Part shown: one piece after another, positions 1 through 64,000 of the stretch | How positions within the stretch are numbered: the first letter of the stretch is position 1 | Layout of the letters: each line of letters starts with the position of its first letter | NCBI GenBank assembly: GCA_027082925.1 | Contig: JALWTD010000017.1 | Span: 124,001-188,000 of the forward strand | Length of the DNA stretch: 64,000 nucleotides | From: Flavobacteriaceae bacterium | GTDB taxonomy: Bacteria > Bacteroidota > Bacteroidia > Flavobacteriales > Flavobacteriaceae | Direction: 5' to 3' | Translations under genes and position numbers: made by a program | Notes under the pieces: model-generated | The model's database searches: none | Told to the model about the DNA's origin: nothing | The model's input: the letters and a program-made list of their open reading frames with translations, nothing else

Positions 1-2
1 TT

Positions 3-395
3 TTTGAAGGAACTACCATAAATGCCGGAAGAGGCACCGAAATGCAATTTCAAGTTTACGGTGCTCCTTTTTTCCCGAAAAGCGACTTTACTTATACACC
101 TAAAGCTAACTTTGGCGCAAAATATCCAAAACACAAAGGAACACTCTGTTACGGTGTAGATTTAAGAAATACGCAACCACTTTATGCTGTTACCGCAGCA
201 TACCTAATAGATGCGTATAAAAAAACACCCAAAACACAATCGTTTTTTGGAAAAACATTTACAGCACATGCCGGAAATACCGATTTAGAAACCCAAATTA
301 AAAACGGAATCTCTGCAAAACAAATTCACCAATCGTGGCAACCCGAAGTTGAAAAATTTAAAAAAATAAGAGCTAAGTATTTGTTGTATGAGTAG
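3..395 (+). CDS. namZ: NamZ/DUF1343 family protein, C-terminal part
   Basis: This is the 3' end of a gene that enters from the left edge; 130 codons are visible. The first residues, FEGTTINAGRGTE followed by FQVYGAPFF, are a hallmark of the DUF1343 family, whose characterised member is the exo-beta-N-acetylmuramidase NamZ of cell-wall recycling. The end, with SWQPEVEKF and KIRAKYLLYE, matches the usual family C terminus, so the protein ends normally at TAG 393-395. The last 94 bp are duplicated perfectly at 7219-7312, on the far side of the CRISPR-Cas module. No terminator follows; a promoter-like sequence for cas1 starts about 20 bp downstream. The family assignment is firm. Activity on muropeptides is inferred from the family. 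Confidence 0.85.
   Translation, partial: FEGTTINAGRGTEMQFQVYGAPFFPKSDFTYTPKANFGAKYPKHKGTLCYGVDLRNTQPLYAVTAAYLIDAYKKTPKTQSFFGKTFTAHAGNTDLETQIKNGISAKQIHQSWQPEVEKFKKIRAKYLLYE
301..394 (+). repeat. Left copy of 94-bp direct repeat flanking the CRISPR-Cas module
   Basis: Positions 301-394 and 7219-7312 are identical at all 94 positions, with an offset of 6,918 bp. This copy is the last 31 codons of the NamZ gene plus two bases of its stop codon. The first mismatch on the right is the third stop-codon base (TAG here, TAA in the other copy), and the first on the left is at 300/7218. The repeats enclose cas1, cas2, the array, cas9 and tracrRNA. Confidence 0.97.
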
Positions 396-415
396 TAAAC
401 ACATTAAAAATTAGA

Positions 416-445
416 TTGTTAAAATAGTTGTTTTTTTCTAATTTG
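416..445 (+). promoter_or_regulatory. Putative promoter of cas1-cas2
   Basis: TTG at 416-418 and TAATTTG at 439-445 are 20 bp apart. This resembles the Bacteroidota -33 TTG / -7 TAnnTTTG pattern, although the -7 box has one spacer base too few. It lies 24 bp before the cas1 start codon and just outside the left 94-bp repeat. Confidence 0.45.
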
Positions 446-468
446 TAGCTTTAATTAAATTTTAAGCT

Positions 469-1353
469 ATGATTAAACGTACTCTTTTTTTTAGTAACAA
501 AGCAAATTTAACTACAAAATTAGAACAGTTAGTTATTAAAACAGAAAACAGATTGGTTACTACCCCCATTGAAGACCTTGGGTTTGTAGTAATAGAACAC
601 CCCGAAACGTACATATCTGTACCTACATTAGCCAAACTATCTGAAGCTAACGTAGCCGTAATTTTTTGCGACACAAAGCATATGCCTTGCAGTATGCTAT
701 TAAATTTAAACAATCATCACATTCAACAAGAATTATTCTCATGTCAAATAAAATCATCTGTTCCATTAAAAAAACAACTCTGGCAACAAACAGTAAAAGC
801 AAAAATTAAAAATCAAGCACATTTATTAAAACTACAAAATAAACCTTATAAAGTTTTAGATTATTACGAATCTAAAGTATTAAGTGGCGATACCGAAAAT
901 ATGGAAGGTGTAGCAGCATCATTTTACTGGAAAAATATTTTTAATTTTAGCTTTAAACGTGAGCGTTACGGCTGTTACCCCAACCAGTTTTTAAATTATG
1001 GATACATTATTTTAAGAGCTGCCGTTGCAAGAGCCCTCTCCGGAAGCGGTTTATTAAGTACGCTAGGTATACACCATCACAACAAATACAATGCATTTTG
1101 TTTAGCAGATGATATTATGGAGCCATATAGACCATTGGTAGATGCTAAAGTAATTGAAATTATAAGTACGTATAATGATGAAGAACTTACAACAAACATA
1201 AAAGCTGAATTATTAAAAGTATTAACAGAAACTGTTTATTTTAAAGACTGTAAAAGCCCTTTAATGGTAGCGTTGAGTAAAACTACAAGTTCTTTACAAC
1301 AATGTTTTAGCGGAAGGGCAAAAAAAATAAACTATCCAAGATTATGGAACTAA
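469..1353 (+). CDS. cas1: CRISPR-associated endonuclease/integrase Cas1, type II
   Basis: The 294-residue protein is the metal-dependent integrase subunit of the Cas1-Cas2 complex that inserts new spacers. The expected active-site residues are visible: a glutamate in ENMEGVAASF (E146), a histidine in GIHHHNKYN (about H203) and an acidic residue in DDIMEPYRP (E218). The length and the FSFKRERYGCYPNQFLNYGY region fit type II-C Cas1 proteins. The stop codon lies inside the start of cas2 (10-bp overlap), so the two form a translationally coupled operon. The start ATG at 469 follows a promoter-like sequence at 416-445. Unusually, cas9 does not precede it; cas9 lies beyond the array on the other strand. 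Confidence 0.95.
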   Translation: MIKRTLFFSNKANLTTKLEQLVIKTENRLVTTPIEDLGFVVIEHPETYISVPTLAKLSEANVAVIFCDTKHMPCSMLLNLNNHHIQQELFSCQIKSSVPLKKQLWQQTVKAKIKNQAHLLKLQNKPYKVLDYYESKVLSGDTENMEGVAASFYWKNIFNFSFKRERYGCYPNQFLNYGYIILRAAVARALSGSGLLSTLGIHHHNKYNAFCLADDIMEPYRPLVDAKVIEIISTYNDEELTTNIKAELLKVLTETVYFKDCKSPLMVALSKTTSSLQQCFSGRAKKINYPRLWN

Positions 1354-1673
1354 ATGCCTATAGAGTTATGTGGTTATTTGTATTTTTTGACCTACCTACG
1401 GAAACTAAAAAAGACCGTAGAAACGCCAGCCAATTTAGAAAAAACCTTATTAAAGATGGTTTTACTATGATGCAATACTCTGTTTATATAAGACATTGCG
1501 CAAGTAGTGAAAGTGCCGATGTACACGAAAAAAGGGTTTTTCATTTATTACCACCTTTGGGTAAGGTTAGTATTTTAAGAATAACAGATAAACAGTTTGG
1601 AAACATTTTAAATTTTTGGGGGAAATTTGAAGCTCCTAAAGAGCCTCAACCTACACAATTAGAATTATTTTAA
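1344..1673 (+). CDS. cas2: CRISPR-associated endoribonuclease-fold protein Cas2
   Basis: The 109-residue ferredoxin-like protein forms the central dimer of the Cas1-Cas2 spacer integration complex. The first strand VMWLFVFFDLP carries the conserved aspartate (D16), followed by KKDRRNASQFRKNL and the second motif GFTMMQYSVYIRH, which is typical of type II Cas2. The ATG at 1344 lies 10 bp before the cas1 stop, which indicates coupling. A hairpin ends the transcript at 1680-1723, before the array. The C-terminal tail, PKEPQPTQLELF, is normal for this subgroup. Confidence 0.95.
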   Translation: MELNAYRVMWLFVFFDLPTETKKDRRNASQFRKNLIKDGFTMMQYSVYIRHCASSESADVHEKRVFHLLPPLGKVSILRITDKQFGNILNFWGKFEAPKEPQPTQLELF

Positions 1674-1679
1674 ACTAAA

Positions 1680-1724
1680 AAAATGCTCCAATTTTGTTGT
1701 AAAACATAAAAAAGGAGCATTTTT
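1680..1724 (+). terminator. Terminator hairpin after cas2
   Basis: AAAATGCTCC (1680-1689) pairs perfectly with GGAGCATTTT (1714-1723) across a 24-nt loop, and the 3' arm ends in T residues. It lies directly after the cas2 stop codon, so it probably ends the cas1-cas2 transcript. It could also stop minus-strand transcripts leaving the array. Confidence 0.65.
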
Positions 1725-1777
1725 GATAACGATATTTTAATTTAAATAACTGATTACCAGAAGCTACCATAGCAACT
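1725..1777. other. Array-adjacent leader-like segment with an 11-bp inverted half repeat
   Basis: The 53 bp between the cas2 terminator and the first repeat are non-coding. ATAACGATATT at 1726-1736 is the exact reverse complement of the first 11 bases of the adjacent CRISPR repeat (AATATCGTTAT, 1778-1788). The two could fold together in RNA reading out of the array on the minus strand. Because the repeats at this end are intact while the far end is degenerate, this may be the side where new spacers are inserted. That role is an inference. Confidence 0.45.
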
Positions 1778-3525
1778 AATATCGTTATTTCTAATCTTTA
1801 ATCAAACCACAACTATAACAGAGTGGACTGTAAATGCTGGAGAAATATCGTTATTTCTAATCTTTAATCAAACCACAACGCTTAATGCTATATTTATAAT
1901 TGTAGTATTAATATCGTTATTTCTAATCTTTAATCAAACCACAACGCTAATCCTAATGAAATGGCAGCGTTAATAAATATCGTTATTTCTAATCTTTAAT
2001 CAAACCACAACGTTACATTAGAAACATCCCAAGAATTAAGGAATATCGTTATTTCTAATCTTTAATCAAACCACAACTTCTTACACTGTTTGTAACCATT
2101 GGTATAAAATATCGTTATTTCTAATCTTTAATCAAACCACAACAACACCTTCGTTGAATAAAAGTTCTTTTGAATATCGTTATTTCTAATCTTTAATCAA
2201 ACCACAACTAAAGTAAGAACCTGAACTACTTCTATAAAAATATCGTTATTTCTAATCTTTAATCAAACCACAACTTAATTTATATAAACGTACGGTTTCT
2301 GATGAATATCGTTATTTCTAATCTTTAATCAAACCACAACATCACCCGTTTCAGAACTCCAACCAACCAAATATCGTTATTTCTAATCTTTAATCAAACC
2401 ACAACAACCAATTCAACATGGCAAACATCGTTAAAAATATCGTTATTTCTAATCTTTAATCAAACCACAACCCTCTCTATCTAATCCTTTTAAATAGTTG
2501 TAATATCGTTATTTCTAATCTTTAATCAAACCACAACTACAACAGATAACAGACTTTACAACGCAAAAATATCGTTATTTCTAATCTTTAATCAAACCAC
2601 AACAAGATAAGTTATCGGAGATATACGCTAATGAATATCGTTATTTCTAATCTTTAATCAAACCACAACTTTTGGGACACGATTTTAAAAGAATCGCCAA
2701 ATATCGTTATTTCTAATCTTTAATCAAACCACAACGCAGAGCAGGTAAAAAAGAAAACGAGTTACAATATCGTTATTTCTAATCTTTAATCAAACCACAA
2801 CTTTGTATTTGAGAGTTTAATATTTTCATAAAATATCGTTATTTCTAATCTTTAATCAAACCACAACTCTCTATAAGCAGCGTATTCCAGAGCCGTTAAT
2901 ATCGTTATTTCTAATCTTTAATCAAACCACAACTGCTTACTTTAGCAGTATAAAAACAAGATAAATATCGTTATTTCTAATCTTTAATCAAACCACAACA
3001 ACCAGTTACTATGGTTAAATCTAAAGGTTAATATCGTTATTTCTAATCTTTAATCAAACCACAACCAATTCTCTTTTTAAAGAGATGTTTTCTGAATATC
3101 GTTATTTCTAATCTTTAATCAAACCACAACATTAAAGCATCTAAACTTTCACGTAATGAAAATATCGTTATTTCTAATCTTTAATCAAACCACAACAGCT
3201 GGGGGTGTATAACTAAAACTAACAGGAATATCGTTATTTCTAATCTTTAATCAAACCACAACCAGTAAAAAACGCATCTATTTTAAAGTACAAATATCGT
3301 TATTTCTAATCTTTAATCAAACCACAACATAAAAATTACGATTCCATCATAGTTGCTAAATATCGTTATTTCTAATCTTTAATCAAACCACAACGCTTAA
3401 AGTTGATGTAAAATTGCACAAGTAATATCGTTATTTCTAATCTTTAATCAAACCACAACAAGGTCGTTCTTTACAGGATGATATTATAAAATATCGTTAT
3501 TTCTAATCTTTAAGGTTACAACCAA
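1778..3525 (-). CRISPR. Type II-C CRISPR array, 27 repeats and 26 spacers
   Basis: Repeats of 36 bp begin AATATCGTTATTTC and end CAAACCACAAC on the + strand. Repeats begin at 1778, 1844, 1910, 1976, 2042, 2108, 2173, 2239, 2305, 2370, 2436, 2502, 2568, 2634, 2700, 2766, 2832, 2898, 2964, 3030, 3095, 3161, 3227, 3293, 3359, 3424 and 3490. The first 26 look identical; the last is degenerate. Spacers are 29-30 bp and all different. The tracrRNA anti-repeat matches the + strand sequence, so crRNAs must come from the minus strand, where each repeat starts GTTGTGGTTTGATTAAAG as in other II-C systems. Transcription therefore runs from the cas9 side towards cas2. The repeat contains no clear TAnnTTTG box, so the promoter position is unknown. 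Confidence 0.99.
3490..3525 (-). repeat. Degenerate terminal CRISPR repeat
   Basis: The first 24 bases match the consensus, but the remaining 12 differ (AAGGTTACAACC where the others have AATCAAACCACAAC). This marks the old end of the array, next to the 3' end of cas9. In crRNA orientation it is the first repeat, and its altered part is the 5' portion that would pair with tracrRNA. Confidence 0.9.
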
Positions 3526-3580
3526 TTAGTTTAATATGTCAAAGACTTGTTTTTTAATTTATTTCTATTTAAAATATACT

Positions 3581-6500
3581 TTACAATCTATTTATTTTAC
3601 CACAAACACTTACTTTTACCTTTATTGGATTAAAGGTTTGCCATCCTGTTTTACCTTCTCCAAAGCTTTGAATTCTGTAATAAAATGGTGCTTCATTGTA
3701 TTTTAACGTTGCTTCTGTATTTCTTCTAAATTCATAAAACATTGAAGAAAGTTTCTGTACCCTAAATAAGTGCTTATTTAATACCTTTTTATTTGGGTTC
3801 TCCCAATTAACTTCATCTTCATGTAGCCCTAATAAAAACATATCATTTATATGTAAGGTTGTAACTATCTCTGCACCATCTTTTGGTAATACATAAACCG
3901 GCATTCCATTCTTTTTTCTCTCTACTACTGTCCAAAAAGTAACAACCTCTTCTTTTAATTTCCCTTCGTTAGTTTTATAAATTAGCACATGGTGGTTACT
4001 TCTTGGGTTTACCCATTGGTTAGTACCACCTAATTCTACAGCTCCTCCTATCGTCTCTTTTATTCTCACTTTTTTAATAGGTACTGGTGCTCCATTTTTA
4101 TTAGGTAAATAAATAGTTGGTTTCCCATTATCTGAAAAGAAAGTGCCTTTTGGGATGTTCTTTCCATTTATATAACCTCCCAACTCTTCAACTCTTTGGT
4201 GTATTAACTTTCTAATAACACTATCTACCACTTTATCTACGTGTTTTAATGTAGTTAAACTTTCAATTGGTTTACGTACATGGAAATGTTTTATTGTACA
4301 ATCTGGAGCCTGTCTTCGTCCATATACGGTTTCTTTATGTAATTGACCGCGTGCAGCAAACCCTTTATTCACATAGGTTTTTCCGTTCACTTTTACCTTA
4401 TGATTACGTATTGTTACTATGTTTTTTCTTTTTTTATGAGATACTAAAATTTCAGAAACAGCTTTTTCTGCATCACTTCTAAAAGACTCCCAAGGTAAAG
4501 GGAATTTTTTTACTTCATAGCTACGCTGATATCTATTCCATTTACTTAACTCTTGTAAATAACTTCTCTTAGTGCAAGCCATCACTAAAGCATCAATTGC
4601 ATGATGTCTATGATCATCTCTATTTTTAGTATCTCCTTCTAAATTTAGAATGTTATTTAAGCCCCATTTTTGACGTAAATTAGCTGTAGACTGACCCGGA
4701 GCAACTTGTATATTATTACAAATTTTACTTAAATAATTTTTTGCTTCTTTACTAATAAACCTAGTATCATTTAACTGTCTACTAATAAAATCATCATCCA
4801 TTTTTTTAGCAACAAATCGTTTATACTTTTGGTATCTGTTAGGGAATTGTTTTGTATCATAAAACAGTGTAAGAGCTCTCGTTTTTACTTCTTCCCATTT
4901 ATCTTCTCCCTGCTCAATATAAAACTCGTATGGTGTTTTGTTTCCTTTGGCTCTATTTTCATCAGCAAAACACAATGTTTTATTCATAAAACTATCATTT
5001 AGTGATCTGCTCCATGGATGAATATGTTCTATTTGTATTTCTCCAGTAAACAATTGAGAAATGCCTATTTCTGCACCCGTAAAAGGACACGTATGCTGAC
5101 ATTCTTCCCAAAGTTTGTATTTTAATATATTTTCGTGTGAAACTACTTGTCCTAACGCATGTAGTTCTAAAATAATCCTATCGTTCTCCCTTTCTAATCG
5201 TTTTTGCTCTCTTCGTTGCCTATTTCTTCCCTCTTTAGATTGTTTTAAATCTCTAGCCATTTCAACTTTTATAATATCAGGCTTACCATAAGTATCAATT
5301 ATTTCATTCACCACTTTTCTTAGCTCAAAAAGTGCTGTTATTACAATTGGGTTTCTAATACCTTGTATTTCTTTATCTGCTTCTGCATTTACAGGTAACC
5401 TATCAGAAATAATTGCTGTTTCAATACTTGCTGAATGATGATACAGTTTGGAAAGTTGTTTGTCGGTAAAACCTTTATTTTCCTTTAAAAAATTTTTTAA
5501 AGACTCATTATAGCCGCCTTTTAAATTATTTCTTACAATATCATACATACTATCTAACACATCTTGTATTTCATGAGTAGAACTTTTTTCCATAGCGTTT
5601 ACAACACCACCCATAGCTACAGCCACATCATACGTGTATCCTTGTTTTAAAAAAGGTAATATGTTATTTATTGCTTTTCTACTTAGAGCGGAATAACCAC
5701 CCTTATTAAGGTGAAATGATGTGATTTTTTCTGCTTGTTCTTCGGTAAAATGCCACTTTTCAATTGCATACTCTTTTAAATTACTCTTGTCTTCGAAAGA
5801 ATATAAAACATGCCAAATATTTTCTTTTTCCTTTTCTGAGAAATCCCACCATTTATTACCAAAGAATTTTTTGTTAGATAAATTACTAATGGTATAAGTA
5901 CCTACAATTTTATCATCGTCTTTGTAGTTAAACTTATACTCTAAGCCAAGTTTGTTTATTACTTTTCGTATTGCTTTAAATGAAGGTTTGTCTTTTGTAA
6001 ATAAAAAACGAGCTACTTTCTTTCGTTCTGTATCACTTAGCTTTTCTCCATTACATTCAACTGTATTAACCCATTGCCAAACTCTAAACTCTTCAAAAGG
6101 TATTGCTGAGATTGGACATCTTGTTTTTTTTGGTTCAAACGTACAATTCCCTATCAGATGCTTTTGAGAACGCAAAGGTCTTTGATGAAAAATAATTCCA
6201 TCCTCGGTATATTTATCTTCTTTTTTTCTACCTCCTAATTTTTGCCTGAGATCCTTTGTCAGTTCAGCATGATATTTGCTTTGATTCTCCCATATTCTTT
6301 CAAACTCATTAATATACATTTGCCGTGTTGTATACCTGTTTCTAATTCGCTCTTTTAATTCTTTAAATGGCTTATTCTCTTTTGGATATATTTCAAATAA
6401 GTATTCTCCCAACGTGTTTCCTTCAATACTTTTCCTTGTTTCATCAATACCTATTTTTCCCTCTTTTGGCTTTCCTTTAAATATTGCGCCATCATCTTTC

Positions 6501-6952
6501 CCTGCACTTCTACTATTACTTTGAAAACCTCTCCTTTGTATCATATGATAAAAAACTCGCCCTAATTCTTCTAAGGTAATCTTACTAGTAAGTGCTTTGG
6601 CTCTAAGTTCATAAGGATTTAGTGCAAACCAAGAAGCTAATTCTTTTTCCGGAAATTTATTGGTATCTCTCCATATCCTATATTGCTCAACTGTAAGAGG
6701 GCACATCTTATTTTCAGATAACGTTCTAATAAGTAAGCGCTTCCGCATTCTTCTCCTGTAAAATTGTCTTCTAGTACCTCTGGCATTCGTCCTAGTCGCA
6801 TTTTTAGATATCTCATTATCTCCTTCTCCTAAATTTTCTACACCTTCTGGGAATATTCTACTTCCCATTCCTAATATTTCACCTTTTGTTTCATCAACCA
6901 AAGCCCATCCAATTGAGTTGGTTCCTAAATCTAATCCTAAAGTTTTTGACAT
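3581..6952 (-). CDS. cas9: CRISPR-associated endonuclease Cas9, type II-C
   Basis: The 1123-residue RNA-guided nuclease cuts DNA matching the crRNA. Domains are complete: RuvC-I with GLDLGTNSIGW (D8), an arginine-rich bridge helix at about 51-75, a recognition lobe to about 530, RuvC-II with IKVEMARDL (E564), an HNH domain with CPFTGAEIG and IEHIHPWSRS (catalytic H643) and N666 in ENRAKGNKTP, RuvC-III with HRHHAIDALV (H784, D787), and a PAM-interacting C-terminal part from about 850. No catalytic residue is missing. The size puts it with compact II-C enzymes. It lies alone on the minus strand, 55 bp from the degenerate end of the array, facing cas1-cas2. The start ATG at 6952 gives the canonical N terminus. 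Weak AT-rich promoter-like sequence lies upstream. Confidence 0.97.
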   Translation of the reverse strand: MSKTLGLDLGTNSIGWALVDETKGEILGMGSRIFPEGVENLGEGDNEISKNATRTNARGTRRQFYRRRMRKRLLIRTLSENKMCPLTVEQYRIWRDTNKFPEKELASWFALNPYELRAKALTSKITLEELGRVFYHMIQRRGFQSNSRSAGKDDGAIFKGKPKEGKIGIDETRKSIEGNTLGEYLFEIYPKENKPFKELKERIRNRYTTRQMYINEFERIWENQSKYHAELTKDLRQKLGGRKKEDKYTEDGIIFHQRPLRSQKHLIGNCTFEPKKTRCPISAIPFEEFRVWQWVNTVECNGEKLSDTERKKVARFLFTKDKPSFKAIRKVINKLGLEYKFNYKDDDKIVGTYTISNLSNKKFFGNKWWDFSEKEKENIWHVLYSFEDKSNLKEYAIEKWHFTEEQAEKITSFHLNKGGYSALSRKAINNILPFLKQGYTYDVAVAMGGVVNAMEKSSTHEIQDVLDSMYDIVRNNLKGGYNESLKNFLKENKGFTDKQLSKLYHHSASIETAIISDRLPVNAEADKEIQGIRNPIVITALFELRKVVNEIIDTYGKPDIIKVEMARDLKQSKEGRNRQRREQKRLERENDRIILELHALGQVVSHENILKYKLWEECQHTCPFTGAEIGISQLFTGEIQIEHIHPWSRSLNDSFMNKTLCFADENRAKGNKTPYEFYIEQGEDKWEEVKTRALTLFYDTKQFPNRYQKYKRFVAKKMDDDFISRQLNDTRFISKEAKNYLSKICNNIQVAPGQSTANLRQKWGLNNILNLEGDTKNRDDHRHHAIDALVMACTKRSYLQELSKWNRYQRSYEVKKFPLPWESFRSDAEKAVSEILVSHKKRKNIVTIRNHKVKVNGKTYVNKGFAARGQLHKETVYGRRQAPDCTIKHFHVRKPIESLTTLKHVDKVVDSVIRKLIHQRVEELGGYINGKNIPKGTFFSDNGKPTIYLPNKNGAPVPIKKVRIKETIGGAVELGGTNQWVNPRSNHHVLIYKTNEGKLKEEVVTFWTVVERKKNGMPVYVLPKDGAEIVTTLHINDMFLLGLHEDEVNWENPNKKVLNKHLFRVQKLSSMFYEFRRNTEATLKYNEAPFYYRIQSFGEGKTGWQTFNPIKVKVSVCGKINRL

Positions 6953-7092
6953 AATTATTCTGTTTTTAGCAATTTTTCTTTTAAAAAAGAAACTGACTAA
7001 AAGTAAGAATTTTAAAAAAAGGAGAAAAGAAATTTTCTAATTTAGAATGAATTAAAATTAATCAAAATGTTTTTTCAAATTAAAAAACATGA

Positions 7093-7100
7093 TATATTTG
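7093..7100 (+). promoter_or_regulatory. -7 promoter box of the tracrRNA
   Basis: TATATTTG is an exact match to the Bacteroidota -7 consensus TAnnTTTG. It predicts a transcript start near 7105, about 13 nt before the anti-repeat. A clear -33 TTG is not present; a T-rich stretch occupies 7070-7075. Confidence 0.65.
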
Positions 7101-7104
7101 GTGT

Positions 7105-7198
7105 GTGAAAAAAATTAATCTAATCTTTAATCTTATCACAATAAGGCTATATGCCGTAGATGAAAATCTTGAGTCCTGCTTCCGGTAGGACTTTTTTT
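7105..7198 (+). ncRNA. tracrRNA of the type II-C system
   Basis: TCTAATCTTTAATC (7119-7132) is identical to the + strand of the CRISPR repeat. After four mostly mismatched bases, CACAA (7137-7141) matches again, so this RNA can pair with the crRNA repeat in two blocks separated by a bulge, as tracrRNAs do. CAATAAGGC with a small GGC/GCC stem follows, as in other II-C tracrRNAs. The 3' end is an intrinsic terminator: AGTCCT (7172-7177) pairs with AGGACT (7187-7192), followed by seven T residues (7192-7198). It is transcribed divergently from cas9. Exact 5' and 3' ends are estimates. Confidence 0.92.
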
Positions 7199-7218
7199 AT
7201 AGATTTATTTTAACACAT

Positions 7219-7312
7219 AAAACGGAATCTCTGCAAAACAAATTCACCAATCGTGGCAACCCGAAGTTGAAAAATTTAAAAAAATAAGAGCTAAGTATTT
7301 GTTGTATGAGTA
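7219..7312 (+). repeat. Right copy of the 94-bp direct repeat (NamZ 3' end)
   Basis: This is a perfect copy of 301-394, in the same orientation, starting 20 bp after the tracrRNA terminator. It has no start codon or upstream coding sequence, so it is a gene-end remnant. It ends with TAA (7311-7313) where the left copy has TAG. A hairpin follows at 7319-7346. Together with the left copy it brackets the CRISPR-Cas module. Confidence 0.97.
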
Positions 7313-7318
7313 AAACCT

Positions 7319-7346
7319 AGTTGTTACGGGAATCTCGTAAACAACT
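7319..7346 (+). terminator. Hairpin downstream of the right repeat copy
   Basis: AGTTGTTACG (7319-7328) pairs with CGTAAACAACT (7336-7346) with one bulged base. No strong T run follows, so termination is uncertain. Lying 6 bp after the duplicated NamZ stop codon, it could be the original terminator of that gene, now separated from the full-length copy. Confidence 0.4.
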
Positions 7347-7369
7347 CCTTTAAAAACCAAACACCAGAC

Positions 7370-7394
7370 CTCACAGGTTTTAAAAACCTGTGAG
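7370..7394. repeat. REP-like palindrome upstream of the transposase gene
   Basis: CTCACAGGTTTT and AAAACCTGTGAG form a 12-bp perfect inverted repeat around a single central A. The core CAGGTTTT/AAAACCTG is shared with the palindromes downstream of the RAYT gene. Confidence 0.8.
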
Positions 7395-7464
7395 CTTTAC
7401 CAACACTTATTTATCAAATACTTGCCTAGTTTTATATTAGTTATTATTTTTAATAAAAAAAGCT

Positions 7465-8052
7465 ATGAAACAACAACCTTTTGAGGCTGCTCAATTTTAT
7501 CATGTATTTAACAGAGGAAATAACAGGGAAAACATATTTAAAACAACAGATAATTATAGTTATTTCTTAAATTTAGTAAAAAAATACTTGCTATCAATTT
7601 GTGATATTTACAGCTATTGTTTACTTCCTAATCATTTTCATTTTATTATTAGAATTAAAGATTTTAAGGAACTTCCGGAGAATTTTACAAGTGGTAAAAC
7701 AAAGCTACATCAACCTTTTTCAAATTTATTTAACGCTTACACTAAAGCAATTAATAAGAAACATAAACGAACGGGGAGTTTGTTTCAAGAACATTTAAAA
7801 CGTATTAAAATTACTAATGAAGAATATTTACGTCATTTAATTGTTTATGTAAATACGAACTCAACACATCATGCTATTTCAAATTTTAAGGAGTATAAAT
7901 ATGCATCGTACCTAAGTTTAATTTCAGAAAAAACAAGTTTATTAAAAAGAAAAGAAGTTCTAAACCTTTTTAATGATGTTGAAAATTTTAAGTATGTACT
8001 TAACGTGAAAAAGCTAAATATTGAGGCTTTAAATGAGTACTTATTAGAATAA
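7465..8052 (+). CDS. RAYT-type transposase (IS200-like Y1/HUH family)
   Basis: The 195-residue protein belongs to the REP-associated tyrosine transposases, which nick and join single-stranded DNA at palindromes. The HUH metal-binding pair is in PNHFHFIIR (H57, H59). The region YLRHLIVYVNTNS corresponds to the conserved Y-[IV]-x-x-N motif of this family, so Y128 is the candidate nucleophile. KKHKRTGSLFQEHLKRI is also a family signature. There is no TnpB partner and no insertion-sequence ends. Palindromes on both sides (7370-7394, 8084-8116, 8143-8168) share a core, as expected for a RAYT and its cognate REP elements. Length and frame are intact, so it is probably functional. Confidence 0.88.
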   Translation: MKQQPFEAAQFYHVFNRGNNRENIFKTTDNYSYFLNLVKKYLLSICDIYSYCLLPNHFHFIIRIKDFKELPENFTSGKTKLHQPFSNLFNAYTKAINKKHKRTGSLFQEHLKRIKITNEEYLRHLIVYVNTNSTHHAISNFKEYKYASYLSLISEKTSLLKRKEVLNLFNDVENFKYVLNVKKLNIEALNEYLLE

Positions 8053-8056
8053 TATT

Positions 8057-8077
8057 AGACCTAACTCAACAGGTTTT
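8057..8077. repeat. Partial REP-like sequence
   Basis: AGACCTAACTCAACAGG resembles one arm of the neighbouring 33-bp palindrome with three extra bases. It starts 5 bp after the RAYT stop codon. Confidence 0.55.
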
Positions 8078-8083
8078 TATACC

Positions 8084-8116
8084 AGACCTAACAGGTTTTG
8101 GAAACCTGTTAGGTCT
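8084..8116. repeat. REP-like palindrome downstream of the RAYT gene
   Basis: AGACCTAACAGGTTT (8084-8098) and AAACCTGTTAGGTCT (8102-8116) are perfect 15-bp arms around TGG. This is the best copy of the element and the likely substrate of the neighbouring RAYT. Confidence 0.85.
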
Positions 8117-8142
8117 ACAACAAAATTCCCAAAACAAAAACA

Positions 8143-8168
8143 AACAGGTTTTAGAAACCTATTAGGTT
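8143..8168. repeat. Imperfect REP-like palindrome
   Basis: AACAGGTTT, TAG and AAACCTATTAGGT repeat the arms of the 8084-8116 element with one mismatch in the arm. It ends close to the stop codon of the convergent cysteine-cluster gene. Confidence 0.65.
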
Positions 8169-8173
8169 TTAAT

Positions 8174-8671
8174 TTACATCGGTAATTTCTTTTTCAATTC
8201 TTCAATTATATTATAAACCGCCGGACAAATCTCTGTGTTTTTTAAGGTTAAGTTAGTAATCTGAATAAACTTTCGCCTATTTGTATGCGGATATTCTTTA
8301 CACGCTTTTGGCCTAACATCATAAATAAAACAGGTATTATCCGTTTCATCTAAAAAAGTACAAGGTGCCGTTTTTAATACATAAAAATCATCTGAGTCCA
8401 ATTCTAAATACGTTGAAATAAACACACGTTCTTTCATTCTTAAATGTTTTGAAATACGTTGAATATCTTTTTCAGTAAAAATAGGACTTGTGGTTTTACA
8501 ACAATTAGCACACGTTAAACAATCGGTTTTTTCAAACTCGGCATTGTGTAATTCTTGCATCACTAAATCTAAGCGCTTGGGTGTTCGCTTTTTTAATTTG
8601 GCAAAATATTTTCTATTTTCTTGAAGTTTTTCCTTCGCTAATTCGGGTAAGTCTTTTAAAAACGCTTCCAT
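8174..8671 (-). CDS. YkgJ-like zinc/iron-chelating cysteine-cluster protein
   Basis: The 165-residue protein contains CLTCANCCKT at about 56-65 and later cysteines in APCTFLD, TCFIYDVRPKACKEYP, the pattern of the YkgJ/CxxCxxCC family. These proteins are thought to bind zinc or an iron-sulfur cluster; a few are linked to protein oxidation or methylation, but the role of this one is not known. It lies alone, convergent with the RAYT region and divergent from argS. The family call is secure, the function is not. Confidence 0.82.
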   Translation of the reverse strand: MEAFLKDLPELAKEKLQENRKYFAKLKKRTPKRLDLVMQELHNAEFEKTDCLTCANCCKTTSPIFTEKDIQRISKHLRMKERVFISTYLELDSDDFYVLKTAPCTFLDETDNTCFIYDVRPKACKEYPHTNRRKFIQITNLTLKNTEICPAVYNIIEELKKKLPM

Positions 8672-8750
8672 TATTGTAATTTACTGCAAAAATACAATTT
8701 AAACTTTCAAAAATTATGTATTTTCGCAACTCAAAATATTTTAGTAAAAA

Positions 8751-10529
8751 ATGATGCAAGCTATTTTAGAAAAAGCGATTAAAAAAGGACTTAATACGCT
8801 TTATAACGTACACGTAGAATCGGTTGAATTTCAAGCGACAAGGAAAGATTTTGAAGGAGATATTACCGTTGTAGTTTTTGCATTTTTACGCTTTATAAAA
8901 GGAAATCCGGTAGCTATTGGCACTCAATTGGGCGAGTATTTAAAAACCTATGTAGCCGAAGTAACCGATTTTAATGTGGTGAAAGGGTTTTTAAACCTCG
9001 TTATTAGCGATACGTATTTTATAACCGCTTTTAACCATCTATATGCCACTCCAAATTTTGGTTTTAAAAGCATACAAGAGCATGAGAAAGCCGTTATGGT
9101 AGAATATTCTTCGCCTAACACCAACAAACCACTTCATTTAGGACACATTAGAAACAACTTATTAGGATATGCTGTTTCTGAAATAATTGCTGCTTCAGGA
9201 AAAAAAGTTTACAAAACTCAAATTATTAACGACAGGGGTATTCATATTTGTAAAAGTATGTTAGCTTGGAAACGGTTTGGAAATGGAGAAACACCTAAAA
9301 GTTCAGGCTTAAAAGGCGATAAATTGGTAGGGAACTATTACGTAGCTTTTGACAAGGCTTATAAAAAAGAAGTTAGCCAACTAATTGCCGAGGGAAAAAC
9401 TGAAGACGAAGCTAAAAAACAAGCACCAATATTATTAGAAGCTCAAGAAATGCTTAGAAAATGGGAAGCAGGAGACAAAGAAGTAGTTGAACTTTGGAAA
9501 ACTATGAACCAATGGGTTTACGACGGATTTAATCAAACATACAAAGAACTTGGTGTTGATTTTGATAAAAATTATTACGAGAGTAACACCTATTTACTTG
9601 GTAAAGATGTGGTTGCTGAAGGATTAAAAAAAGGTGTATTCTACAAAAAAGAAGACGGTTCTGTTTGGATTGATTTAACCGATGAAGGCCTTGATGAAAA
9701 AATAGTATTGCGAGCCGACGGAACGGCTGTTTACATAACGCAAGATATTGGAACGGCTATAGAACGTTTTAAAGATTACGATTTAGATGAGTTGGTGTAC
9801 ACTGTTGGAAACGAACAAGACTACCACTTTAAGGTGTTGTTTTTAATTTTAGCAAAACTTGGATTTGAATGGGCAAAAAACCTATATCATTTATCGTACG
9901 GAATGGTGGATTTACCTAGTGGAAAAATGAAATCACGCGAAGGTACGGTAGTAGATGCCGATGATTTAATGATTGAAATGACCAATACCGCAAGAGAAAT
10001 TTCGCAAGAATTAGGAAAACTGGAAGGCTATTCTGAAGCCGAAAAAGAAGCCTTGTATAAAACCATTGGTTTAGGAGCTTTAAAATACTACATTCTAAAA
10101 GTTGATCCTAAAAAACGTATTTTATTCAACCCGGAAGAATCGGTAGATTTTAATGGTAATACCGGACCTTTTATTCAATATACCTACGCTAGAATTCAGT
10201 CTATTTTAAGAAAAGCAGCATTTAATTATGCCGTAAACGTTTCAAAAAACAGCATTGTTTTACACAAAAAAGAACGCGCTTTAATTAAACAATTACAACT
10301 GTTTCCTGAAACCATACAACAGGCAGCAAAAAATCACAGTCCGGCACTTATTGCAAACTATACATACGATTTGGTAAAAGAATACAACTCTTTTTATCAA
10401 ACAGTACCTATTTTAGGATGTGAAAACGAAACCGAAAAAATATTTAGAACACAGCTTTCAAAAAAAGTTGGTGAAACCATAAAATTAGCATTTCAACTAT
10501 TAGGAATAAACGTTCCTGAAAGAATGTAA
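8751..10529 (+). CDS. argS: Arginyl-tRNA synthetase
   Basis: This 592-residue class I synthetase charges tRNA-Arg in the cytoplasm. It has an N-terminal Arg-tRNA synthetase additional domain (about 1-100), the HIGH-type motif in NKPLHLGHIRNN near residue 130, a KMSKS-equivalent KMKSREGT near 392, and the C-terminal anticodon-binding domain ending INVPERM. Two ATG codons are adjacent at 8751 and 8754; either could be used. TATTTTCG at 8719-8726 resembles a -7 box. Length is normal for Bacteroidota ArgS. lpdA follows but has its own promoter-like box. Confidence 0.97.
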   Translation: MMQAILEKAIKKGLNTLYNVHVESVEFQATRKDFEGDITVVVFAFLRFIKGNPVAIGTQLGEYLKTYVAEVTDFNVVKGFLNLVISDTYFITAFNHLYATPNFGFKSIQEHEKAVMVEYSSPNTNKPLHLGHIRNNLLGYAVSEIIAASGKKVYKTQIINDRGIHICKSMLAWKRFGNGETPKSSGLKGDKLVGNYYVAFDKAYKKEVSQLIAEGKTEDEAKKQAPILLEAQEMLRKWEAGDKEVVELWKTMNQWVYDGFNQTYKELGVDFDKNYYESNTYLLGKDVVAEGLKKGVFYKKEDGSVWIDLTDEGLDEKIVLRADGTAVYITQDIGTAIERFKDYDLDELVYTVGNEQDYHFKVLFLILAKLGFEWAKNLYHLSYGMVDLPSGKMKSREGTVVDADDLMIEMTNTAREISQELGKLEGYSEAEKEALYKTIGLGALKYYILKVDPKKRILFNPEESVDFNGNTGPFIQYTYARIQSILRKAAFNYAVNVSKNSIVLHKKERALIKQLQLFPETIQQAAKNHSPALIANYTYDLVKEYNSFYQTVPILGCENETEKIFRTQLSKKVGETIKLAFQLLGINVPERM

Positions 10530-10540
10530 ACAGAATTAAT

Positions 10541-10548
10541 TAAATTTG
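10541..10548 (+). promoter_or_regulatory. -7 box upstream of lpdA
   Basis: TAAATTTG matches TAnnTTTG exactly, 38 bp before the lpdA start codon and after the argS stop. It suggests lpdA can be transcribed on its own. Confidence 0.5.
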
Positions 10549-10586
10549 CTGTAAACAAACAGCATTCAACAACAAAAAACAAAAAA

Positions 10587-11975
10587 ATGAAATACGACAT
10601 CATTATTATAGGTAGTGGTCCCGGAGGATACGTTACGGCAATTAGAGCTTCGCAATTAGGGTTTAAAGTAGCTGTAGTTGAAAGAGAAAACTTAGGTGGT
10701 ATTTGTTTAAACTGGGGGTGTATTCCTACCAAAGCACTTTTAAAAAGTGCACAAGTTTACGACTATTTAAAACATGTAGATGAATACGGATTAAAAGCCG
10801 AAGCTATTGATAAAGATTTTGAAGCTGTTATAAAACGAAGTAGAAATGTCGCCGAAGGAATGAGTAAAGGTGTTCAATTTTTGATGAAAAAAAATAAAAT
10901 TGATGTGATTAACGGCTTCGGAAAAATAAAAACCGGTAAAAAAGTAGCTGTAACCGATGCTGAAGGCAATACTACCGACTATGAAGCAAACCACATTATT
11001 ATTGCAACCGGTGCGCGTTCTAGAGAATTACCAAACTTACCACAAGACGGCGAAAAAGTAATAGGCTACCGCCAAGCAATGACCTTGCCTAAGCAACCTA
11101 AAAAAATGATTGTGGTGGGTTCTGGTGCTATTGGTGTAGAATTTGCTCACTTTTACAACGCTATGGGAACCGAAGTAACTATTGTTGAATTTATGCCAAA
11201 TGTAGTGCCTCTTGAAGATGTAGATGTTTCAAAACAATTTGCACGTTCTCTTAAAAAAGCAGGAATTAAGGTAATGACAAACTCATCGGTAGAGTCTGTA
11301 GATACTTCCGGAGAAGGTGTTAAAGCCGTTGTGAAAACAAAAAAAGGAGAAGAAATTTTAGAAGCCGATATTTTACTTTCTGCCGTAGGAATTAAATCGA
11401 ATATCGAAAATATTGGACTTGAAGATGTTGGAATTGTTACCGATAGAGATAAAATTTTGGTAAACGACTTTTATCAAACCAATATTCCGGGTTATTATGC
11501 CATTGGCGATGTAGTACCTGGTCCGGCATTGGCACACGTAGCTTCTGCCGAAGGTATTACCTGCGTAGAGAAAATTGCAGGGCTAACTACCGAAAAAATA
11601 GATTACGGAAACATTCCGGGTTGTACATATGCAACTCCTGAAATAGCAAGTGTTGGACTTACTGAAGCGAAGGCAAAAGAACAAGGGTACGATTTAAAAA
11701 TAGGCAAATTCCCGTTTTCTGCCTCAGGTAAAGCAAAAGCTGCAGGTACACCTGACGGATTTGTAAAAGTGATATTTGATGCTAAATACGGAGAATGGCT
11801 TGGGTGTCATATGATAGGCGCAGGAGTTACCGATATGATTGCCGAAGCTGTTGTAGCCAGAAAATTAGAAACTACCGGGCACGAAATTTTAAAATCTATT
11901 CATCCGCACCCAACAATGAGTGAAGCTGTAATGGAAGCCGTGGCTGATGCGTATGATGAAGTAATTCACCTCTAA
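10587..11975 (+). CDS. lpdA: Dihydrolipoyl dehydrogenase (E3)
   Basis: The 462-residue FAD enzyme reoxidises dihydrolipoamide in the pyruvate and 2-oxoglutarate dehydrogenase complexes, using NAD+. The FAD-binding GSGPGGYVTAIRA lies at 9-21, the redox-active disulfide in GGICLNWGCIP is C40/C45, the NAD-binding site is VVGSGAIGVEFA near 178, and the C-terminal His-Glu pair is in HPHPTMSEAV. No lipoyl domain is fused. A strong intrinsic terminator follows at 11999-12025. Partner E1 and E2 genes are not in the window. Confidence 0.96.
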   Translation: MKYDIIIIGSGPGGYVTAIRASQLGFKVAVVERENLGGICLNWGCIPTKALLKSAQVYDYLKHVDEYGLKAEAIDKDFEAVIKRSRNVAEGMSKGVQFLMKKNKIDVINGFGKIKTGKKVAVTDAEGNTTDYEANHIIIATGARSRELPNLPQDGEKVIGYRQAMTLPKQPKKMIVVGSGAIGVEFAHFYNAMGTEVTIVEFMPNVVPLEDVDVSKQFARSLKKAGIKVMTNSSVESVDTSGEGVKAVVKTKKGEEILEADILLSAVGIKSNIENIGLEDVGIVTDRDKILVNDFYQTNIPGYYAIGDVVPGPALAHVASAEGITCVEKIAGLTTEKIDYGNIPGCTYATPEIASVGLTEAKAKEQGYDLKIGKFPFSASGKAKAAGTPDGFVKVIFDAKYGEWLGCHMIGAGVTDMIAEAVVARKLETTGHEILKSIHPHPTMSEAVMEAVADAYDEVIHL

Positions 11976-11998
11976 TAAATTTTAAAAACTTATCTTTT

Positions 11999-12025
11999 AA
12001 ACCGAGCAATGCTCGGTTTTTTTTA
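11999..12025 (+). terminator. Intrinsic terminator after lpdA
   Basis: AAACCGAGC and GCTCGGTTT form a 9-bp perfect stem around AAT, followed by further T residues. It is a strong rho-independent terminator. Confidence 0.9.
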
Positions 12026-12080
12026 TGAGTATATTTTCCATACATAGAGGTTGCAACTGGTATGACTTTTAAAAAATACC

Positions 12081-12088
12081 TATATTTG
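12081..12088 (+). promoter_or_regulatory. -7 box of the amidohydrolase gene
   Basis: TATATTTG matches TAnnTTTG exactly, 19 bp before the ATG at 12108. No good -33 TTG was found at the usual distance. Confidence 0.55.
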
Positions 12089-12107
12089 AAATATACAACC
12101 TACTATT

Positions 12108-13862
12108 ATGAAACGAAAAATACTTATTTCAGTACTCACAATCATTGCTGTTTTTGGGTATCAAAAAATTAAACAAGATTTTGAAAAAACAACCAATACT
12201 ATTTATGTGAATGGAAATATTATTACTCTTGAAGATGATTTTCCAATTGCACAGGCTATGTTTGTTAAAGATGGTAAAATTGAGGCTATAGGAAAAAATG
12301 AAGATGTTGCCTTGTTTAAAAATAAAAATAATACGGTTGTAGATTTAAAAGGTGCAACTATTTTACCCGGATTTATAGATTCGCATACGCATGTAGCTCT
12401 TTCTGCTTTTTTAGATGGTATGATTGATTTGTCTGGATTTAAACATCGTTCTAATAAAGAAGTTTGGAACTATTTAAAAGAACAAATTAAAACAAAAAAA
12501 GAAGGAGAATGGGTGGTATGTAAAGGTTTAGATCCTGTGCTTGTTGAAGATTTAAAAACACCACATATTGCATTTTTGGATGAAATTGCACCTAAAAATC
12601 CCATTATTATTATCTCTCAAAGTTTACACTCGTATTGGGTAAACTCGCTAACCTTTAAAAAAGCTAACATAGATAAAACCACTAAAAACCCTTCAAAAAC
12701 AAGTTATTACGATAAAGATGAGAATGGTAATTTAACAGGGTTTATTGCAGAGCAGGAAGCCATTCATCCTATTTTAGCATTGATGAAAAAAGAATACCTA
12801 ACCTCAAAAATGCTTATTAAATCTACAACTGCTGTCTTAAATAAATACGCCAAAAACGGAAATACCACCATTGTTTCACAAGGAATTTACATAAATGATA
12901 AAAAACCACTACGCCTCTACAAACATTTATCAGAAGAAACACCCTCTTTTATAAACCAGTTATTTTCAAGCATTGGAATACTTCCTGAAAGAAAACAATA
13001 TCCACGTCATTTTATTTACGTACGGTATGACAAAGCATTTTTATTGCCTTCTGAAAAAAGAGAAGATGATTTTTATGCCATTATTGGTATTAAACATTGG
13101 TACGACGGCTCACCTTACACCGGTTCTATGTTTATTAAAGAACCTTATTTAGTATCAAACTTAACCAAAAACGAATTTAGAATTAAAGAAGAATATACCG
13201 GAAAACCTTTAATTAAAAAAAATGATCTTGTAAATTTTATAGAAAAATACACTCAAAAAGGGTGGCAAATTAGTGTGCATACACAAGGAGATATTGCGAA
13301 CGAAAATGTGTTAAACGCTTTTAAAGAAGTAAATACGCACTTGAATATTCAACCTTTTAGACATCGAATTGAGCATTGTCTATTGGTAAGTGACACAACC
13401 CTTTTGACAATGAAAGAGTTGAACATGACACCCAGTTTTCATATAAACCATTTGTATTATTACGGAAAAGCCTTATCAAATGATATTTTAGGAAAAGAAC
13501 GTACACAAAAAATACTTCCGGTAAGTTTTGCACAAAAAATAGGATTAAAATATTCGTTGCATGCAGACCAACCTATGTTTGAAAGCAATCCGTTTAGGCT
13601 AATGCAGACATCTATAGAGCGACAAACAAAAGAAGGTGATACAATTGGACTTTCATACCAAATATCGCTGTTAAACGCTTTAAAAGCAATGACCATTCAT
13701 GCTGCTTGGCAAATTCATATGGAAGATAAAATAGGCTCGTTAAAAAAAGGAAAATATGCCGATTTTGTTATTGTAGATAAAAACGTACTTCAAATTCCGA
13801 CCAGCGAACTGGAAAATGTAAACGTTTTAAAAACATTTATTAATGGAAATGAAGTAAAATAA
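12108..13862 (+). CDS. YtcJ-like amidohydrolase, membrane-anchored or exported
   Basis: The 584-residue protein belongs to amidohydrolase family 3, metal-dependent hydrolases of C-N bonds. Metal-binding motifs are GFIDSHTHVALS near residue 93, SVHTQGDIANE near 390 and RHRIEHC near 420; the final domain has the typical KIGSLKKGKYADFVIVD ending. The N terminus, MKRKILISVLTIIAVFGY, is a hydrophobic segment after a basic start and acts either as a signal peptide or an anchor. The natural substrate cannot be inferred. It meets the convergent bshC with only two bases between stop codons. Confidence 0.85.
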   Translation: MKRKILISVLTIIAVFGYQKIKQDFEKTTNTIYVNGNIITLEDDFPIAQAMFVKDGKIEAIGKNEDVALFKNKNNTVVDLKGATILPGFIDSHTHVALSAFLDGMIDLSGFKHRSNKEVWNYLKEQIKTKKEGEWVVCKGLDPVLVEDLKTPHIAFLDEIAPKNPIIIISQSLHSYWVNSLTFKKANIDKTTKNPSKTSYYDKDENGNLTGFIAEQEAIHPILALMKKEYLTSKMLIKSTTAVLNKYAKNGNTTIVSQGIYINDKKPLRLYKHLSEETPSFINQLFSSIGILPERKQYPRHFIYVRYDKAFLLPSEKREDDFYAIIGIKHWYDGSPYTGSMFIKEPYLVSNLTKNEFRIKEEYTGKPLIKKNDLVNFIEKYTQKGWQISVHTQGDIANENVLNAFKEVNTHLNIQPFRHRIEHCLLVSDTTLLTMKELNMTPSFHINHLYYYGKALSNDILGKERTQKILPVSFAQKIGLKYSLHADQPMFESNPFRLMQTSIERQTKEGDTIGLSYQISLLNALKAMTIHAAWQIHMEDKIGSLKKGKYADFVIVDKNVLQIPTSELENVNVLKTFINGNEVK

Positions 13863-13864
13863 GG

Positions 13865-15454
13865 CTACATTTCAGCAACTGTAAACGTTAGTTGCAACGG
13901 ATTTAATACTTCAATTAAATTGGCAATAAAAGCATCGCCTTGTTTTACATACAATTCTGAAAAATTACGAACTCGCTCTTCTAGTTGCTGCTGAGGAAAT
14001 AGTTCGTTTTGTATACGGGTAATTTGTGCTACGGTAGTGGCTAATTTTCTCTTTTGTGCTTTTAACAATCTTTTTTCCAATACCTCAAGTCCTTTAATTT
14101 GTTTTTTTTCTTGAGCATTTACAGCATTTAAAAAGGTAATATCTGTTTGCTTGGCAAGTTCCTTTAACTGAATAAATTGTTTTTTTAAATGTGCTTTTTG
14201 AGTAGAAAAATCAATTTTAATGGCTGATATTTCTTTTATCTTTTTATCAATTAATGCCGATTGCGGTAAAAATAACTCCTCAAACGAAATGTGCAATTTA
14301 GCTAGTTTTTTACGTTGCTTAGCCGTTGTTAATAGCACCGAGTTTCGCAGTAGTAAAATTGGAAAAGGCGTTTCTACTGTTTCAAAATACTGCTTTAACT
14401 CTAACCAATAAGCCAATTCGCCTCCGCCACCAACGTAACAAATATTTGGTAAAATTGTTTCTTGGTATAACGGACGCATAATTACATTGGGACTAAATCG
14501 CTCCGGATATTGCTCCAATTCTGCAATTATTTCGTCTTTTGAAAAAGAAATAGAGGTGTTATTTACAAAAAATTGCTCTTCTTTAAACACAATGCGCTCA
14601 CGCAAACGATTCTTCAAATAAAATAAATTAATCTCCCTAGGATTTACTTGTATTTTATATTTTTTCTGAAGCAAATTTATTGTTTTAGAGACTTCGGTAT
14701 ACGAAGTTTGATGTTGCAATTCTGAGGCTACAATAGGTTTAAAAACTTGCTTTAGCTGTTTGTCATCACCATCAATAATAACCAATCCATAGTTCGAAAA
14801 AAGTTCGTTTACCAAAAAACGGGTAGCCACTGCCAAATTGAGATGTGTTAAATAAGCTTCTTTAAAAAGTTTTTTTAAAGAAGTTGCATGTTCTGATGTT
14901 CCTACGACTTTAGAAAAATCTTCAAACACCGTATCAAGACTTTCTGTAGCTAATTTACCTACAGCTCCTTTACTTTTAACATTCCAACACAACTGCTTAC
15001 CGTTAAAATTAAAATGGTTGATTTCTTCAAAATCATGGTCTTCAGAAGCCATCCATAACACGGGCACAAAATGATGTGTTGGAAATCTCTTTTTTAATAT
15101 TTTAGCCAGGTTAATTACCGAAATAATTTTATACAAAAAGTACAATGGTCCTGTAAACAAACAAAGTTGATGTCCTGTGGTTACGGTAAATGTGTTGGCC
15201 TGTGACAATAACTGAATATTATTTTGTGTAGCTTCAGAAAGTGTTAGGTGTTTATTTTGTGTATGTAAAGCGTTTACCAGCACCGCTCTGGTTGCACTAC
15301 TAAACGTAGATTTTAAATGAAGTTGCTGCTCAAAACCTTCATAATCAGGGAAATTTCCATAAAAACTTGACAATTCGCTATCTTTATCTAAATAGTCGCA
15401 AATAATTTTGGAAAAATAACCTGTTTCTTGAAAAGGAATTTGATATGCTTTCAT
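13865..15454 (-). CDS. bshC: Bacillithiol biosynthesis protein BshC
   Basis: The 529-residue protein is the putative cysteine-adding enzyme that completes bacillithiol from Cys and glucosaminyl-malate. The N terminus with IPFQETGYFSKIICDYL, the TVTTGHQLCLFTGPLYFLYK nucleotide-fold region near 90-110, the ASEDHDFEEIN motif and the C-terminal coiled coil (about 390-470) are all characteristic. The length is normal. It follows the methyltransferase gene by 5 bp on the same strand and is presumably co-transcribed with it. bshA and bshB are not in the window. Confidence 0.95.
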   Translation of the reverse strand: MKAYQIPFQETGYFSKIICDYLDKDSELSSFYGNFPDYEGFEQQLHLKSTFSSATRAVLVNALHTQNKHLTLSEATQNNIQLLSQANTFTVTTGHQLCLFTGPLYFLYKIISVINLAKILKKRFPTHHFVPVLWMASEDHDFEEINHFNFNGKQLCWNVKSKGAVGKLATESLDTVFEDFSKVVGTSEHATSLKKLFKEAYLTHLNLAVATRFLVNELFSNYGLVIIDGDDKQLKQVFKPIVASELQHQTSYTEVSKTINLLQKKYKIQVNPREINLFYLKNRLRERIVFKEEQFFVNNTSISFSKDEIIAELEQYPERFSPNVIMRPLYQETILPNICYVGGGGELAYWLELKQYFETVETPFPILLLRNSVLLTTAKQRKKLAKLHISFEELFLPQSALIDKKIKEISAIKIDFSTQKAHLKKQFIQLKELAKQTDITFLNAVNAQEKKQIKGLEVLEKRLLKAQKRKLATTVAQITRIQNELFPQQQLEERVRNFSELYVKQGDAFIANLIEVLNPLQLTFTVAEM

Positions 15455-15459
15455 TTAAA

Positions 15460-16131
15460 TTAAGCTACGCGTTTAAACAAAGTATACACATATTCTCTAG
15501 TATTTCCTGAAGGCTGAATATACGTGTAGTTAAAAAATTCTACCAACTCAAAATCAGTTCCCAAACGCTCTTGCAACATTTTTTCGTTGTAGTTAAACAC
15601 CTCTAATCCGCTACATTTTTTGGCACCTTCTAAATTAAATTCGGCTAAAATAACATATCCGCCTACTTTAACTGCATTTCTTAATAAATCAAAATAGGCA
15701 TTTTGCTGTTGCTGCGTTGTAAAAAAATGTAAAACAGCTCTGTCATGCCACAAATCAACATTCTTTAGGTTTAGTAAAGAAACCGGATTTGTTAAATCGT
15801 CTACAATAAACCGAACGTTATTTTGATTGTTAGCTGATAAATTTAATTTTAGCTCATTCAACGCTTTTTCAGAAATATCGTTTACCACAATATTTGTATA
15901 TCCTTTTTTAAGCACCTCACCTATTAAAGTAGTAGCTCCTGCTCCCGCATTAAAAATAAGTGCATCTTTTGGTAAATTACACGCTGAAATTAACTTAAGT
16001 GAAGCCTCAGGATTGTCTTCGTACCATCCTAATTTATCAATAGGTGTCTTAACATAAGCTTTATCCCAATGACTTTTAAAGTCGTACGATGGTGTTTCTT
16101 CACCACAATTGCAACAACAAGAATCACTCAT
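15460..16131 (-). CDS. Class I SAM-dependent methyltransferase with Cys-rich N terminus
   Basis: The 223-residue protein has a Rossmann-type methyltransferase fold: motif I is LIFNAGAGATTLIG at about 58-71, an acidic residue follows in VVNDISEKAL, and VRFIVDDL and DLWHDRAVLHFF are later motifs. It begins with SCCCNCGEE (C5, C6, C7 and C9), an unusual cluster that could bind metal or thiols. It is the first gene of a two-gene unit with bshC, 5 bp downstream, so a link with low-molecular-weight thiol metabolism or with metal/metalloid detoxification is possible. The substrate is not known. Confidence 0.82.
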   Translation of the reverse strand: MSDSCCCNCGEETPSYDFKSHWDKAYVKTPIDKLGWYEDNPEASLKLISACNLPKDALIFNAGAGATTLIGEVLKKGYTNIVVNDISEKALNELKLNLSANNQNNVRFIVDDLTNPVSLLNLKNVDLWHDRAVLHFFTTQQQQNAYFDLLRNAVKVGGYVILAEFNLEGAKKCSGLEVFNYNEKMLQERLGTDFELVEFFNYTYIQPSGNTREYVYTLFKRVA

Positions 16132-16253
16132 AATTTGTAATATTTATTTTGTAAAAATAACGATTTTAACTTTAGCTTAAGTGAAAATAACACGTAAACA
16201 CCTTTTTGCATATTAGAATACAACTTTAACATATAATATTCAGTTAATTTATT

Positions 16254-16261
16254 TACATTTG
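16254..16261 (+). promoter_or_regulatory. -7 box of the M14 peptidase gene
   Basis: TACATTTG matches TAnnTTTG exactly, 23 bp upstream of the ATG at 16285. Confidence 0.55.
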
Positions 16262-16284
16262 ATTGATTAAAATTTTTAATAGAA

Positions 16285-18771
16285 ATGAAAAAAGTTATTC
16301 TCTCTGTATGTGTTTTACTGGTTGGGTTCTCTAGTTTAATTCAAGCACAACACATTAAATCGCCTTCTGAATTTTTAGGATACGAATTAGGCACACGTTT
16401 TACCAGACATCATAAAGTGGTAGATTATTTTAAATACGTAAGTAGTATAAGTAAAAATGTAAAACTCGAAAAATATGGTGAAACCAATGAGTTTAGACCG
16501 TTGTATGTAGTGTACATTTCTTCGGAAGAAAATATTGCCAACATAGAAAATATTAGAGAAAATAATTTAAAACAAGCCGGTATTGTACAAGGTACTGCTG
16601 CATTAAAGACAGGAATTGTATGGCTGAGTTACAATGTACATGGCAATGAAGCTTCTAGTACTGAAGCTGCTATGCAAACGATGTACACGCTTATAACAAC
16701 TAAAAGCGAATGGTTAAAAAATACACTTGTAATTATAGATCCTTGTGTAAATCCCGATGGAAGAGATCGTTATGTAAACTGGTACAACCAAACTAAAAGT
16801 ACACCTTACGATACAAATCCCGATGCAATTGAACACCATGAACCCTGGCCGGGAGGAAGACCAAATCACTACCTTTTTGATTTAAATAGAGATTGGGCTT
16901 GGGCTACGCAAGTTGAAACACAACAACGCCTTATGGTTTACAACAAATGGTTGCCTCACGTTCACGTAGATTTTCACGAACAATACATCAACAATCCGTA
17001 CTATTTTGCACCGGCCGTAGAGCCTTTTCACGAAATTATTACAGACTGGCAACGCAGTTTTCAAACGCAAATTGGAAAAAATCATGCCAAATATTTTGAT
17101 AAAAACGGATGGCGTTATTTTACCAAAGAAAGTTTCGATTTATTTTACCCTAGCTATGGAGATACCTATCCAACTTATATGGGAGCTGTTGGAATGACTT
17201 ATGAACAAGCAGGACATGGAAAAGCAGGCTTAGGCATAGACTTAGCTAACGGAGCTGTTTTAACATTGGTTGATAGAGTGAAACACCATACTACAACAGG
17301 ACTTTCTACTGTTGAAGTTGCTTCAAAAAATACAACAAAACTAATTACCGAATTTGGTAAATTTTTTAACAATACCAACCTCAAATACAAAAATTACATT
17401 GTTAGAGGGAATCATACTAAAATAAACCAAGTAGTTTCTCTTTTAAACAAACATCAAATTAACAGTTACCGAGCTTCACAACAAACAATCAAAGCTTTTG
17501 ATTATTATACAGGTACTACAAAAAGTGTTAGAATAAACAGTGGTGATTTGGTGGTTTCTACCAATCAACCTAAAGGAAAAATGGTAAAAGTACTGTTTGA
17601 ACCTGAAGCTAAGTTAAGAGATTCTTTAACATACGATATTACCGCATGGAGTATTCCGTTTGCTTATGGATTACACGGGTTTGCCACTACCTACTCGATT
17701 GAAAAAAGCAGTACAACTCCTCAAACAGAAATTGTTAAAAATAATATTCAAAAAACAGCCTACGCTTATGTTTGTAAGTGGGATGAAGTAGCAGATGCTG
17801 CCTTTTTAGGGAAATTATTGGAGGCCGATTTTAAAGTACGCTTTAGTCATAAAAAATTCTCGGTAGATGGAAATCAGTTTGAAAGAGGTAGTCTTGTTAT
17901 TTTGAGAGGTGAAAATAAACATCTTCAAAATTTTGATGAACTTATTATTGATATTTCTAATCAAATGAATGAAAAACTAACTCCTGCAAGTACCGGATTT
18001 GTAGATTATGGTGCTGATTTTGGGTCAGATTATGTCGCATTTATTGAACACAAAAAAGTAGCAGTTATTTCAGGAGAAGGAACCTCATCGCTTAGTTTTG
18101 GCGAAATTTGGCACTTTTTTGAAACGCAATTACAATATCCATTGCATATTATAAATACTGCATATTTCAATCATACAGATTTAGATGAATACGATGTTTT
18201 AATTTTGCCAAATGACTTTAGAGCAAGTGAAAAACAGCTCAAAAAAATAACTTCTTTTGCCGAAAAAGGAGGAAATGTAATTGCAATAGGAAGTGCGTTA
18301 AATAGCTTTGCCGATAAAGAAGGTTTTAACTTAAAACACAAAAAAGATGATGATAAAAGTGATGAAGATGATACTGCTAAAAAAGATATGAAAAAATTAT
18401 TTATTCCGTACAACCAACTTGAACGCGAGAGTGTAAAAAGTAGTATTACTGGAAGTATCTTTAAAAGTACTATAGACAATACACATCCGTTAGCTTACGG
18501 ATATACAAATACCTATTATTCTTTAAAATTAAGTGCGAGTGCTTACGACGTATTAGAAGATGGTTTTAATGTTGGCTATTTTCCTGAAGGTACTACAACC
18601 ACTTCTGGATTTACAGGTGTAGAAGCACTTGAAAAGGTTCAAAATTCATTGTTATTTGGCATTGAATACCAAGGAAAAGGTAAAATTATTTATATGGTTG
18701 ACAATCCTCTATTCAGGTCATTTTGGGAGCACGGGAAACTGTTTGTTGCCAATGCCATATTCTTTAACTAA
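16285..18771 (+). CDS. Secreted M14 family zinc carboxypeptidase
   Basis: The 828-residue protein starts with a signal peptide, MKKVILSVCVLLVGFSSL, ending near AQ at 21-22. The zinc-binding HxxE motif of M14 peptidases is in NVHGNEASSTEAA (H119, E122), substrate-side residues are in NPDGRDRYVNWYN, and the second zinc histidine is in HVDFHEQ near 228. The C-terminal half (about 350-828) is a large family-specific region with a class I glutamine-amidotransferase-like stretch near 600-700. It probably degrades peptides in the periplasm or outside the cell. A bidirectional terminator follows at 18775-18803. Confidence 0.9.
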   Translation: MKKVILSVCVLLVGFSSLIQAQHIKSPSEFLGYELGTRFTRHHKVVDYFKYVSSISKNVKLEKYGETNEFRPLYVVYISSEENIANIENIRENNLKQAGIVQGTAALKTGIVWLSYNVHGNEASSTEAAMQTMYTLITTKSEWLKNTLVIIDPCVNPDGRDRYVNWYNQTKSTPYDTNPDAIEHHEPWPGGRPNHYLFDLNRDWAWATQVETQQRLMVYNKWLPHVHVDFHEQYINNPYYFAPAVEPFHEIITDWQRSFQTQIGKNHAKYFDKNGWRYFTKESFDLFYPSYGDTYPTYMGAVGMTYEQAGHGKAGLGIDLANGAVLTLVDRVKHHTTTGLSTVEVASKNTTKLITEFGKFFNNTNLKYKNYIVRGNHTKINQVVSLLNKHQINSYRASQQTIKAFDYYTGTTKSVRINSGDLVVSTNQPKGKMVKVLFEPEAKLRDSLTYDITAWSIPFAYGLHGFATTYSIEKSSTTPQTEIVKNNIQKTAYAYVCKWDEVADAAFLGKLLEADFKVRFSHKKFSVDGNQFERGSLVILRGENKHLQNFDELIIDISNQMNEKLTPASTGFVDYGADFGSDYVAFIEHKKVAVISGEGTSSLSFGEIWHFFETQLQYPLHIINTAYFNHTDLDEYDVLILPNDFRASEKQLKKITSFAEKGGNVIAIGSALNSFADKEGFNLKHKKDDDKSDEDDTAKKDMKKLFIPYNQLERESVKSSITGSIFKSTIDNTHPLAYGYTNTYYSLKLSASAYDVLEDGFNVGYFPEGTTTTSGFTGVEALEKVQNSLLFGIEYQGKGKIIYMVDNPLFRSFWEHGKLFVANAIFFN

Positions 18772-18774
18772 TAT

Positions 18775-18803
18775 AAAAAAGCGAGCTAAAAACTCGCTTT
18801 TTT
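18775..18803. terminator. Bidirectional terminator between the M14 gene and rimO
   Basis: AAAAAAGCGAG pairs with CTCGCTTTTTT around CTAAAAA. T tracts exist on both strands, serving the two convergent genes. Confidence 0.85.
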
Positions 18804-18809
18804 ATTGAT

Positions 18810-20120
18810 TTAAACCGGTATTCCATACAAATCAAATTCACTTGCCGATGTAATTTTAATACGGGCAAACTGTCCTACTTGAACATAAAATTTGGTTGCA
18901 TCTATTAAAACTTCATTATCAACATCAGGAGAATCAAATTCTGTTCTTCCTATAAAATAATTTCCGTCTTTTCTATCGATAAGACATTTAAACTCTTGCC
19001 CTATTTTTTCTTGATTTAACTCAAATGATATTTGGCTTTGAAGCTCCATAATTTCATTTACTCGCTGTTGTTTTACTTCTTCAGGAACATCATCAACCAA
19101 ATTGGCCGCCGTAGTATCCTCTTCATGTGAATATGCAAATGCACCTAACCTTTCAAAACGAGTTTCTTTAACCCAGTTTTTTAATTCTTGGAATTGCGCT
19201 ACTGTTTCACCCGGATACCCTACAATTAAAGTAGTTCTAATAGCCATATTAGGAACTGCTTCTCTAAATTGACGAATTAATTGTACTGTTTTGGTATGAG
19301 AAGTTCCTCTACGCATCGATTTTAAAATCGTGTCGTTAATATGCTGTAACGGTATATCTAAATAATTACAAACTTTGGGCTCGTTTTTCATAACATCTAA
19401 CACATCTAATGGGAATCCGGTAGGAAAAGCATAATGCAATCTTATCCATTCTACACCCTCAATTTTAACGAGTTCTTTTAACAAATCGGCCAAGGCTCTT
19501 TTTTTGTAAATATCCAGTCCGTAATACGTTAAATCTTGTGCTATTAAAATGAGTTCTTTAATTCCCTTTTTAGCTAATTTTGTAGCTTCAATAACTAAAT
19601 TTTCGATAGGCGTAGAAATGTGTTTTCCTCTCATTAAAGGAATTGCGCAAAAAGAGCAAGGTCTATCACAACCTTCTGCTATTTTTAAATAAGCGTAGTG
19701 TATTGGTGTGGTTGTTAAACGTTCTCCAACCAACTCGTGTTTGTAATCTGCTTCTAAAACTTTTAGTAAATTTGGTAAATCATGAGTACCAAAATACTCA
19801 TCTACATTTGGAATTTCTTTTTCTAAATCGGGCTTGTAACGTTCACTCAAACATCCTGTAACGTACACCTTATCTACAATACCTTCTTCTTTTTTAGCAA
19901 CATAATGCAATATGGTATTTATAGACTCTTCTTTAGCATCGCCTATAAAACCACAAGTATTAATAACTACAATGTTCCCATCATCTTGTTCATCTTCGTG
20001 AACTACCTGCTTGTCACTTGCTTTAAGTTGTCCCATTAACACCTCACTATCGTATACATTTTTAGAACATCCTAGTGTGACAACATTGATTTTATTTTTT
20101 TTTACAGATTTTGTTCTCAT
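18810..20120 (-). CDS. rimO: Ribosomal protein S12 methylthiotransferase RimO
   Basis: The 436-residue radical SAM enzyme adds a methylthio group to a conserved aspartate of S12. The N-terminal MTTase domain has LGCSKNVYDSE and NTCGFIGDAKEES, the radical SAM cluster is CDRPCSFCAIPLMRG, and a C-terminal TRAM domain ends FDLYGIPV. All six cluster cysteines needed are visible. It lies 60 bp after ftsY on the same strand, separated by a terminator hairpin, in an order common in Flavobacteriia. Confidence 0.96.
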   Translation of the reverse strand: MRTKSVKKNKINVVTLGCSKNVYDSEVLMGQLKASDKQVVHEDEQDDGNIVVINTCGFIGDAKEESINTILHYVAKKEEGIVDKVYVTGCLSERYKPDLEKEIPNVDEYFGTHDLPNLLKVLEADYKHELVGERLTTTPIHYAYLKIAEGCDRPCSFCAIPLMRGKHISTPIENLVIEATKLAKKGIKELILIAQDLTYYGLDIYKKRALADLLKELVKIEGVEWIRLHYAFPTGFPLDVLDVMKNEPKVCNYLDIPLQHINDTILKSMRRGTSHTKTVQLIRQFREAVPNMAIRTTLIVGYPGETVAQFQELKNWVKETRFERLGAFAYSHEEDTTAANLVDDVPEEVKQQRVNEIMELQSQISFELNQEKIGQEFKCLIDRKDGNYFIGRTEFDSPDVDNEVLIDATKFYVQVGQFARIKITSASEFDLYGIPV

Positions 20121-20134
20121 AATTATAGACTAAA

Positions 20135-20158
20135 AATCACACTTAAGTAAGTGTGATT
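20135..20158. terminator. Hairpin between ftsY and rimO
   Basis: AATCACACTTA and TAAGTGTGATT form an 11-bp perfect stem with T runs on both strands. On the minus strand it would end the rpmB-ftsY transcript before rimO. Confidence 0.75.
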
Positions 20159-20180
20159 TTTTTATTTATTTACCGTTATT

Positions 20181-21134
20181 TTAATTAAAAAAAGAATCTA
20201 CAAACTCAAATTTATTAAATATTTGGAGGTCGTTTATTCCTTCTCCAACACCAATGTATTTCACTGGTATTTTAAATTGATCTGAAATACCAATAACTAC
20301 GCCTCCTTTTGCTGTACCGTCTAATTTAGTAACAGCCAAAGCAGTAACTTCAGTAGCTTTGGTAAACTGTTTTGCTTGTTCAAAAGCATTTTGCCCTGTA
20401 GAACCATCTAAAACTAGTAACACTTCATGAGGAGCATCTTCAACCACTTTTTGCATAACGCGTTTTATTTTGGTAAGCTCATTCATTAAATTTACTTTGT
20501 TATGCAGTCTTCCTGCGGTATCAATAATTACAATGTCTGCATTTTGAGCAACTGCAGATTTTAACGTGTCAAATGCTACAGATGCAGGGTCACTTCCCAT
20601 TTCTTGACGAACGATGGGTACATTTACTCTATCTGCCCATATTTGCAATTGATCAATAGCTGCGGCTCTAAAAGTATCTGCGGCTCCTAACACTACCTTT
20701 TTGCCGGCTTTTGTAAATTGAGCAGCTAATTTTCCAATAGTTGTTGTTTTTCCAACACCGTTTACACCAACAACCATTATTACATATGGTTTTTTTTCTG
20801 AAGGAACTGTAAACTCTGTTTCATTTCCTACATTGGTTTCAGATAATAATCCTGCTATTTCTTCTCTTAGAATTGCATTTAACTCATCGGTTCCTAAATA
20901 CTTATCTCTAGAAACTCTAGCTTCTATTCTATCTATTATTTTAAGTGTGGTTTCAACTCCTACATCAGATGTAACAAGGACTTCTTCCAAATGATCTAAA
21001 ACCTCATCGTCTACTTTCGATTTTCCGGCTACGGCTTTAGATAACTTTGAAAAAAAAGTAGTCTTTGTTTTTTCCAGTCCTTTATCTAAGGTTTCTTTTT
21101 TCTCTTTTGAAAAAATTCGTTTAAATAAACTCAT
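20181..21134 (-). CDS. ftsY: Signal recognition particle receptor FtsY
   Basis: The 317-residue SRP GTPase delivers ribosome-nascent-chain complexes to the membrane. The four-helix N domain covers about 20-105; the G domain has GVNGVGKTTTIGKLA, DTFRAAAIDQLQ, DTAGRLHNK and TKLDGTAKGG. The acidic A domain of E. coli FtsY is absent, as is usual in Bacteroidota. It is the distal gene of the rpmB-rpmG-DUF4295 group. Its SRP RNA partner is encoded at 52209-52302. Confidence 0.97.
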   Translation of the reverse strand: MSLFKRIFSKEKKETLDKGLEKTKTTFFSKLSKAVAGKSKVDDEVLDHLEEVLVTSDVGVETTLKIIDRIEARVSRDKYLGTDELNAILREEIAGLLSETNVGNETEFTVPSEKKPYVIMVVGVNGVGKTTTIGKLAAQFTKAGKKVVLGAADTFRAAAIDQLQIWADRVNVPIVRQEMGSDPASVAFDTLKSAVAQNADIVIIDTAGRLHNKVNLMNELTKIKRVMQKVVEDAPHEVLLVLDGSTGQNAFEQAKQFTKATEVTALAVTKLDGTAKGGVVIGISDQFKIPVKYIGVGEGINDLQIFNKFEFVDSFFN

Positions 21135-21224
21135 TTTCTACAATTTTAATTTGCGTAAATATATAAAAAAGAAAAGCTACCCTCTAATAGAAAGTAGCTC
21201 TAAATATTGTTGTTAGAACAAGTA

Positions 21225-21377
21225 TTATTTTTTACTAAAAAAGTCTTTTACTTGTGTTGGATCCATGATAGCTTCAACAAAAATATAAGCTCCCGATTTA
21301 GGAGATTTTACCATTTTAATGGCTTTTGTTAACCTTTTTGATCCTGTTTGTAACGATGCTACTGCTTTCTTTGCCAT
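21225..21377 (-). CDS. DUF4295 family small protein
   Basis: This 50-residue basic protein starts MAKKAVASLQTGSKRLTKAI and ends DPTQVKDFFSKK. It is the DUF4295 family, found in Bacteroidota right after the genes for L28 and L33, as here (9 bp from rpmG). The setting and basic composition suggest a ribosome-associated protein, but the function is not established. The ATG at 21377 is the only reasonable start. Confidence 0.9.
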   Translation of the reverse strand: MAKKAVASLQTGSKRLTKAIKMVKSPKSGAYIFVEAIMDPTQVKDFFSKK

Positions 21378-21386
21378 GGTCCTCTA

Positions 21387-21572
21387 TTATTTAATTTCTT
21401 TATGAACTGTCATTTTCTTCAGAATAGGATTAAACTTTTTAAGTTCCATTCTATCTGGAGTATTTTTTTTATTCTTTGTTGTAATGTATCTAGATGTACC
21501 TGGTAAACCAGTTGCTTTATGCTCCGTACATTCTAAAATTACTTGAATTCTATTACCTTTACTTTTTGCCAT
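21387..21572 (-). CDS. rpmG: Large ribosomal subunit protein bL33
   Basis: The 61-residue protein has [20 protein letters not shown] and ends [18 protein letters not shown], typical of bL33. It is the zinc-free form, since the CxxC pairs are absent. It lies 11 bp after rpmB and 9 bp before the DUF4295 gene, in one operon. Confidence 0.97.
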
Positions 21573-21583
21573 TACCTAAATGA

Positions 21584-21823
21584 TTATTTTTTTAAAAAAC
21601 CTTTTTCTCTTGCTTCTTTTAAAACAGCAGAGATTCCTTTTTTATTAATATTCTTTAAAGCAGATGTGGATACTTTAAGAGTAATCCATTTATCTTCTTC
21701 AGGAATATAGAAACGCTTTTTAATTAAATTAGCGCCAAATTTTCTTTTTGTTCTGTTCAATGCGTGAGAAACATTGTTTCCAACCATTGCTTTTTTTCCA
21801 GTAAGTTCACAAACTTTTGACAT
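21584..21823 (-). CDS. rpmB: Large ribosomal subunit protein bL28
   Basis: The 79-residue protein starts MSKVCELTGKKAMVGNNVSH, and NRTKRKFGANL follows, as in all bL28 proteins. It is the first gene of the rpmB-rpmG-DUF4295-ftsY operon. A -7-like TAATTTTG box on the minus strand at 21869-21876 lies about 45 bp upstream. Confidence 0.97.
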   Translation of the reverse strand: MSKVCELTGKKAMVGNNVSHALNRTKRKFGANLIKKRFYIPEEDKWITLKVSTSALKNINKKGISAVLKEAREKGFLKK

Positions 21824-21868
21824 ATTTCTTTACCTTATACTTATATTAGTGTAATCTCAAACGAGATG

Positions 21869-21876
21869 CAAAATTA
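21869..21876 (-). promoter_or_regulatory. -7 box of the rpmB operon
   Basis: Read on the minus strand this is TAATTTTG, an exact TAnnTTTG match upstream of rpmB. Confidence 0.55.
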
Positions 21877-21909
21877 TAATTTTCAAACTTAATACACAAA
21901 CTTATTTAG

Positions 21910-23154
21910 TTAGTTTTTTAAAATTTCTTTCTTTAACAATTCCAATGCTTTATTTGAGGCTCTTTGAATTACTTTTTCTCTTGGTTTTCCAAAGAAGTAT
22001 TTTTTAGAAAATACCTGTGTTGGCGTAGCGATAGCAATATATACCGTACCAACTGTTTCGTCTGTTTCATCGGTTGTTGGACCGGCATTTCCGGTAGTTG
22101 CAATGGCATAGTCTACCTTAAGTTTTTGCTGAATTGCTGTTGCCATAGCTTCAGCTACAGGAGAACTTACTACCGAATGGGCTTCTATTAACTGTTTAGA
22201 AACACCTACAATGTCTGTTTTTACAAAAGGGGTGTATGCAACAATAGCTCCTTTAAAATAGTTAGAGGCTCCCGGTACAGAAGTAATCATTTTTGCAATG
22301 TTTCCTCCAGTGCAACTCTCTACTGTTGCCAAAGTACGCTTTTGAAGTGTTAATAGGTTACCTACCACAAATTCAATAGTTTCGGTATCATCATAACCAA
22401 CAATAATATTAGAAATTAGTTTTGTAAGCTTTTTTACTTCATTTTCTATTGCTGTTTCTATTACTTGTTTATTCGTTCCTTTTCCCGTTAAACGCAATCT
22501 CAATTTGCCAAACGAAGGCAAATAAGCCAATTTTATAAAATGAGGAAGGTTTGCTTCCCAATCTGAAATTTTTTCAGCGACAACACTTTCTCCTTCTCCG
22601 TAGGTAATAATTGTTTTATGAACAATGTAAGGTAGTTTAAAACGTGCCTTTAGCTTTGGCAAAACACTCTTTTCCATTAAACCTTTCATTTCTGTGGGTA
22701 CTCCCGGTAGTGAAACAACAATTTTTTTACCATCATCAAACCACATTCCCGGAGCTGTCCCTAAATAATTTTTTAAAGGCTCACATGTCTTAGGTACAAG
22801 TGCTTGATTTTTATTTACAGCCGTAAAAGGATAGTTTATTTTTGCAAACATTTTTTGAATATGCGCAACAATAGCTTCATTCAGCACTAACTCATCGTTA
22901 AAATAGGTTGTCAGCGTATGTTTTGTAATATCGTCTTTTGTAGGTCCTAACCCTCCGGTAACAATCACAATATCTGCATTATGCTGAGCTTCTCTAAGGG
23001 CTTTTAAAATGTGATTGCTATCATCTTGAATAGATGTTATTTGGTAAACAGATACACCTATTTTATTTAATTCCTCAGCAATCCATTTTGAATTAGAGTC
23101 CAGTATTTGACCTATTAAAATTTCATCGCCAATTGTAATTATTTCAGCATTCAT
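21910..23154 (-). CDS. cinA: CinA family protein (competence/damage-inducible, NMN deamidase type)
   Basis: The protein has an N-terminal MoaB-like domain (NAEIITIGDEILIGQ, GGLGPTKDDITK) and a C-terminal CinA/PncC domain (ATVESCTGGNIAKMITSVPG, TTGNAGP). PncC domains deamidate nicotinamide mononucleotide in NAD salvage. The start is placed at 23154, giving 414 residues starting MNAEIITIG. A longer reading frame from 23199 adds 15 residues that do not match the family. It is followed by the rpmB operon in the same direction with a gap of about 87 bp. Confidence 0.94.
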   Translation of the reverse strand: MNAEIITIGDEILIGQILDSNSKWIAEELNKIGVSVYQITSIQDDSNHILKALREAQHNADIVIVTGGLGPTKDDITKHTLTTYFNDELVLNEAIVAHIQKMFAKINYPFTAVNKNQALVPKTCEPLKNYLGTAPGMWFDDGKKIVVSLPGVPTEMKGLMEKSVLPKLKARFKLPYIVHKTIITYGEGESVVAEKISDWEANLPHFIKLAYLPSFGKLRLRLTGKGTNKQVIETAIENEVKKLTKLISNIIVGYDDTETIEFVVGNLLTLQKRTLATVESCTGGNIAKMITSVPGASNYFKGAIVAYTPFVKTDIVGVSKQLIEAHSVVSSPVAEAMATAIQQKLKVDYAIATTGNAGPTTDETDETVGTVYIAIATPTQVFSKKYFFGKPREKVIQRASNKALELLKKEILKN

Positions 23155-23238
23155 CCAAGTCTTGTATTTAAAGGGGTAAAAGTACAAAATACTACGCAAC
23201 CTTTTTAAAAAATAAGCATCTTAGTAATAATAACCTAA

Positions 23239-23661
23239 ATGCCTCTACTAGCTATGATAACAAAAGAAGAATCTTACCAACTTTTTAAACAATTTGAGAA
23301 TTGTACTTTAGATGCTGCTTTGTTTAATCAAAAAACGCATTTAGAGATTACTTGGTATTTAGTTAAAAATTACGATTTAGAAGAAGCTACTACTCTAAAC
23401 AACTCACTTACAGAGAAATACTACAATAGCGTTTTAAAACTAAATCACAATCCGAAACTAACAAACGCATACACTGAAATAATTCATCATTTTATGAACA
23501 AATCTTCTTCGGATAGCTTTGACGGATTTTTAAGAGAGTTCCCTAGATTAAAATACAATTTTAAGCGAATTTTAGAAACACACTACGGGTACAACATTCT
23601 TAAAGAGCAACGCGTTGAAAAGGAAAAGCCTTTAAACAGACCTATTTTCTTTACTTTTTAA
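23239..23661 (+). CDS. Small helical protein of unknown function
   Basis: This 140-residue protein is predicted mostly helical. The stretch LFNQKTHLEITWYLV followed by NAYTEIIHHFMN resembles a pattern of spaced histidines (F-x-x-x-x-H-[LI] ... H-H) seen in small uncharacterised bacterial proteins, but I do not recognise a named family with confidence. The annotated start is ATG 23239; ATG 23254 (MITKEESYQLF) is an alternative and looks more natural. It is isolated, divergent from cinA and convergent with the FAA-hydrolase gene. No signal peptide or membrane segment is seen. Confidence 0.6.
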   Translation: MPLLAMITKEESYQLFKQFENCTLDAALFNQKTHLEITWYLVKNYDLEEATTLNNSLTEKYYNSVLKLNHNPKLTNAYTEIIHHFMNKSSSDSFDGFLREFPRLKYNFKRILETHYGYNILKEQRVEKEKPLNRPIFFTF

Positions 23662-23667
23662 CCGTTT

Positions 23668-24279
23668 CTATTTTATTTTTACTGAAAAATTGGGTGTATT
23701 TTCTATAGCTCCACTAAGAATATCGTCTTCTTTAACTTTTCCTACACCTGCAGGAGTTCCTGTAAAAATAATATCGCCTTTTTTTAGCGTAAAAAATTGA
23801 GAAACGTACGAGATAAGCTCATCTATTTTCCACAGCATCGCATTTGTATTTCCTTCTTGCACAACTTCTCCGTTTTTTAAAAGTGTAAACGACAGGTTAT
23901 TTAAATCTTTAAAAGTTTCTTTTGGAAAAAAATTACCAATTAAAGCACTTCCATCAAAAGCTTTTGCTTTTTCCCAAGGCAATCCTTTTTCTTTACAAGT
24001 TGCTTGAATATCTCGAGCAGTAAAGTCTATACCCAAACCTATTTCATCGTAGTATTTGTGTGCAAATTTTTCATCAATAAACTTCCCTACTTTATTTATT
24101 TTCACCAATACCTCTACTTCATAATGAATTTCATTAGAGAAAGGAGGAATAAAAAAAGGTTGATTTTTATGTAAAATTGCAGAATCTGGTTTTAAAAAAA
24201 TAACCGGATTTTTTGGTTTCTCGTTTTCTAATTCTTCAATGTGCTTTGCGTAATTACGCCCTATACAAATAATTTTCAT
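23668..24279 (-). CDS. Fumarylacetoacetate hydrolase family protein
   Basis: The 203-residue protein starts MKIICIGRNYAKHIEELEN and has EIHYEVEVLV with the metal-binding glutamates, GIDFTARDIQ, KAFDGSALIG and the C-terminal TGTPAGVGKV. These are the core motifs of the FAH superfamily, which hydrolyses or decarboxylates diketo acids; small members often act as acylpyruvate hydrolases or oxaloacetate decarboxylases. It follows menB by 35 bp on the same strand and may be co-transcribed. The exact substrate is unknown. Confidence 0.9.
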   Translation of the reverse strand: MKIICIGRNYAKHIEELENEKPKNPVIFLKPDSAILHKNQPFFIPPFSNEIHYEVEVLVKINKVGKFIDEKFAHKYYDEIGLGIDFTARDIQATCKEKGLPWEKAKAFDGSALIGNFFPKETFKDLNNLSFTLLKNGEVVQEGNTNAMLWKIDELISYVSQFFTLKKGDIIFTGTPAGVGKVKEDDILSGAIENTPNFSVKIK

Positions 24280-24314
24280 TAAACTATACTGTTTTAAAAC
24301 TGGTTAAGCATTCG

Positions 24315-25154
24315 CTATGGAATCCATTTTTTTTCAAAATTAGGCTTTCTTTTTTCTAAAAAGGCATTGCGTCCTTCTTTAGCTTCATCGGTCATATAGG
24401 CCAATCGAGTTGCTTCTCCTGCAAAAACTTGTTGCCCAACCATACCATCATCTGTCAAATTCATTGCAAATTTCAACATTTTTATAGATGTAGGCGATTT
24501 TGCCAAAATTTCTTGTGCCCATTCAAAGGCGGTGTCTTCTAATTTATCGTGAGGAATTACGGCATTTACCATACCCATTTCATAAGCTTCTTGGGCAGAG
24601 TAATTTCTTCCTAAAAAGAAAATTTCACGTGCCTTTTTTTGCCCAACCATTTTTGCTAAATATGCTGAGCCATAACCTCCGTCAAAACTTGTAACATCTG
24701 CATCGGTTTGTTTAAATATAGCGTGTTCTTTACTGGCTAAAGTCATATCGCACACTACGTGTAAACTATGTCCTCCTCCAACAGCCCAACCCGGTACAAC
24801 TGCAATAACAACTTTTGGCATAAAACGAATTAGTCGTTGTACCTCTAAAATATTTAGCCTGTGATAGCCATCTTCTCCAACATAACCTTGATGCCCTCTA
24901 GCCTTTTGATCTCCACCACTACAAAAAGAATACACTCCATCTTTTTTTGACGGCCCTTCTGCCGACAATAAAACAACACCTATATTTACATCTTCTTGAG
25001 CATCGTAAAATGCTTCATACAACTCTTTTGTTGTTCTTGGTCTAAAAGCATTTCTAACATCAGGTCTATTAAATGCGATACGTGCAACGCCATCACATTT
25101 CTTATAGGTAATATCCTCAAAATCTCTGACAGTCTTCCAGTTAATTTCTTTCAT
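24315..25154 (-). CDS. menB: 1,4-dihydroxy-2-naphthoyl-CoA synthase
   Basis: The 279-residue crotonase-fold enzyme closes the naphthoquinone ring in menaquinone synthesis. Family hallmarks are VARIAFNRPDVRNAFRP, the oxyanion-hole stretch SFCSGGDQKARG, VPGWAVGGGHSLHVVCD and TSFDGGYGSAYLA. The start is set at 25154 (MKEINWKTVRDFEDITY). A frame extension to 25208 would add 18 hydrophobic residues atypical of MenB. It is separated from the menF-menD cluster (35554-38847) by about 10 kb. Confidence 0.95.
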   Translation of the reverse strand: MKEINWKTVRDFEDITYKKCDGVARIAFNRPDVRNAFRPRTTKELYEAFYDAQEDVNIGVVLLSAEGPSKKDGVYSFCSGGDQKARGHQGYVGEDGYHRLNILEVQRLIRFMPKVVIAVVPGWAVGGGHSLHVVCDMTLASKEHAIFKQTDADVTSFDGGYGSAYLAKMVGQKKAREIFFLGRNYSAQEAYEMGMVNAVIPHDKLEDTAFEWAQEILAKSPTSIKMLKFAMNLTDDGMVGQQVFAGEATRLAYMTDEAKEGRNAFLEKRKPNFEKKWIP

Positions 25155-25271
25155 TTTTTCTAATTTACAAAAGGTAAAAATAAACCATTTTAGTGGTTTA
25201 AAAAACAATTATTTTAAAAGTTCAGAAATGTTACTTTAGTAACACAACGTTTTATTTTAGGAAGAAAGTAG

Positions 25272-25279
25272 TAATTTTG
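25272..25279 (+). promoter_or_regulatory. -7 box of the GAF-domain gene
   Basis: TAATTTTG matches TAnnTTTG exactly, 50 bp before the ATG at 25330. Confidence 0.5.
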
Positions 25280-25329
25280 GGCATTTGTTACGACAAAATG
25301 AGTACATTGTAAACTAGCAACACTTAATA

Positions 25330-27714
25330 ATGAGAGTAATTCCTTCTAATTATAAAAATAGAGCTGAATTGCCTTTAAAACTTAAGATAAGTTTTGAAGC
25401 TGTTTTTGAGTATTTGAAAAAAATTACCGAAGACAAAAATCATTATTTATACCACACGGCAAGTAATCTGCTAAATGAGTACCAACAATATCCTGTTTTA
25501 AAAGAAGGTTTTGAAGATTTTTCGCTCTTAATAAAGTACCGAAAAGAAATTAATAAGCTCTTAAATATTTTATTTCCGGAGCCTTTACAAAGCAACGAAA
25601 TAAAAGCTGCCAGTATTCCTTTTGAATTTACAGCATTTAAGTTTTCAAAAAGGTTTCAACAAATTTTAGACGATGCGGGAGACGATTACGAATTTAAATT
25701 ACGAAATTTTGATGAGGCTAATATTTACATTCTTGCTTGTACTTTTATTTTAGCCTACCACTACAAAATTAAAATTGATTTTAGACGACCTTTCTTTTTT
25801 GATATTCCCAATAAAAAAACAGGACTTATTAAACATTACAGAACATTATACAACGGCGATTTCTTTAAAATAACACCTTTAGAAGGTACAAAGCCTATTA
25901 CTGATGAAGATGTTAAAGTTTTAATAGACAACTTTAATAATATTGATGTTTGGAAAGAAAAATTCCCTCCAAACAGCTACGAGTTTAAAGGATTTGGTAT
26001 TATGAATCTTTTTGATGTTACTCCTGATGAATCCATTTCTAAACTCAAAGAAAACTTGCTCAAAAAAAATCACCAATCGTTCGATTTTCTTGAAAGCAGT
26101 ATTTCTGCACTGTTTGGAACAACCAATATTAAATTTGGTTTTTCTAGCTACAACTTAAATCATAAAAGGGCAAATATTAAATATCATAAAGAACAAAAAA
26201 GCTTTATAATTCCCGAGAAAAAAGCACTTACCCTTGATAACTTTTTTTGCGAGTCTATTAAATCTACTGTTTTTGAAAACGGTGAATTATTAGCCATTTC
26301 AGATTTAGAAAAATACGGCAAAGAAAACAATTATAATAAGCTTTATAAAACCCTAAAAAAACAAGGAATACAAAGTATTATTTTAGTACCACTAAAATTG
26401 AGTAATGAAATGTTTGGTATTATGGAATTTGTTTCAAAAAACAAGTACCAACTCAATTCTGTGAACGCTTATAAGCTAAAAGATATTATTCCTGTTTTTA
26501 AAATAGCACTGCAAAGATATACCGAAGAATTTCAAAACAAACTCGAATCAATTATTCAAAAAAATTACACTTCAATACACCCAACAGTTGAATGGCGTTT
26601 TTATGAAGAAGCCGAAAAATATTATTACGAATCTGAATTTAACAACACACACACTCCTAAGTTAGAGGATATTATCTTTGAAAATGTGATTCCGCTATAT
26701 GGTCAGTGCGATATTAAAGGTTCTTCTGTAGCTAGAAATAATGCTATTAGAGATGATTTAATGAAACAGTTAAATTTAGCTTCAGAAATTATTTTAAAAG
26801 CAAAAAAACGATATAAATTACCTATTTATAACGACCTTATTTTTAGAATAGATAAGTGTTTAAGCAATATCAGCAACGGATTAAAATCAAGCGATGAAAC
26901 AAGTTTGATAGATTTTTTACAAAAAGATATTTATCCTGTTTTCAGTCATTTAAAATCTTTAAATGCTGAATTAAACAATGATATTGAAAATTACCTGCAA
27001 CTTATTGATGATAAGCTACATGTAATTTACGACAAACGTAAAAAATATGAAGAAAGTGTTAATACACTTAATGAAGAACTTGCTAAGTTTATAGACACTA
27101 AACAAATAGAAGCTCAAACTATGTTTCCTCATTATTTTGAGCGTTACAAAACAGATGGTATTGATTACAATATTTACATTGGTCAATCTTTGGTAAAAAA
27201 TTACAGCTATAATAATATTTATCTTCAAAATTTGAGGTTATGGCAACTTCAAATGATGTGTGAAATGGAAAATATTGCATATCACCTAAAAAATAAACTC
27301 ACGCATCCGCTAGAAGTAGCTTCTCTTATTTTAGTACACAGCACGCCTCTTTCTATAAAGTTTAGAATGGATGAAAAACGATTTGATGTAGATGGTGCTT
27401 ACAACATAAGATATGAAATTATTAAAAAACGAATTGACAAAGCACTTTTAAAAAACTCAAAAGAACGGTTAACACAACCCGGAAAAATTACAATTGTTTA
27501 CAGTCAAGACAAAGATGCAGAAGAATATCTTAAATACATCAAATACCTTCAATCTAACAATTACCTACTAGATACTGTTGAAAAAGTTAAACTTGAAGAT
27601 TTACAAGGAATTTCTGGACTAAAAGCGCTAAGAGTTGATATAAACTACAGCAGTAAAGCTGAAGAGAAAATTACATTTGACGATTTAATGAAATTTATGG
27701 AGTTGGATATTTAA
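25330..27714 (+). CDS. GAF-domain-containing protein of unknown function
   Basis: The 794-residue cytoplasmic protein has no signal peptide or membrane segment. A GAF-like sensor fold covers about 235-400: a conserved helix, then SIILVPLKLSNEMFGIMEFVSKN near 350-372. The regions on either side (1-230 and 430-794) are helical and specific to Bacteroidota homologues, without known enzymatic motifs. A basic helical stretch near 490-590 could mediate dimerisation. No output domain such as a kinase or cyclase is visible. The gene is monocistronic and converges with the HD/Pycsar-like gene. A role in signalling is only an inference from the GAF fold. Confidence 0.75.
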   Translation: MRVIPSNYKNRAELPLKLKISFEAVFEYLKKITEDKNHYLYHTASNLLNEYQQYPVLKEGFEDFSLLIKYRKEINKLLNILFPEPLQSNEIKAASIPFEFTAFKFSKRFQQILDDAGDDYEFKLRNFDEANIYILACTFILAYHYKIKIDFRRPFFFDIPNKKTGLIKHYRTLYNGDFFKITPLEGTKPITDEDVKVLIDNFNNIDVWKEKFPPNSYEFKGFGIMNLFDVTPDESISKLKENLLKKNHQSFDFLESSISALFGTTNIKFGFSSYNLNHKRANIKYHKEQKSFIIPEKKALTLDNFFCESIKSTVFENGELLAISDLEKYGKENNYNKLYKTLKKQGIQSIILVPLKLSNEMFGIMEFVSKNKYQLNSVNAYKLKDIIPVFKIALQRYTEEFQNKLESIIQKNYTSIHPTVEWRFYEEAEKYYYESEFNNTHTPKLEDIIFENVIPLYGQCDIKGSSVARNNAIRDDLMKQLNLASEIILKAKKRYKLPIYNDLIFRIDKCLSNISNGLKSSDETSLIDFLQKDIYPVFSHLKSLNAELNNDIENYLQLIDDKLHVIYDKRKKYEESVNTLNEELAKFIDTKQIEAQTMFPHYFERYKTDGIDYNIYIGQSLVKNYSYNNIYLQNLRLWQLQMMCEMENIAYHLKNKLTHPLEVASLILVHSTPLSIKFRMDEKRFDVDGAYNIRYEIIKKRIDKALLKNSKERLTQPGKITIVYSQDKDAEEYLKYIKYLQSNNYLLDTVEKVKLEDLQGISGLKALRVDINYSSKAEEKITFDDLMKFMELDI

Positions 27715-27715
27715 T

Positions 27716-28945
27716 TTACAGAACTTCTACTCCGACACTTTTCATTAGTTCAAAAGCAATGACAAAGGCAATTACTGAAATTATAATTCCAATCATAAAA
27801 ATACCATAAGCAACCCTTAACAGCTTGTATTTTCTATTTAAAACAATGCCTAAAAAGTATAAATCTTTCATTAACGATTTGTAGAGATAATCTCTATCAT
27901 TCATCATTTCAAGCATTCCTTCTTGAAAATCTTCCAACGGAAGTTGATGAAAATTTCCAAAAAATAATAAGTTTACCTTTTTATTTTTAACATCCTCTTT
28001 GGTAAAGTTTCCCGAAGTAATTTTTGGACGTGTAGCCAATATTGAAAATATAATGGTGGCAACAGTAATAAATAGAAACATTAATGTTGGATAAATTAAA
28101 TAGTAATTATCTGGTTTATCTAATTTTGGAAATAACATTGAAAGCGCTATAGATAGTGTAATTGCACTTACTGAAAGTAAAATATTTGCTTTTGTATCGG
28201 CAATATCACTAAGTTTTATATGATTTTTTAGCGTTACCCTATACATTGTTTCAATACCTCTATCTGAGCGGTTTTCTTTTAATTTTTCTCGTTTTTGTTT
28301 CGACTTTTTAAGTTTGCTTTTCGTTTGTTGCTCTTTTTCTTTTACAATTGCTTTTTGTAGATTTTTTTGAACCTTAATCCAATTTAATATTTTTTGATGA
28401 TGTCTTTTTTGATAAGCATAGGTTGTAAAATAATTGTGCTCCGATAAAAATTTATCATTCTCTTGATACCAAGCAACATCGGTCAAATGCTTATCGCACA
28501 AATACTCCCACTCTGCACGAAGCAATTGAGAAGTCTTTTCAAAATCTTCAGATCCCAAATGAAATAAATCTGCATCACAAATAATTTCTTCAATTTTATT
28601 GGTTGGTTTTTGAGGAACTCTTGTTGCATCAATATAGGCTAATACTTTTGCTATTTTTTCTTCTGAAAATCCCTTTTTAATCAAAAATGCTTTTGCAATT
28701 TCTTTACTCTTCTCTTCATGATTTTTTGTTTCAGATATAAATCCGGTATCGTGAAACCAAGCTGCTAACAAAAGAAGCTCTAAATCACTTTCAGAAATAG
28801 CTTCTGCCAAAGCAATTTCATGGGCAGATTTTACAACATACGCGGTATGAGTAAAGTTGTGATATACTGCCTGCATTGGAAGCGAATCTTTAAACAACTT
28901 AAATACAAAACTTTCTACTTCCTTAAAAAAATCATTATTAAGCAT
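27716..28945 (-). CDS. HD phosphohydrolase fused to a Pycsar-effector-like membrane domain
   Basis: The 409-residue protein has two parts. Residues 1-190 are an HD domain with YHNFTHTAY (H29, H33), AAWFHDTGF (H65, D66) and CDADLFHLG (D124), so the metal-binding residues are complete. A charged linker follows (about 195-230). Residues 235-405 match the Pycsar effector transmembrane family: YRVTLKNHIKLSDIADTKAN, then helices at about 253-272, 282-304 and 380-400. In Pycsar antiphage systems such membrane proteins respond to cyclic pyrimidine nucleotides. No nucleotide cyclase is nearby, so this is either an orphan effector or a protein with a housekeeping role. The gene has its own promoter box (28969-28976). 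Confidence 0.85.
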   Translation of the reverse strand: MLNNDFFKEVESFVFKLFKDSLPMQAVYHNFTHTAYVVKSAHEIALAEAISESDLELLLLAAWFHDTGFISETKNHEEKSKEIAKAFLIKKGFSEEKIAKVLAYIDATRVPQKPTNKIEEIICDADLFHLGSEDFEKTSQLLRAEWEYLCDKHLTDVAWYQENDKFLSEHNYFTTYAYQKRHHQKILNWIKVQKNLQKAIVKEKEQQTKSKLKKSKQKREKLKENRSDRGIETMYRVTLKNHIKLSDIADTKANILLSVSAITLSIALSMLFPKLDKPDNYYLIYPTLMFLFITVATIIFSILATRPKITSGNFTKEDVKNKKVNLLFFGNFHQLPLEDFQEGMLEMMNDRDYLYKSLMKDLYFLGIVLNRKYKLLRVAYGIFMIGIIISVIAFVIAFELMKSVGVEVL

Positions 28946-28968
28946 TTCTAAAATTTTAATTATATATT

Positions 28969-28976
28969 CAAATGTA
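28969..28976 (-). promoter_or_regulatory. -7 box of the HD/Pycsar-like gene
   Basis: Read on the minus strand this is TACATTTG, an exact TAnnTTTG match 23 bp from the start codon. It sits back to back with the promoter box at 28989-28996. Confidence 0.55.
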
Positions 28977-28988
28977 CGTAATATTATG

Positions 28989-28996
28989 TATTTTTG
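28989..28996 (+). promoter_or_regulatory. -7 box of the phosphoesterase fusion gene
   Basis: TATTTTTG matches TAnnTTTG exactly, 21 bp before the ATG at 29018, divergent from the HD/Pycsar-like promoter. Confidence 0.55.
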
Positions 28997-29017
28997 AGTT
29001 CGTAAATTTACACTAGT

Positions 29018-32000
29018 ATGGGTCGTGAGTCAAATCTCAACTTTCTTTTTTCCTTTTTATTAACCCTTTTGGTTTCAAGTTGCGCAACCTACAATGCACA
29101 ATATCATAAATCTGTAACTGCATGGGAACAACGCAAAAATGACGTCAACGCTCCAATTGAACATGTTTTTTATTTAATAGGAGATGCCGGAAATGCGACG
29201 ATGCACGAAAATTTATCGCACCTATCTCTTTTAAAAAAAGAATTGGCTGAAGCTCCCATAAATAGCACACTTTTATTTTTAGGAGATAATATCTACGAAA
29301 AAGGAATGCCTAAAAAAGGAACAGAAACCAGAATGTTGGCAGAGCATCGAATAAATGCGCAACTAGATTTAATTGAGCATTACAAAGGGCATACTATTTT
29401 TATTCCCGGAAATCATGACTATTATAGCAATGGTATAAAAGGCCTAAAAAGAGAAGAAAAATACATCGAAAAAAAGCTGAATACCAAAAAGTCGTTTTTA
29501 CCAAAAAACGGATGCCCTCTAGAGAAAATCACCATCTCCAAAAATACTATTTTGGTTATTGTAGATTCGCAATGGTATTTAGAAAACTGGAATAATAACC
29601 CAACAATGAATGATGATTGCGAAATTAAAACACGTGAAATGTTTTTTGATGAATTTGAGAGCATCATCAAAAAAAACACTTCAAAAACCATTTTAATTGC
29701 CATACATCACCCTATTTTCAGCAACGGTTCTCACGGCGGGCAATTTTCTTTTAAAAGTCAATTGTATCCTGTAAATACTAAAATTCCGCTACCTGTTTTG
29801 GGTAGCGCTGCCAATTTACTGAGAAAAACAAGCGGTATCTCACCTCAAGATATGATAAATCCTTTGTATACTGCACTAAAAAGCAGACTTTTAACCATCT
29901 CGCAAAGAGCTAATAACACCATTTTTATATCTGGTCATGAGCACAATTTACAATACCTCATTAAAAATGGAAAACCTCAAATTATTAGTGGATCTGGGTC
30001 AAAAATTTCTGCTGCAAGAGCTATAAATGGCGGGCTCTTTTCTTATGGTGGTTTAGGATATGCCAAACTTATTACCTATAAAAATGGAGCTAGCTGGGTT
30101 TATTATTATACCGAAGAAAACCAACAACAAAAATTACTATTTAAAACAGAAATACATCCTGCAAGTTTAAAAAGTACACTTCAAAATTACCCTAATCACT
30201 TTCCTGACTACTCTAAAACAGCTGTGTACAAACCCTCAGAAGTAAGCAAAAATAGCGTATATACTTGGTTGTGGGGAAAACACTATCGAAAATATTACGG
30301 AACAAAAGTAATGGCTAAAACCGTGTTACTTGACACGCTCTTAGGCGGACTTCATCCTGTTAGAAAAGGTGGAGGAAATCAATCAAAATCATTGCGCTTA
30401 GTTGATAAAAACAACAAAGAATATGTTATGAGAGCTTTGCGAAAAAGTGCTACACAATACTTACAAGCGGTTGCTTATAAAAACAAGTACATCGGTCATA
30501 AATTTGACGATACGTTTACTGAAGATTTATTAATGGATATATACACAACAGCACATCCTTACGCTCCTTTTGCCGTAAACACCCTGGCTGATGCTATAAA
30601 TATTTACCATCCTAACACAACACTGTATTACGTACCAAAACAAAATGCACTTGGCGAATTTAATGACGAATTTGGAGATGAATTGTACATGATTGAGGAA
30701 AGGGTAACTTCCGGACATGGTGATTTAAAAAACTTTGGGTATTCAAATAAAATTATCTCTACAAGTGATTTACTAAAAAAACTACGCAAATCTGATAAAT
30801 ATAGCGTAGATGAAGATACCTACATTAGAGCTCGATTATTTGATATGCTTATTGGCGATTGGGACAGACATGAAGACCAATGGAGGTGGGCTAAGTTTAA
30901 CGAAAGTAAAAAAATAATTTACAAACCGGTTCCTAGAGATAGAGATCAGGCATTCTCTAAGTACGATGGTGTTATCTTAAATTTAGCAACTAAAATAGTT
31001 CCGGCATTAAAACTTATGCAAGAATACGACGGAGATATTAGAAATGTAAAGTGGTTTAACCTAGAACCATACCCATTAGATGCTGCCCTTATTACCAAAT
31101 CATCATTTTCAAATTGGGAAAAACAAGTCGCTTATATTCAACAAAAAATAACTGACGAGATTATTAATAATGCTTTTAACAATCTCCCAACAGAAGTGCA
31201 AGATGCCACTATATCCAATCTTAAAAAGAAACTCAAAGAACGACTCAATAAGTTACCTGAAATAGCCAAACAATATTACAAACAACTTGCTAAAATTGCC
31301 ATTGTAAAGGGTACTGATAAGGATAATTTATTTGAAATTAAGCGTTTAAATAACGGAAATACATCTATAAAAATATTCAATATAAAAAAGGGTAAAAAAG
31401 GCCGTAAATTTTATGAAAAAGTATTTCTTTCCGAAGAAACTAAAGAAATTTGGGTATACGGATTAGATGATAAAGATATTTTTAATGTTACCGGTGAAAG
31501 TAAAAACAAATACATTTCAATAAAGCTCATTGGAGGACAAAATAACGATACGTACACTATTAAAAACAAAAAGAGAGTAACTATTTACGATTTTAAAACT
31601 AAGAAAAATACGTATACCAACTCAACAGCTAAACTAAAACTAACAAACAACTACAATACCAACCTCTACAATTATAAGAAATTAAAATACAATCAAAATC
31701 AATTAATTCCATCTATAGGTTCAAACCCTGATGATGGTTTAAAAATAGGTATTAACAATACATATACTGTTTACAAGTTTACTAGAAATCCTTTTACGCA
31801 ACAGCACACCTTAAAAGCAGCTTATTATTTTGCAACTAAAGGGTACGAAATTAATTATAAGGCCGAATTTGCTAATTTTATAAACCAATGGAATTTAGTT
31901 TTAGAAACCATATTTACAAGTCCTAATTTTAGCATCAATCATTACGGGTTTGGAAATGAAACAATAAACTACGAGGCTATTTATGGAGACAATTACCACA

Positions 32001-32725
32001 GAGTAAAACTAAGTACATATGCATTTAACCCAACATTAAAATGGACAGGAAGAATGGGTGCTGAATTTAAAATTGGTGCAGCAATAGAAAGCATTGAAGT
32101 TGAAAAAACAGCAAATAGGTATATTAATACCCTTCCCTATATTCTTGATGAACGCAAAAATTATTTCAACTTTAAAACTGCATACAGTTACGAAAATTAT
32201 GACGACAAAACATTTCCTACGTTGGGAATGAGTACCTCTCTAGAAGCTGGATGGAAAAGAAATTTTAGCAATGCTAACGAGCAAAACGGATATATTTCGC
32301 CTTCAATTTCTTTCAATTACAAGCTAATACCTAACGGAAACATTGTTTTAGCAACAAAATTTAAAAGTACTATAATAATTGGCAACCATTTTGAGTTTTA
32401 TAATGCAGCAAGTATTGGAGGAAAAGACGGTTTAAGAGGATACCGAAATCAACGATTTATTGGAAATTCATCTTATTACCAAAATACAGACCTCCGATTT
32501 CACTTAAAAAACAGAAAAACAGCGGTACTGCCTATGAAAATGGGTGTGTTTGGCGGATTTGACTACGGAAGAGTTTGGCTAAACGGAGAAAATTCAAACG
32601 ATTGGAAAACCTCATATGGAGCAGGGCTTTGGCTTGTTGGGGCTGAAATGATAAATTTAAATTTATCTGTATTCAATTCTAAAGATGGAAATTATTTTAA
32701 TTTTAACCTTGGTTTTCGTTTTTAA
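29018..32725 (+). CDS. Lipoprotein: metallophosphoesterase, kinase-like region and outer-membrane barrel
   Basis: The 1235-residue protein begins with a lipoprotein signal (LLVSSC, lipidated C22). Residues 48-350 form a calcineurin-like phosphoesterase with YLIGDAG, FLGDN, PGNHD, IAIHHP and SGHEHN, all metal ligands present. Residues 430-700 contain GGGNQSKSLRLVDKNNKEYV, then ARLFDMLIGDWDRHEDQW (613-622 core) and PRDRDQAF (640-646), an arrangement close to CotH/HipA-type atypical kinases. From about 890 to the final GFRF there is a beta-barrel like those of the surface-antigen (BamA) family, ending in phenylalanine. It is probably an outer-membrane protein. The esterase-like and C1 peptidase genes follow within 30 bp, so they may form an operon. 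Confidence 0.85.
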   Translation: MGRESNLNFLFSFLLTLLVSSCATYNAQYHKSVTAWEQRKNDVNAPIEHVFYLIGDAGNATMHENLSHLSLLKKELAEAPINSTLLFLGDNIYEKGMPKKGTETRMLAEHRINAQLDLIEHYKGHTIFIPGNHDYYSNGIKGLKREEKYIEKKLNTKKSFLPKNGCPLEKITISKNTILVIVDSQWYLENWNNNPTMNDDCEIKTREMFFDEFESIIKKNTSKTILIAIHHPIFSNGSHGGQFSFKSQLYPVNTKIPLPVLGSAANLLRKTSGISPQDMINPLYTALKSRLLTISQRANNTIFISGHEHNLQYLIKNGKPQIISGSGSKISAARAINGGLFSYGGLGYAKLITYKNGASWVYYYTEENQQQKLLFKTEIHPASLKSTLQNYPNHFPDYSKTAVYKPSEVSKNSVYTWLWGKHYRKYYGTKVMAKTVLLDTLLGGLHPVRKGGGNQSKSLRLVDKNNKEYVMRALRKSATQYLQAVAYKNKYIGHKFDDTFTEDLLMDIYTTAHPYAPFAVNTLADAINIYHPNTTLYYVPKQNALGEFNDEFGDELYMIEERVTSGHGDLKNFGYSNKIISTSDLLKKLRKSDKYSVDEDTYIRARLFDMLIGDWDRHEDQWRWAKFNESKKIIYKPVPRDRDQAFSKYDGVILNLATKIVPALKLMQEYDGDIRNVKWFNLEPYPLDAALITKSSFSNWEKQVAYIQQKITDEIINNAFNNLPTEVQDATISNLKKKLKERLNKLPEIAKQYYKQLAKIAIVKGTDKDNLFEIKRLNNGNTSIKIFNIKKGKKGRKFYEKVFLSEETKEIWVYGLDDKDIFNVTGESKNKYISIKLIGGQNNDTYTIKNKKRVTIYDFKTKKNTYTNSTAKLKLTNNYNTNLYNYKKLKYNQNQLIPSIGSNPDDGLKIGINNTYTVYKFTRNPFTQQHTLKAAYYFATKGYEINYKAEFANFINQWNLVLETIFTSPNFSINHYGFGNETINYEAIYGDNYHRVKLSTYAFNPTLKWTGRMGAEFKIGAAIESIEVEKTANRYINTLPYILDERKNYFNFKTAYSYENYDDKTFPTLGMSTSLEAGWKRNFSNANEQNGYISPSISFNYKLIPNGNIVLATKFKSTIIIGNHFEFYNAASIGGKDGLRGYRNQRFIGNSSYYQNTDLRFHLKNRKTAVLPMKMGVFGGFDYGRVWLNGENSNDWKTSYGAGLWLVGAEMINLNLSVFNSKDGNYFNFNLGFRF

Positions 32726-32746
32726 TAAAATGTATATCTTTAAACT

Positions 32747-33952
32747 ATGAAAATAATAACCCTTCAAAAAATTACACTTGCACTAATAGTAAGTTTAGTA
32801 ACCAATACCCTATTTTCTCAAAATATTAAATTAAAGAAATTTAATTCAGAAGAACTAAAAACCGAACGACTCCTAAAAATTTATATACCTCCTAGTTATC
32901 AGGTAGATTCTACAAAAAATTATCCGCTTACCATTGTACTTGACGCTGAGTATTTATTTGATGTTTATGTTGGAAATGCAATTCTTTTCGCAAAAAAAGA
33001 TAAAGCACCCGAACAGATAATAGTTGGTATTAATCAAAATCAATACAACGAACGCTACCAAGATTGTTCGTACTCAAAACAAAACAGCTTACCTACCGAA
33101 GAAGGAGAAGCATTTTACCGTTTTATTAGAGGAGAACTATTTAATTATTTTGAAGAAAATTACAGGTTATCTCCATTTAAAACCATTGTAGGAAATACGC
33201 TTACTGCCAACTTTGTCAATTACTTTTTAATAGAAGATTTTCCTGGATTTAATGCATACATAAATATAAATCCGTACTATGCTCTAGATATGCCTTTAAT
33301 GCTAGAGCAAAAAGTAGTTACTTTAAATGATGAAAATATTTACTATTATTTAAGTAACGGTAAATACAACTCTGAAAAAAGACAAAAAACAATTAAAGCC
33401 ACCAATTTACTGTTAGGTAAAATTGAAAATCCGGTATTTAAATACAAATACGAATATTTTAAAAATACCACTAAAACAGCTTCTATTGGGCAGGCAATCC
33501 CAAGTGCTCTTGCTTTTATTTTTGAAATGTATTCAGCCATTTCTAAAGAAGAATTTGAAAAAAATATTAAACATTTATCTCCTCCAGATGCCATCGCTTA
33601 CTTAGAAAACAAATATGTAGAAATTGAGTACTTATTTGGAAGTAATTTAAAAATTAGAGAACGAGATATTTTTGCCATAGAATCTATTATTTTAGACAAA
33701 GAAAATGGCGATTATTTAAAGAATTTTGGAGAGATGATTAATAAACTATATAGTGAGTCACCAATAGGAGATTACTACATAGGCCGTTATTATGAAACCG
33801 GAGGAAAACTAAAAAAAGCACTTAAATATTACAAAAATGGCTATATGAAACTCGCTGAAGGCGACCCTAATGCCGATGATTATTACGAAAATATTGAACG
33901 TGTTCTACAAAAAAGAGACGGAACATATATAGAACCTACCACAGAAAATTAA
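32747..33952 (+). CDS. Esterase-like alpha/beta-hydrolase with altered nucleophile
   Basis: The 401-residue protein has a signal peptide (MKIITLQKITLALIVSLV, cleavage near FSQ). The body resembles the putative esterase (esterase D/Fes-like) family: LLKIYIPPSYQ, YPLTIVLDAEYLFD and QIIVGINQNQYNERYQD. The nucleophile elbow, usually G-H-S-x-G, reads GNTLT at 149-153, so the serine is replaced by threonine (T151). A C-terminal part (about 280-401) has TPR-like helices (GDYYIGRYYETGGKLKKALKYY). It may be a non-catalytic binding protein or an enzyme with weak activity. It lies between the phosphoesterase fusion and the C1 peptidase on the same strand. Confidence 0.75.
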   Translation: MKIITLQKITLALIVSLVTNTLFSQNIKLKKFNSEELKTERLLKIYIPPSYQVDSTKNYPLTIVLDAEYLFDVYVGNAILFAKKDKAPEQIIVGINQNQYNERYQDCSYSKQNSLPTEEGEAFYRFIRGELFNYFEENYRLSPFKTIVGNTLTANFVNYFLIEDFPGFNAYININPYYALDMPLMLEQKVVTLNDENIYYYLSNGKYNSEKRQKTIKATNLLLGKIENPVFKYKYEYFKNTTKTASIGQAIPSALAFIFEMYSAISKEEFEKNIKHLSPPDAIAYLENKYVEIEYLFGSNLKIRERDIFAIESIILDKENGDYLKNFGEMINKLYSESPIGDYYIGRYYETGGKLKKALKYYKNGYMKLAEGDPNADDYYENIERVLQKRDGTYIEPTTEN

Positions 33953-33959
33953 AAAAGAA

Positions 33960-35114
33960 ATGAAACAATTTTTATTCGCACTAATTATTAGTAGCACAAG
34001 TATTTTTTACGCTCAAGAAGACACTGTTGTAAATGTGCATATCCCTAAAGAGCAAAAATATGAATTTACACCTGTTGTTGATATCGAAGCCTCGGCAGTA
34101 AAAAGTCAAGGTAGAACCGGAACGTGTTGGAGCTTTTCAACCTCATCATTTATTGAATCTGAAATATTTAGAAAAACCGGTAAAATGATTGACATTTCAG
34201 AAATGTATACCGTGCGTCATACATATCCTGAAAAAGCTTGGGATTACGTAATGCGACAAGGAAAAATACAATTTAGCGAAGGCGGATTGGCACATGATGT
34301 ACTAAACGCTGTTAAAAAATATGGTCTCGTTCCCGAAAGTGCTTACTCCGGATTGGTAAATGGCAATACAGTACACAATCACGCTACAATTATTCCGGAG
34401 TTAAAAGTAATTTTAGACGATTATATTGCGAACGGAAAAAAAAGTAAATATGCTAATTGGAAAAAGGCTGTAGATTCTATTTTAGATGCACATCTAGGAA
34501 AAATTCCTGAAAAATTTACATACCAAGGTATTACGTATACTCCAAAATCTTTTGCAAAAACAACTAAAATTGATGCTTCTGAATACGTTACCATTACTTC
34601 GTTTTTACACCAACCTTTTTACAGTAAATTTATTTTAAATATTCCTGATAATTTCTCAAACGGAAGCTTTTACAATGTACCGTTAAACAAATTAGTTGAA
34701 GTCGTAGATAATGCCTTAAAAAAAGGATATAGTTTGGCATTAGATTGTGATGTTTCTGAAAAAACTTTTTCTCAAAAATTTGGAGTAGCTGTAATCCCAA
34801 AAAATGTTGAAAATAGCACGAAAGCTCTCACTTATATTGTTGAAGAACGCGAGATAACGCCCGAATTTAGACAAGAAGAATTTGAAAATTATAACACTAC
34901 AGATGACCATTTAATGCATATTGTAGGTCTTGTAAAAGACCAAAATGGCAATGAGTACTACAAGGTTAAAAACTCTTGGGGAAGTAGTGGAAGTAGAATT
35001 GGAAATGGTGGTTATATTTATATGAGTAAAGCCTTTTTTAAATTAAAAACTATCTCTGTTTTAGTTCATAAAAATGCCATTGACAAAGACTTAAAAAGCA
35101 AATTAAGTTTATAA
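33960..35114 (+). CDS. Secreted C1 family (aminopeptidase C-like) cysteine peptidase
   Basis: The 384-residue protein has a signal peptide ending at YAQ (about 18-20). The papain-like catalytic cysteine is in SQGRTGTCWSFSTSS (C56), the histidine in DDHLMHIVGLV and the asparagine in YKVKNSWGSSG, so the triad is complete. Order and spacing match the bleomycin hydrolase/PepC branch, but the export signal points to the periplasm or outer surface. It begins 8 bp after the esterase-like gene and probably shares its mRNA. It converges with the S1-domain gene, 12 bp away. Confidence 0.9.
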   Translation: MKQFLFALIISSTSIFYAQEDTVVNVHIPKEQKYEFTPVVDIEASAVKSQGRTGTCWSFSTSSFIESEIFRKTGKMIDISEMYTVRHTYPEKAWDYVMRQGKIQFSEGGLAHDVLNAVKKYGLVPESAYSGLVNGNTVHNHATIIPELKVILDDYIANGKKSKYANWKKAVDSILDAHLGKIPEKFTYQGITYTPKSFAKTTKIDASEYVTITSFLHQPFYSKFILNIPDNFSNGSFYNVPLNKLVEVVDNALKKGYSLALDCDVSEKTFSQKFGVAVIPKNVENSTKALTYIVEEREITPEFRQEEFENYNTTDDHLMHIVGLVKDQNGNEYYKVKNSWGSSGSRIGNGGYIYMSKAFFKLKTISVLVHKNAIDKDLKSKLSL

Positions 35115-35126
35115 AAAACGTTGGCT

Positions 35127-35549
35127 TTAATCGAACTGTACTAACCGAATACCATCTGAATCGATGGTTATAAGTTTTTGTTTAAACAGTCCGCCAATAG
35201 CACTTTTAAACGATTTTTTACTCATTTCCAGTTGATATTTGATATCATATGGATTGCTTTTATCATGCAGTGGTAAAAATCCTTCGTTTTGCTTTAATGC
35301 GTTTAGTATTTTTATTTCATTACTAACAATAGCTCTTTTAAAGCCTACCGGTTGTAAGCTAACATCAATTTTTTGATCGTCTCTAATCTTTTTAATATAA
35401 CCTACTAAAGTATCACCTTCTTGAATACGCTTGTACAATTCATTTTTGTAAAGCATTCCTTCATATACCTCATCTATTAAAACGGTAAAACCTATTTCTG
35501 TTTGTCTAACAATTTTTAACGCTACCTTATCTCCTACTTTCAAATCCAT
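35127..35549 (-). CDS. S1-like RNA-binding and winged-helix protein (CvfB-related, short)
   Basis: The 140-residue protein resembles the C-terminal half of CvfB: an S1-like barrel (GDKVALKIVRQTEIGFTVLI, EGMLYKNELY) followed by a segment ending LFKQKLITIDSDGIRLVQF that fits a winged helix. Full CvfB proteins are about twice as long with more S1 modules, so this is a shortened form; no remnant of the missing part was seen upstream. It starts 4 bp after menD on the same strand. RNA binding is inferred from the fold. Confidence 0.75.
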   Translation of the reverse strand: MDLKVGDKVALKIVRQTEIGFTVLIDEVYEGMLYKNELYKRIQEGDTLVGYIKKIRDDQKIDVSLQPVGFKRAIVSNEIKILNALKQNEGFLPLHDKSNPYDIKYQLEMSKKSFKSAIGGLFKQKLITIDSDGIRLVQFD

Positions 35550-35553
35550 TGTA

Positions 35554-37221
35554 CTATTCTTTTAAATTTTTAAAATATGCTTTTAACACCTCATCGTTTT
35601 TAACCCTTGGTGTCATAATTTCTAATAATTTAGGTTTATTAGACTCATTATAAAACCCTTTCAGTTCAAATAATAATTCTGTTTCATTTTTAGCTTTACA
35701 ATACTCAAAATGATGCATTTTACACAAATGCGTTGCTGTTAAATTATGAGGCGTTTCAAAATAATCTAACGCGTTTGATTGTTGTGGTCCGGGTATAAAC
35801 CTAAAAATACCTCCACCTCCATTGTTTACAATAATAATTCTAAAATTAGCAGGAATATAATTATTCCAAAGTGCATTACTATCGTAAAAAAAGCTAATAT
35901 CTCCTGTAATAAAAACTGTTGGTTTATTTGAAGCGTAAGCTGCACCAACGGCAGTACTTGTACTTCCGTCAATACCACTTGTACCTCTATTGCAAAATAC
36001 GGACAGTGATTTATCAATATCAAAAAGTTGCGTATACCTAATAATAGAACTATTACTCAATTGCAATTGAGAGTAGCTTGGTATAGAAGAAAGAATTATA
36101 TCAAAAACTTTAAGGTCTGAAAATGCACAAGTTTCAACAAACAGTTGGTGTTTTTGCAATCTGAGTTTTTTCTTTTCTAACCAAAACTGTTGATAGTTAC
36201 TTTCTTTTTGTTTTGTTAAAAAGAAAAACTGACTAAAAAACAATTGAGGAGAAATTTTAAAATGGTGACTCAAAGAGTGAAATGTATCAAACGCCCTTTT
36301 TGCATCTACATGCCAATGGTGTTTTGGCTTGTAATTTCTAAGTTGTTGTTTAATTTTTTTTGAAACAATTAAACCTCCTAAACTGAGTAATATTTCGGGC
36401 TGAAATTGTTCCAATTCATTTTCAGCAAAAGGAAAAATAAGTTTATCTATACTGTTTATAAATTTAGGATGAGAAATGTTTGCTGTATTCTCAATCAGCA
36501 CTAATACAGAAGGGTCTTTTACAAAATGTTCGAGTTGCGTTTGTAATAAATCGCTAGGATAATGAGCACCTACCAGTACCATTTTTTTTGATGAAGCATT
36601 CCATATATCTGCATATTTTTGAAGTTCATCTACATCTAAAGGAACCTCATCTAACAGCGTATCTTTCGGTTTTTCTTCAACATTTAATTCGGTATCTTCA
36701 ATCTCTTCTTGCTCATACAGTGGTTCATCAAAAGGAACATTAATATGTACCGGACCTTTATTTTCTATGGCTATTTTTAATGCTTTCTCAATTAAAAATG
36801 TGTCTTTCTCATCTGTTAAATTAGCATTAAATAATGTATGATTTTGAAACACATTTTCTTGTCTAATGGTTTGACCATCTCCAATATCTATCAAATGTGG
36901 TGGCCTATCTGCCGAAATTACTACCAATGGAATATTACTGTAAAAAGCTTCTGCAATAGCCGGATAATAATTTAACAGTGCAGACCCTGATGTACATAGT
37001 AAGGCTACCGGTTTTTGTGTTTGTTGTGCTATTCCCAAAGCAAAAAAAGCAGCACTACGTTCATCTACCACAGAAAGTGCTTCTATATGTATAGATGCTT
37101 TAAAACCTATAATTAAAGGAGCATTACGAGATCCCGGTGAAATTACAACTGTTTTTATATTATTTATTTCACAACAGCTTACAACTTTCTGAGCCAATTT
37201 ATTTTTAGGTGCTAAGTGCAT
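35554..37221 (-). CDS. menD: 2-succinyl-5-enolpyruvyl-6-hydroxy-3-cyclohexene-1-carboxylate synthase
   Basis: The 555-residue thiamine diphosphate enzyme commits isochorismate to menaquinone synthesis. The N-terminal VVISPGSRNAPL and DERSAAFFALGIAQ (with the catalytic glutamate) and LLCTSGSALLNYYPA are classic MenD. The C-terminal cofactor-binding motif is FITGDISFFYDSNAL with NNGGGGIF. The length is normal. It lies 70 bp after menF on the same strand, and the short S1-type gene follows directly. Confidence 0.96.
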   Translation of the reverse strand: MHLAPKNKLAQKVVSCCEINNIKTVVISPGSRNAPLIIGFKASIHIEALSVVDERSAAFFALGIAQQTQKPVALLCTSGSALLNYYPAIAEAFYSNIPLVVISADRPPHLIDIGDGQTIRQENVFQNHTLFNANLTDEKDTFLIEKALKIAIENKGPVHINVPFDEPLYEQEEIEDTELNVEEKPKDTLLDEVPLDVDELQKYADIWNASSKKMVLVGAHYPSDLLQTQLEHFVKDPSVLVLIENTANISHPKFINSIDKLIFPFAENELEQFQPEILLSLGGLIVSKKIKQQLRNYKPKHHWHVDAKRAFDTFHSLSHHFKISPQLFFSQFFFLTKQKESNYQQFWLEKKKLRLQKHQLFVETCAFSDLKVFDIILSSIPSYSQLQLSNSSIIRYTQLFDIDKSLSVFCNRGTSGIDGSTSTAVGAAYASNKPTVFITGDISFFYDSNALWNNYIPANFRIIIVNNGGGGIFRFIPGPQQSNALDYFETPHNLTATHLCKMHHFEYCKAKNETELLFELKGFYNESNKPKLLEIMTPRVKNDEVLKAYFKNLKE

Positions 37222-37290
37222 TCAGTTCTTTGATTAAAGTTGCAAATTTACATAAAGTTATGCTAGGTATTTTAATAAGATGTAAAGAAA

Positions 37291-38352
37291 CTACAATACG
37301 TGTTTAATAATTTTCGATTTTGAAACTGTTTCTTCCCATTCATCTACCGGAATACTGTCTTTTGTAACTCCTCCTCCTACAAAAATTGAAACTTTGTTAT
37401 CCTCAATTTTCATACACCGTAAGTTTACAGAAAGGTAAGTTTCTTCATTCAAATTTAACACGCCTAAAAATCCTGAATAATATTGTCGGTCATATCCTTC
37501 ATTTTGAAGAATAAAATTAAAAGCTTGTTGCTTGGGTAACCCACAAACAGCAGGTGTTGGATGCAGTAACCTTATTACTTTACGAATAGAGCAGTTTGGC
37601 TTTAAAGTACCGGTAATTACTGTTTTTAAATGAAGTAAGTTTCCGGCCTGTACCGTTTCTGTTTTTGATTGCGTTAAGTGATACAATTCATTGTTTAAAT
37701 GAGATACTATATATGCAGTTACAAACTGCTGTTCTTGAAGTTCTTTTTTTCCCCACGCTACATTTAAATCTCCTTTATAAAGTTGAGTTCCTGCCAATGC
37801 TACGGTTTTTATTCTATTGTTTTTAACCGTTAACAAACGCTCGGGAGTTGCTCCCATCCACATACCTATTTTAGGATGGTACCACAAGTACACAAAAGCA
37901 TTGTGATATTTATATAACATATTGTAAAAAGTAGCTAACATATTAAAAGAAGGTGCTATAACTTCTTCTTTTCGTGATAAAACTACTTTTTCAGCTGCTC
38001 CTGTGGCAATAAAATCTATTCCCTTCTCAACCAAAGTTAGATGCTTCTTCTTTTCTGCAAAGGAAGTATTTTTGAATTGTTTTATTTCTTGACTAGAATT
38101 TGCATTGGGAGGTATTTCAAAAAAATCAATTGAACTTTTACTCGACGGAAAAATAATAGACTTGTCTTTTTCTGAAAAAGGACAAAAAACGAAACCAGAA
38201 TCGTTAAAAGATATCAGTTCATACAATGTACTGTCATGTTGTGCAAAAAACACCAACTGATTTTCATTTGGCTTTTTATACACTACAAAGGGTTTTTTGA
38301 GTTTATGAGCGTGTACAGCTTTTTCTAAAAAAATTGCTAGTTGTTTTTGCAA
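37291..38352 (-). CDS. menF: Isochorismate synthase (chorismate-binding family)
   Basis: The 353-residue enzyme converts chorismate to isochorismate, the step before MenD. The chorismate-binding core is present: GATPERLLTVKNNRI, VALAGTQLYKG, LHPTPAVCGLPKQ, YDRQYYSGFLG and a closing FVGGGVTKDS. The start region is short and divergent, as usual. The neighbour menD makes the menaquinone route far more likely than siderophore synthesis. The hotdog thioesterase gene precedes it by 72 bp. Confidence 0.94.
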   Translation of the reverse strand: MQKQLAIFLEKAVHAHKLKKPFVVYKKPNENQLVFFAQHDSTLYELISFNDSGFVFCPFSEKDKSIIFPSSKSSIDFFEIPPNANSSQEIKQFKNTSFAEKKKHLTLVEKGIDFIATGAAEKVVLSRKEEVIAPSFNMLATFYNMLYKYHNAFVYLWYHPKIGMWMGATPERLLTVKNNRIKTVALAGTQLYKGDLNVAWGKKELQEQQFVTAYIVSHLNNELYHLTQSKTETVQAGNLLHLKTVITGTLKPNCSIRKVIRLLHPTPAVCGLPKQQAFNFILQNEGYDRQYYSGFLGVLNLNEETYLSVNLRCMKIEDNKVSIFVGGGVTKDSIPVDEWEETVSKSKIIKHVL

Positions 38353-38424
38353 TGAGTGATAATTTAACTGTTGAGTATTTCTATTTTACAATAACCTGCT
38401 TAAAGATATATCTAATTTAACGCC

Positions 38425-38847
38425 CTATCTTCTTCTTAGCAAAATAAAGTTTGTGATTTTACAAATTGATATAAGCCTGTTTTTGTCATCTCTTATTTTT
38501 ATTTCAACAAGATGTATGGTTCTTCCCTTATGTACAATTTTTGCCGTTGCGGTAATTATTCCTTCTTTAACACTTCTTAAATGGTTTGCAGAAAATTCAA
38601 TTCCTCTAACATCGTATTTTTCTCTATCAATAGCCAACAAAGATGTTGGACTACCTACACTTTCAGCCAAAGCCATAGTTGCACCTCCATTTAATATTCC
38701 GGTTGGTTGGTATACTTTTGAAGTTACAGGCATTGTTGCTACCAAAAAATCCTCTCCTAAATCTACATACTTAATATCAAGCGTTTCCATCAAAGTATTT
38801 TCGCACAACTTGTTTAACTGTAATAATAATTCTTCTTTCTTATCCAT
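38425..38847 (-). CDS. Hotdog-fold (PaaI/YbdB-like) thioesterase, candidate DHNA-CoA thioesterase
   Basis: The 140-residue protein has the family core: VYQPTGILNGGATMALAESV, where the catalytic acidic residue lies in ALAES, and GIEFSANHLRSVKEGIITA. Its position directly before menF and menD suggests that it hydrolyses 1,4-dihydroxy-2-naphthoyl-CoA, the step needed after MenB (MenI). That link is an inference from context; the family also acts on other acyl-CoAs. Confidence 0.85.
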   Translation of the reverse strand: MDKKEELLLQLNKLCENTLMETLDIKYVDLGEDFLVATMPVTSKVYQPTGILNGGATMALAESVGSPTSLLAIDREKYDVRGIEFSANHLRSVKEGIITATAKIVHKGRTIHLVEIKIRDDKNRLISICKITNFILLRRR

Positions 38848-38892
38848 AAAAAAAATGTTAGTTCGTAAAAATAATAATTTCGTATTTAATAG

Positions 38893-38900
38893 TACCTTTG
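38893..38900 (+). promoter_or_regulatory. -7 box of the pRiA4b ORF-3-like gene
   Basis: TACCTTTG matches TAnnTTTG exactly, 25 bp before the ATG at 38926. Confidence 0.5.
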
Positions 38901-38925
38901 CTCCCTAATTTTTTATAAAATTAAA

Positions 38926-39417
38926 ATGGCGTACAAAATAAGAGTTATTTTAGATGTAGAAGAAGATGTAATACGAGATATTATTGTTCCAAAAACAATT
39001 ACATTAGACGAGCTACATCGCATTATTGCACAATCGTTTGGATTTAAAGGGTTAGAGATAGCTTCTTTTTACAAAACGACTCATGAGTGGGAACAAGGAG
39101 AGGAAATTCCTTTATGCAATATGTCTGACGATGAAACTGCTATTTCTATGGAAACTTGTACTATAAATCAGGTACTAAAAAGCAAAGGCGATAAACTAAT
39201 TTATTTGTACGATTTTTTTGCTATGTGGACCTTTTTTGTTGAACTTTCTGAAGTAGATATTCAAACTACTCAAAAGCTCCCTGCAATTGCATTTTCTTTT
39301 GGAAATACTCCAGATGAAGCACCTGCTAAGACATTTACTGCTGAAGATAATTTAGGAGATAGCGACTTTTTAGATGACGAAAGTCATTTTGAAAATATTG
39401 ATGATTTTGATTTTTAA
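38926..39417 (+). CDS. pRiA4b ORF-3-like family protein
   Basis: The 163-residue protein starts AYKIRVILDVEEDVIRDI and continues TITLDELHRIIAQSFGF, the signature of the plasmid pRiA4b ORF-3-like domain, a fold widespread in plasmids and chromosomes without a known activity. A strongly acidic C terminus (about 140-163) is present. It is not flanked by an insertion sequence, so mobility is not implied. Convergent with the next gene, with 5 bp between the stop codons. Confidence 0.82.
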   Translation: MAYKIRVILDVEEDVIRDIIVPKTITLDELHRIIAQSFGFKGLEIASFYKTTHEWEQGEEIPLCNMSDDETAISMETCTINQVLKSKGDKLIYLYDFFAMWTFFVELSEVDIQTTQKLPAIAFSFGNTPDEAPAKTFTAEDNLGDSDFLDDESHFENIDDFDF

Positions 39418-39422
39418 AATGA

Positions 39423-40484
39423 TTAGTGAATAATATAGGTATTTACATTTTCGTAATTTCTAACAACAAAATCAAAAGCAACTTTTAAAATATCTCCCAT
39501 AGAATTACATGCTTTAAATTTTTTATCCTTTGTATAATTTACCAAGTCCAATTTAAGCTGTTGTATTTTCTCTGGCGTAGATATAGTATCGTTTGACATA
39601 CAATCTAACAAGTGATTTACGCGTTCTATAGAGCCTAAAATACGTCTTGCTATTGCAGCGCGTTCTTCTCTTTTATACTGTTCTACAGATTCTTTTTGTA
39701 AACTTTCGGAAACCATTTTAACAAATTGATAGTTCTCTTTAAAAAATTGAGGAAAATATACTTTTAAATTTCCTTCATAACTCTGTTGATCAAAATCCAT
39801 AGCCCTAATACGGTACTGTACCTGATCAAAGTCATGAGAAGCTACAATTACGTAATTATACGATCGCATATCGCCAAGTAGGCGAATTACACAGCGTTCA
39901 TTAAACTTTACAAATTCTTTTGAAAGACGTTTTTTACCTCTCACAGATACATTTTTAAGGTTTTCAGAAATAAAGGTATCTCCCGGAATTCCCAGTACGT
40001 GCTCTTCAATTAAAGTGTCTTTAAAAACTAAAAAATTAATATTGTTAGGCGATAAAATATGCTCTAACTCCAAACCGTAAACACGAGAGGCATCGGCTTT
40101 TTTAATGTACAAATAGGTGTGGTTATCGTTTAAAATATTTCGAATTTTAATCCGAAAAGGTTTCGAATTTCCAAAAGTACAGTAATCTATCGCATCAACG
40201 GTTAGGTATGGCAAAGAATCATCGCCACCATCTCCGTGTAAAATCATATACATTTTTTTTAGACTTAAATCTATCTCATCACGTTCGTGCTCAGAATAAT
40301 AAACACGAACCCAAAGCGTATCATCTCCTTTTTTGTCATAAACTACAATAGATCCTGCAAAACGCAACAAATCATCATACGATACCGGAATTTTAATATT
40401 TCTATTGTACGCTGTTAAATAATCGTACAATTGTTGGTTGATAGGATATGCCGGTTTTTTTTGAGAAATTAATTTTTCGTCCAT
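39423..40484 (-). CDS. Conserved hypothetical protein
   Basis: The protein, 353 residues from the start chosen here, has no recognised domain, signal peptide or membrane helix. Its middle contains alternating beta-type stretches (TLWVRVYYSEHERDEID, VYFPQFF) and the last 80 residues are helical. I place the start at 40484 (MDEKLISQKK), because a TAnnTTTG box on the minus strand at 40506-40513 would lie inside a frame opened from 40562. The divergent ABC transporter genes lie beyond. Homologues appear to be typical of Flavobacteriia, which is a recollection, not a search. Confidence 0.65.
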   Translation of the reverse strand: MDEKLISQKKPAYPINQQLYDYLTAYNRNIKIPVSYDDLLRFAGSIVVYDKKGDDTLWVRVYYSEHERDEIDLSLKKMYMILHGDGGDDSLPYLTVDAIDYCTFGNSKPFRIKIRNILNDNHTYLYIKKADASRVYGLELEHILSPNNINFLVFKDTLIEEHVLGIPGDTFISENLKNVSVRGKKRLSKEFVKFNERCVIRLLGDMRSYNYVIVASHDFDQVQYRIRAMDFDQQSYEGNLKVYFPQFFKENYQFVKMVSESLQKESVEQYKREERAAIARRILGSIERVNHLLDCMSNDTISTPEKIQQLKLDLVNYTKDKKFKACNSMGDILKVAFDFVVRNYENVNTYIIH

Positions 40485-40505
40485 AATAAATGTGCATCTA
40501 AAACT

Positions 40506-40513
40506 CAAATTTA
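40506..40513 (-). promoter_or_regulatory. -7 box of the hypothetical gene
   Basis: Read on the minus strand this is TAAATTTG, an exact TAnnTTTG match 22 bp from the start codon at 40484. Confidence 0.5.
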
Positions 40514-40574
40514 GTACATTGCTGTAACAAAATTCAGTATTCGTCGTCTTAATTTCATACAAAATATAAAAAAA

Positions 40575-41474
40575 TTGGAAACTATTCTATCTATTGACAA
40601 ACTCAATAAAAAATACGGAAATATTCATGCTGTAAATAACCTTTCATTTGAAATAAAGAAAGGCAATGTTTATGGAATATTAGGACCTAACGGAAGTGGA
40701 AAATCTACTACTTTAGGGATTATTTTAAATGTGGTAAACAAAACTTCCGGAAGTTTTAGTTGGTTTAACGGCACGATATCAACTCATGAAGCCTTAAAAA
40801 AGGTAGGAGCTATTATAGAACGTCCTAACTTTTACCCTTATATGACTGCCGTTCAAAACTTAAAATTAGTTTGTAAAATTAAAGGCATTCCTTATTCTAA
40901 AATCGACGAAAAGTTAAAAGCTGTACATTTATTTGATCGTAAAAATAGCAAGTTTAAAACGTTTTCTTTAGGAATGAAACAACGACTTGCCATTGCTTCT
41001 GCCTTGCTAAACGATCCTGAAATTTTAATATTAGATGAACCTACAAACGGCTTAGATCCACAAGGAATACACGAAATAAGACAGATTATTAAAAAAATAG
41101 CGCACGAAGGAACTACCATTTTACTTGCATCTCACTTACTAGATGAAGTTGAAAAAGTATGTTCTCATGTAGTTATTATTCGCAACGGTATCAAATTATA
41201 TGCAGGAACCGTAGACGGAATCACATCATCTTATGGTTATTTTGAACTAAACGTTGAAGACAACCACGAAAAATTTCACCAACTTTTAACAGATTTTGAG
41301 GGCATTAACACTCTAAAAAAGGAAGACGAAAAAATAATAGCCACGCTTAGCAAACCTATAACTGCTACCGAGATTAACAATTACCTTTTTACCAATGGTG
41401 TTGTCCTTTCTCACTTAGTAAAACGCAAACCAAGTTTAGAACAACAATTTTTAACTTTAACCAACAAAAACTAA
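40575..41474 (+). CDS. ABC exporter ATP-binding protein
   Basis: The 299-residue ATPase has Walker A in GILGPNGSGKSTTLG, the ABC signature in FSLGMKQRLAIA, Walker B in EILILDEPTNGLDP and the switch histidine in LLASHLLDE. It pairs with the membrane protein that starts 1 bp after its stop codon. The branch resembles antibiotic/bacteriocin-resistance and Nat/Gld-type exporters. It probably starts at a TTG codon (40575): no ATG exists near the beginning in frame, and the sequence after TTG is the usual METILSIDKLNK. Confidence 0.9.
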   Translation: METILSIDKLNKKYGNIHAVNNLSFEIKKGNVYGILGPNGSGKSTTLGIILNVVNKTSGSFSWFNGTISTHEALKKVGAIIERPNFYPYMTAVQNLKLVCKIKGIPYSKIDEKLKAVHLFDRKNSKFKTFSLGMKQRLAIASALLNDPEILILDEPTNGLDPQGIHEIRQIIKKIAHEGTTILLASHLLDEVEKVCSHVVIIRNGIKLYAGTVDGITSSYGYFELNVEDNHEKFHQLLTDFEGINTLKKEDEKIIATLSKPITATEINNYLFTNGVVLSHLVKRKPSLEQQFLTLTNKN

Positions 41475-41475
41475 A

Positions 41476-42303
41476 ATGCTACGACTTTTAAATATAGAAA
41501 TACACAAGCTAAAATACAATAGAGCCAGCAGAGTTTTAATTTTTATCTATTTTGCTTTACTAACATCTATAGCTCTTATAGCTGCTATAAAATTTGATAT
41601 TGGTCCTATTAAATTTCACTTAGCCGATCAAGGAATTTTTAACTTTCCCTATATCTGGCATTTTAATACTTTCATGGCTTCTATTTTTAAATTTTTCTTG
41701 TTACTTGTTATTGTCTCTATGATGGCAAACGAGTATAGCAACAAAACTCTAAAACAAAATTTAATAGACGGCCTTAGTAAAAAAGAATTTATTTTATCTA
41801 AATTTTATACCGTTATTTTACTCGCTTTAATCTCAACTGTATTCGTATTTTTTATCTCACTTATTCTTGGTCTTATTTATTCTGATTACAATGAAATTTC
41901 AATAATTACTACCGATTTAGAATATTTAGTTGCGTTTTTTGTAAAGCTTGTTGGTTTTTTCTCTTTCGGACTTTTTCTAGGAATTTTAATAAAACGTTCT
42001 GCTTTCGCTGTAGGTGCTATGCTTGTTTGGCTTTTTATTGAAGGCATTGTGAAAATTATTGTTTATTGGAAGTTTAAACCTAATGTAGATACCATTATGC
42101 AATTTTTTCCCCTACAAGCAATGAGTAACTTATTAAAAGAACCTTTTACCAGATTAAACGCTGTTAAATCGGTAGCTAAACAAGTAGGTGAAGATTTATC
42201 AAAAGATTTCTCTATTCAAATTTCTGATATTATTATTGTAAGTGTATGGACCGCCATTTTTATATATGCATCATATGCTTTAATTAAAAAAAGAGATTTG
42301 TAA
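41476..42303 (+). CDS. ABC exporter permease
   Basis: The 275-residue membrane protein has about six hydrophobic segments (about 20-39, 68-87, 110-133, 150-175, 180-200, 250-270). It matches the ABC-2 type permeases that partner ATPases like the previous gene; its start overlaps nothing but follows by 1 bp, so the two are co-transcribed. The cargo is unknown. Confidence 0.85.
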   Translation: MLRLLNIEIHKLKYNRASRVLIFIYFALLTSIALIAAIKFDIGPIKFHLADQGIFNFPYIWHFNTFMASIFKFFLLLVIVSMMANEYSNKTLKQNLIDGLSKKEFILSKFYTVILLALISTVFVFFISLILGLIYSDYNEISIITTDLEYLVAFFVKLVGFFSFGLFLGILIKRSAFAVGAMLVWLFIEGIVKIIVYWKFKPNVDTIMQFFPLQAMSNLLKEPFTRLNAVKSVAKQVGEDLSKDFSIQISDIIIVSVWTAIFIYASYALIKKRDL

Positions 42304-42334
42304 ATAAATTCTTAAAATTTAAATTAGATATTCT

Positions 42335-42342
42335 TACATTTG
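42335..42342 (+). promoter_or_regulatory. -7 box of the first T9SS substrate gene
   Basis: TACATTTG matches TAnnTTTG exactly. It lies 25 bp before the ATG at 42367 and overlaps an earlier TTG codon (42340) in the same frame, so the latter cannot be the start. Confidence 0.6.
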
Positions 42343-42366
42343 AAACTTTACACTTGTAAGGTTTTA

Positions 42367-45300
42367 ATGAAAAAAATAGTCATTCTCATATCTCTTTTTT
42401 GCATCGGTTTTCAATCGTATGCTCAAGGCGAAGCTAACTTTTGGTACTTTGGTTATGGTGCCGGTATTGATTTTAATACCGGAGCTCCGGTAAGTATTTC
42501 CGGAAATTTAAATACCATTGAAGGGTGCTCTTCCTTTTCAGACAGCAATGGAAATTTGCTTTTTTATTCAGATGGTACTAATGTTTGGGATAAAAATGGA
42601 AATGTAATGACTAATGGTCAAAACATGCTTGGAAATCCTTCAAGTTCACAATCGGCCATTATTGTACCCAATCCTTCCAATGCCAATTTGTTTTATATTT
42701 TTACTGTTGGCGCTAATGAATATGACAATACCGGAAATATTGTAAATCCAACTCAAGGATTACAGGCTTACACTGTTGATATGACAGCCAATGGCGGCTT
42801 AGGAGATGTAGTTGGCGTGCCAATAGACTTATCTATTGGACGAAATCAAGAATGGACTGAAAAAGTTACTGCTGTTAAAGGTGCCGATTGCAATACTTTT
42901 TGGATTATTTCTTTAGTAAAAGACACTTTTGTAGCTTATAAAATTGACACCAACGGTTTAAATACAACACCCGTGCTTTCTACCGTAAATTATACGGCTA
43001 ATGACCCTAGAGGTTATTTAAAAGTTTCTCCTGATGGCACTAAATTAGCTTGTGCTACATACAATAACAATTCAGGAAATTTATTACTCTACTCTTTTGA
43101 TGACACTACCGGAACTGTTGCCAATGACGCTCTTTCGCTTATCAGCAATTCAAATATTGACGGAAGTGTATACGGGGTTGAGTTTTCTCCCCAATCTACT
43201 CGTTTGTATTGCTCTACTTTTGACGGTGCCAATAATCGTATCTTTCAGTTTGACTTACAAAGTGCAGATATTATTTCATCTAAAACACTCATAAACTCAC
43301 AAATTGGGTTTAGAGGTGCTTTACAACTTGCCCCTGATGGGAAAATTTATGCTGTTGTTCCTATCGATTATTTTAACGGAACTTCTTTTTTAGATGCTAT
43401 TAATGCGCCAAACGAACTAGGTGCTGCTTGTAATTACCAAGTAGACGCTCTTGATTTAGGTGCAAATGTCGCAATGCAAGGGCTACCTCCTTTTATTGCC
43501 TCTATACTTCTTCCTATTGAAATTACCGATGGAAATAGTAACCAAAACCTCAATCAAACCACAGCTAAGAGATGTGCAGGTGAAAATTATCAACTTGTGG
43601 CCCAAAATATACAAGGAAATCCTACTTATAACTGGACATTCAACGGCGTAACAATAAGTACAACCGCTAACTTAAGTTTACCAAATTTAAGCAGTACCGA
43701 TGCCGGAACATATTATTTAGAAGTACAAACCATTGACAATTGTGGAGTGAGTATTATATATCAAGGAGAAGTTACTTTAGAAGTGTATACACCTCCTACT
43801 AGCACACAACCCACAGACATCCTCCAATGCGATGATGACAATGATGGCTTTTTTAGTTTCGATTTAAATGCTCTAAAAGATGCTGAAATTCTTAACGGAC
43901 AAAGTCCAACCGAATTTGAAGTGCATTATTTTACCAATCAAGCCGATGCAGATGCCAATACCAATCCTATTGCAAATCCATACACCAATGCTTCTGCTTA
44001 CAGCTCTGATGTTATTGTTGCCAGAATTCAAAACAGTTTAAACAGTACCTGTTATCAAACACAAAGTTTTACCATTCAAGTATTTGAATCGCCTACACCG
44101 GCAGTTAATATTCCCAATCTAACTACTTGTGATTCTAACGCTGTAGGAACCGATACCGATGGCTTTGAAGCTTTTGATTTAACCGTTAAACAAACCGAAA
44201 TCCTTAACGGACAAAATCCGACCGACTTTACCGTTACTTATTTTACCGATAGTAATCTAACCAATCAAATTGCAAATCCTACAAGTTTTGTCAATACCAA
44301 TGTAAATTCTCAAACCATATATGTAAGCGTTGTAAACAATGCTAACAATACCTGTGAGGCTTCTACTTCATTTATTATTGAAGTTTTACCACTTCCTACT
44401 ATCAATGCTTCGTTTCTTTTCAAGCAATGTGATGAAGATGGAAATCCGGATGGGTTTACCGATTTTAATCTCGATGAAGCAAATACTTACATTACCTTAG
44501 GTGATAATACGTTAACGGTTACCTATTTCTTATCGTTTAACGATGCCGATACAAATACAAATCCTATCAATCCGGCTCCGTATTCTAATGCTACACAAGC
44601 AACTGTTTTTGCAAGAGTTGAAAATACCGTAGGATGCCACAGAGTAGCACAAGTAGACCTTTTGGTTTCTGCAACTTCATTCCCACCAAACTATCTTAAA
44701 ACACTCACTCAATGTGATGATGACGATACCATTGACGGTTTGCATCTTTTTGACTTGGCACAAACTACTGCTGAAATTATTGCGCTATTTCCTTCCGGAC
44801 AAAATCTCGCAGTATCCTTCTACAGAAATTTAGCCGATGCCCAATTGGAAGTAAATCAAATTCCTACCAACACGCCTTATATGAGCGAAACGCCTTTTAG
44901 TCAAACCATATATGTTAGAGTAGAAAGTAATGACAATGGTGAATGTTTTGGTTTAGGACCATACCTTCAACTAGTTGTTAATCCTAGACCTGAATTTGAA
45001 CTGGATCCTACGGCTATTTATTGTCAAAACTTACCTCCTGCTACTATCGCTATTTTTAATCCCCTTGGAAACTATACCTATCAGTGGACTTTTCAAGATG
45101 GAACGGTCGTAAGTAACAGACCGGAAGTAAGAATTGACAGAGAAGGTGTTTACACCGTTATTGCAACTTCGCAATTTGGGTGTGAATCGTTCCCGCATTC
45201 AATTACCATAACGCCTTCTATCATTGCAACAGTTACTTACGATGATATTACCGTAGTAGATGACTCTGAAAACAACTCAATTACCATTGCTACCAATTCT

Positions 45301-45729
45301 TTGGGGATTGGTGATTACGAATTTGCTATTGACGACCGGTTTGGCCCTTATCAAGATGAACCCTTCTTTGACAACGTAGCTCCTGGAATACACACTATAT
45401 TTATTCGTGATAAAAACGATTGTGGTATTGCTCTAATTGACGTATCGGTGATTGGATTCCCTAGATATTTTACCCCGAACGGCGATGGAGTGAATGATAC
45501 CTGGAAAATTCTTGGTGTGAACGAATCTTTTTATGCTAGCTCAAATATTTATATATTTGACAGGTTTGGTAAACTCATTGCTAAAATTGATCCAAGAGGA
45601 AATGGATGGAACGGTATCTTTAACGGTAAATTCCTACCCGCTTCTGATTATTGGTTCTCTGTTGAACTTATTGATAACAACGGAAATATTAGAACTAGAA
45701 AAGGACATTTTAGCTTAATTAGAAGGTAA
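42367..45729 (+). CDS. T9SS type B sorting-domain protein with Ig-like and repeated domains
   Basis: The protein, 1120 residues from ATG 42367, is exported and then secreted. A signal peptide (KKIVILISLFCIGFQSYAQ) is followed by a beta-propeller-like region (about 20-380) with FWYFGYGAGIDFNTGAP and GNLLFYSDGTNVWDKNGN. An Ig-like domain (about 400-480) is followed by four repeats beginning with CDDDNDGFFSFDLN-type acidic motifs, probably calcium binding, and an Ig-like segment near 880-960. It ends with the gliding-motility-associated/T9SS type B domain: FPRYFTPNGDGVNDTW ... FDRFGKLIAKI ... GHFSLIRR. Its paralogue follows 90 bp downstream. It probably acts at the cell surface, in adhesion or degradation. 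Confidence 0.92.
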   Translation: MKKIVILISLFCIGFQSYAQGEANFWYFGYGAGIDFNTGAPVSISGNLNTIEGCSSFSDSNGNLLFYSDGTNVWDKNGNVMTNGQNMLGNPSSSQSAIIVPNPSNANLFYIFTVGANEYDNTGNIVNPTQGLQAYTVDMTANGGLGDVVGVPIDLSIGRNQEWTEKVTAVKGADCNTFWIISLVKDTFVAYKIDTNGLNTTPVLSTVNYTANDPRGYLKVSPDGTKLACATYNNNSGNLLLYSFDDTTGTVANDALSLISNSNIDGSVYGVEFSPQSTRLYCSTFDGANNRIFQFDLQSADIISSKTLINSQIGFRGALQLAPDGKIYAVVPIDYFNGTSFLDAINAPNELGAACNYQVDALDLGANVAMQGLPPFIASILLPIEITDGNSNQNLNQTTAKRCAGENYQLVAQNIQGNPTYNWTFNGVTISTTANLSLPNLSSTDAGTYYLEVQTIDNCGVSIIYQGEVTLEVYTPPTSTQPTDILQCDDDNDGFFSFDLNALKDAEILNGQSPTEFEVHYFTNQADADANTNPIANPYTNASAYSSDVIVARIQNSLNSTCYQTQSFTIQVFESPTPAVNIPNLTTCDSNAVGTDTDGFEAFDLTVKQTEILNGQNPTDFTVTYFTDSNLTNQIANPTSFVNTNVNSQTIYVSVVNNANNTCEASTSFIIEVLPLPTINASFLFKQCDEDGNPDGFTDFNLDEANTYITLGDNTLTVTYFLSFNDADTNTNPINPAPYSNATQATVFARVENTVGCHRVAQVDLLVSATSFPPNYLKTLTQCDDDDTIDGLHLFDLAQTTAEIIALFPSGQNLAVSFYRNLADAQLEVNQIPTNTPYMSETPFSQTIYVRVESNDNGECFGLGPYLQLVVNPRPEFELDPTAIYCQNLPPATIAIFNPLGNYTYQWTFQDGTVVSNRPEVRIDREGVYTVIATSQFGCESFPHSITITPSIIATVTYDDITVVDDSENNSITIATNSLGIGDYEFAIDDRFGPYQDEPFFDNVAPGIHTIFIRDKNDCGIALIDVSVIGFPRYFTPNGDGVNDTWKILGVNESFYASSNIYIFDRFGKLIAKIDPRGNGWNGIFNGKFLPASDYWFSVELIDNNGNIRTRKGHFSLIRR

Positions 45730-45816
45730 TAAACCCTTAAAACCTTATTTTTTTACTTATAAATAACTAATAATAAGATATTTAGCTTATCTTTAACATT
45801 GTAATTTCATTTTACA

Positions 45817-48537
45817 ATGAAAAAAGTAGTGTTTTTGTTGTTAGTAATATTCCCCTCAATATCATTTTCGCAAAAGGAAACTGCAATATGGTACTTTGGT
45901 CAATACGCCGGATTAGACTTTAATTCAGGAGCCCCCGTGGTAATAACCGATGGTCAATTAAACACCTACGAAGGCTGTGCCACGATAAGTGATTCTCAGG
46001 GAAATTTATTATTTTATACCGATGGTGTAACTGTATGGGATAAAAACCATAACATTATGCCTAACGGTACCGGCTTGCGTGGGAATGCCTCCAGTACGCA
46101 ATCGGCTATCATTGTCCCAAAACCAAATAATTTAAATCAGTATTATATTTTTACGGTAGATGAACGAAATTCATTTTCGGCTTTATCAACTGACGGAATA
46201 CGTTATACCACGGTAGATTTGAGTTTAAATGGAGGAACCGGAGATGTGGTAGCTTCAGAAAAAAATCTAGTTCTTGTTTCACGAGCTTATGAAAAAATAA
46301 CAGCTGTAAAACATGCCGATAACAATTCTTTTTGGGTAATATCTTTTATTCAAGATCAATTTTTAGCTTGGCGAATTGATGCTACCGGAGTAAATACAAC
46401 TCCTGTAGTCTCAAATGTAACAATGGCTGATGATTCAAGAGGGTATCTCAAAATATCTACCGATAGCAAAAAAATTGCTTGTGCTAATTTTGGAAATACA
46501 CACAGTATGATGATTTATGATTTTGACAATGCTACCGGAATTGTGAGCAATGAAATTCAGCTTACACTTGACGAGGCTGATGACATTCCGTACGGTGTTG
46601 AATTTTCTACACAAAACAAAAAATTATATGTAACAACCAGTAAACTTAGTGGGAATACACATATTCCTCCAAGTAAATTACTACAATTCGATTTGTTGAG
46701 TCCTAATATTTCAAACTCAAGGGTATTACTGCACACTTCTACGGTAAATACACGAGGTGCCTTGCAATTAGCACTAGATGGAAAAATTTACAGAGCACTT
46801 TCTATATCGGGAAATGTACAAGCAGGAACACCTTATTTAGGTGTTATTAATAATCCTGAAGCTGATGGAGCTGCCTGTAATTACGTTCATGATGCTATAG
46901 ATGTAAGCAACGGTGATCCTAACAGAAAAGTGGTGGAAGGACTTCCGCCTTTTATGCAATCTTACTTCCTTACATCAATATCTGCAAACGATGTGTGTTT
47001 TGGTGATGCTACCCAATTTACGTTAAATTCTACAGTAACTCCTGATAGCATTACTTGGGATTTTGGAGATCCTTCAACAGGAACAAATAATACCTCAACA
47101 CTCATAAATCCAACTCATATATTCTCGTCTTCCGGAGTTTTTACGATAACAGCTACTGTTGTTGTAGGTATTCAAACTTCTGTATTAACCATAGACGTTA
47201 CTATCTATGATTTACCGGTAATTAATTCACCTATTACATTAACACAATGTGATGATGATATTGATGGTATTGCTAATTTTAATTTAGAAGAAGCAAACGC
47301 CCAACTATCATCAGAAGTACCAGCGCCTACAATTACCTATTTTTTAACCGAAAATGAAGCAATTAATAATACAAACCCAATAACCAATACTACTGCATTC
47401 TCTAACAGTACATCTTCTACAGTTTGGGCAAGAGTAGAAAATACTCTAGGTTGTTTTGACACTGCACAGGTAAATTTAGAAGTTATCTCAACAAATATTC
47501 CCAGCGATTTAATGCTTATTTTTAATGAATGTGATGATTTAATTGATAATGATGATACCAACGGAATTACAACCTTCGACTTTAGTGGTGCTACCAATCA
47601 AATTTTAGAAGCATTACTTCCTGAGCAAAATTTAATTGTAACCTATTATCAAAATACTGCAGATGCATTGGCAGAACAAAACAGCATAACGCCAAACAAC
47701 TACAGAAATACCTCCTCTCCATATTCACAAGATATTATTGTTAGAGTAGATGATGCCGATAATGGATGTTTTGGATTAGGACACCATATAACACTTAACG
47801 TAAATAAGGTCCCTTCTTTTGATTTAGCTACCAGTACAACTTTGTGTTTAAACACTTTAAACGCTACTATTTCTATTGAAAATCCGGCAGATACATATCA
47901 ATATGTTTGGCGAGACGATGCCGGTAACCTAATTAGTAATCTTGAAGAAGTACAAGTTACAAGTGAAGGAATTTATACCGTAACTGCCACAGATACAAAT
48001 GGAAATTATTGCGAAAAAACCAAGTCAATTGAAGTTTTTGCCTCGCCGGTAACTCCTCTTTTAAATTTTGACATAAACAATATCCAAATTATTGATAACT
48101 CAACACAAAATACTATTACAGTAGTAACTAGCACGCTTCCTAACAGCACGTATGAATTTGCTATTGATGATGAACCTTTTCAAACAAATAATGTGTTTGA
48201 AGACGTTAGCCCCGGAATTCATATTATCAGAATTAGAGATATTGAAAATTGTAGCGAAGCTTCTGTAGAAGTTGGTGTTATTTACATTCCAAACTTTTTT
48301 ACTCCAAATGAAGATGGATATAACGATACTTGGCATGTTATAGGAGTAGATTTTTACCCAAATGCATCAATTTATATTTTTGATAGATTTGGAAAACTCA
48401 TTGCTATTCTAGATCCTTTAGGTCCGGGATGGAACGGTATGTACAAAGGAAATCCTCTTCCTTCCACAGATTACTGGTACAAAGTTGAGCTTGAAGGCAG
48501 CAGGGTTCTCAAAGGACATTTTAGCCTTATTAGATAA
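45817..48537 (+). CDS. T9SS type B sorting-domain protein with PKD and repeated domains
   Basis: The 906-residue protein is a shorter paralogue of its upstream neighbour. It has a signal peptide ending FSQ (about 19), the same propeller-like N-terminal region (IWYFGQYAGLDFNSGAP, GNLLFYTDGVTVWDKNH), a PKD domain (SITWDFGDPSTGTNN near 415), two acidic CDDDIDGIANFNL-type repeats, an Ig-like segment and the T9SS type B ending IPNFFTPNEDGYNDTW ... GHFSLIR. The order suggests tandem duplication with later loss or gain of repeats. The two may form an operon; no strong promoter box or terminator was seen between them. Confidence 0.92.
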   Translation: MKKVVFLLLVIFPSISFSQKETAIWYFGQYAGLDFNSGAPVVITDGQLNTYEGCATISDSQGNLLFYTDGVTVWDKNHNIMPNGTGLRGNASSTQSAIIVPKPNNLNQYYIFTVDERNSFSALSTDGIRYTTVDLSLNGGTGDVVASEKNLVLVSRAYEKITAVKHADNNSFWVISFIQDQFLAWRIDATGVNTTPVVSNVTMADDSRGYLKISTDSKKIACANFGNTHSMMIYDFDNATGIVSNEIQLTLDEADDIPYGVEFSTQNKKLYVTTSKLSGNTHIPPSKLLQFDLLSPNISNSRVLLHTSTVNTRGALQLALDGKIYRALSISGNVQAGTPYLGVINNPEADGAACNYVHDAIDVSNGDPNRKVVEGLPPFMQSYFLTSISANDVCFGDATQFTLNSTVTPDSITWDFGDPSTGTNNTSTLINPTHIFSSSGVFTITATVVVGIQTSVLTIDVTIYDLPVINSPITLTQCDDDIDGIANFNLEEANAQLSSEVPAPTITYFLTENEAINNTNPITNTTAFSNSTSSTVWARVENTLGCFDTAQVNLEVISTNIPSDLMLIFNECDDLIDNDDTNGITTFDFSGATNQILEALLPEQNLIVTYYQNTADALAEQNSITPNNYRNTSSPYSQDIIVRVDDADNGCFGLGHHITLNVNKVPSFDLATSTTLCLNTLNATISIENPADTYQYVWRDDAGNLISNLEEVQVTSEGIYTVTATDTNGNYCEKTKSIEVFASPVTPLLNFDINNIQIIDNSTQNTITVVTSTLPNSTYEFAIDDEPFQTNNVFEDVSPGIHIIRIRDIENCSEASVEVGVIYIPNFFTPNEDGYNDTWHVIGVDFYPNASIYIFDRFGKLIAILDPLGPGWNGMYKGNPLPSTDYWYKVELEGSRVLKGHFSLIR

Positions 48538-48587
48538 GCTTTTGCGTCATAAATAATTCTTAACCCTTAAATCAGAACTTTTTGTTT

Positions 48588-48595
48588 TACTTTTG
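48588..48595 (+). promoter_or_regulatory. -7 box of uvrB, immediately before the start codon
   Basis: TACTTTTG matches TAnnTTTG exactly and ends 4 bp before the ATG at 48600. The predicted transcript start therefore falls at or next to the start codon, pointing to a leaderless or almost leaderless mRNA. Confidence 0.55.
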
Positions 48596-48599
48596 CTGA

Positions 48600-50588
48600 A
48601 TGAAATTCAACTTGGTATCAAAATTTAAGCCTACCGGAGATCAACCCGAAGCAATTGAACAACTTGCTAACGGTATTTTTAATAATGAAAAGCACCAAAC
48701 ACTACTTGGTGTTACCGGATCAGGGAAAACTTTTACAATTGCCAATTTGATTGAAAAAGTAGAAAAGCCTACCCTAGTTTTAGCACACAACAAAACACTG
48801 GCAGCACAATTATATTCAGAGTTTAAGCAATTTTTCCCTAATAATGCTGTAGAATACTTTGTATCGTACTACGATTATTACCAGCCTGAAGCCTATTTAC
48901 CGGTTACAGGAACATATATTGAAAAAGATTTATCTATTAATGAAGATATTGAAAAACTTAGAATAAGTGCTTCATCAGCACTTCTTTCAGGAAGAAGAGA
49001 CGTAATAGTAGTTGCCTCTGTATCTTGTTTATACGGAATAGGAAATCCGGTTGAGTTTAAAAAAAATGTAATCACAATAGAGGTAAATCAACAAATTTCC
49101 CGCACAAAATTTTTACACCTATTGGTTTCAAGTCTTTATTCTAGAACCGAAACCGATATTAAAAGTGGAACTTTTAAAGTAAAAGGAGATCTTATAACTG
49201 TTTTTCCTTCGTATGGAGAACATGCATACCGAATTCACTTTTTTGGAGATGAAATTGAAGAAATTGAAAGTTTTGATTTAACCAATAACAACGTTGTTGA
49301 AAAATTTGAGCAACTTACCATTTATCCGGCAAATTTATTTGTTACATCTGCTGACGTACTTCAAAATGCCATTCACAAAATACAGGAAGATTTAGTAAAG
49401 CAATACAACTACTTTAAAGAAATTGGAAAACATTTAGAAGCTAAACGCCTAAAAGAACGGACAGAGTTTGACTTAGAAATGATTCGCGAATTAGGCTACT
49501 GCAGTGGTATTGAAAACTACTCTCGTTACTTAGATGGTCGTGAACCCGGCACACGCCCATTTTGTTTGCTAGATTATTTTCCCGATGATTATTTAATGGT
49601 TATTGATGAAAGCCATGTTACTATTCCTCAAGTACACGCCATGTATGGGGGAGACAGATCTAGAAAAGAAAATCTTGTAGCATACGGCTTTAGATTACCT
49701 GCTGCTATGGATAACCGACCTTTAAAATTTGAAGAATTTGAGCAAATTCAGAATCAGGTAATATATGTAAGTGCAACTCCGGCAGATTATGAATTACAAA
49801 AAACAGAAGGTGTTTTTGTGGAACAAGTAATTCGTCCCACCGGTTTATTAGATCCGGAAATTGAAGTAAGACCTAGTTTAAATCAAATTGATGATTTAAT
49901 TGAAGAAATTCAGTTACGGGTAGAAAAAGATGAACGCGTTTTGGTAACAACGCTTACCAAGCGAATGGCTGAAGAGCTCACCAAATACCTAAGTAGAATT
50001 CAAATAAGATGTAGATATATACACTCTGATGTAGATACGTTGGAACGCGTTGAAATTATGAACGATTTACGTAAAGGTTTGTTTGACGTTTTGATTGGTG
50101 TGAATTTACTTCGGGAAGGTTTGGATTTACCTGAAGTTTCATTAGTTGCCATTTTAGATGCCGATAAGGAAGGTTTTTTACGCTCACACCGTTCATTAAC
50201 TCAAACTATTGGGAGAGCCGCAAGAAATGTAAACGGATTGGCTATCATGTATGCTGATAAAATTACTAAAAGTATGCAGCTTACTATAGATGAAACAAAT
50301 AGAAGACGTCAAAAACAAATTGAGTACAATACAGCTCACAATATAACGCCTACACAAATTAAAAAAAGTATTGAAAACACACTTACCAACAATACTGTAA
50401 ACTCTTATAAGTATAATAGTGAAACCTCTCTAGCTGCTGAAAAAGATATAGCATACCTTTCTAAATCGGAAATAACACAAAAAATTAAGGAAAAGAGAAA
50501 AGAAATGGAAGCTGCGGCCAAATTACTTGATTTTATGGAGGCAGCAAGACTTAGAGATGAAATAAAAGCCTTAAAAGAAAAAATATAA
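48600..50588 (+). CDS. uvrB: Excinuclease ABC subunit UvrB
   Basis: The 662-residue helicase-like protein loads damage onto UvrC in nucleotide excision repair. Walker A is GVTGSGKTFTIAN, the damage-probing beta-hairpin is YYDYYQPEAYLPVTGTYIEK, DESHVTIPQ is the DEAD-like motif and the helicase C domain has QTIGRAARNVNG. A UVR domain closes the protein (AAAKLLDFMEAARLRDEI). The length is normal. The N terminus MKFNLVSKFKPTGDQPEAI confirms the start. uvrA and uvrC are not in the window. Confidence 0.98.
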   Translation: MKFNLVSKFKPTGDQPEAIEQLANGIFNNEKHQTLLGVTGSGKTFTIANLIEKVEKPTLVLAHNKTLAAQLYSEFKQFFPNNAVEYFVSYYDYYQPEAYLPVTGTYIEKDLSINEDIEKLRISASSALLSGRRDVIVVASVSCLYGIGNPVEFKKNVITIEVNQQISRTKFLHLLVSSLYSRTETDIKSGTFKVKGDLITVFPSYGEHAYRIHFFGDEIEEIESFDLTNNNVVEKFEQLTIYPANLFVTSADVLQNAIHKIQEDLVKQYNYFKEIGKHLEAKRLKERTEFDLEMIRELGYCSGIENYSRYLDGREPGTRPFCLLDYFPDDYLMVIDESHVTIPQVHAMYGGDRSRKENLVAYGFRLPAAMDNRPLKFEEFEQIQNQVIYVSATPADYELQKTEGVFVEQVIRPTGLLDPEIEVRPSLNQIDDLIEEIQLRVEKDERVLVTTLTKRMAEELTKYLSRIQIRCRYIHSDVDTLERVEIMNDLRKGLFDVLIGVNLLREGLDLPEVSLVAILDADKEGFLRSHRSLTQTIGRAARNVNGLAIMYADKITKSMQLTIDETNRRRQKQIEYNTAHNITPTQIKKSIENTLTNNTVNSYKYNSETSLAAEKDIAYLSKSEITQKIKEKRKEMEAAAKLLDFMEAARLRDEIKALKEKI

Positions 50589-50618
50589 AGCAATACCTTT
50601 TTTAAAAAAGGTATTGCT
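50589..50618. terminator. Bidirectional hairpin between uvrB and the aldolase gene
   Basis: AGCAATACCTTTTTT pairs perfectly with AAAAAAGGTATTGCT. It lies between two convergent genes; the T runs are within the stem rather than after it, so efficiency is uncertain. Confidence 0.6.
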
Positions 50619-50626
50619 TAAAAAAA

Positions 50627-51280
50627 TTAATTTCCTTTTTTATAATCTTCTAAAAATTTAGCCAAACCAATATCTGTCAACGGGTGTTTTAATAATCCCA
50701 TAATTGAAGACAATGGACCTGTCATTACATCAGAACCTAATTTAGCACAATCTATTACGTGCATTGTATGACGAATAGATGCTGCCAAAATTTGAGTTTC
50801 GAACTGGTAATTATCGTAAATATGTCTTATTTCAGAAATAAGGTGAAGTCCATCTGTAGATATATCGTCTAAACGTCCTAAAAACGGAGAAACATATGTA
50901 GCACCTGCTTTTGCCGCTAACAATGCTTGTCCTGCCGAAAAAACCAAAGTTACATTTGTTTTAATGCCTTTGTCAGAAAAGTATTTACAAGCCTTAACTC
51001 CATCAGCAATCATCGGTAATTTTACTACAATTTGAGGATGCAATGCAGCAAGTTCTTCTCCTTCTTTTATCATTCCTTCTAAATCCGTAGCTATTACCTC
51101 TGCACTTACATCACCTTCAACAATATTACAAATAGCAACATAATGCTTTAAAATATTATCTTTTCCTGTAATTCCTTCTTTTGCCATTAAAGACGGATTG
51201 GTGGTTACACCGTCTAAAATACCTAATGCTTGTGCTTCTTTAATTTGATCTAAGTTTGCAGTGTCTATAAAAAACTTCAT
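50627..51280 (-). CDS. fsa: Transaldolase/fructose-6-phosphate aldolase-like protein
   Basis: The 217-residue protein starts [20 protein letters not shown] and continues [14 protein letters not shown], the family signature of small transaldolases (TalC/Fsa). The Schiff-base lysine is in [11 protein letters not shown]. It converts sugar phosphates in the pentose phosphate pathway. The start is placed at 51280: a TAnnTTTG box on the minus strand at 51308-51315 overlaps the alternative codon at 51310. Whether the enzyme is a true transaldolase or an aldolase cannot be read from sequence. Confidence 0.92.
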
Positions 51281-51307
51281 TATGTGTAAATTATAATTTG
51301 TATTTGG

Positions 51308-51315
51308 CAAAAGTA
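51308..51315 (-). promoter_or_regulatory. -7 box of the aldolase gene
   Basis: On the minus strand this is TACTTTTG, an exact TAnnTTTG match 28 bp upstream of the ATG at 51280. It decides the start codon. Confidence 0.55.
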
Positions 51316-51324
51316 ATTAAATGA

Positions 51325-52128
51325 TTACAATTTATAGTGATTCATCAATAACTTTTCATAAACTTTATCCGGAAGTATTTTTTTGAGAACGATTGAAAAT
51401 TTTTGTATAAAATCTCCTACTCTATAATGTACTTTTGGATTTGATGTGTTTATAATTTTATAGATAGCCTTTGCCATTTGTATTGGGTTACTTCCTTCGT
51501 CTACATGGGCATTCATTAAGTCTAAATTATCTTGATATACCGTTTTATAAGGCGAATTTTCAAAAACAGGAGTATGATATCTTCCTGAAGCTATATTGGT
51601 GGCAAAATCGCCCGGAGCAACACTTGTAACACATATTCCAAATGCCTTTACCTCCATTCGAATTGCCTCGGTTACAATCTCCAATGCTCCTTTAGTGGCT
51701 GAGTAAATTCCTCTAAATGGCAACCCCATATAACCTGCAATAGACGTAATATTAATAATAAGTCCACTTTTTTGTTTACGCATTTGAGGTAACACTGCTT
51801 TCATAACATCTACTGCTCCAAAAAAATTAGTTTCAAATACCTTACGCATTTCATCGGTTGGTGTATCTTCTATAGGACCCGTAATACCCATTCCCGCATT
51901 GTTTACCAATACATCTATTTTACCTTCTTTAGCTATTATGTATTCTATGGCACTTTCAATAGATGCTCGTTGAGTTACATCCAATGCAATTAAATTAAAA
52001 GGGTGATTTGGTATGTTAGAAGGGTTTCTACTTGTACCATAAACAATAAACCCTTTGGATACTAAAAATTCTCCAACAGATTTTCCTATTCCTGAAGAAC
52101 CTCCTGTGATTAAAACTACTTTACTCAT
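51325..52128 (-). CDS. SDR family oxidoreductase
   Basis: The 267-residue short-chain dehydrogenase has the NAD(P) site TGGSSGIGKSVGEFL at 8-22, the NNAG motif (VLVNNAGMG), and the catalytic Ser/Tyr/Lys in NITSIAGYMG and YSATKGALE. Its C terminus, about 190-267, is family specific. Substrate unknown; it may act on lipids or steroids like related enzymes. It is upstream of the aldolase gene, which has its own promoter. Confidence 0.9.
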   Translation of the reverse strand: MSKVVLITGGSSGIGKSVGEFLVSKGFIVYGTSRNPSNIPNHPFNLIALDVTQRASIESAIEYIIAKEGKIDVLVNNAGMGITGPIEDTPTDEMRKVFETNFFGAVDVMKAVLPQMRKQKSGLIINITSIAGYMGLPFRGIYSATKGALEIVTEAIRMEVKAFGICVTSVAPGDFATNIASGRYHTPVFENSPYKTVYQDNLDLMNAHVDEGSNPIQMAKAIYKIINTSNPKVHYRVGDFIQKFSIVLKKILPDKVYEKLLMNHYKL

Positions 52129-52160
52129 ATTACGGTAAAATTAAACTAATTTAATTACAA

Positions 52161-52186
52161 TTAAAAAATCCTGCTAAATGCAGGAC
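52161..52186 (-). terminator. Terminator downstream of the SRP RNA gene
   Basis: On the minus strand TCCTGC and GCAGGA form a stem around ATTTA, followed by TTTTTT. It lies 3' of the SRP RNA and before the SDR gene. Confidence 0.7.
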
Positions 52187-52208
52187 GAAATAGTGTTATA
52201 CAAAAAAA

Positions 52209-52302
52209 GGCAAGCTACCTACATCACACCGCTACAACCTAATACCTTTGCTGCGTTCCCGCCCTGGAGGATTCAAAGGGAGCTGGTTGTGTAGGACTTG
52301 CC
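52209..52302 (-). ncRNA. ffs: Signal recognition particle RNA, small bacterial (4.5S) type
   Basis: The minus strand begins GGCAAGTCCTACACAACCAG and ends GTAGGTAGCTTGCC; the ends pair over the length of the molecule. The apical loop reads CAGGGCGGGAACGCAGCAAAG, the universally conserved Ffh-binding region (GGAA tetraloop-type helix 8 with the AGCA internal loop). A T run follows directly. It works with Ffh and the FtsY receptor (20181-21134). Exact ends are estimated from the pairing. Confidence 0.95.
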
Positions 52303-52448
52303 GGTTGCAAATTTACAATCAATTTTTAGTTTGAGCAATCATTTTTTACAAATTTATTGTAACATTTTTAATAGTTTGTTTACTAACCTATTAGTTAAAA
52401 CAATTCTTATTATTAATAAACACATATTATACTAAACTTCTATTTTAG

Positions 52449-52456
52449 TATATTTG
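52449..52456 (+). promoter_or_regulatory. -7 box of the DUF4199 gene
   Basis: TATATTTG matches TAnnTTTG exactly, 22 bp before the ATG at 52479. Confidence 0.55.
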
Positions 52457-52478
52457 TTAAACTAAACAAACATATCTT

Positions 52479-53015
52479 ATGGAAAATCAAAAAACTTCAT
52501 CAAAAAAAATAATGTTAAACTATGGATTAATTCTTGGATTCGCAGGAATATTTATAAATGTTGCCGTATTTGCAATGGGGCAAACATATAACCCACATTG
52601 GGCTGTTGGAGTAATAGGAATTATTGTTACCATAGCAATTATTGTACTAGGTATTAAAAAAGTAAAAGAACAAAATGAAGGATTTTTAACTTTAGGGGAA
52701 GCTTTAAAAACAGGATTAGGAATTGCGCTTATTAGTGGTCTTATTGGTACTGTTTATACGTTAATTTTCACAAATTTTATTGAACCTGAATACTATACTA
52801 GACTTCTTGAAATTCAACAACAAAAAATTCTGGAAACATATCCTAATTTTACAGATGAACAACTAGAGACTTCTATGGAAATGACAAAAAAAATGACTGG
52901 TCCTGTAATTACATCAGCAGTAGCAATAATAGGTAGTCTATTTATCGGATTTATTATTTCTTTAATAGGAGGTCTTATTATGAAGAAAAGCAATGAAGAA
53001 ATAACTAGCATTTAA
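52479..53015 (+). CDS. DUF4199 family membrane protein
   Basis: The 178-residue integral membrane protein has four hydrophobic segments (about 14-31, 42-58, 76-99, 145-168) with the conserved GFLTLGEALKTGLGIALISGLI region and a cytosolic-looking loop at 105-140. It is a DUF4199 family member, frequent in Bacteroidota, often next to glycosyltransferases. The next gene, a GT2 enzyme, begins 16 bp later and is probably co-transcribed. The function is not known. Confidence 0.85.
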   Translation: MENQKTSSKKIMLNYGLILGFAGIFINVAVFAMGQTYNPHWAVGVIGIIVTIAIIVLGIKKVKEQNEGFLTLGEALKTGLGIALISGLIGTVYTLIFTNFIEPEYYTRLLEIQQQKILETYPNFTDEQLETSMEMTKKMTGPVITSAVAIIGSLFIGFIISLIGGLIMKKSNEEITSI

Positions 53016-53031
53016 AAACGAATAAACACAT

Positions 53032-53979
53032 ATGGATATATCAGTAGTTATTCCACTACTTAACGAAGAAGAATCTTTACAAGAATTATACGATTGGATT
53101 GCACGAGTTATGCAATCCAATCGTTATTCATACGAAATCGTATTTGTTGATGATGGAAGTACCGACAACTCTTGGAAAATTATTGAAGCGCTCTCTCAAA
53201 AAGATCCAAATGTAAAGGGTATTAAATTTCAACAAAACTTTGGTAAATCACAGGCTTTAAACGCTGCTTTTAAAAAAGTAAAAGGAGATGTTGTAATTAC
53301 TATGGATGCCGATTTACAAGATAGCCCTGATGAAATTCCGGAGCTGTTCAATCTTATTAAAGAAAAGGATTTTGACTTAATTTCAGGGTGGAAAAAGAAA
53401 CGATACGACTCTAAAATTCGGAAAAATATCCCTTCTAAATTATTTAATGCCGTTGCTCGAAAATCTTCAGGCCTAAAACTTCACGATTTTAATTGCGGCC
53501 TAAAAGCCTATAAAAATGAAGTGGTAAAAAACATTGATGTAAATGGTGAAATGCATCGGTATATTCCGGTACTTGCTAAAAATGCCGGATTTACTAAAAT
53601 TGATGAAAAAGTAGTAGCACACCAAGCTAGAAAATACGGTGTTACAAAATTTGGTATGGAACGGTTTATCAATGGTTTTTTAGATTTAATAACCCTTTGG
53701 TTTTTATCTAAATTTGGAAAAAGACCCATGCATTTGTTTGGACTTATAGGAACACTCATGTTTATTGTTGGTTTTTCATTTGCACTTTACTTAGGTATTG
53801 ATAAGTTGTTTTTTAACCCTTCAGGAAGATTAATTACCGAACGACCACAATTTTACATCGCACTTGTTACCATGATTATTGGTACTCAGTTTTTTTTAGC
53901 AGGTTTCTTAGGAGAACTTATTTTACGCTCTAAATCCGACACAAAACGCTACTCAATCGCCAAAAAAATAAATTTGTAA
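53032..53979 (+). CDS. Membrane-anchored GT2 glycosyltransferase (dolichol-phosphate-mannose-synthase type)
   Basis: The 315-residue protein has a GT2 domain with VVIPLLNEEESLQ, FVDDGSTDNSW, the DxD-type motif MDADLQDSPDEI and NCGLKAYKNEV. Two C-terminal transmembrane helices (about 235-258 and 275-298) match the polyisoprenyl-phosphate glycosyltransferases that make lipid-linked sugar donors. It follows the DUF4199 gene and may share its transcript. The sugar and lipid are unknown. Confidence 0.9.
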   Translation: MDISVVIPLLNEEESLQELYDWIARVMQSNRYSYEIVFVDDGSTDNSWKIIEALSQKDPNVKGIKFQQNFGKSQALNAAFKKVKGDVVITMDADLQDSPDEIPELFNLIKEKDFDLISGWKKKRYDSKIRKNIPSKLFNAVARKSSGLKLHDFNCGLKAYKNEVVKNIDVNGEMHRYIPVLAKNAGFTKIDEKVVAHQARKYGVTKFGMERFINGFLDLITLWFLSKFGKRPMHLFGLIGTLMFIVGFSFALYLGIDKLFFNPSGRLITERPQFYIALVTMIIGTQFFLAGFLGELILRSKSDTKRYSIAKKINL

Positions 53980-54016
53980 TTCTTAAAAAACTACCTTAAA
54001 AAAACGACAATAGTAG

Positions 54017-54024
54017 TATATTTG
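54017..54024 (+). promoter_or_regulatory. -7 box of the phosphosugar mutase gene
   Basis: TATATTTG matches TAnnTTTG exactly, 22 bp before the ATG at 54047. Confidence 0.55.
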
Positions 54025-54046
54025 TAGTTTCTAATTTTGACAGATT

Positions 54047-55762
54047 ATGACAGATATTATAGCGAAAGCCAAACTGTGGCTAACAGATACTTTTGACAAA
54101 GAAACTCAACAAGAAATTAAAAACCTCATTGAAAACAATCCCAAACAACTAACAGAACGTTTTTACAAGAATTTAGAATTTGGTACAGGAGGAATGCGTG
54201 GTGTTATGGGTGCCGGAACCAATAGAATTAATAAATATACACTAGGGAAAGCAACACAAGGGTTGGCAAACTACCTTCGTAAAACTTATCCGGATAAAAA
54301 ACTAAAAGTAGCCATTGCTTTTGACTGCCGACACAATAGCCAATCTTTTGCAAAACTAGTTGCCAATGTGTTTTCTGCAAATGACATTCAAGTTTATTTA
54401 TTTGAAGATATGCGCCCTACTCCAGAATTATCTTTTACCGTAAAACATTTAGGCTGCGATGCCGGTATTGTATTAACTGCCTCGCATAACCCACCTGAAT
54501 ACAACGGATATAAAGTGTACTGGAACGATGGTGGGCAAATTGTACCGCCTCACGATAACAATATTATTAGTGAAGTAAATCGTTTAGATTTTTCTGAAAT
54601 AAATTTTAACACAAAAGAAGCTCTTATTACATTTATTGGAAAAGAAGTTGACGAAGCTTTTATCAATGCTTCTGTAAAAAACGGAACTTTTGATGTTCCC
54701 GGAAGATCACAATTAAAAATTGTGTACACTTCATTACACGGAACCTCAATTAAAGCCATTCCTTTTGCGCTAGAAAAAGCCGGTTATACCGATGTAAATA
54801 TTGTTGAAGAACAACGTATTCCTAATGGCGATTTTCCTACGGTGGTATCTCCTAACCCTGAAGAACCTGCCGCTCTAAAAATGGCAACAGACTTAGCCGA
54901 TAAAATAAATGCCGATATTGTTATTGGAACAGACCCTGATAGTGATAGAATTGGTGTTGCCGTTAGAGATAATCACGGTAAAATGATACTTTTAAACGGA
55001 AATCAAACCATGAGTGTTATGACCGATTTTTTGATTAAAAATTGGAAAAAACAGGGCAAACTAAACGGAAAGCAATTTGTTGGTTCAACTATTGTTTCAA
55101 CTAATTTAGTGAATAAAATTGCTGAAAGCTACGGTGTTGAAACCAAAGTAGGCCTCACCGGTTTTAAGTGGATTGCCAAAATGATTCGAGAAGCAGAAGG
55201 TAAACAAGATTTTATTGGTGGTGGCGAAGAAAGTTTTGGATATATGGTTGGTGATTTTGTTAGAGATAAAGATGCCGTTACCGCAACACTTTTAGCTTGT
55301 GAAATTGCAGCAAGCGCAAAAGCAAACGGTAGCTCTTTTTATACCGAATTATTAAAATTATATACACAACACCACTTTTACAAAGAACATTTAATAGCTA
55401 TTGTTAAAAAAGGTATTGACGGTGCTGAGCAAATAAAACAAATGATGGTAGCGCTTCGTGAGAATCCTCTAGACAAAATAGACGGCTCTAATGTGGTGTA
55501 TTTATGCGATTACCAAGCCTCAACAAAAACCAATCTATTAACCGGTCAGGTAGAGCCTATCAATATAGAAAAGTCAAATGTATTAATTTACCATACCGAA
55601 GACGGTACTAAAGTAGCAGCAAGACCAAGTGGAACAGAACCAAAAATAAAGTTTTATTTTAGCGTAAATTTACCTCTAAATACTATTGATGATGCAAATA
55701 CTGTTGAAAAACAATTAGATGCTAAAATTCAACGAATTATTAAAGAAATGAAACTTGCTTAA
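54047..55762 (+). CDS. Phosphoglucomutase/phosphomannomutase
   Basis: The 571-residue enzyme interconverts sugar 1- and 6-phosphates. The phosphoserine loop TASHNPPEYNGYK, the metal loop GTDPDSDRIGVA, the sugar-binding GGGEESFGYM and the phosphate loop RPSGTEPKIKFYF are all present. It is the PgcA-type group of the alpha-D-phosphohexomutases. The MsbA-like gene begins at the next base after the stop codon, so the two form an operon feeding envelope sugar synthesis and lipid export. Confidence 0.95.
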   Translation: MTDIIAKAKLWLTDTFDKETQQEIKNLIENNPKQLTERFYKNLEFGTGGMRGVMGAGTNRINKYTLGKATQGLANYLRKTYPDKKLKVAIAFDCRHNSQSFAKLVANVFSANDIQVYLFEDMRPTPELSFTVKHLGCDAGIVLTASHNPPEYNGYKVYWNDGGQIVPPHDNNIISEVNRLDFSEINFNTKEALITFIGKEVDEAFINASVKNGTFDVPGRSQLKIVYTSLHGTSIKAIPFALEKAGYTDVNIVEEQRIPNGDFPTVVSPNPEEPAALKMATDLADKINADIVIGTDPDSDRIGVAVRDNHGKMILLNGNQTMSVMTDFLIKNWKKQGKLNGKQFVGSTIVSTNLVNKIAESYGVETKVGLTGFKWIAKMIREAEGKQDFIGGGEESFGYMVGDFVRDKDAVTATLLACEIAASAKANGSSFYTELLKLYTQHHFYKEHLIAIVKKGIDGAEQIKQMMVALRENPLDKIDGSNVVYLCDYQASTKTNLLTGQVEPINIEKSNVLIYHTEDGTKVAARPSGTEPKIKFYFSVNLPLNTIDDANTVEKQLDAKIQRIIKEMKLA

Positions 55763-57592
55763 ATGAATTATTTCAAAAAAATCTTAAAATACGCCAAACC
55801 ATACGTTAAATTCGCTTGGCTTAATATATTGTTTAATATACTGTATGCCATTTTTAACGTACTTTCTGTTTTAGGATTTATTCCTGTGCTGGGAATTTTA
55901 TTTGGAAAAGAAGAAAAACTACATGAAAAACCGGTTTATCAAGGGATTTCTAATTTATACGATTTTGTTCAAGGACATTTAAATTATAAAGTTACTATGC
56001 TGTTAGAAAGTGGTGGTATTGATAAAGCCCTTTTATTTATTTGCTTGCTTTCGTTTAGCCTGTTTTTCTTCAAAAATTTATTTAGATATTTAGCTTCTTT
56101 TGTATTGGCTTATTTACGAAATGGTGTTGTAAAAGATTTACGAGATCATCTATATCACAAAATAATAGAATTGCCGCTTGCCTATTTTTCTGAAAAGAAA
56201 AAGGGTGATATTATTGCTAGAATGACTTCAGACGTACAAGAAGTAGAAAATTCATTTTTAACCTCGTTAGAAGCCGTTGTTAGAGAGCCGCTAACTATTG
56301 TATTAACGCTTATTTCTATGTTTGCCATAAGTGCAAAACTTACCTTATTTGTGTTTATACTGCTTCCAGTTTCAGGATTTATTATTTCGGCTGTTAGTAA
56401 AAAACTAAAAGCAACATCGTTACTGGCACAACAAGAAACCGGTAATTTTTTATCGTTTATTGAAGAAACTTTAACCGGATTAAGAGTTATTAAAGGTTTT
56501 AATGCCGAAGAAAAAATTGAAAAGAAATTTAAAGATTCTACTTCAAAATTCTCAAAATTAATGACCAGCGTCATTCATAGAAGAGCATTGGCATCGCCTA
56601 TGAGTGAATTTTTAGGTTCTGCAACCATTATTACCATTTTATGGTTTGGAGGTAAATTGGTTTTAGGCGAAAATAGCGATATGAAGCCTCAAGAATTTTT
56701 TGGATATATTGGACTGTTTTATTTGGTTTTAAATCCGGCAAAAGCAATATCTACCGCTTTTTATAGCATTCAAAAAGGAAACGCCTCTGCAGAGAGAATT
56801 ATTTCTATTTTAGAAACCAAAAATACCATTACCGATGCACCTAATGCACAGGTAAAAGTTTCTTTTGATAGCGAAATTGCTTTTGACAATATTTCGTTTA
56901 AATACAAAAATGAATACGTTCTTAAAAATTTCAACTTAACCATTCCTAAAGGAAAAACAGTTGCACTGGTAGGGCAATCTGGAAGTGGAAAATCTACACT
57001 AGCCAATCTAATCACTCGATTTTACGATGTAAACAAAGGTGTTATTAAAATAGATGGCACTCCAATTAAAAAAATTACACAAAAATCATTGAGAAGCCTT
57101 ATGGGTATTGTAACTCAGGATTCTATTTTATTTAACGATACTGTTAAAAACAATATTAGTTTAGGAGTAGACCATGCAAGTATTGAGGAAGTAATTGAAG
57201 CGGCTAAAATTGCCAATGCACACGAGTTTATAAAAGAATTGCCCGAAACATACGACACCAATATTGGAGACAGCGGAAACACCTTGTCTGGAGGTCAAAA
57301 GCAGCGATTAAGTATTGCAAGAGCCGTACTTAAAAATCCGCCAATTATGATTTTAGATGAAGCTACCTCTGCACTAGACACCGAAAGCGAACAATTGGTT
57401 CAAAAAGCATTGGAGAAAATGATGCAAAATAGAACTTCGTTGGTTATTGCACACCGACTTTCAACCATACAAAAAGCCGATTTGATAGTGGTTATGAAAA
57501 AAGGAGAAATTGTAGAGCAAGGAAAACACGAGGAACTTTTAGCCCAAAAAGGTGAGTACTTTAAGCTTGTTACCATGCAATCTCTTCAATAA
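55763..57592 (+). CDS. MsbA-like ABC transporter, fused membrane and ATPase domains
   Basis: The 609-residue half-transporter has an N-terminal membrane domain with about six helices (1-330) and a C-terminal ATPase with Walker A GQSGSGKSTLANL, signature LSGGQKQRLSIARAV, Walker B IMILDEATSALD and switch IAHRLSTI. The architecture is that of MsbA-type exporters, which flip lipids; the real cargo is not proven. It starts immediately after the mutase gene and ends 3 bp from the convergent CCA-adding gene. Confidence 0.93.
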   Translation: MNYFKKILKYAKPYVKFAWLNILFNILYAIFNVLSVLGFIPVLGILFGKEEKLHEKPVYQGISNLYDFVQGHLNYKVTMLLESGGIDKALLFICLLSFSLFFFKNLFRYLASFVLAYLRNGVVKDLRDHLYHKIIELPLAYFSEKKKGDIIARMTSDVQEVENSFLTSLEAVVREPLTIVLTLISMFAISAKLTLFVFILLPVSGFIISAVSKKLKATSLLAQQETGNFLSFIEETLTGLRVIKGFNAEEKIEKKFKDSTSKFSKLMTSVIHRRALASPMSEFLGSATIITILWFGGKLVLGENSDMKPQEFFGYIGLFYLVLNPAKAISTAFYSIQKGNASAERIISILETKNTITDAPNAQVKVSFDSEIAFDNISFKYKNEYVLKNFNLTIPKGKTVALVGQSGSGKSTLANLITRFYDVNKGVIKIDGTPIKKITQKSLRSLMGIVTQDSILFNDTVKNNISLGVDHASIEEVIEAAKIANAHEFIKELPETYDTNIGDSGNTLSGGQKQRLSIARAVLKNPPIMILDEATSALDTESEQLVQKALEKMMQNRTSLVIAHRLSTIQKADLIVVMKKGEIVEQGKHEELLAQKGEYFKLVTMQSLQ

Positions 57593-57595
57593 AAT

Positions 57596-59023
57596 TTACG
57601 ATTGTTTTTTTAGACCTAATTTCTCAGCTCGCTTTAACATAAAACGATAGGCTTCCTCATAATCGTTAGCAATTTTACCATCTAAAATAGCTTCTTTTAT
57701 AGCGTCTTTTATCAGCCCTATTTCTTTACAAGGTTTTAAATTAAACGTTTCCATAATTAATTCTCCTGAAATAGGTGGTTGAAAATTACGAATATGATCT
57801 CGCTCTTCAACCTCTTTAAATTTTTGACGTACTATTTTAAAATTGTTGTGGTATTTTTTAAAACGACTGGGGTTTTTTGTGGTTATATCTGCCTCACATA
57901 AAGTCATTAAACTTTCCAAATCTTCACCTGCATCAAAAATCAACCTTCTCACTGCAGAATCGGTAACTTCAGAAGCTAAAATAATTGGTCTAGAACTTAA
58001 AAGCACCATTTTTTGAACAAATTTCATTTTGTTATTTAGTGGCATTTTTAACCTTTTAAACAATTTGTAAACCATTCTAGAACCTACAAACTCATGTCCG
58101 TGAAACGTCCACCCATTTTTTTTATCAAATTTCTTTGTAGGTGCTTTTCCAATATCGTGCAGCAACGCAGCCCATCGCAACCATAAATCGTTGGTATGTT
58201 TAGCTATATTATCTACAACCTCTAAAGTGTGGTAAAAATTGTCTTTATGTTTTTGTCCTTCAACTTCCTCTACACCTTCTAAGTTTGTCAGTTCAGGTAA
58301 AAACCGTTCTAACAATTTTGTTTTATGAAGCAAGATAAATCCTACTGAGGGTACCGGAGAACGCATTATTTTATGAAGTTCTTCTACAATTCGTTCACGT
58401 GTAATAATATCTATACGCGCTGCATTTCTTTTAATAGCCTCTAAAGATTCCGGAGCAATGGTAAAATTTAATTGAGTCGCAAAACGTATAGCGCGAAGCA
58501 TTCTTAGCGGGTCATCAGAAAAAGTAATATCCGGATTTAGCGGTGTTTTAATAATCTTATTTTGTAAATCGGAAATTCCGTTAAACGGGTCTAGCAAATA
58601 ACCGTAATTAGCCTCATTTAAACTTAAAGCCAGTGCGTTAATTGTAAAATCACGCCTGTTTTGATCGTCTTGCAACGTACCATTTTCGACAACTGGATTT
58701 CTACTATCTTCACTATATGATTCTTTTCGAGCCCCTACAAACTCAACTTCAATATCATCAAAGCGTAACATAGCCGTTCCATACGTTTTAAACACTTGTA
58801 CTTTAGGCTTATTCGGTAGTAATTCGGCAACTGCTTTGGCCAATTGTATGCCACTACCTATAGCAACAATATCGATATCCTTTGGTGTGTCTCTTTCTAA
58901 AAAAAAGTCGCGCACAAATCCTCCAATTACATATGTTTCCAGTTGTAATTGTTTTGCTGATTTTGAAATGTATTCAAAAATAGGGTGTGCTAAAGCGCTC
59001 GAATAGGTTTTATTTTTAGACAT
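57596..59023 (-). CDS. CCA-adding-type tRNA nucleotidyltransferase with HD domain
   Basis: The 475-residue protein has a class II nucleotidyltransferase head: [11 protein letters not shown], then the catalytic DxD in [21 protein letters not shown] and [12 protein letters not shown]. An HD domain follows with [23 protein letters not shown] and [10 protein letters not shown]. This is the usual bacterial CCA-adding enzyme or poly(A) polymerase relative, repairing tRNA 3' ends. It is upstream of nothing obvious but follows the Sua5-like gene by 3 bp in the same operon. Confidence 0.92.
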
Positions 59024-59026
59024 AAA

Positions 59027-59590
59027 TTAATTGCGAAGTACTATAATTTCTCCTGAATCTGCTATTTTTAATATGGTAGAAGATTTTTTACTTACCTCAT
59101 TTTGCTGCAAATTTACAATATAGTCAACGCTATCCAAAATTGCAGTATCAATTTCTATAAAACTTTTAGGTGTTGGTTTGCCACTAATATTTGCGGAAGT
59201 TGAAATAATAGGTTTACCAAATTGTTGAATTAGCTGTTCACAAAACTTATTCTGTACTATTCTTATAGCAACGGTATTATCCTTTGCAATAACATTTTTT
59301 GGCAAACCCTTTGGATTTTGATAAATGATGGTAGTAGGTTTTGAAATAGTTTCAATAAATTCTAAGGTTTCCTTAGAAATTTTTGGAACATACTTCTTAA
59401 GCATTTCAATTCCATCTACCAAAATTATTAAGCTCTTACTTTCAGCACGTTGTTTTATTTTAAAAACTTTTGCTACAGCACTTTCTGAAGTAGCATCACA
59501 ACCAATTCCCCAAACCGTATCTGTTGGATATAAAATGGTATCTCCTTTACGAAGAGCTAACACAGATTCTTTTATTATTTTTTGTAACAA
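59027..59590 (-). CDS. Sua5/YciO/YrdC-family threonylcarbamoyladenylate synthase
   Basis: The 187-residue protein has LRKGDTILYPTDTVWGIGCDA and TVAIRIVQ, then GKPIISTSANISGKP, the signature of YrdC proteins that make the threonylcarbamoyl-AMP used for the t6A tRNA modification. The length is that of YrdC alone, without the extra Sua5 domain. The CCA-adding gene overlaps it almost end to end, so tRNA-maturation genes are grouped here. Confidence 0.92.
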   Translation of the reverse strand: MLQKIIKESVLALRKGDTILYPTDTVWGIGCDATSESAVAKVFKIKQRAESKSLIILVDGIEMLKKYVPKISKETLEFIETISKPTTIIYQNPKGLPKNVIAKDNTVAIRIVQNKFCEQLIQQFGKPIISTSANISGKPTPKSFIEIDTAILDSVDYIVNLQQNEVSKKSSTILKIADSGEIIVLRN

Positions 59591-59591
59591 C

Positions 59592-60356
59592 TTAATTTAA
59601 TTTTTTTTGCAATAACCACAATTTAACATATCGCATAAATACGGTGTATCCGTAAACAAAAGAAATCATAAATCCTTGAAAACCATCTAAAAACCCTCTT
59701 TTTAAAATAAAATGTTTAAAAAATCGAAATGCCGGCTTCACTAAAAAGTGAAATACCGTAGGTTTTTTTCCTTTTTTATACAGTGCCTGAGCTTGTAATT
59801 GTGCGTATTTATTTCGTTTATTAATAATCACGTCAATTCCTTTGTATGAATAATGCTTCATTTTATTTTTAAGGAATCCTACTTCTCCCTTAGCTTCAAT
59901 TTCTTCGTGAACTAGTTTTCCGTTATAACGACAAAATTCTTTTTTAAAAAGACGAATTACCTTATCGTTTTGCAGTCCGCTATATTTAATTTCTTTCCCC
60001 ATATAAATGGTTGTTCTGTAAACCCAATAGGCTACTTCTTTTGTAGATTTTGTAATGGTATCTAACACCTCTTCCTTTAAAGGCTCGGTAATAAACTCAT
60101 CGGCATCAAAAAACAAAATCCACTCGTTAGCAGCTTTTTCAATTGCATAATTTTTTTGGCTTGAAAAATCATCAAATTTTCGTTGGTATAATTTTACGTG
60201 AGGAAATTCTTTAACAATCGCTACGGTTTTATCTGAACTATAAGAATCTACCACAATTAACTCATCTGCAAAATCCATTGAGGTTAAAAAATCTCTTATA
60301 AATTCTTCTTCATTATAAGTGATAACAAGTGCGGTAATTTTTGGTATAGTTTTCAA
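59592..60356 (-). CDS. GT2 glycosyltransferase, WaaE/KdtX-like
   Basis: The 254-residue protein has ALVITYNEEEFIRDFL, ELIVVDSYSSDKTV, the QKNYAIEKA stretch and a DxD motif in WILFFDADEFIT, typical of the lipopolysaccharide-core WaaE-like group. A hydrophobic segment near the C terminus may associate with the membrane. It follows the CDP-glycerol-type gene and precedes the Sua5-like gene by 1 bp. The acceptor is unknown. Confidence 0.9.
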   Translation of the reverse strand: MKTIPKITALVITYNEEEFIRDFLTSMDFADELIVVDSYSSDKTVAIVKEFPHVKLYQRKFDDFSSQKNYAIEKAANEWILFFDADEFITEPLKEEVLDTITKSTKEVAYWVYRTTIYMGKEIKYSGLQNDKVIRLFKKEFCRYNGKLVHEEIEAKGEVGFLKNKMKHYSYKGIDVIINKRNKYAQLQAQALYKKGKKPTVFHFLVKPAFRFFKHFILKRGFLDGFQGFMISFVYGYTVFMRYVKLWLLQKKLN

Positions 60357-60372
60357 TAGTTATATATTAAAT

Positions 60373-61443
60373 TTAACTTTCTGATACATCGATAGTTATT
60401 GGCTTATTATATGTCTTTAATGTCCAATAATTTAACTTTTTTCTGATTTTGTACTTTCTAACAATACTCAGCGGTTTCAATTTTAAGTGCGATTTGTCTT
60501 TTGCTAAAAATGCAAGAGTTGCATCTATAACCCGTTTGGAAGATTTACCATCGTAATAAGGATGCGAATCGTTTGCATATTTTTTAATCTGTTCTATAAT
60601 TTCATTTGGCATAGACAGCGCATATTCAATTGCTTTTTCTATTTCTGAAACCTCTGTAACATTAATATAACTTGGTAAAGGCATATTATTTCTAAAGGTA
60701 ACCACTGGTTTTATTTGTAGTAAATATTCTATCAGTGCCGAAGATGTATCGCAAAGCATTACATCCGATTTCTTAAATAACGGAATTAAATCTGTTGTAT
60801 CGTAAAATGTCAGATTTTCATTCTGAATATCTTTAAATTTCTGAACAACTTCCTTACTAATTAATGGGTGTAAAACCACGTTAAAATGCCATTTTCCTAT
60901 GGTAGATAAACGTTTAATTTCTTCAAAAACGTCTGGATTAAGAGCTAAACTGTAACGTTTTGTAAACGTAGAAGAAATCATAACCACCGGCTTATCACCT
61001 ATTTCCTTTTTCTTTAAAGGAAATAGAGGATCTACTTTTGACCAACCGGTTTCAACCACTTCAAAATGTTTTAATTTTTCACTTTTAGCTTTAAAAACAC
61101 TAGTAGAAGTAGGACCTTGAGTACAGTACAAATCGAAAAAATTTCGAATTATAAATTGATCGGTACCTTTTCTTTTATTTGCCGGAAAGCCGTGAAAAAT
61201 TTGAACTTTAATTCCCGGAATAAAGTCTGCCACATAATCCGTTGCCGTTAAAACAATATGTGGATTGTAGTCTATGGCTTCCTGTATTTCTAATACTTCT
61301 TCGGTTCCTTTGAAGTATTTTTTAGTTTCTGCTACTTCAACAAACCATTTTACTTCCATTCCTCTAGCCTTAATTTCTTCTTCAAGAGGCTTACATATTG
61401 GAATACTGTACGGATACGTAATGTATAATAAAAATCTTATCAT
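60373..61443 (-). CDS. CDP-glycerol glycerophosphotransferase-like surface-polymer enzyme
   Basis: The 356-residue protein fits the CDP-glycerol glycerophosphotransferase family: VQIFHGFPANKRKGTDQF, VVLHPLISKEVV and VMLCDTSSALIEYL. The family makes poly(glycerol-phosphate) or related polymers, known from teichoic acids and capsules. In a Bacteroidota genome it more likely serves a capsule or O-antigen. It lies 30 bp after dapD and before a GT2 gene, all on the minus strand. Confidence 0.85.
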   Translation of the reverse strand: MIRFLLYITYPYSIPICKPLEEEIKARGMEVKWFVEVAETKKYFKGTEEVLEIQEAIDYNPHIVLTATDYVADFIPGIKVQIFHGFPANKRKGTDQFIIRNFFDLYCTQGPTSTSVFKAKSEKLKHFEVVETGWSKVDPLFPLKKKEIGDKPVVMISSTFTKRYSLALNPDVFEEIKRLSTIGKWHFNVVLHPLISKEVVQKFKDIQNENLTFYDTTDLIPLFKKSDVMLCDTSSALIEYLLQIKPVVTFRNNMPLPSYINVTEVSEIEKAIEYALSMPNEIIEQIKKYANDSHPYYDGKSSKRVIDATLAFLAKDKSHLKLKPLSIVRKYKIRKKLNYWTLKTYNKPITIDVSES

Positions 61444-61473
61444 ATTTATTTTTTCATAAGCTGTAAAAAATAA

Positions 61474-62289
61474 CTAAACAGCTACTTCATTTTCTCGTAA
61501 GGCATCATTTAGCGATGTTTTTTTATTGGTACTTTCTTTACGCTTTCCTATAATTAAAGCACAAGGTACGTTATAAACACCACTAGGAAATTCTTTTGCA
61601 TAACTTCCCGGTATTACTACCGAACGCTCTGGAACTTTTCCTTTCATTTCAATAGGCTCATCTCCGGTAACATCAATAATTTTTGTAGATGCTGTTAGCA
61701 CTACATTTGCTCCAAGAACCGCTTCTTTACCTACATGAACGCCTTCAACAACAATACATCTAGAACCTATAAATGCATCATCTTCAATAATTACGGGAGC
61801 TGCTTGTAAAGGTTCTAACACACCTCCAATACCTACTCCACCACTCAAATGTACATTTTTACCAATTTGTGCACAACTACCAACAGTTGCCCAAGTATCT
61901 ACCATAGTGCCTTCATCAACATAAGCTCCAATATTTACGTAGCTAGGCATTAATATTGTTCCTTTTGAAATATAAGCTCCATGGCGAGCCACCGCATGAG
62001 GAACCACACGAATTCCTTTTTGTTTATATCCTTTTTTAAGCGGAATTTTATCGTGATATTCAAAAATTCCTACCTCTAAAGTTTCCATTTTTTGAATGGG
62101 AAAATACATTACTACTGCCTTTTTTACCCACTCGTTAATTTGCCAACCATTATTTTTAGGTTCGGCAACTCTAAGCACACCTTCGTCTAACTGATTAATA
62201 ACTTCTCTAATTGCTTTTTGAGTAGCTTCGGTTTTTAATAATTCTCTGTTATCCCAAGCGTCTTCTATAATATTTCTTAGCAAACTCAT
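61474..62289 (-). CDS. dapD: 2,3,4,5-tetrahydropyridine-2,6-dicarboxylate N-succinyltransferase
   Basis: The 271-residue enzyme acts in the lysine/diaminopimelate pathway using succinyl-CoA. The N-terminal helical domain has VLRVAEPKNNGWQINEWVKKA; the left-handed beta-helix then shows hexapeptide repeats (YVNIGAYVDEGTMVDTW, GSCAQIGKNVHLSGGVGIGG) and the C-terminal VVIPGSYAKEFPSG. Meso-diaminopimelate is needed for peptidoglycan. A TAnnTTTG box on the minus strand (62312-62319) lies just upstream, divergent from the ruvX promoter. Confidence 0.96.
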   Translation of the reverse strand: MSLLRNIIEDAWDNRELLKTEATQKAIREVINQLDEGVLRVAEPKNNGWQINEWVKKAVVMYFPIQKMETLEVGIFEYHDKIPLKKGYKQKGIRVVPHAVARHGAYISKGTILMPSYVNIGAYVDEGTMVDTWATVGSCAQIGKNVHLSGGVGIGGVLEPLQAAPVIIEDDAFIGSRCIVVEGVHVGKEAVLGANVVLTASTKIIDVTGDEPIEMKGKVPERSVVIPGSYAKEFPSGVYNVPCALIIGKRKESTNKKTSLNDALRENEVAV

Positions 62290-62311
62290 ACCTCATTATT
62301 TAATAGTGCTA

Positions 62312-62319
62312 CAAATATA
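62312..62319 (-). promoter_or_regulatory. -7 box of dapD
   Basis: On the minus strand this is TATATTTG, an exact TAnnTTTG match 22 bp upstream of the dapD start codon. Confidence 0.55.
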
Positions 62320-62351
62320 TAGTTAAATAAATTTATATAAATCAAAATAAC

Positions 62352-62359
62352 TAAATTTG
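62352..62359 (+). promoter_or_regulatory. -7 box of ruvX
   Basis: TAAATTTG matches TAnnTTTG exactly. It covers the first in-frame TTG (62357), so the true start must lie downstream, at the TTG at 62387. Confidence 0.55.
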
Positions 62360-62386
62360 CACAACTTTATTAATTTTGTAACAATT

Positions 62387-62797
62387 TTGGCAAGAATTTT
62401 AGCAATCGACTTTGGAGAGAAAAGAACGGGAATAGCCGTTACAGACGAGATGCAACTCATTGCTTCCGGTTTAACAACTGTGGAAACTAAAAAAATATTC
62501 TCCTTTTTAACAGATTATCTTAAAAAAGAAAATGTATCGTTGTTTATTGTTGGAGAACCTAAACAACTAGATAACACCAAAAGTCAAAGTGAACAATTTA
62601 TAACGCCTTTTGTTGAAAAGCTAGCCAAAACTTTTCCTAAAATTCCAATCAAAAGAATTGATGAGCGTTTTACCTCTAAAATGGCTTTTCAAGTTATGAT
62701 TGACAGTGGGTTATCTAAAAAGAAGCGTAGAAACAAAGCTTTGATAGACGAAATTAGTGCCACCATAATATTACAATCGTACTTACACTACAAATAA
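62387..62797 (+). CDS. ruvX: RuvX/YqgF Holliday-junction resolvase-like protein
   Basis: The protein begins with the conserved ARILAIDFGEKRTGIAV and includes IDERFTSKMAF and ALIDEISATIILQSYL, the RNase-H-fold YqgF family involved in 16S rRNA 5'-end maturation and suggested for Holliday-junction resolution. I set the start at TTG 62387, giving 136 residues; an upstream TTG at 62357 lies within the -7 box and would add an atypical extension. The DUF1919 gene follows 2 bp later in the same operon. Confidence 0.92.
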   Translation: MARILAIDFGEKRTGIAVTDEMQLIASGLTTVETKKIFSFLTDYLKKENVSLFIVGEPKQLDNTKSQSEQFITPFVEKLAKTFPKIPIKRIDERFTSKMAFQVMIDSGLSKKKRRNKALIDEISATIILQSYLHYK

Positions 62798-62799
62798 AA

Positions 62800-63453
62800 A
62801 TGATTAGAACAATTCTCGTTTTTTTTAGAAGAAAATTCAGACAGCTTTTTCAAAATCAGTTGAAAAAGAAAGATATCCGGTTGTTGGGAGATAAAAATTT
62901 TGTTATAATCGCAAATAATTGTTGGGGAGGCGAAATATATAAATGGTACAATCGGCCCTTTAATACTCCATTTATCGGGCTTTTTATTAAAAGCCCTTGC
63001 TTCATAAAATTTTTATCAAAATTTGACCACTATATCTCTCAAGAATTAGTATTTGTAAAAACATCTAAGTATTCTTCAGAAACACTTACCTACCCTGTTG
63101 CAAAGCTAGATGATATTGAAATTCATTTTTTACACTACCAATCTGAAGAAGAAGCTCGTGAAAAATGGGTTCGAAGAACAAATAGAATGCTTCAAGAAAA
63201 AAACAAAGACAATTATTATTTTAAGATGGATGACACCAATCATTGTTGCGAGAACATATTAAAAAAATTCCATCAACTTCCTTTTAAAAATAAAATCTCG
63301 TTTGGGGTCAAAAAATTTCCAGCATTACTAAGCACAAATCATATAATAATTAAAGAGTCTCATAAAAACTTAGGAATTGAAGTTCCCAATGGTGTTAAAT
63401 TATATAAACTCACTTTTTTATATTTTGATATTGCACATTGGCTTAAGAATTAA
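62800..63453 (+). CDS. DUF1919 family protein, probable surface-polysaccharide role
   Basis: The 217-residue protein shows the DUF1919 core: FVIIANNCWGGEIYKWY, PFIGLFIKSPCFIKFL, PVAKLDDIEIHFLHYQSEEEAREKWVRRTNRM. Family members occur in polysaccharide loci and have been compared with glycosyltransferases, but no activity is proven. It begins 2 bp after ruvX. Together with the GT2 and CDP-glycerol genes upstream it suggests envelope-polymer synthesis. Confidence 0.85.
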   Translation: MIRTILVFFRRKFRQLFQNQLKKKDIRLLGDKNFVIIANNCWGGEIYKWYNRPFNTPFIGLFIKSPCFIKFLSKFDHYISQELVFVKTSKYSSETLTYPVAKLDDIEIHFLHYQSEEEAREKWVRRTNRMLQEKNKDNYYFKMDDTNHCCENILKKFHQLPFKNKISFGVKKFPALLSTNHIIIKESHKNLGIEVPNGVKLYKLTFLYFDIAHWLKN

Positions 63454-63486
63454 TTTTACTTTATTTTTTTAATAAACTAATCTTCG

Positions 63487-63494
63487 TACTTTTG
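63487..63494 (+). promoter_or_regulatory. -7 box of def
   Basis: TACTTTTG matches TAnnTTTG exactly, 20 bp before the ATG at 63515. Confidence 0.55.
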
Positions 63495-63514
63495 CCACCA
63501 ACAAATTTTAGATT

Positions 63515-64000
63515 ATGATTTTACCAATAATAGCCTATGGTGATCCTGTTTTAAGAAAAGTAGGAGTTGAAATAACTCAAGACTACCCTAACTTAAAAGA
63601 GCTTATTGAGAACATGAAAGAGACGATGTACAACGCCCAAGGTGTAGGCTTAGCCGCTCCTCAAATTGGTAAAGCTATTAGATTGTTTATTGTTGATACT
63701 TCTCCGTTTAGTGCCGATGAAGATTTGGATGAAAGCGAGCGTACATTTTTAGAAAACTTTAAAAGAGTTTTTATAAATGCTAAAATTTTAAAAGAAGAAG
63801 GTAATGAATGGGCTTTTAACGAGGGCTGTTTAAGCATTCCTAACATACGAGAAGATGTTGTTAGAGAATCAGAGGTAACCATAGAGTATGTAGATGAAAA
63901 TTTTAAAAAACATACAGAAACACTTAACGGACTAGCGGCAAGAGTAGTACAACACGAATACGACCATATTGAAGGTATTTTATTTACCGATAAAATTTCT
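63515..64000 (+). CDS. def: Peptide deformylase, N-terminal part
   Basis: The gene runs off the right edge with 162 codons visible. It removes the formyl group from nascent proteins. Motif 1 is GVGLAAPQIG, motif 2 is EGCLSIPN with the metal-binding cysteine, and motif 3 is QHEYDHIEG with two histidine ligands and the catalytic glutamate, so the active site is complete. An insertion between motifs 1 and 2 (about 60-90) is usual in Bacteroidota. It has its own promoter box. Confidence 0.96.
   Translation, partial: MILPIIAYGDPVLRKVGVEITQDYPNLKELIENMKETMYNAQGVGLAAPQIGKAIRLFIVDTSPFSADEDLDESERTFLENFKRVFINAKILKEEGNEWAFNEGCLSIPNIREDVVRESEVTIEYVDENFKKHTETLNGLAARVVQHEYDHIEGILFTDKIS

Follow-up and report, generated by a model that had tools for sequence, protein, structure and literature searches.

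A type II-C-like CRISPR-Cas module in a draft Flavobacteriaceae genome (G000, one of our Lutibacter set) is enclosed as a whole between two identical 94-bp direct repeats, each corresponding to the 3' end of the neighbouring namZ gene. We put the probability at about 0.5 that these repeats were left behind by homologous recombination with its anchor in namZ, without the action of a dedicated integrase. The features of the locus are listed in Table 1, with positions in the window, the whole stretch of 64,000 nucleotides that was analysed.

Table 1. The CRISPR-Cas module, its flanking repeats and the adjoining genes in the window.
Feature	Position	Strand	Basis
namZ, 3' part (exo-beta-N-acetylmuramidase NamZ, C-terminal domain); start upstream of the window	1..395	+	Pfam PF20732, E 1.5e-27; 410-aa ORF
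Left copy of 94-bp direct repeat (namZ 3' end)	301..394	+	repeat search, genome match
cas1	469..1353	+	Pfam PF01867
cas2	1344..1673	+	Pfam PF09827
CRISPR array: 26 full repeats (36 bp), ~30-bp spacers, partial repeat on the cas9 side	1778..3513	.	repeat search and sequence
cas9, 1123 aa, type II-C-like	3581..6952	-	Pfam RuvC_III, HNH_4, Cas9_a
tracrRNA-like sequence: anti-repeat 7119-7146, terminator hairpin 7171-7193, T-run	7119..7199	+	sequence only
Right copy of 94-bp direct repeat (tail of namZ only, the gene body being absent; reading frame open up to a TAA stop)	7219..7312	+	repeat search, sequence comparison
IS200/RAYT-like ORF, 195 aa, ~150 bp beyond the right copy and external to the unit	7465..8052	+	Y1_Tnp E 0.0021, below Pfam cut-off

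The two copies agree at 94/94 positions in one orientation, with a start-to-start distance of 6918 bp, as the original prediction had claimed. By repeat search of the 64-kb window they form the sole exact direct-repeat pair of at least 40 bp outside the CRISPR array, and the repeat matches only these two places in the draft genome (2.47 Mb, 21 contigs). The left copy covers the end of the NamZ_C domain and closes the 410-aa ORF with TAG, while the right copy closes with TAA, and therefore the adjoining bases differ at both ends. That the second copy was created during assembly might be suspected for a draft of 21 contigs, but this is hardly credible given the different bases adjoining the copies on both sides and the same layout in an independent assembly of another species (G016). 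As in integrase-type genomic islands, the direct repeats stem from the target gene's 3' end. The module is a unit, and its edge falls where the upstream gene ends, in agreement with the prediction.

Type II-C systems are characterized by cas1, cas2, cas9, an array and a tracrRNA, without csn2 or cas4. All these parts were detected between the 94-bp copies, including cas1, cas2 and cas9 (with HNH and RuvC domains) by Pfam, the array (period of 65/66 bp) by repeat search, and a tracrRNA-like element recognized from its sequence only, which gave no Rfam match at gathering score. Judging from the ORF list, no room is left within the enclosed unit for further cas genes such as csn2 and cas4. The right copy begins ~20 bp past the terminator hairpin, the T-run being counted, and the GC content of the enclosed part is 30.2%, against 32.2% for the window. 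Beside cas1, cas2 and cas9, the ORF list of the enclosed unit contains no ORF of integrase or transposase size, the remaining ORFs being of 83 aa or less, mostly overlapping the cas genes and judged by size alone. Thus the predicted contents, the ~20-bp distance from the terminator to the right copy and, at the level of the ORF list, the claim that no integrase, transposase or resolvase lies inside were all borne out. The IS200/RAYT-like ORF outside the right copy had not been mentioned in the prediction.

To see how the module is placed in relatives, a set of 38 Lutibacter genomes was used, of which 14 gave a Cas2 match, 11 of them at 84% or more. The cas1 gene adjoins namZ in five of the 38, namely G000 (the window), G011 (L. 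profundi), G016, G028 (Lutibacter sp. B1) and G019; in the remaining six of the 11 it is located elsewhere or on contigs without namZ. In G028 the module is split across two contigs, while that of G019 has an interrupted cas1 and runs off its contig, so that its right end falls outside the four resolved ones. The right copy is present in two of these four (G000 and G016). After the modules of G011 and G028 no right copy was detected, and a CxxCxxCC gene follows within ~110 bp of the tracrRNA terminator. G016, a second Lutibacter species, shows the same layout as the window; its 94-bp copies are 88% identical and, as delimited by the repeat finder, start at the same place in namZ as those of G000, the edge being uncertain by a few bases because of an A-rich stretch. 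The spacer between terminator and right copy is ~20 bp in G000 versus ~100 bp in G016, and the DNA beyond also differs.

The DNA following namZ varies across the 33 Lutibacter namZ loci, several of which lie on contigs that end within 2 kb of namZ, and includes a CAP gene in 12 loci, with M16 pairs, transporters and other genes in the rest. Lutibacter G020, which has no CRISPR in this interval, carries there a pair of M16 peptidase genes, on either side of which the CAP region (~1.3 kb) is duplicated; its copies are exactly identical for 394 bp in the middle and 80-88% identical further out. Except for G000 and G016, no second namZ tail was detected in the same-genus genomes examined for namZ, and a second namZ match in G006 proved to be the same gene continuing in another frame. 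An empty site, expected as namZ followed directly by the sequence from 7313 onward, was not found either; the RAYT-like ORF located there has no match at the other Lutibacter loci examined. These loci also bear on the idea that a tandem duplication, or a second namZ, was trimmed by deletion to the 94 bp of the right copy. Neighbouring namZ genes do exist as pairs in some distant relatives (G044 and G057), and module-beside-module states occur as well, since in Aequorivita G361 cas1 is preceded by what remains of another cas9 start. However, precise deletions with the same end point would be needed in two species, and no longer second copy is present in the 33 Lutibacter loci, the contig ends noted above being kept in mind. 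We consider such an origin quite improbable.

A module at the 3' end of a different gene was found in Aequorivita MAG.75 (G357, locus L085), where it lies between two copies of this gene end. The repeat, ~90-94 bp in length, corresponds to about the last 30 codons of a gene for a 123-aa protein and gave two strong matches in the genome, both flanking the module, and two further matches of just 16 and 23 nt. Both copies start at the same place, though the gene body is gone. In A. todarodis (G380) the 123-aa tail gene is intact, ~370 bp upstream of cas1, and a right copy was not detected; in G379, G383 and G369 the tail gene adjoins an SNase-like gene (SNase by Pfam in G383). Close Cas1 (at least 88%) was found in five of 28 Aequorivita genomes. 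G374 has a shorter tail after the tracrRNA, with yidD ~90 bp from cas1 and without a left tail; the module of G361 is at another place; and the contig of G373 shows no tail.

Two genomes without a Cas1 match, G364 and G372, carry a single tail between yidD and the next gene, while neither tail nor module is present at this site in G378 and G358, and the intact tail gene is 6-8 kb from yidD in G379 and G369. The tail-yidD junction in G364 and G372 is at a different base than in G357, and they may thus represent separate deletions. Their use as proof of precise excision was downgraded, since a simple deletion would also suffice; the arrangement is consistent with loss of the module, short of proof.

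The Aequorivita case is relevant to the possibility of site-specific integration, in which the gene 3' end would be an attachment site, the element's own ~94 bp would complete the gene, and the recombinase would act in trans or have been lost. CIME-like islands, which are integrase-less and carry att-like repeats, are mobilised in this way by a recombinase encoded elsewhere. The completed gene 3' end with a defined edge common to two species, the similar repeat length in Aequorivita and the single tail at the same site in G364 and G372 agree with such a model. On the other hand, a search for tyrosine recombinases (PF00589) found three in the genome and none on contig C17, which carries the module; by this search and the ORF list the element has no recombinase gene inside or beside it, unlike an integrase-type island. 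Furthermore, two different genes are targeted, half of the four Lutibacter modules at namZ whose right end is resolved are without the right copy, the G364 and G372 junction is unlike that of G357, and cargo without CRISPR is surrounded by a like duplication in G020. Site-specific integration is therefore unlikely in our judgement. The original prediction took the duplicated gene end as the sign of such integration, and the modules without a right copy, the recombinase search and the G020 duplication do not support this. Its view of the module as a unit is supported, the layout recurring in G016 and G357 and the patchy identity of copies indicating exchange between them.

The sequences of the copies themselves point to exchange between them, because identity is patchy in both G357 and G016. 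In G357 the copies are identical over 64 bp and then show 13 differences in the last 30 bp, and none of 20,000 random placements of the differences reached such a run; the pattern fits a crossover or conversion that would have ended inside the tail, as expected for such an exchange. In G016 the 11 differences leave a 43-bp identical run in the middle (P 0.0075 under random placement), compared with a longest run of 35 among 205 between-species tail pairs with at least 10 differences, taken from 21 of the 33 namZ loci. No such patchiness is visible in the window pair, the copies being identical.

An alternative is that a single old insertion placed the module and both tails at namZ in an ancestor of G000 and G016, followed by concerted evolution of the tails within each species and by loss of the right copy in other lineages. 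The common start of the repeats in these two species favours one old event of this type, or else a defined attachment site. Under the former, it is understandable that the tails are closer within species (94/94 in G000 and 83/94 in G016) than the left copies are between the two species (78/96), that identity in G016 is concentrated in mid-repeat, and that the Cas1 proteins at this site look old in the genus. Nevertheless, G011 and G028 share the site without a right copy, the spacers and the DNA after the right copy differ between G000 and G016, and the tails of other species are almost as near to the G016 right copy (80/96 for G018 and 79/96 for G012) as is the left copy of that genome (83/96). 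An ArgS tree of 32 genomes, which is unresolved at its base, does not settle whether G000 and G016 are close relatives. A single old insertion is a possible explanation, though not a probable one.

Recombination has also left its marks on the interior of the locus. In a tree of 19 chosen Cas9 sequences, the namZ-site Cas9s are located in different supported clades, one with G000, one with G016 and G020, one with G011 and NORP37, and one with G028, Confluentibacter and others. In a tree of 23 chosen Cas1 sequences, the 11 Lutibacter rows fall in one group that also holds Aequorivita (92/96), the Cas1 of NORP37 (a record titled Lutibacter) being outside the genus group. Recombination has thus exchanged parts of the namZ-site locus.

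For a wider survey, the left and right flanks were compared for 51 flavobacterial Cas9+Cas1 loci with both flanks, 49 of which are different (L126 = L034 and L094 = L057). A recognised gene-end pair was identified in three of the 51, those of the window, G016 (namZ) and G357 (the different gene). As a general rule, the location of flavobacterial II-C modules between gene-end repeats was rejected at this frequency. Flank matches, at most candidate gene ends, were present in nine further loci, L054, L080, L107, L108, L111, L116, L138, L142 and L147. By eye, L107 and L116 look palindromic and L142 is a short palindrome, while strong matches were found in L111 (239 bp, 91%) and L147 (72 bp, 93%), with the far copies ~3.9 and 1.5 kb beyond cas1, respectively. 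A protein test for tails of upstream genes after the tracrRNA was clear only in the window and G016, a different upstream ORF having been picked for G357; weak matches (E 0.004-0.03) were obtained at L074, L101 and L141.

We propose that incoming chromosomal DNA with the order namZ-cas1-cas2-array-cas9-tracrRNA would pair with the recipient namZ on the left, and that the right side would be joined without long homology to a point in the recipient namZ 94 bp short of its end. The outcome would be a namZ completed by the incoming tail, followed by the module, the displaced recipient tail and the old downstream DNA. Later gene conversion between the two tails would keep them alike, and recombination between them could in principle delete the module. 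Insertions and duplications without a transposase are known to arise from partly homologous incoming DNA by homology-facilitated illegitimate recombination. As in duplicative insertion, the repeat is derived from resident neighbour DNA, and identity between the copies is patchy where they differ (G357 and G016).

This homologous-recombination scar is favoured because donor-like states without a right copy exist in other species (G011, G028 and A. todarodis G380) together with right copies in G000, G016 and G357 and a shorter one in G374, because the module adjoins namZ in five of the 38 Lutibacter genomes, namZ being followed by a CAP gene in 12 of 33 loci and by other genes in others, and because the G357 copies are mosaic. 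The like duplication around the G020 cargo, the recombination within the locus seen in the Cas9 and Cas1 trees, and the tyrosine recombinase count of zero on the contig point in the same direction. A ComEC-family gene is present in the genome, and adds little, as it was likewise found in 10 of 14 control genomes. Several observations argue against the scar. The common start in G000 and G016 would rarely be reached by independent one-sided joins; the G357 copies start alike without the gene body; the similar repeat lengths in two genera (94 vs ~90-94 bp) are odd; the identity of the window copies needs a near-same-strain donor or later conversion; and the G016 right copy resembles the G018 and G012 tails almost as much as its own left copy. 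As to the vehicle, a plasmid or phage was rejected, no Cas1 of at least 60% identity being detected among the 16 plasmid and 4 phage records matched, and so was a virus, with one viral contig matching Cas1 at 50% in a search that recovers only close relatives.

On a broader scale, the modules might be integrase-less cassettes that travel among Flavobacteriia and recombine through a portable handle, the final ~90 bp of whichever gene precedes cas1. With every insertion the gene would be completed and a second tail left behind the tracrRNA terminator; the cas9 half could then be swapped, and the module could be lost precisely, with one tail remaining as in G364 and G372. We regard this generalization as doubtful.

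The locus bears on how CRISPR-Cas systems lacking a recombinase of their own pass from chromosome to chromosome. Its acceptor gene, edge and scar can all be seen, with a like scar at a second gene in another genus, and thus the transfer step becomes testable by PCR and sequencing. The Lutibacter site, where a resident cas1-cas2 is combined with an exchanged cas9, suggests that effectors can be replaced by recombination.

Among known systems, transformation of pneumococcus gives rise to duplications of ~100-900 kb without transposase (PMC3784515). The likeness is that partial homology of the incoming DNA could give a duplication, but the sizes and the bacteria are different, and the process is not known from CRISPR modules or Lutibacter. 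Casposons share with the present unit a Cas1 and direct repeats on the outside, and for three of them the target is the 3' region of a protein-coding gene (PMC4046053). They differ in possessing a PolB and terminal inverted repeats and in duplicating 1-27 nt of the target, with a median of 15 (PMC4046053). Integration driven by Cas1 in the casposon manner was rejected, as a repeat search of the unit found no terminal inverted repeats of at least 20 nt pairing its ends, no PolB-sized ORF is present, and the duplication is of 94 bp. In Vibrio, CRISPR-Cas is likewise located between flanking repeats (attL/attR) at a chromosomal site, but on genomic islands bearing an integrase and other cargo, whereas the unit in the window consists of CRISPR-Cas parts only (PMC6360697).

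Among the open-licence papers searched, none was found to describe a type II-C module flanked by a duplicated gene 3' end. A cas operon between direct repeats is already known, as the type III-B operon of Marinomonas mediterranea MMB-1 lies between two direct repeats of ~200 bp, described as reminiscent of integration scars, and is absent from two related strains (Silas et al. 2017, PMC5576922). The two cases are alike in that a whole cas set is contained within direct repeats. The passages describing the M. mediterranea repeats make no mention of a gene 3' end (PMC5576922); the present module differs in being of another CRISPR type, in being flanked by 94 bp of the neighbour gene, and in having a like layout in other species.

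The Cas9 proteins encoded at the namZ site, where the module adjoins namZ in Lutibacter (the window and loci L034, L054 and L222), are spread over different supported clades in a tree of 19 chosen flavobacterial Cas9s. Unlike these Cas9s, the Cas1s of Lutibacter lie within one group in a tree of 23 chosen Cas1s, 11 of them from this genus. Since the effectors fall in different clades and the Lutibacter Cas1s in a single group, the trees indicate that the namZ site holds resident adaptation genes and exchanged effectors.

An ORF for a GIY-YIG nuclease lies between the array and cas9 in several modules compared, and the window is without such an ORF. The cas1 and cas2 genes of Lutibacter MAG13 (L057:7784-10184) do not overlap and are separated by about 1.2 kb. 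In genome G019, cas1 is interrupted after about 175 residues and is followed, at the contig end, by an ORF judged by eye to be transposase-like.

GIY-YIG nuclease ORFs between array and cas9 in the compared modules
Feature	Locus	Coordinates	Identified by
GIY-YIG nuclease ORF	L034	6728-7057	Pfam (PF01541)
GIY-YIG nuclease ORF	L054		clustering
GIY-YIG nuclease ORF	L085 (Aequorivita)	13438-13761	eye

As for the flanking genes, namZ of genome G006 is present as two overlapping frames, split near the 3' end. In three genomes, two of Cellulophaga and that of isolate 2-697 (L087, L093 and L128), the tracrRNA is followed by coding-like DNA, which matches the Arenibacter DNA (L082) upstream of cas1 in which a 302-aa ORF is located. 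Judging from this match, the same gene apparently stands on opposite sides of the module in these three loci and in Arenibacter.

Immediately outside the right namZ-tail copy of the window, an IS200/RAYT-like ORF is located at 7465-8052 (195 aa; Y1_Tnp, E 0.0021, below the Pfam cut-off), and AGACCTAACAGGTTT-type palindromes come after it. Inspection by eye showed that a palindrome with the pattern TTTACGG-N-CCGTAAA, at 7320-7345 in the window, is repeated near the ends of several CRISPR modules compared, namely those of loci L085, L142, L234 and L236.

Upstream of cas1 in Aequorivita G361 (L235, about 11250-11900), the start of another cas9 (MKRILGLDLGTN, recognized by eye) is present, together with a tracrRNA-like stretch of a different kind; the two are the remnant of a second module.

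Direct repeats also enclose other cargo and modules. In Lutibacter MAG13 (L065:5319-11012), a duplicated CAP gene region, exact over a core of 394 bp, encloses a pair of M16 peptidase genes. Among 51 loci (49 different) with both Cas9 and Cas1, of which the left and right flanks were compared, strong direct repeats also flank the modules of Polaribacter marinus (L111, 9515-9750 and 20761-20999; 239 bp, 91%) and a Nitrospirae MAG (L147, 9385-9456 and 15059-15130; 72 bp, 93%), with the far copy 1.5-3.9 kb past cas1.
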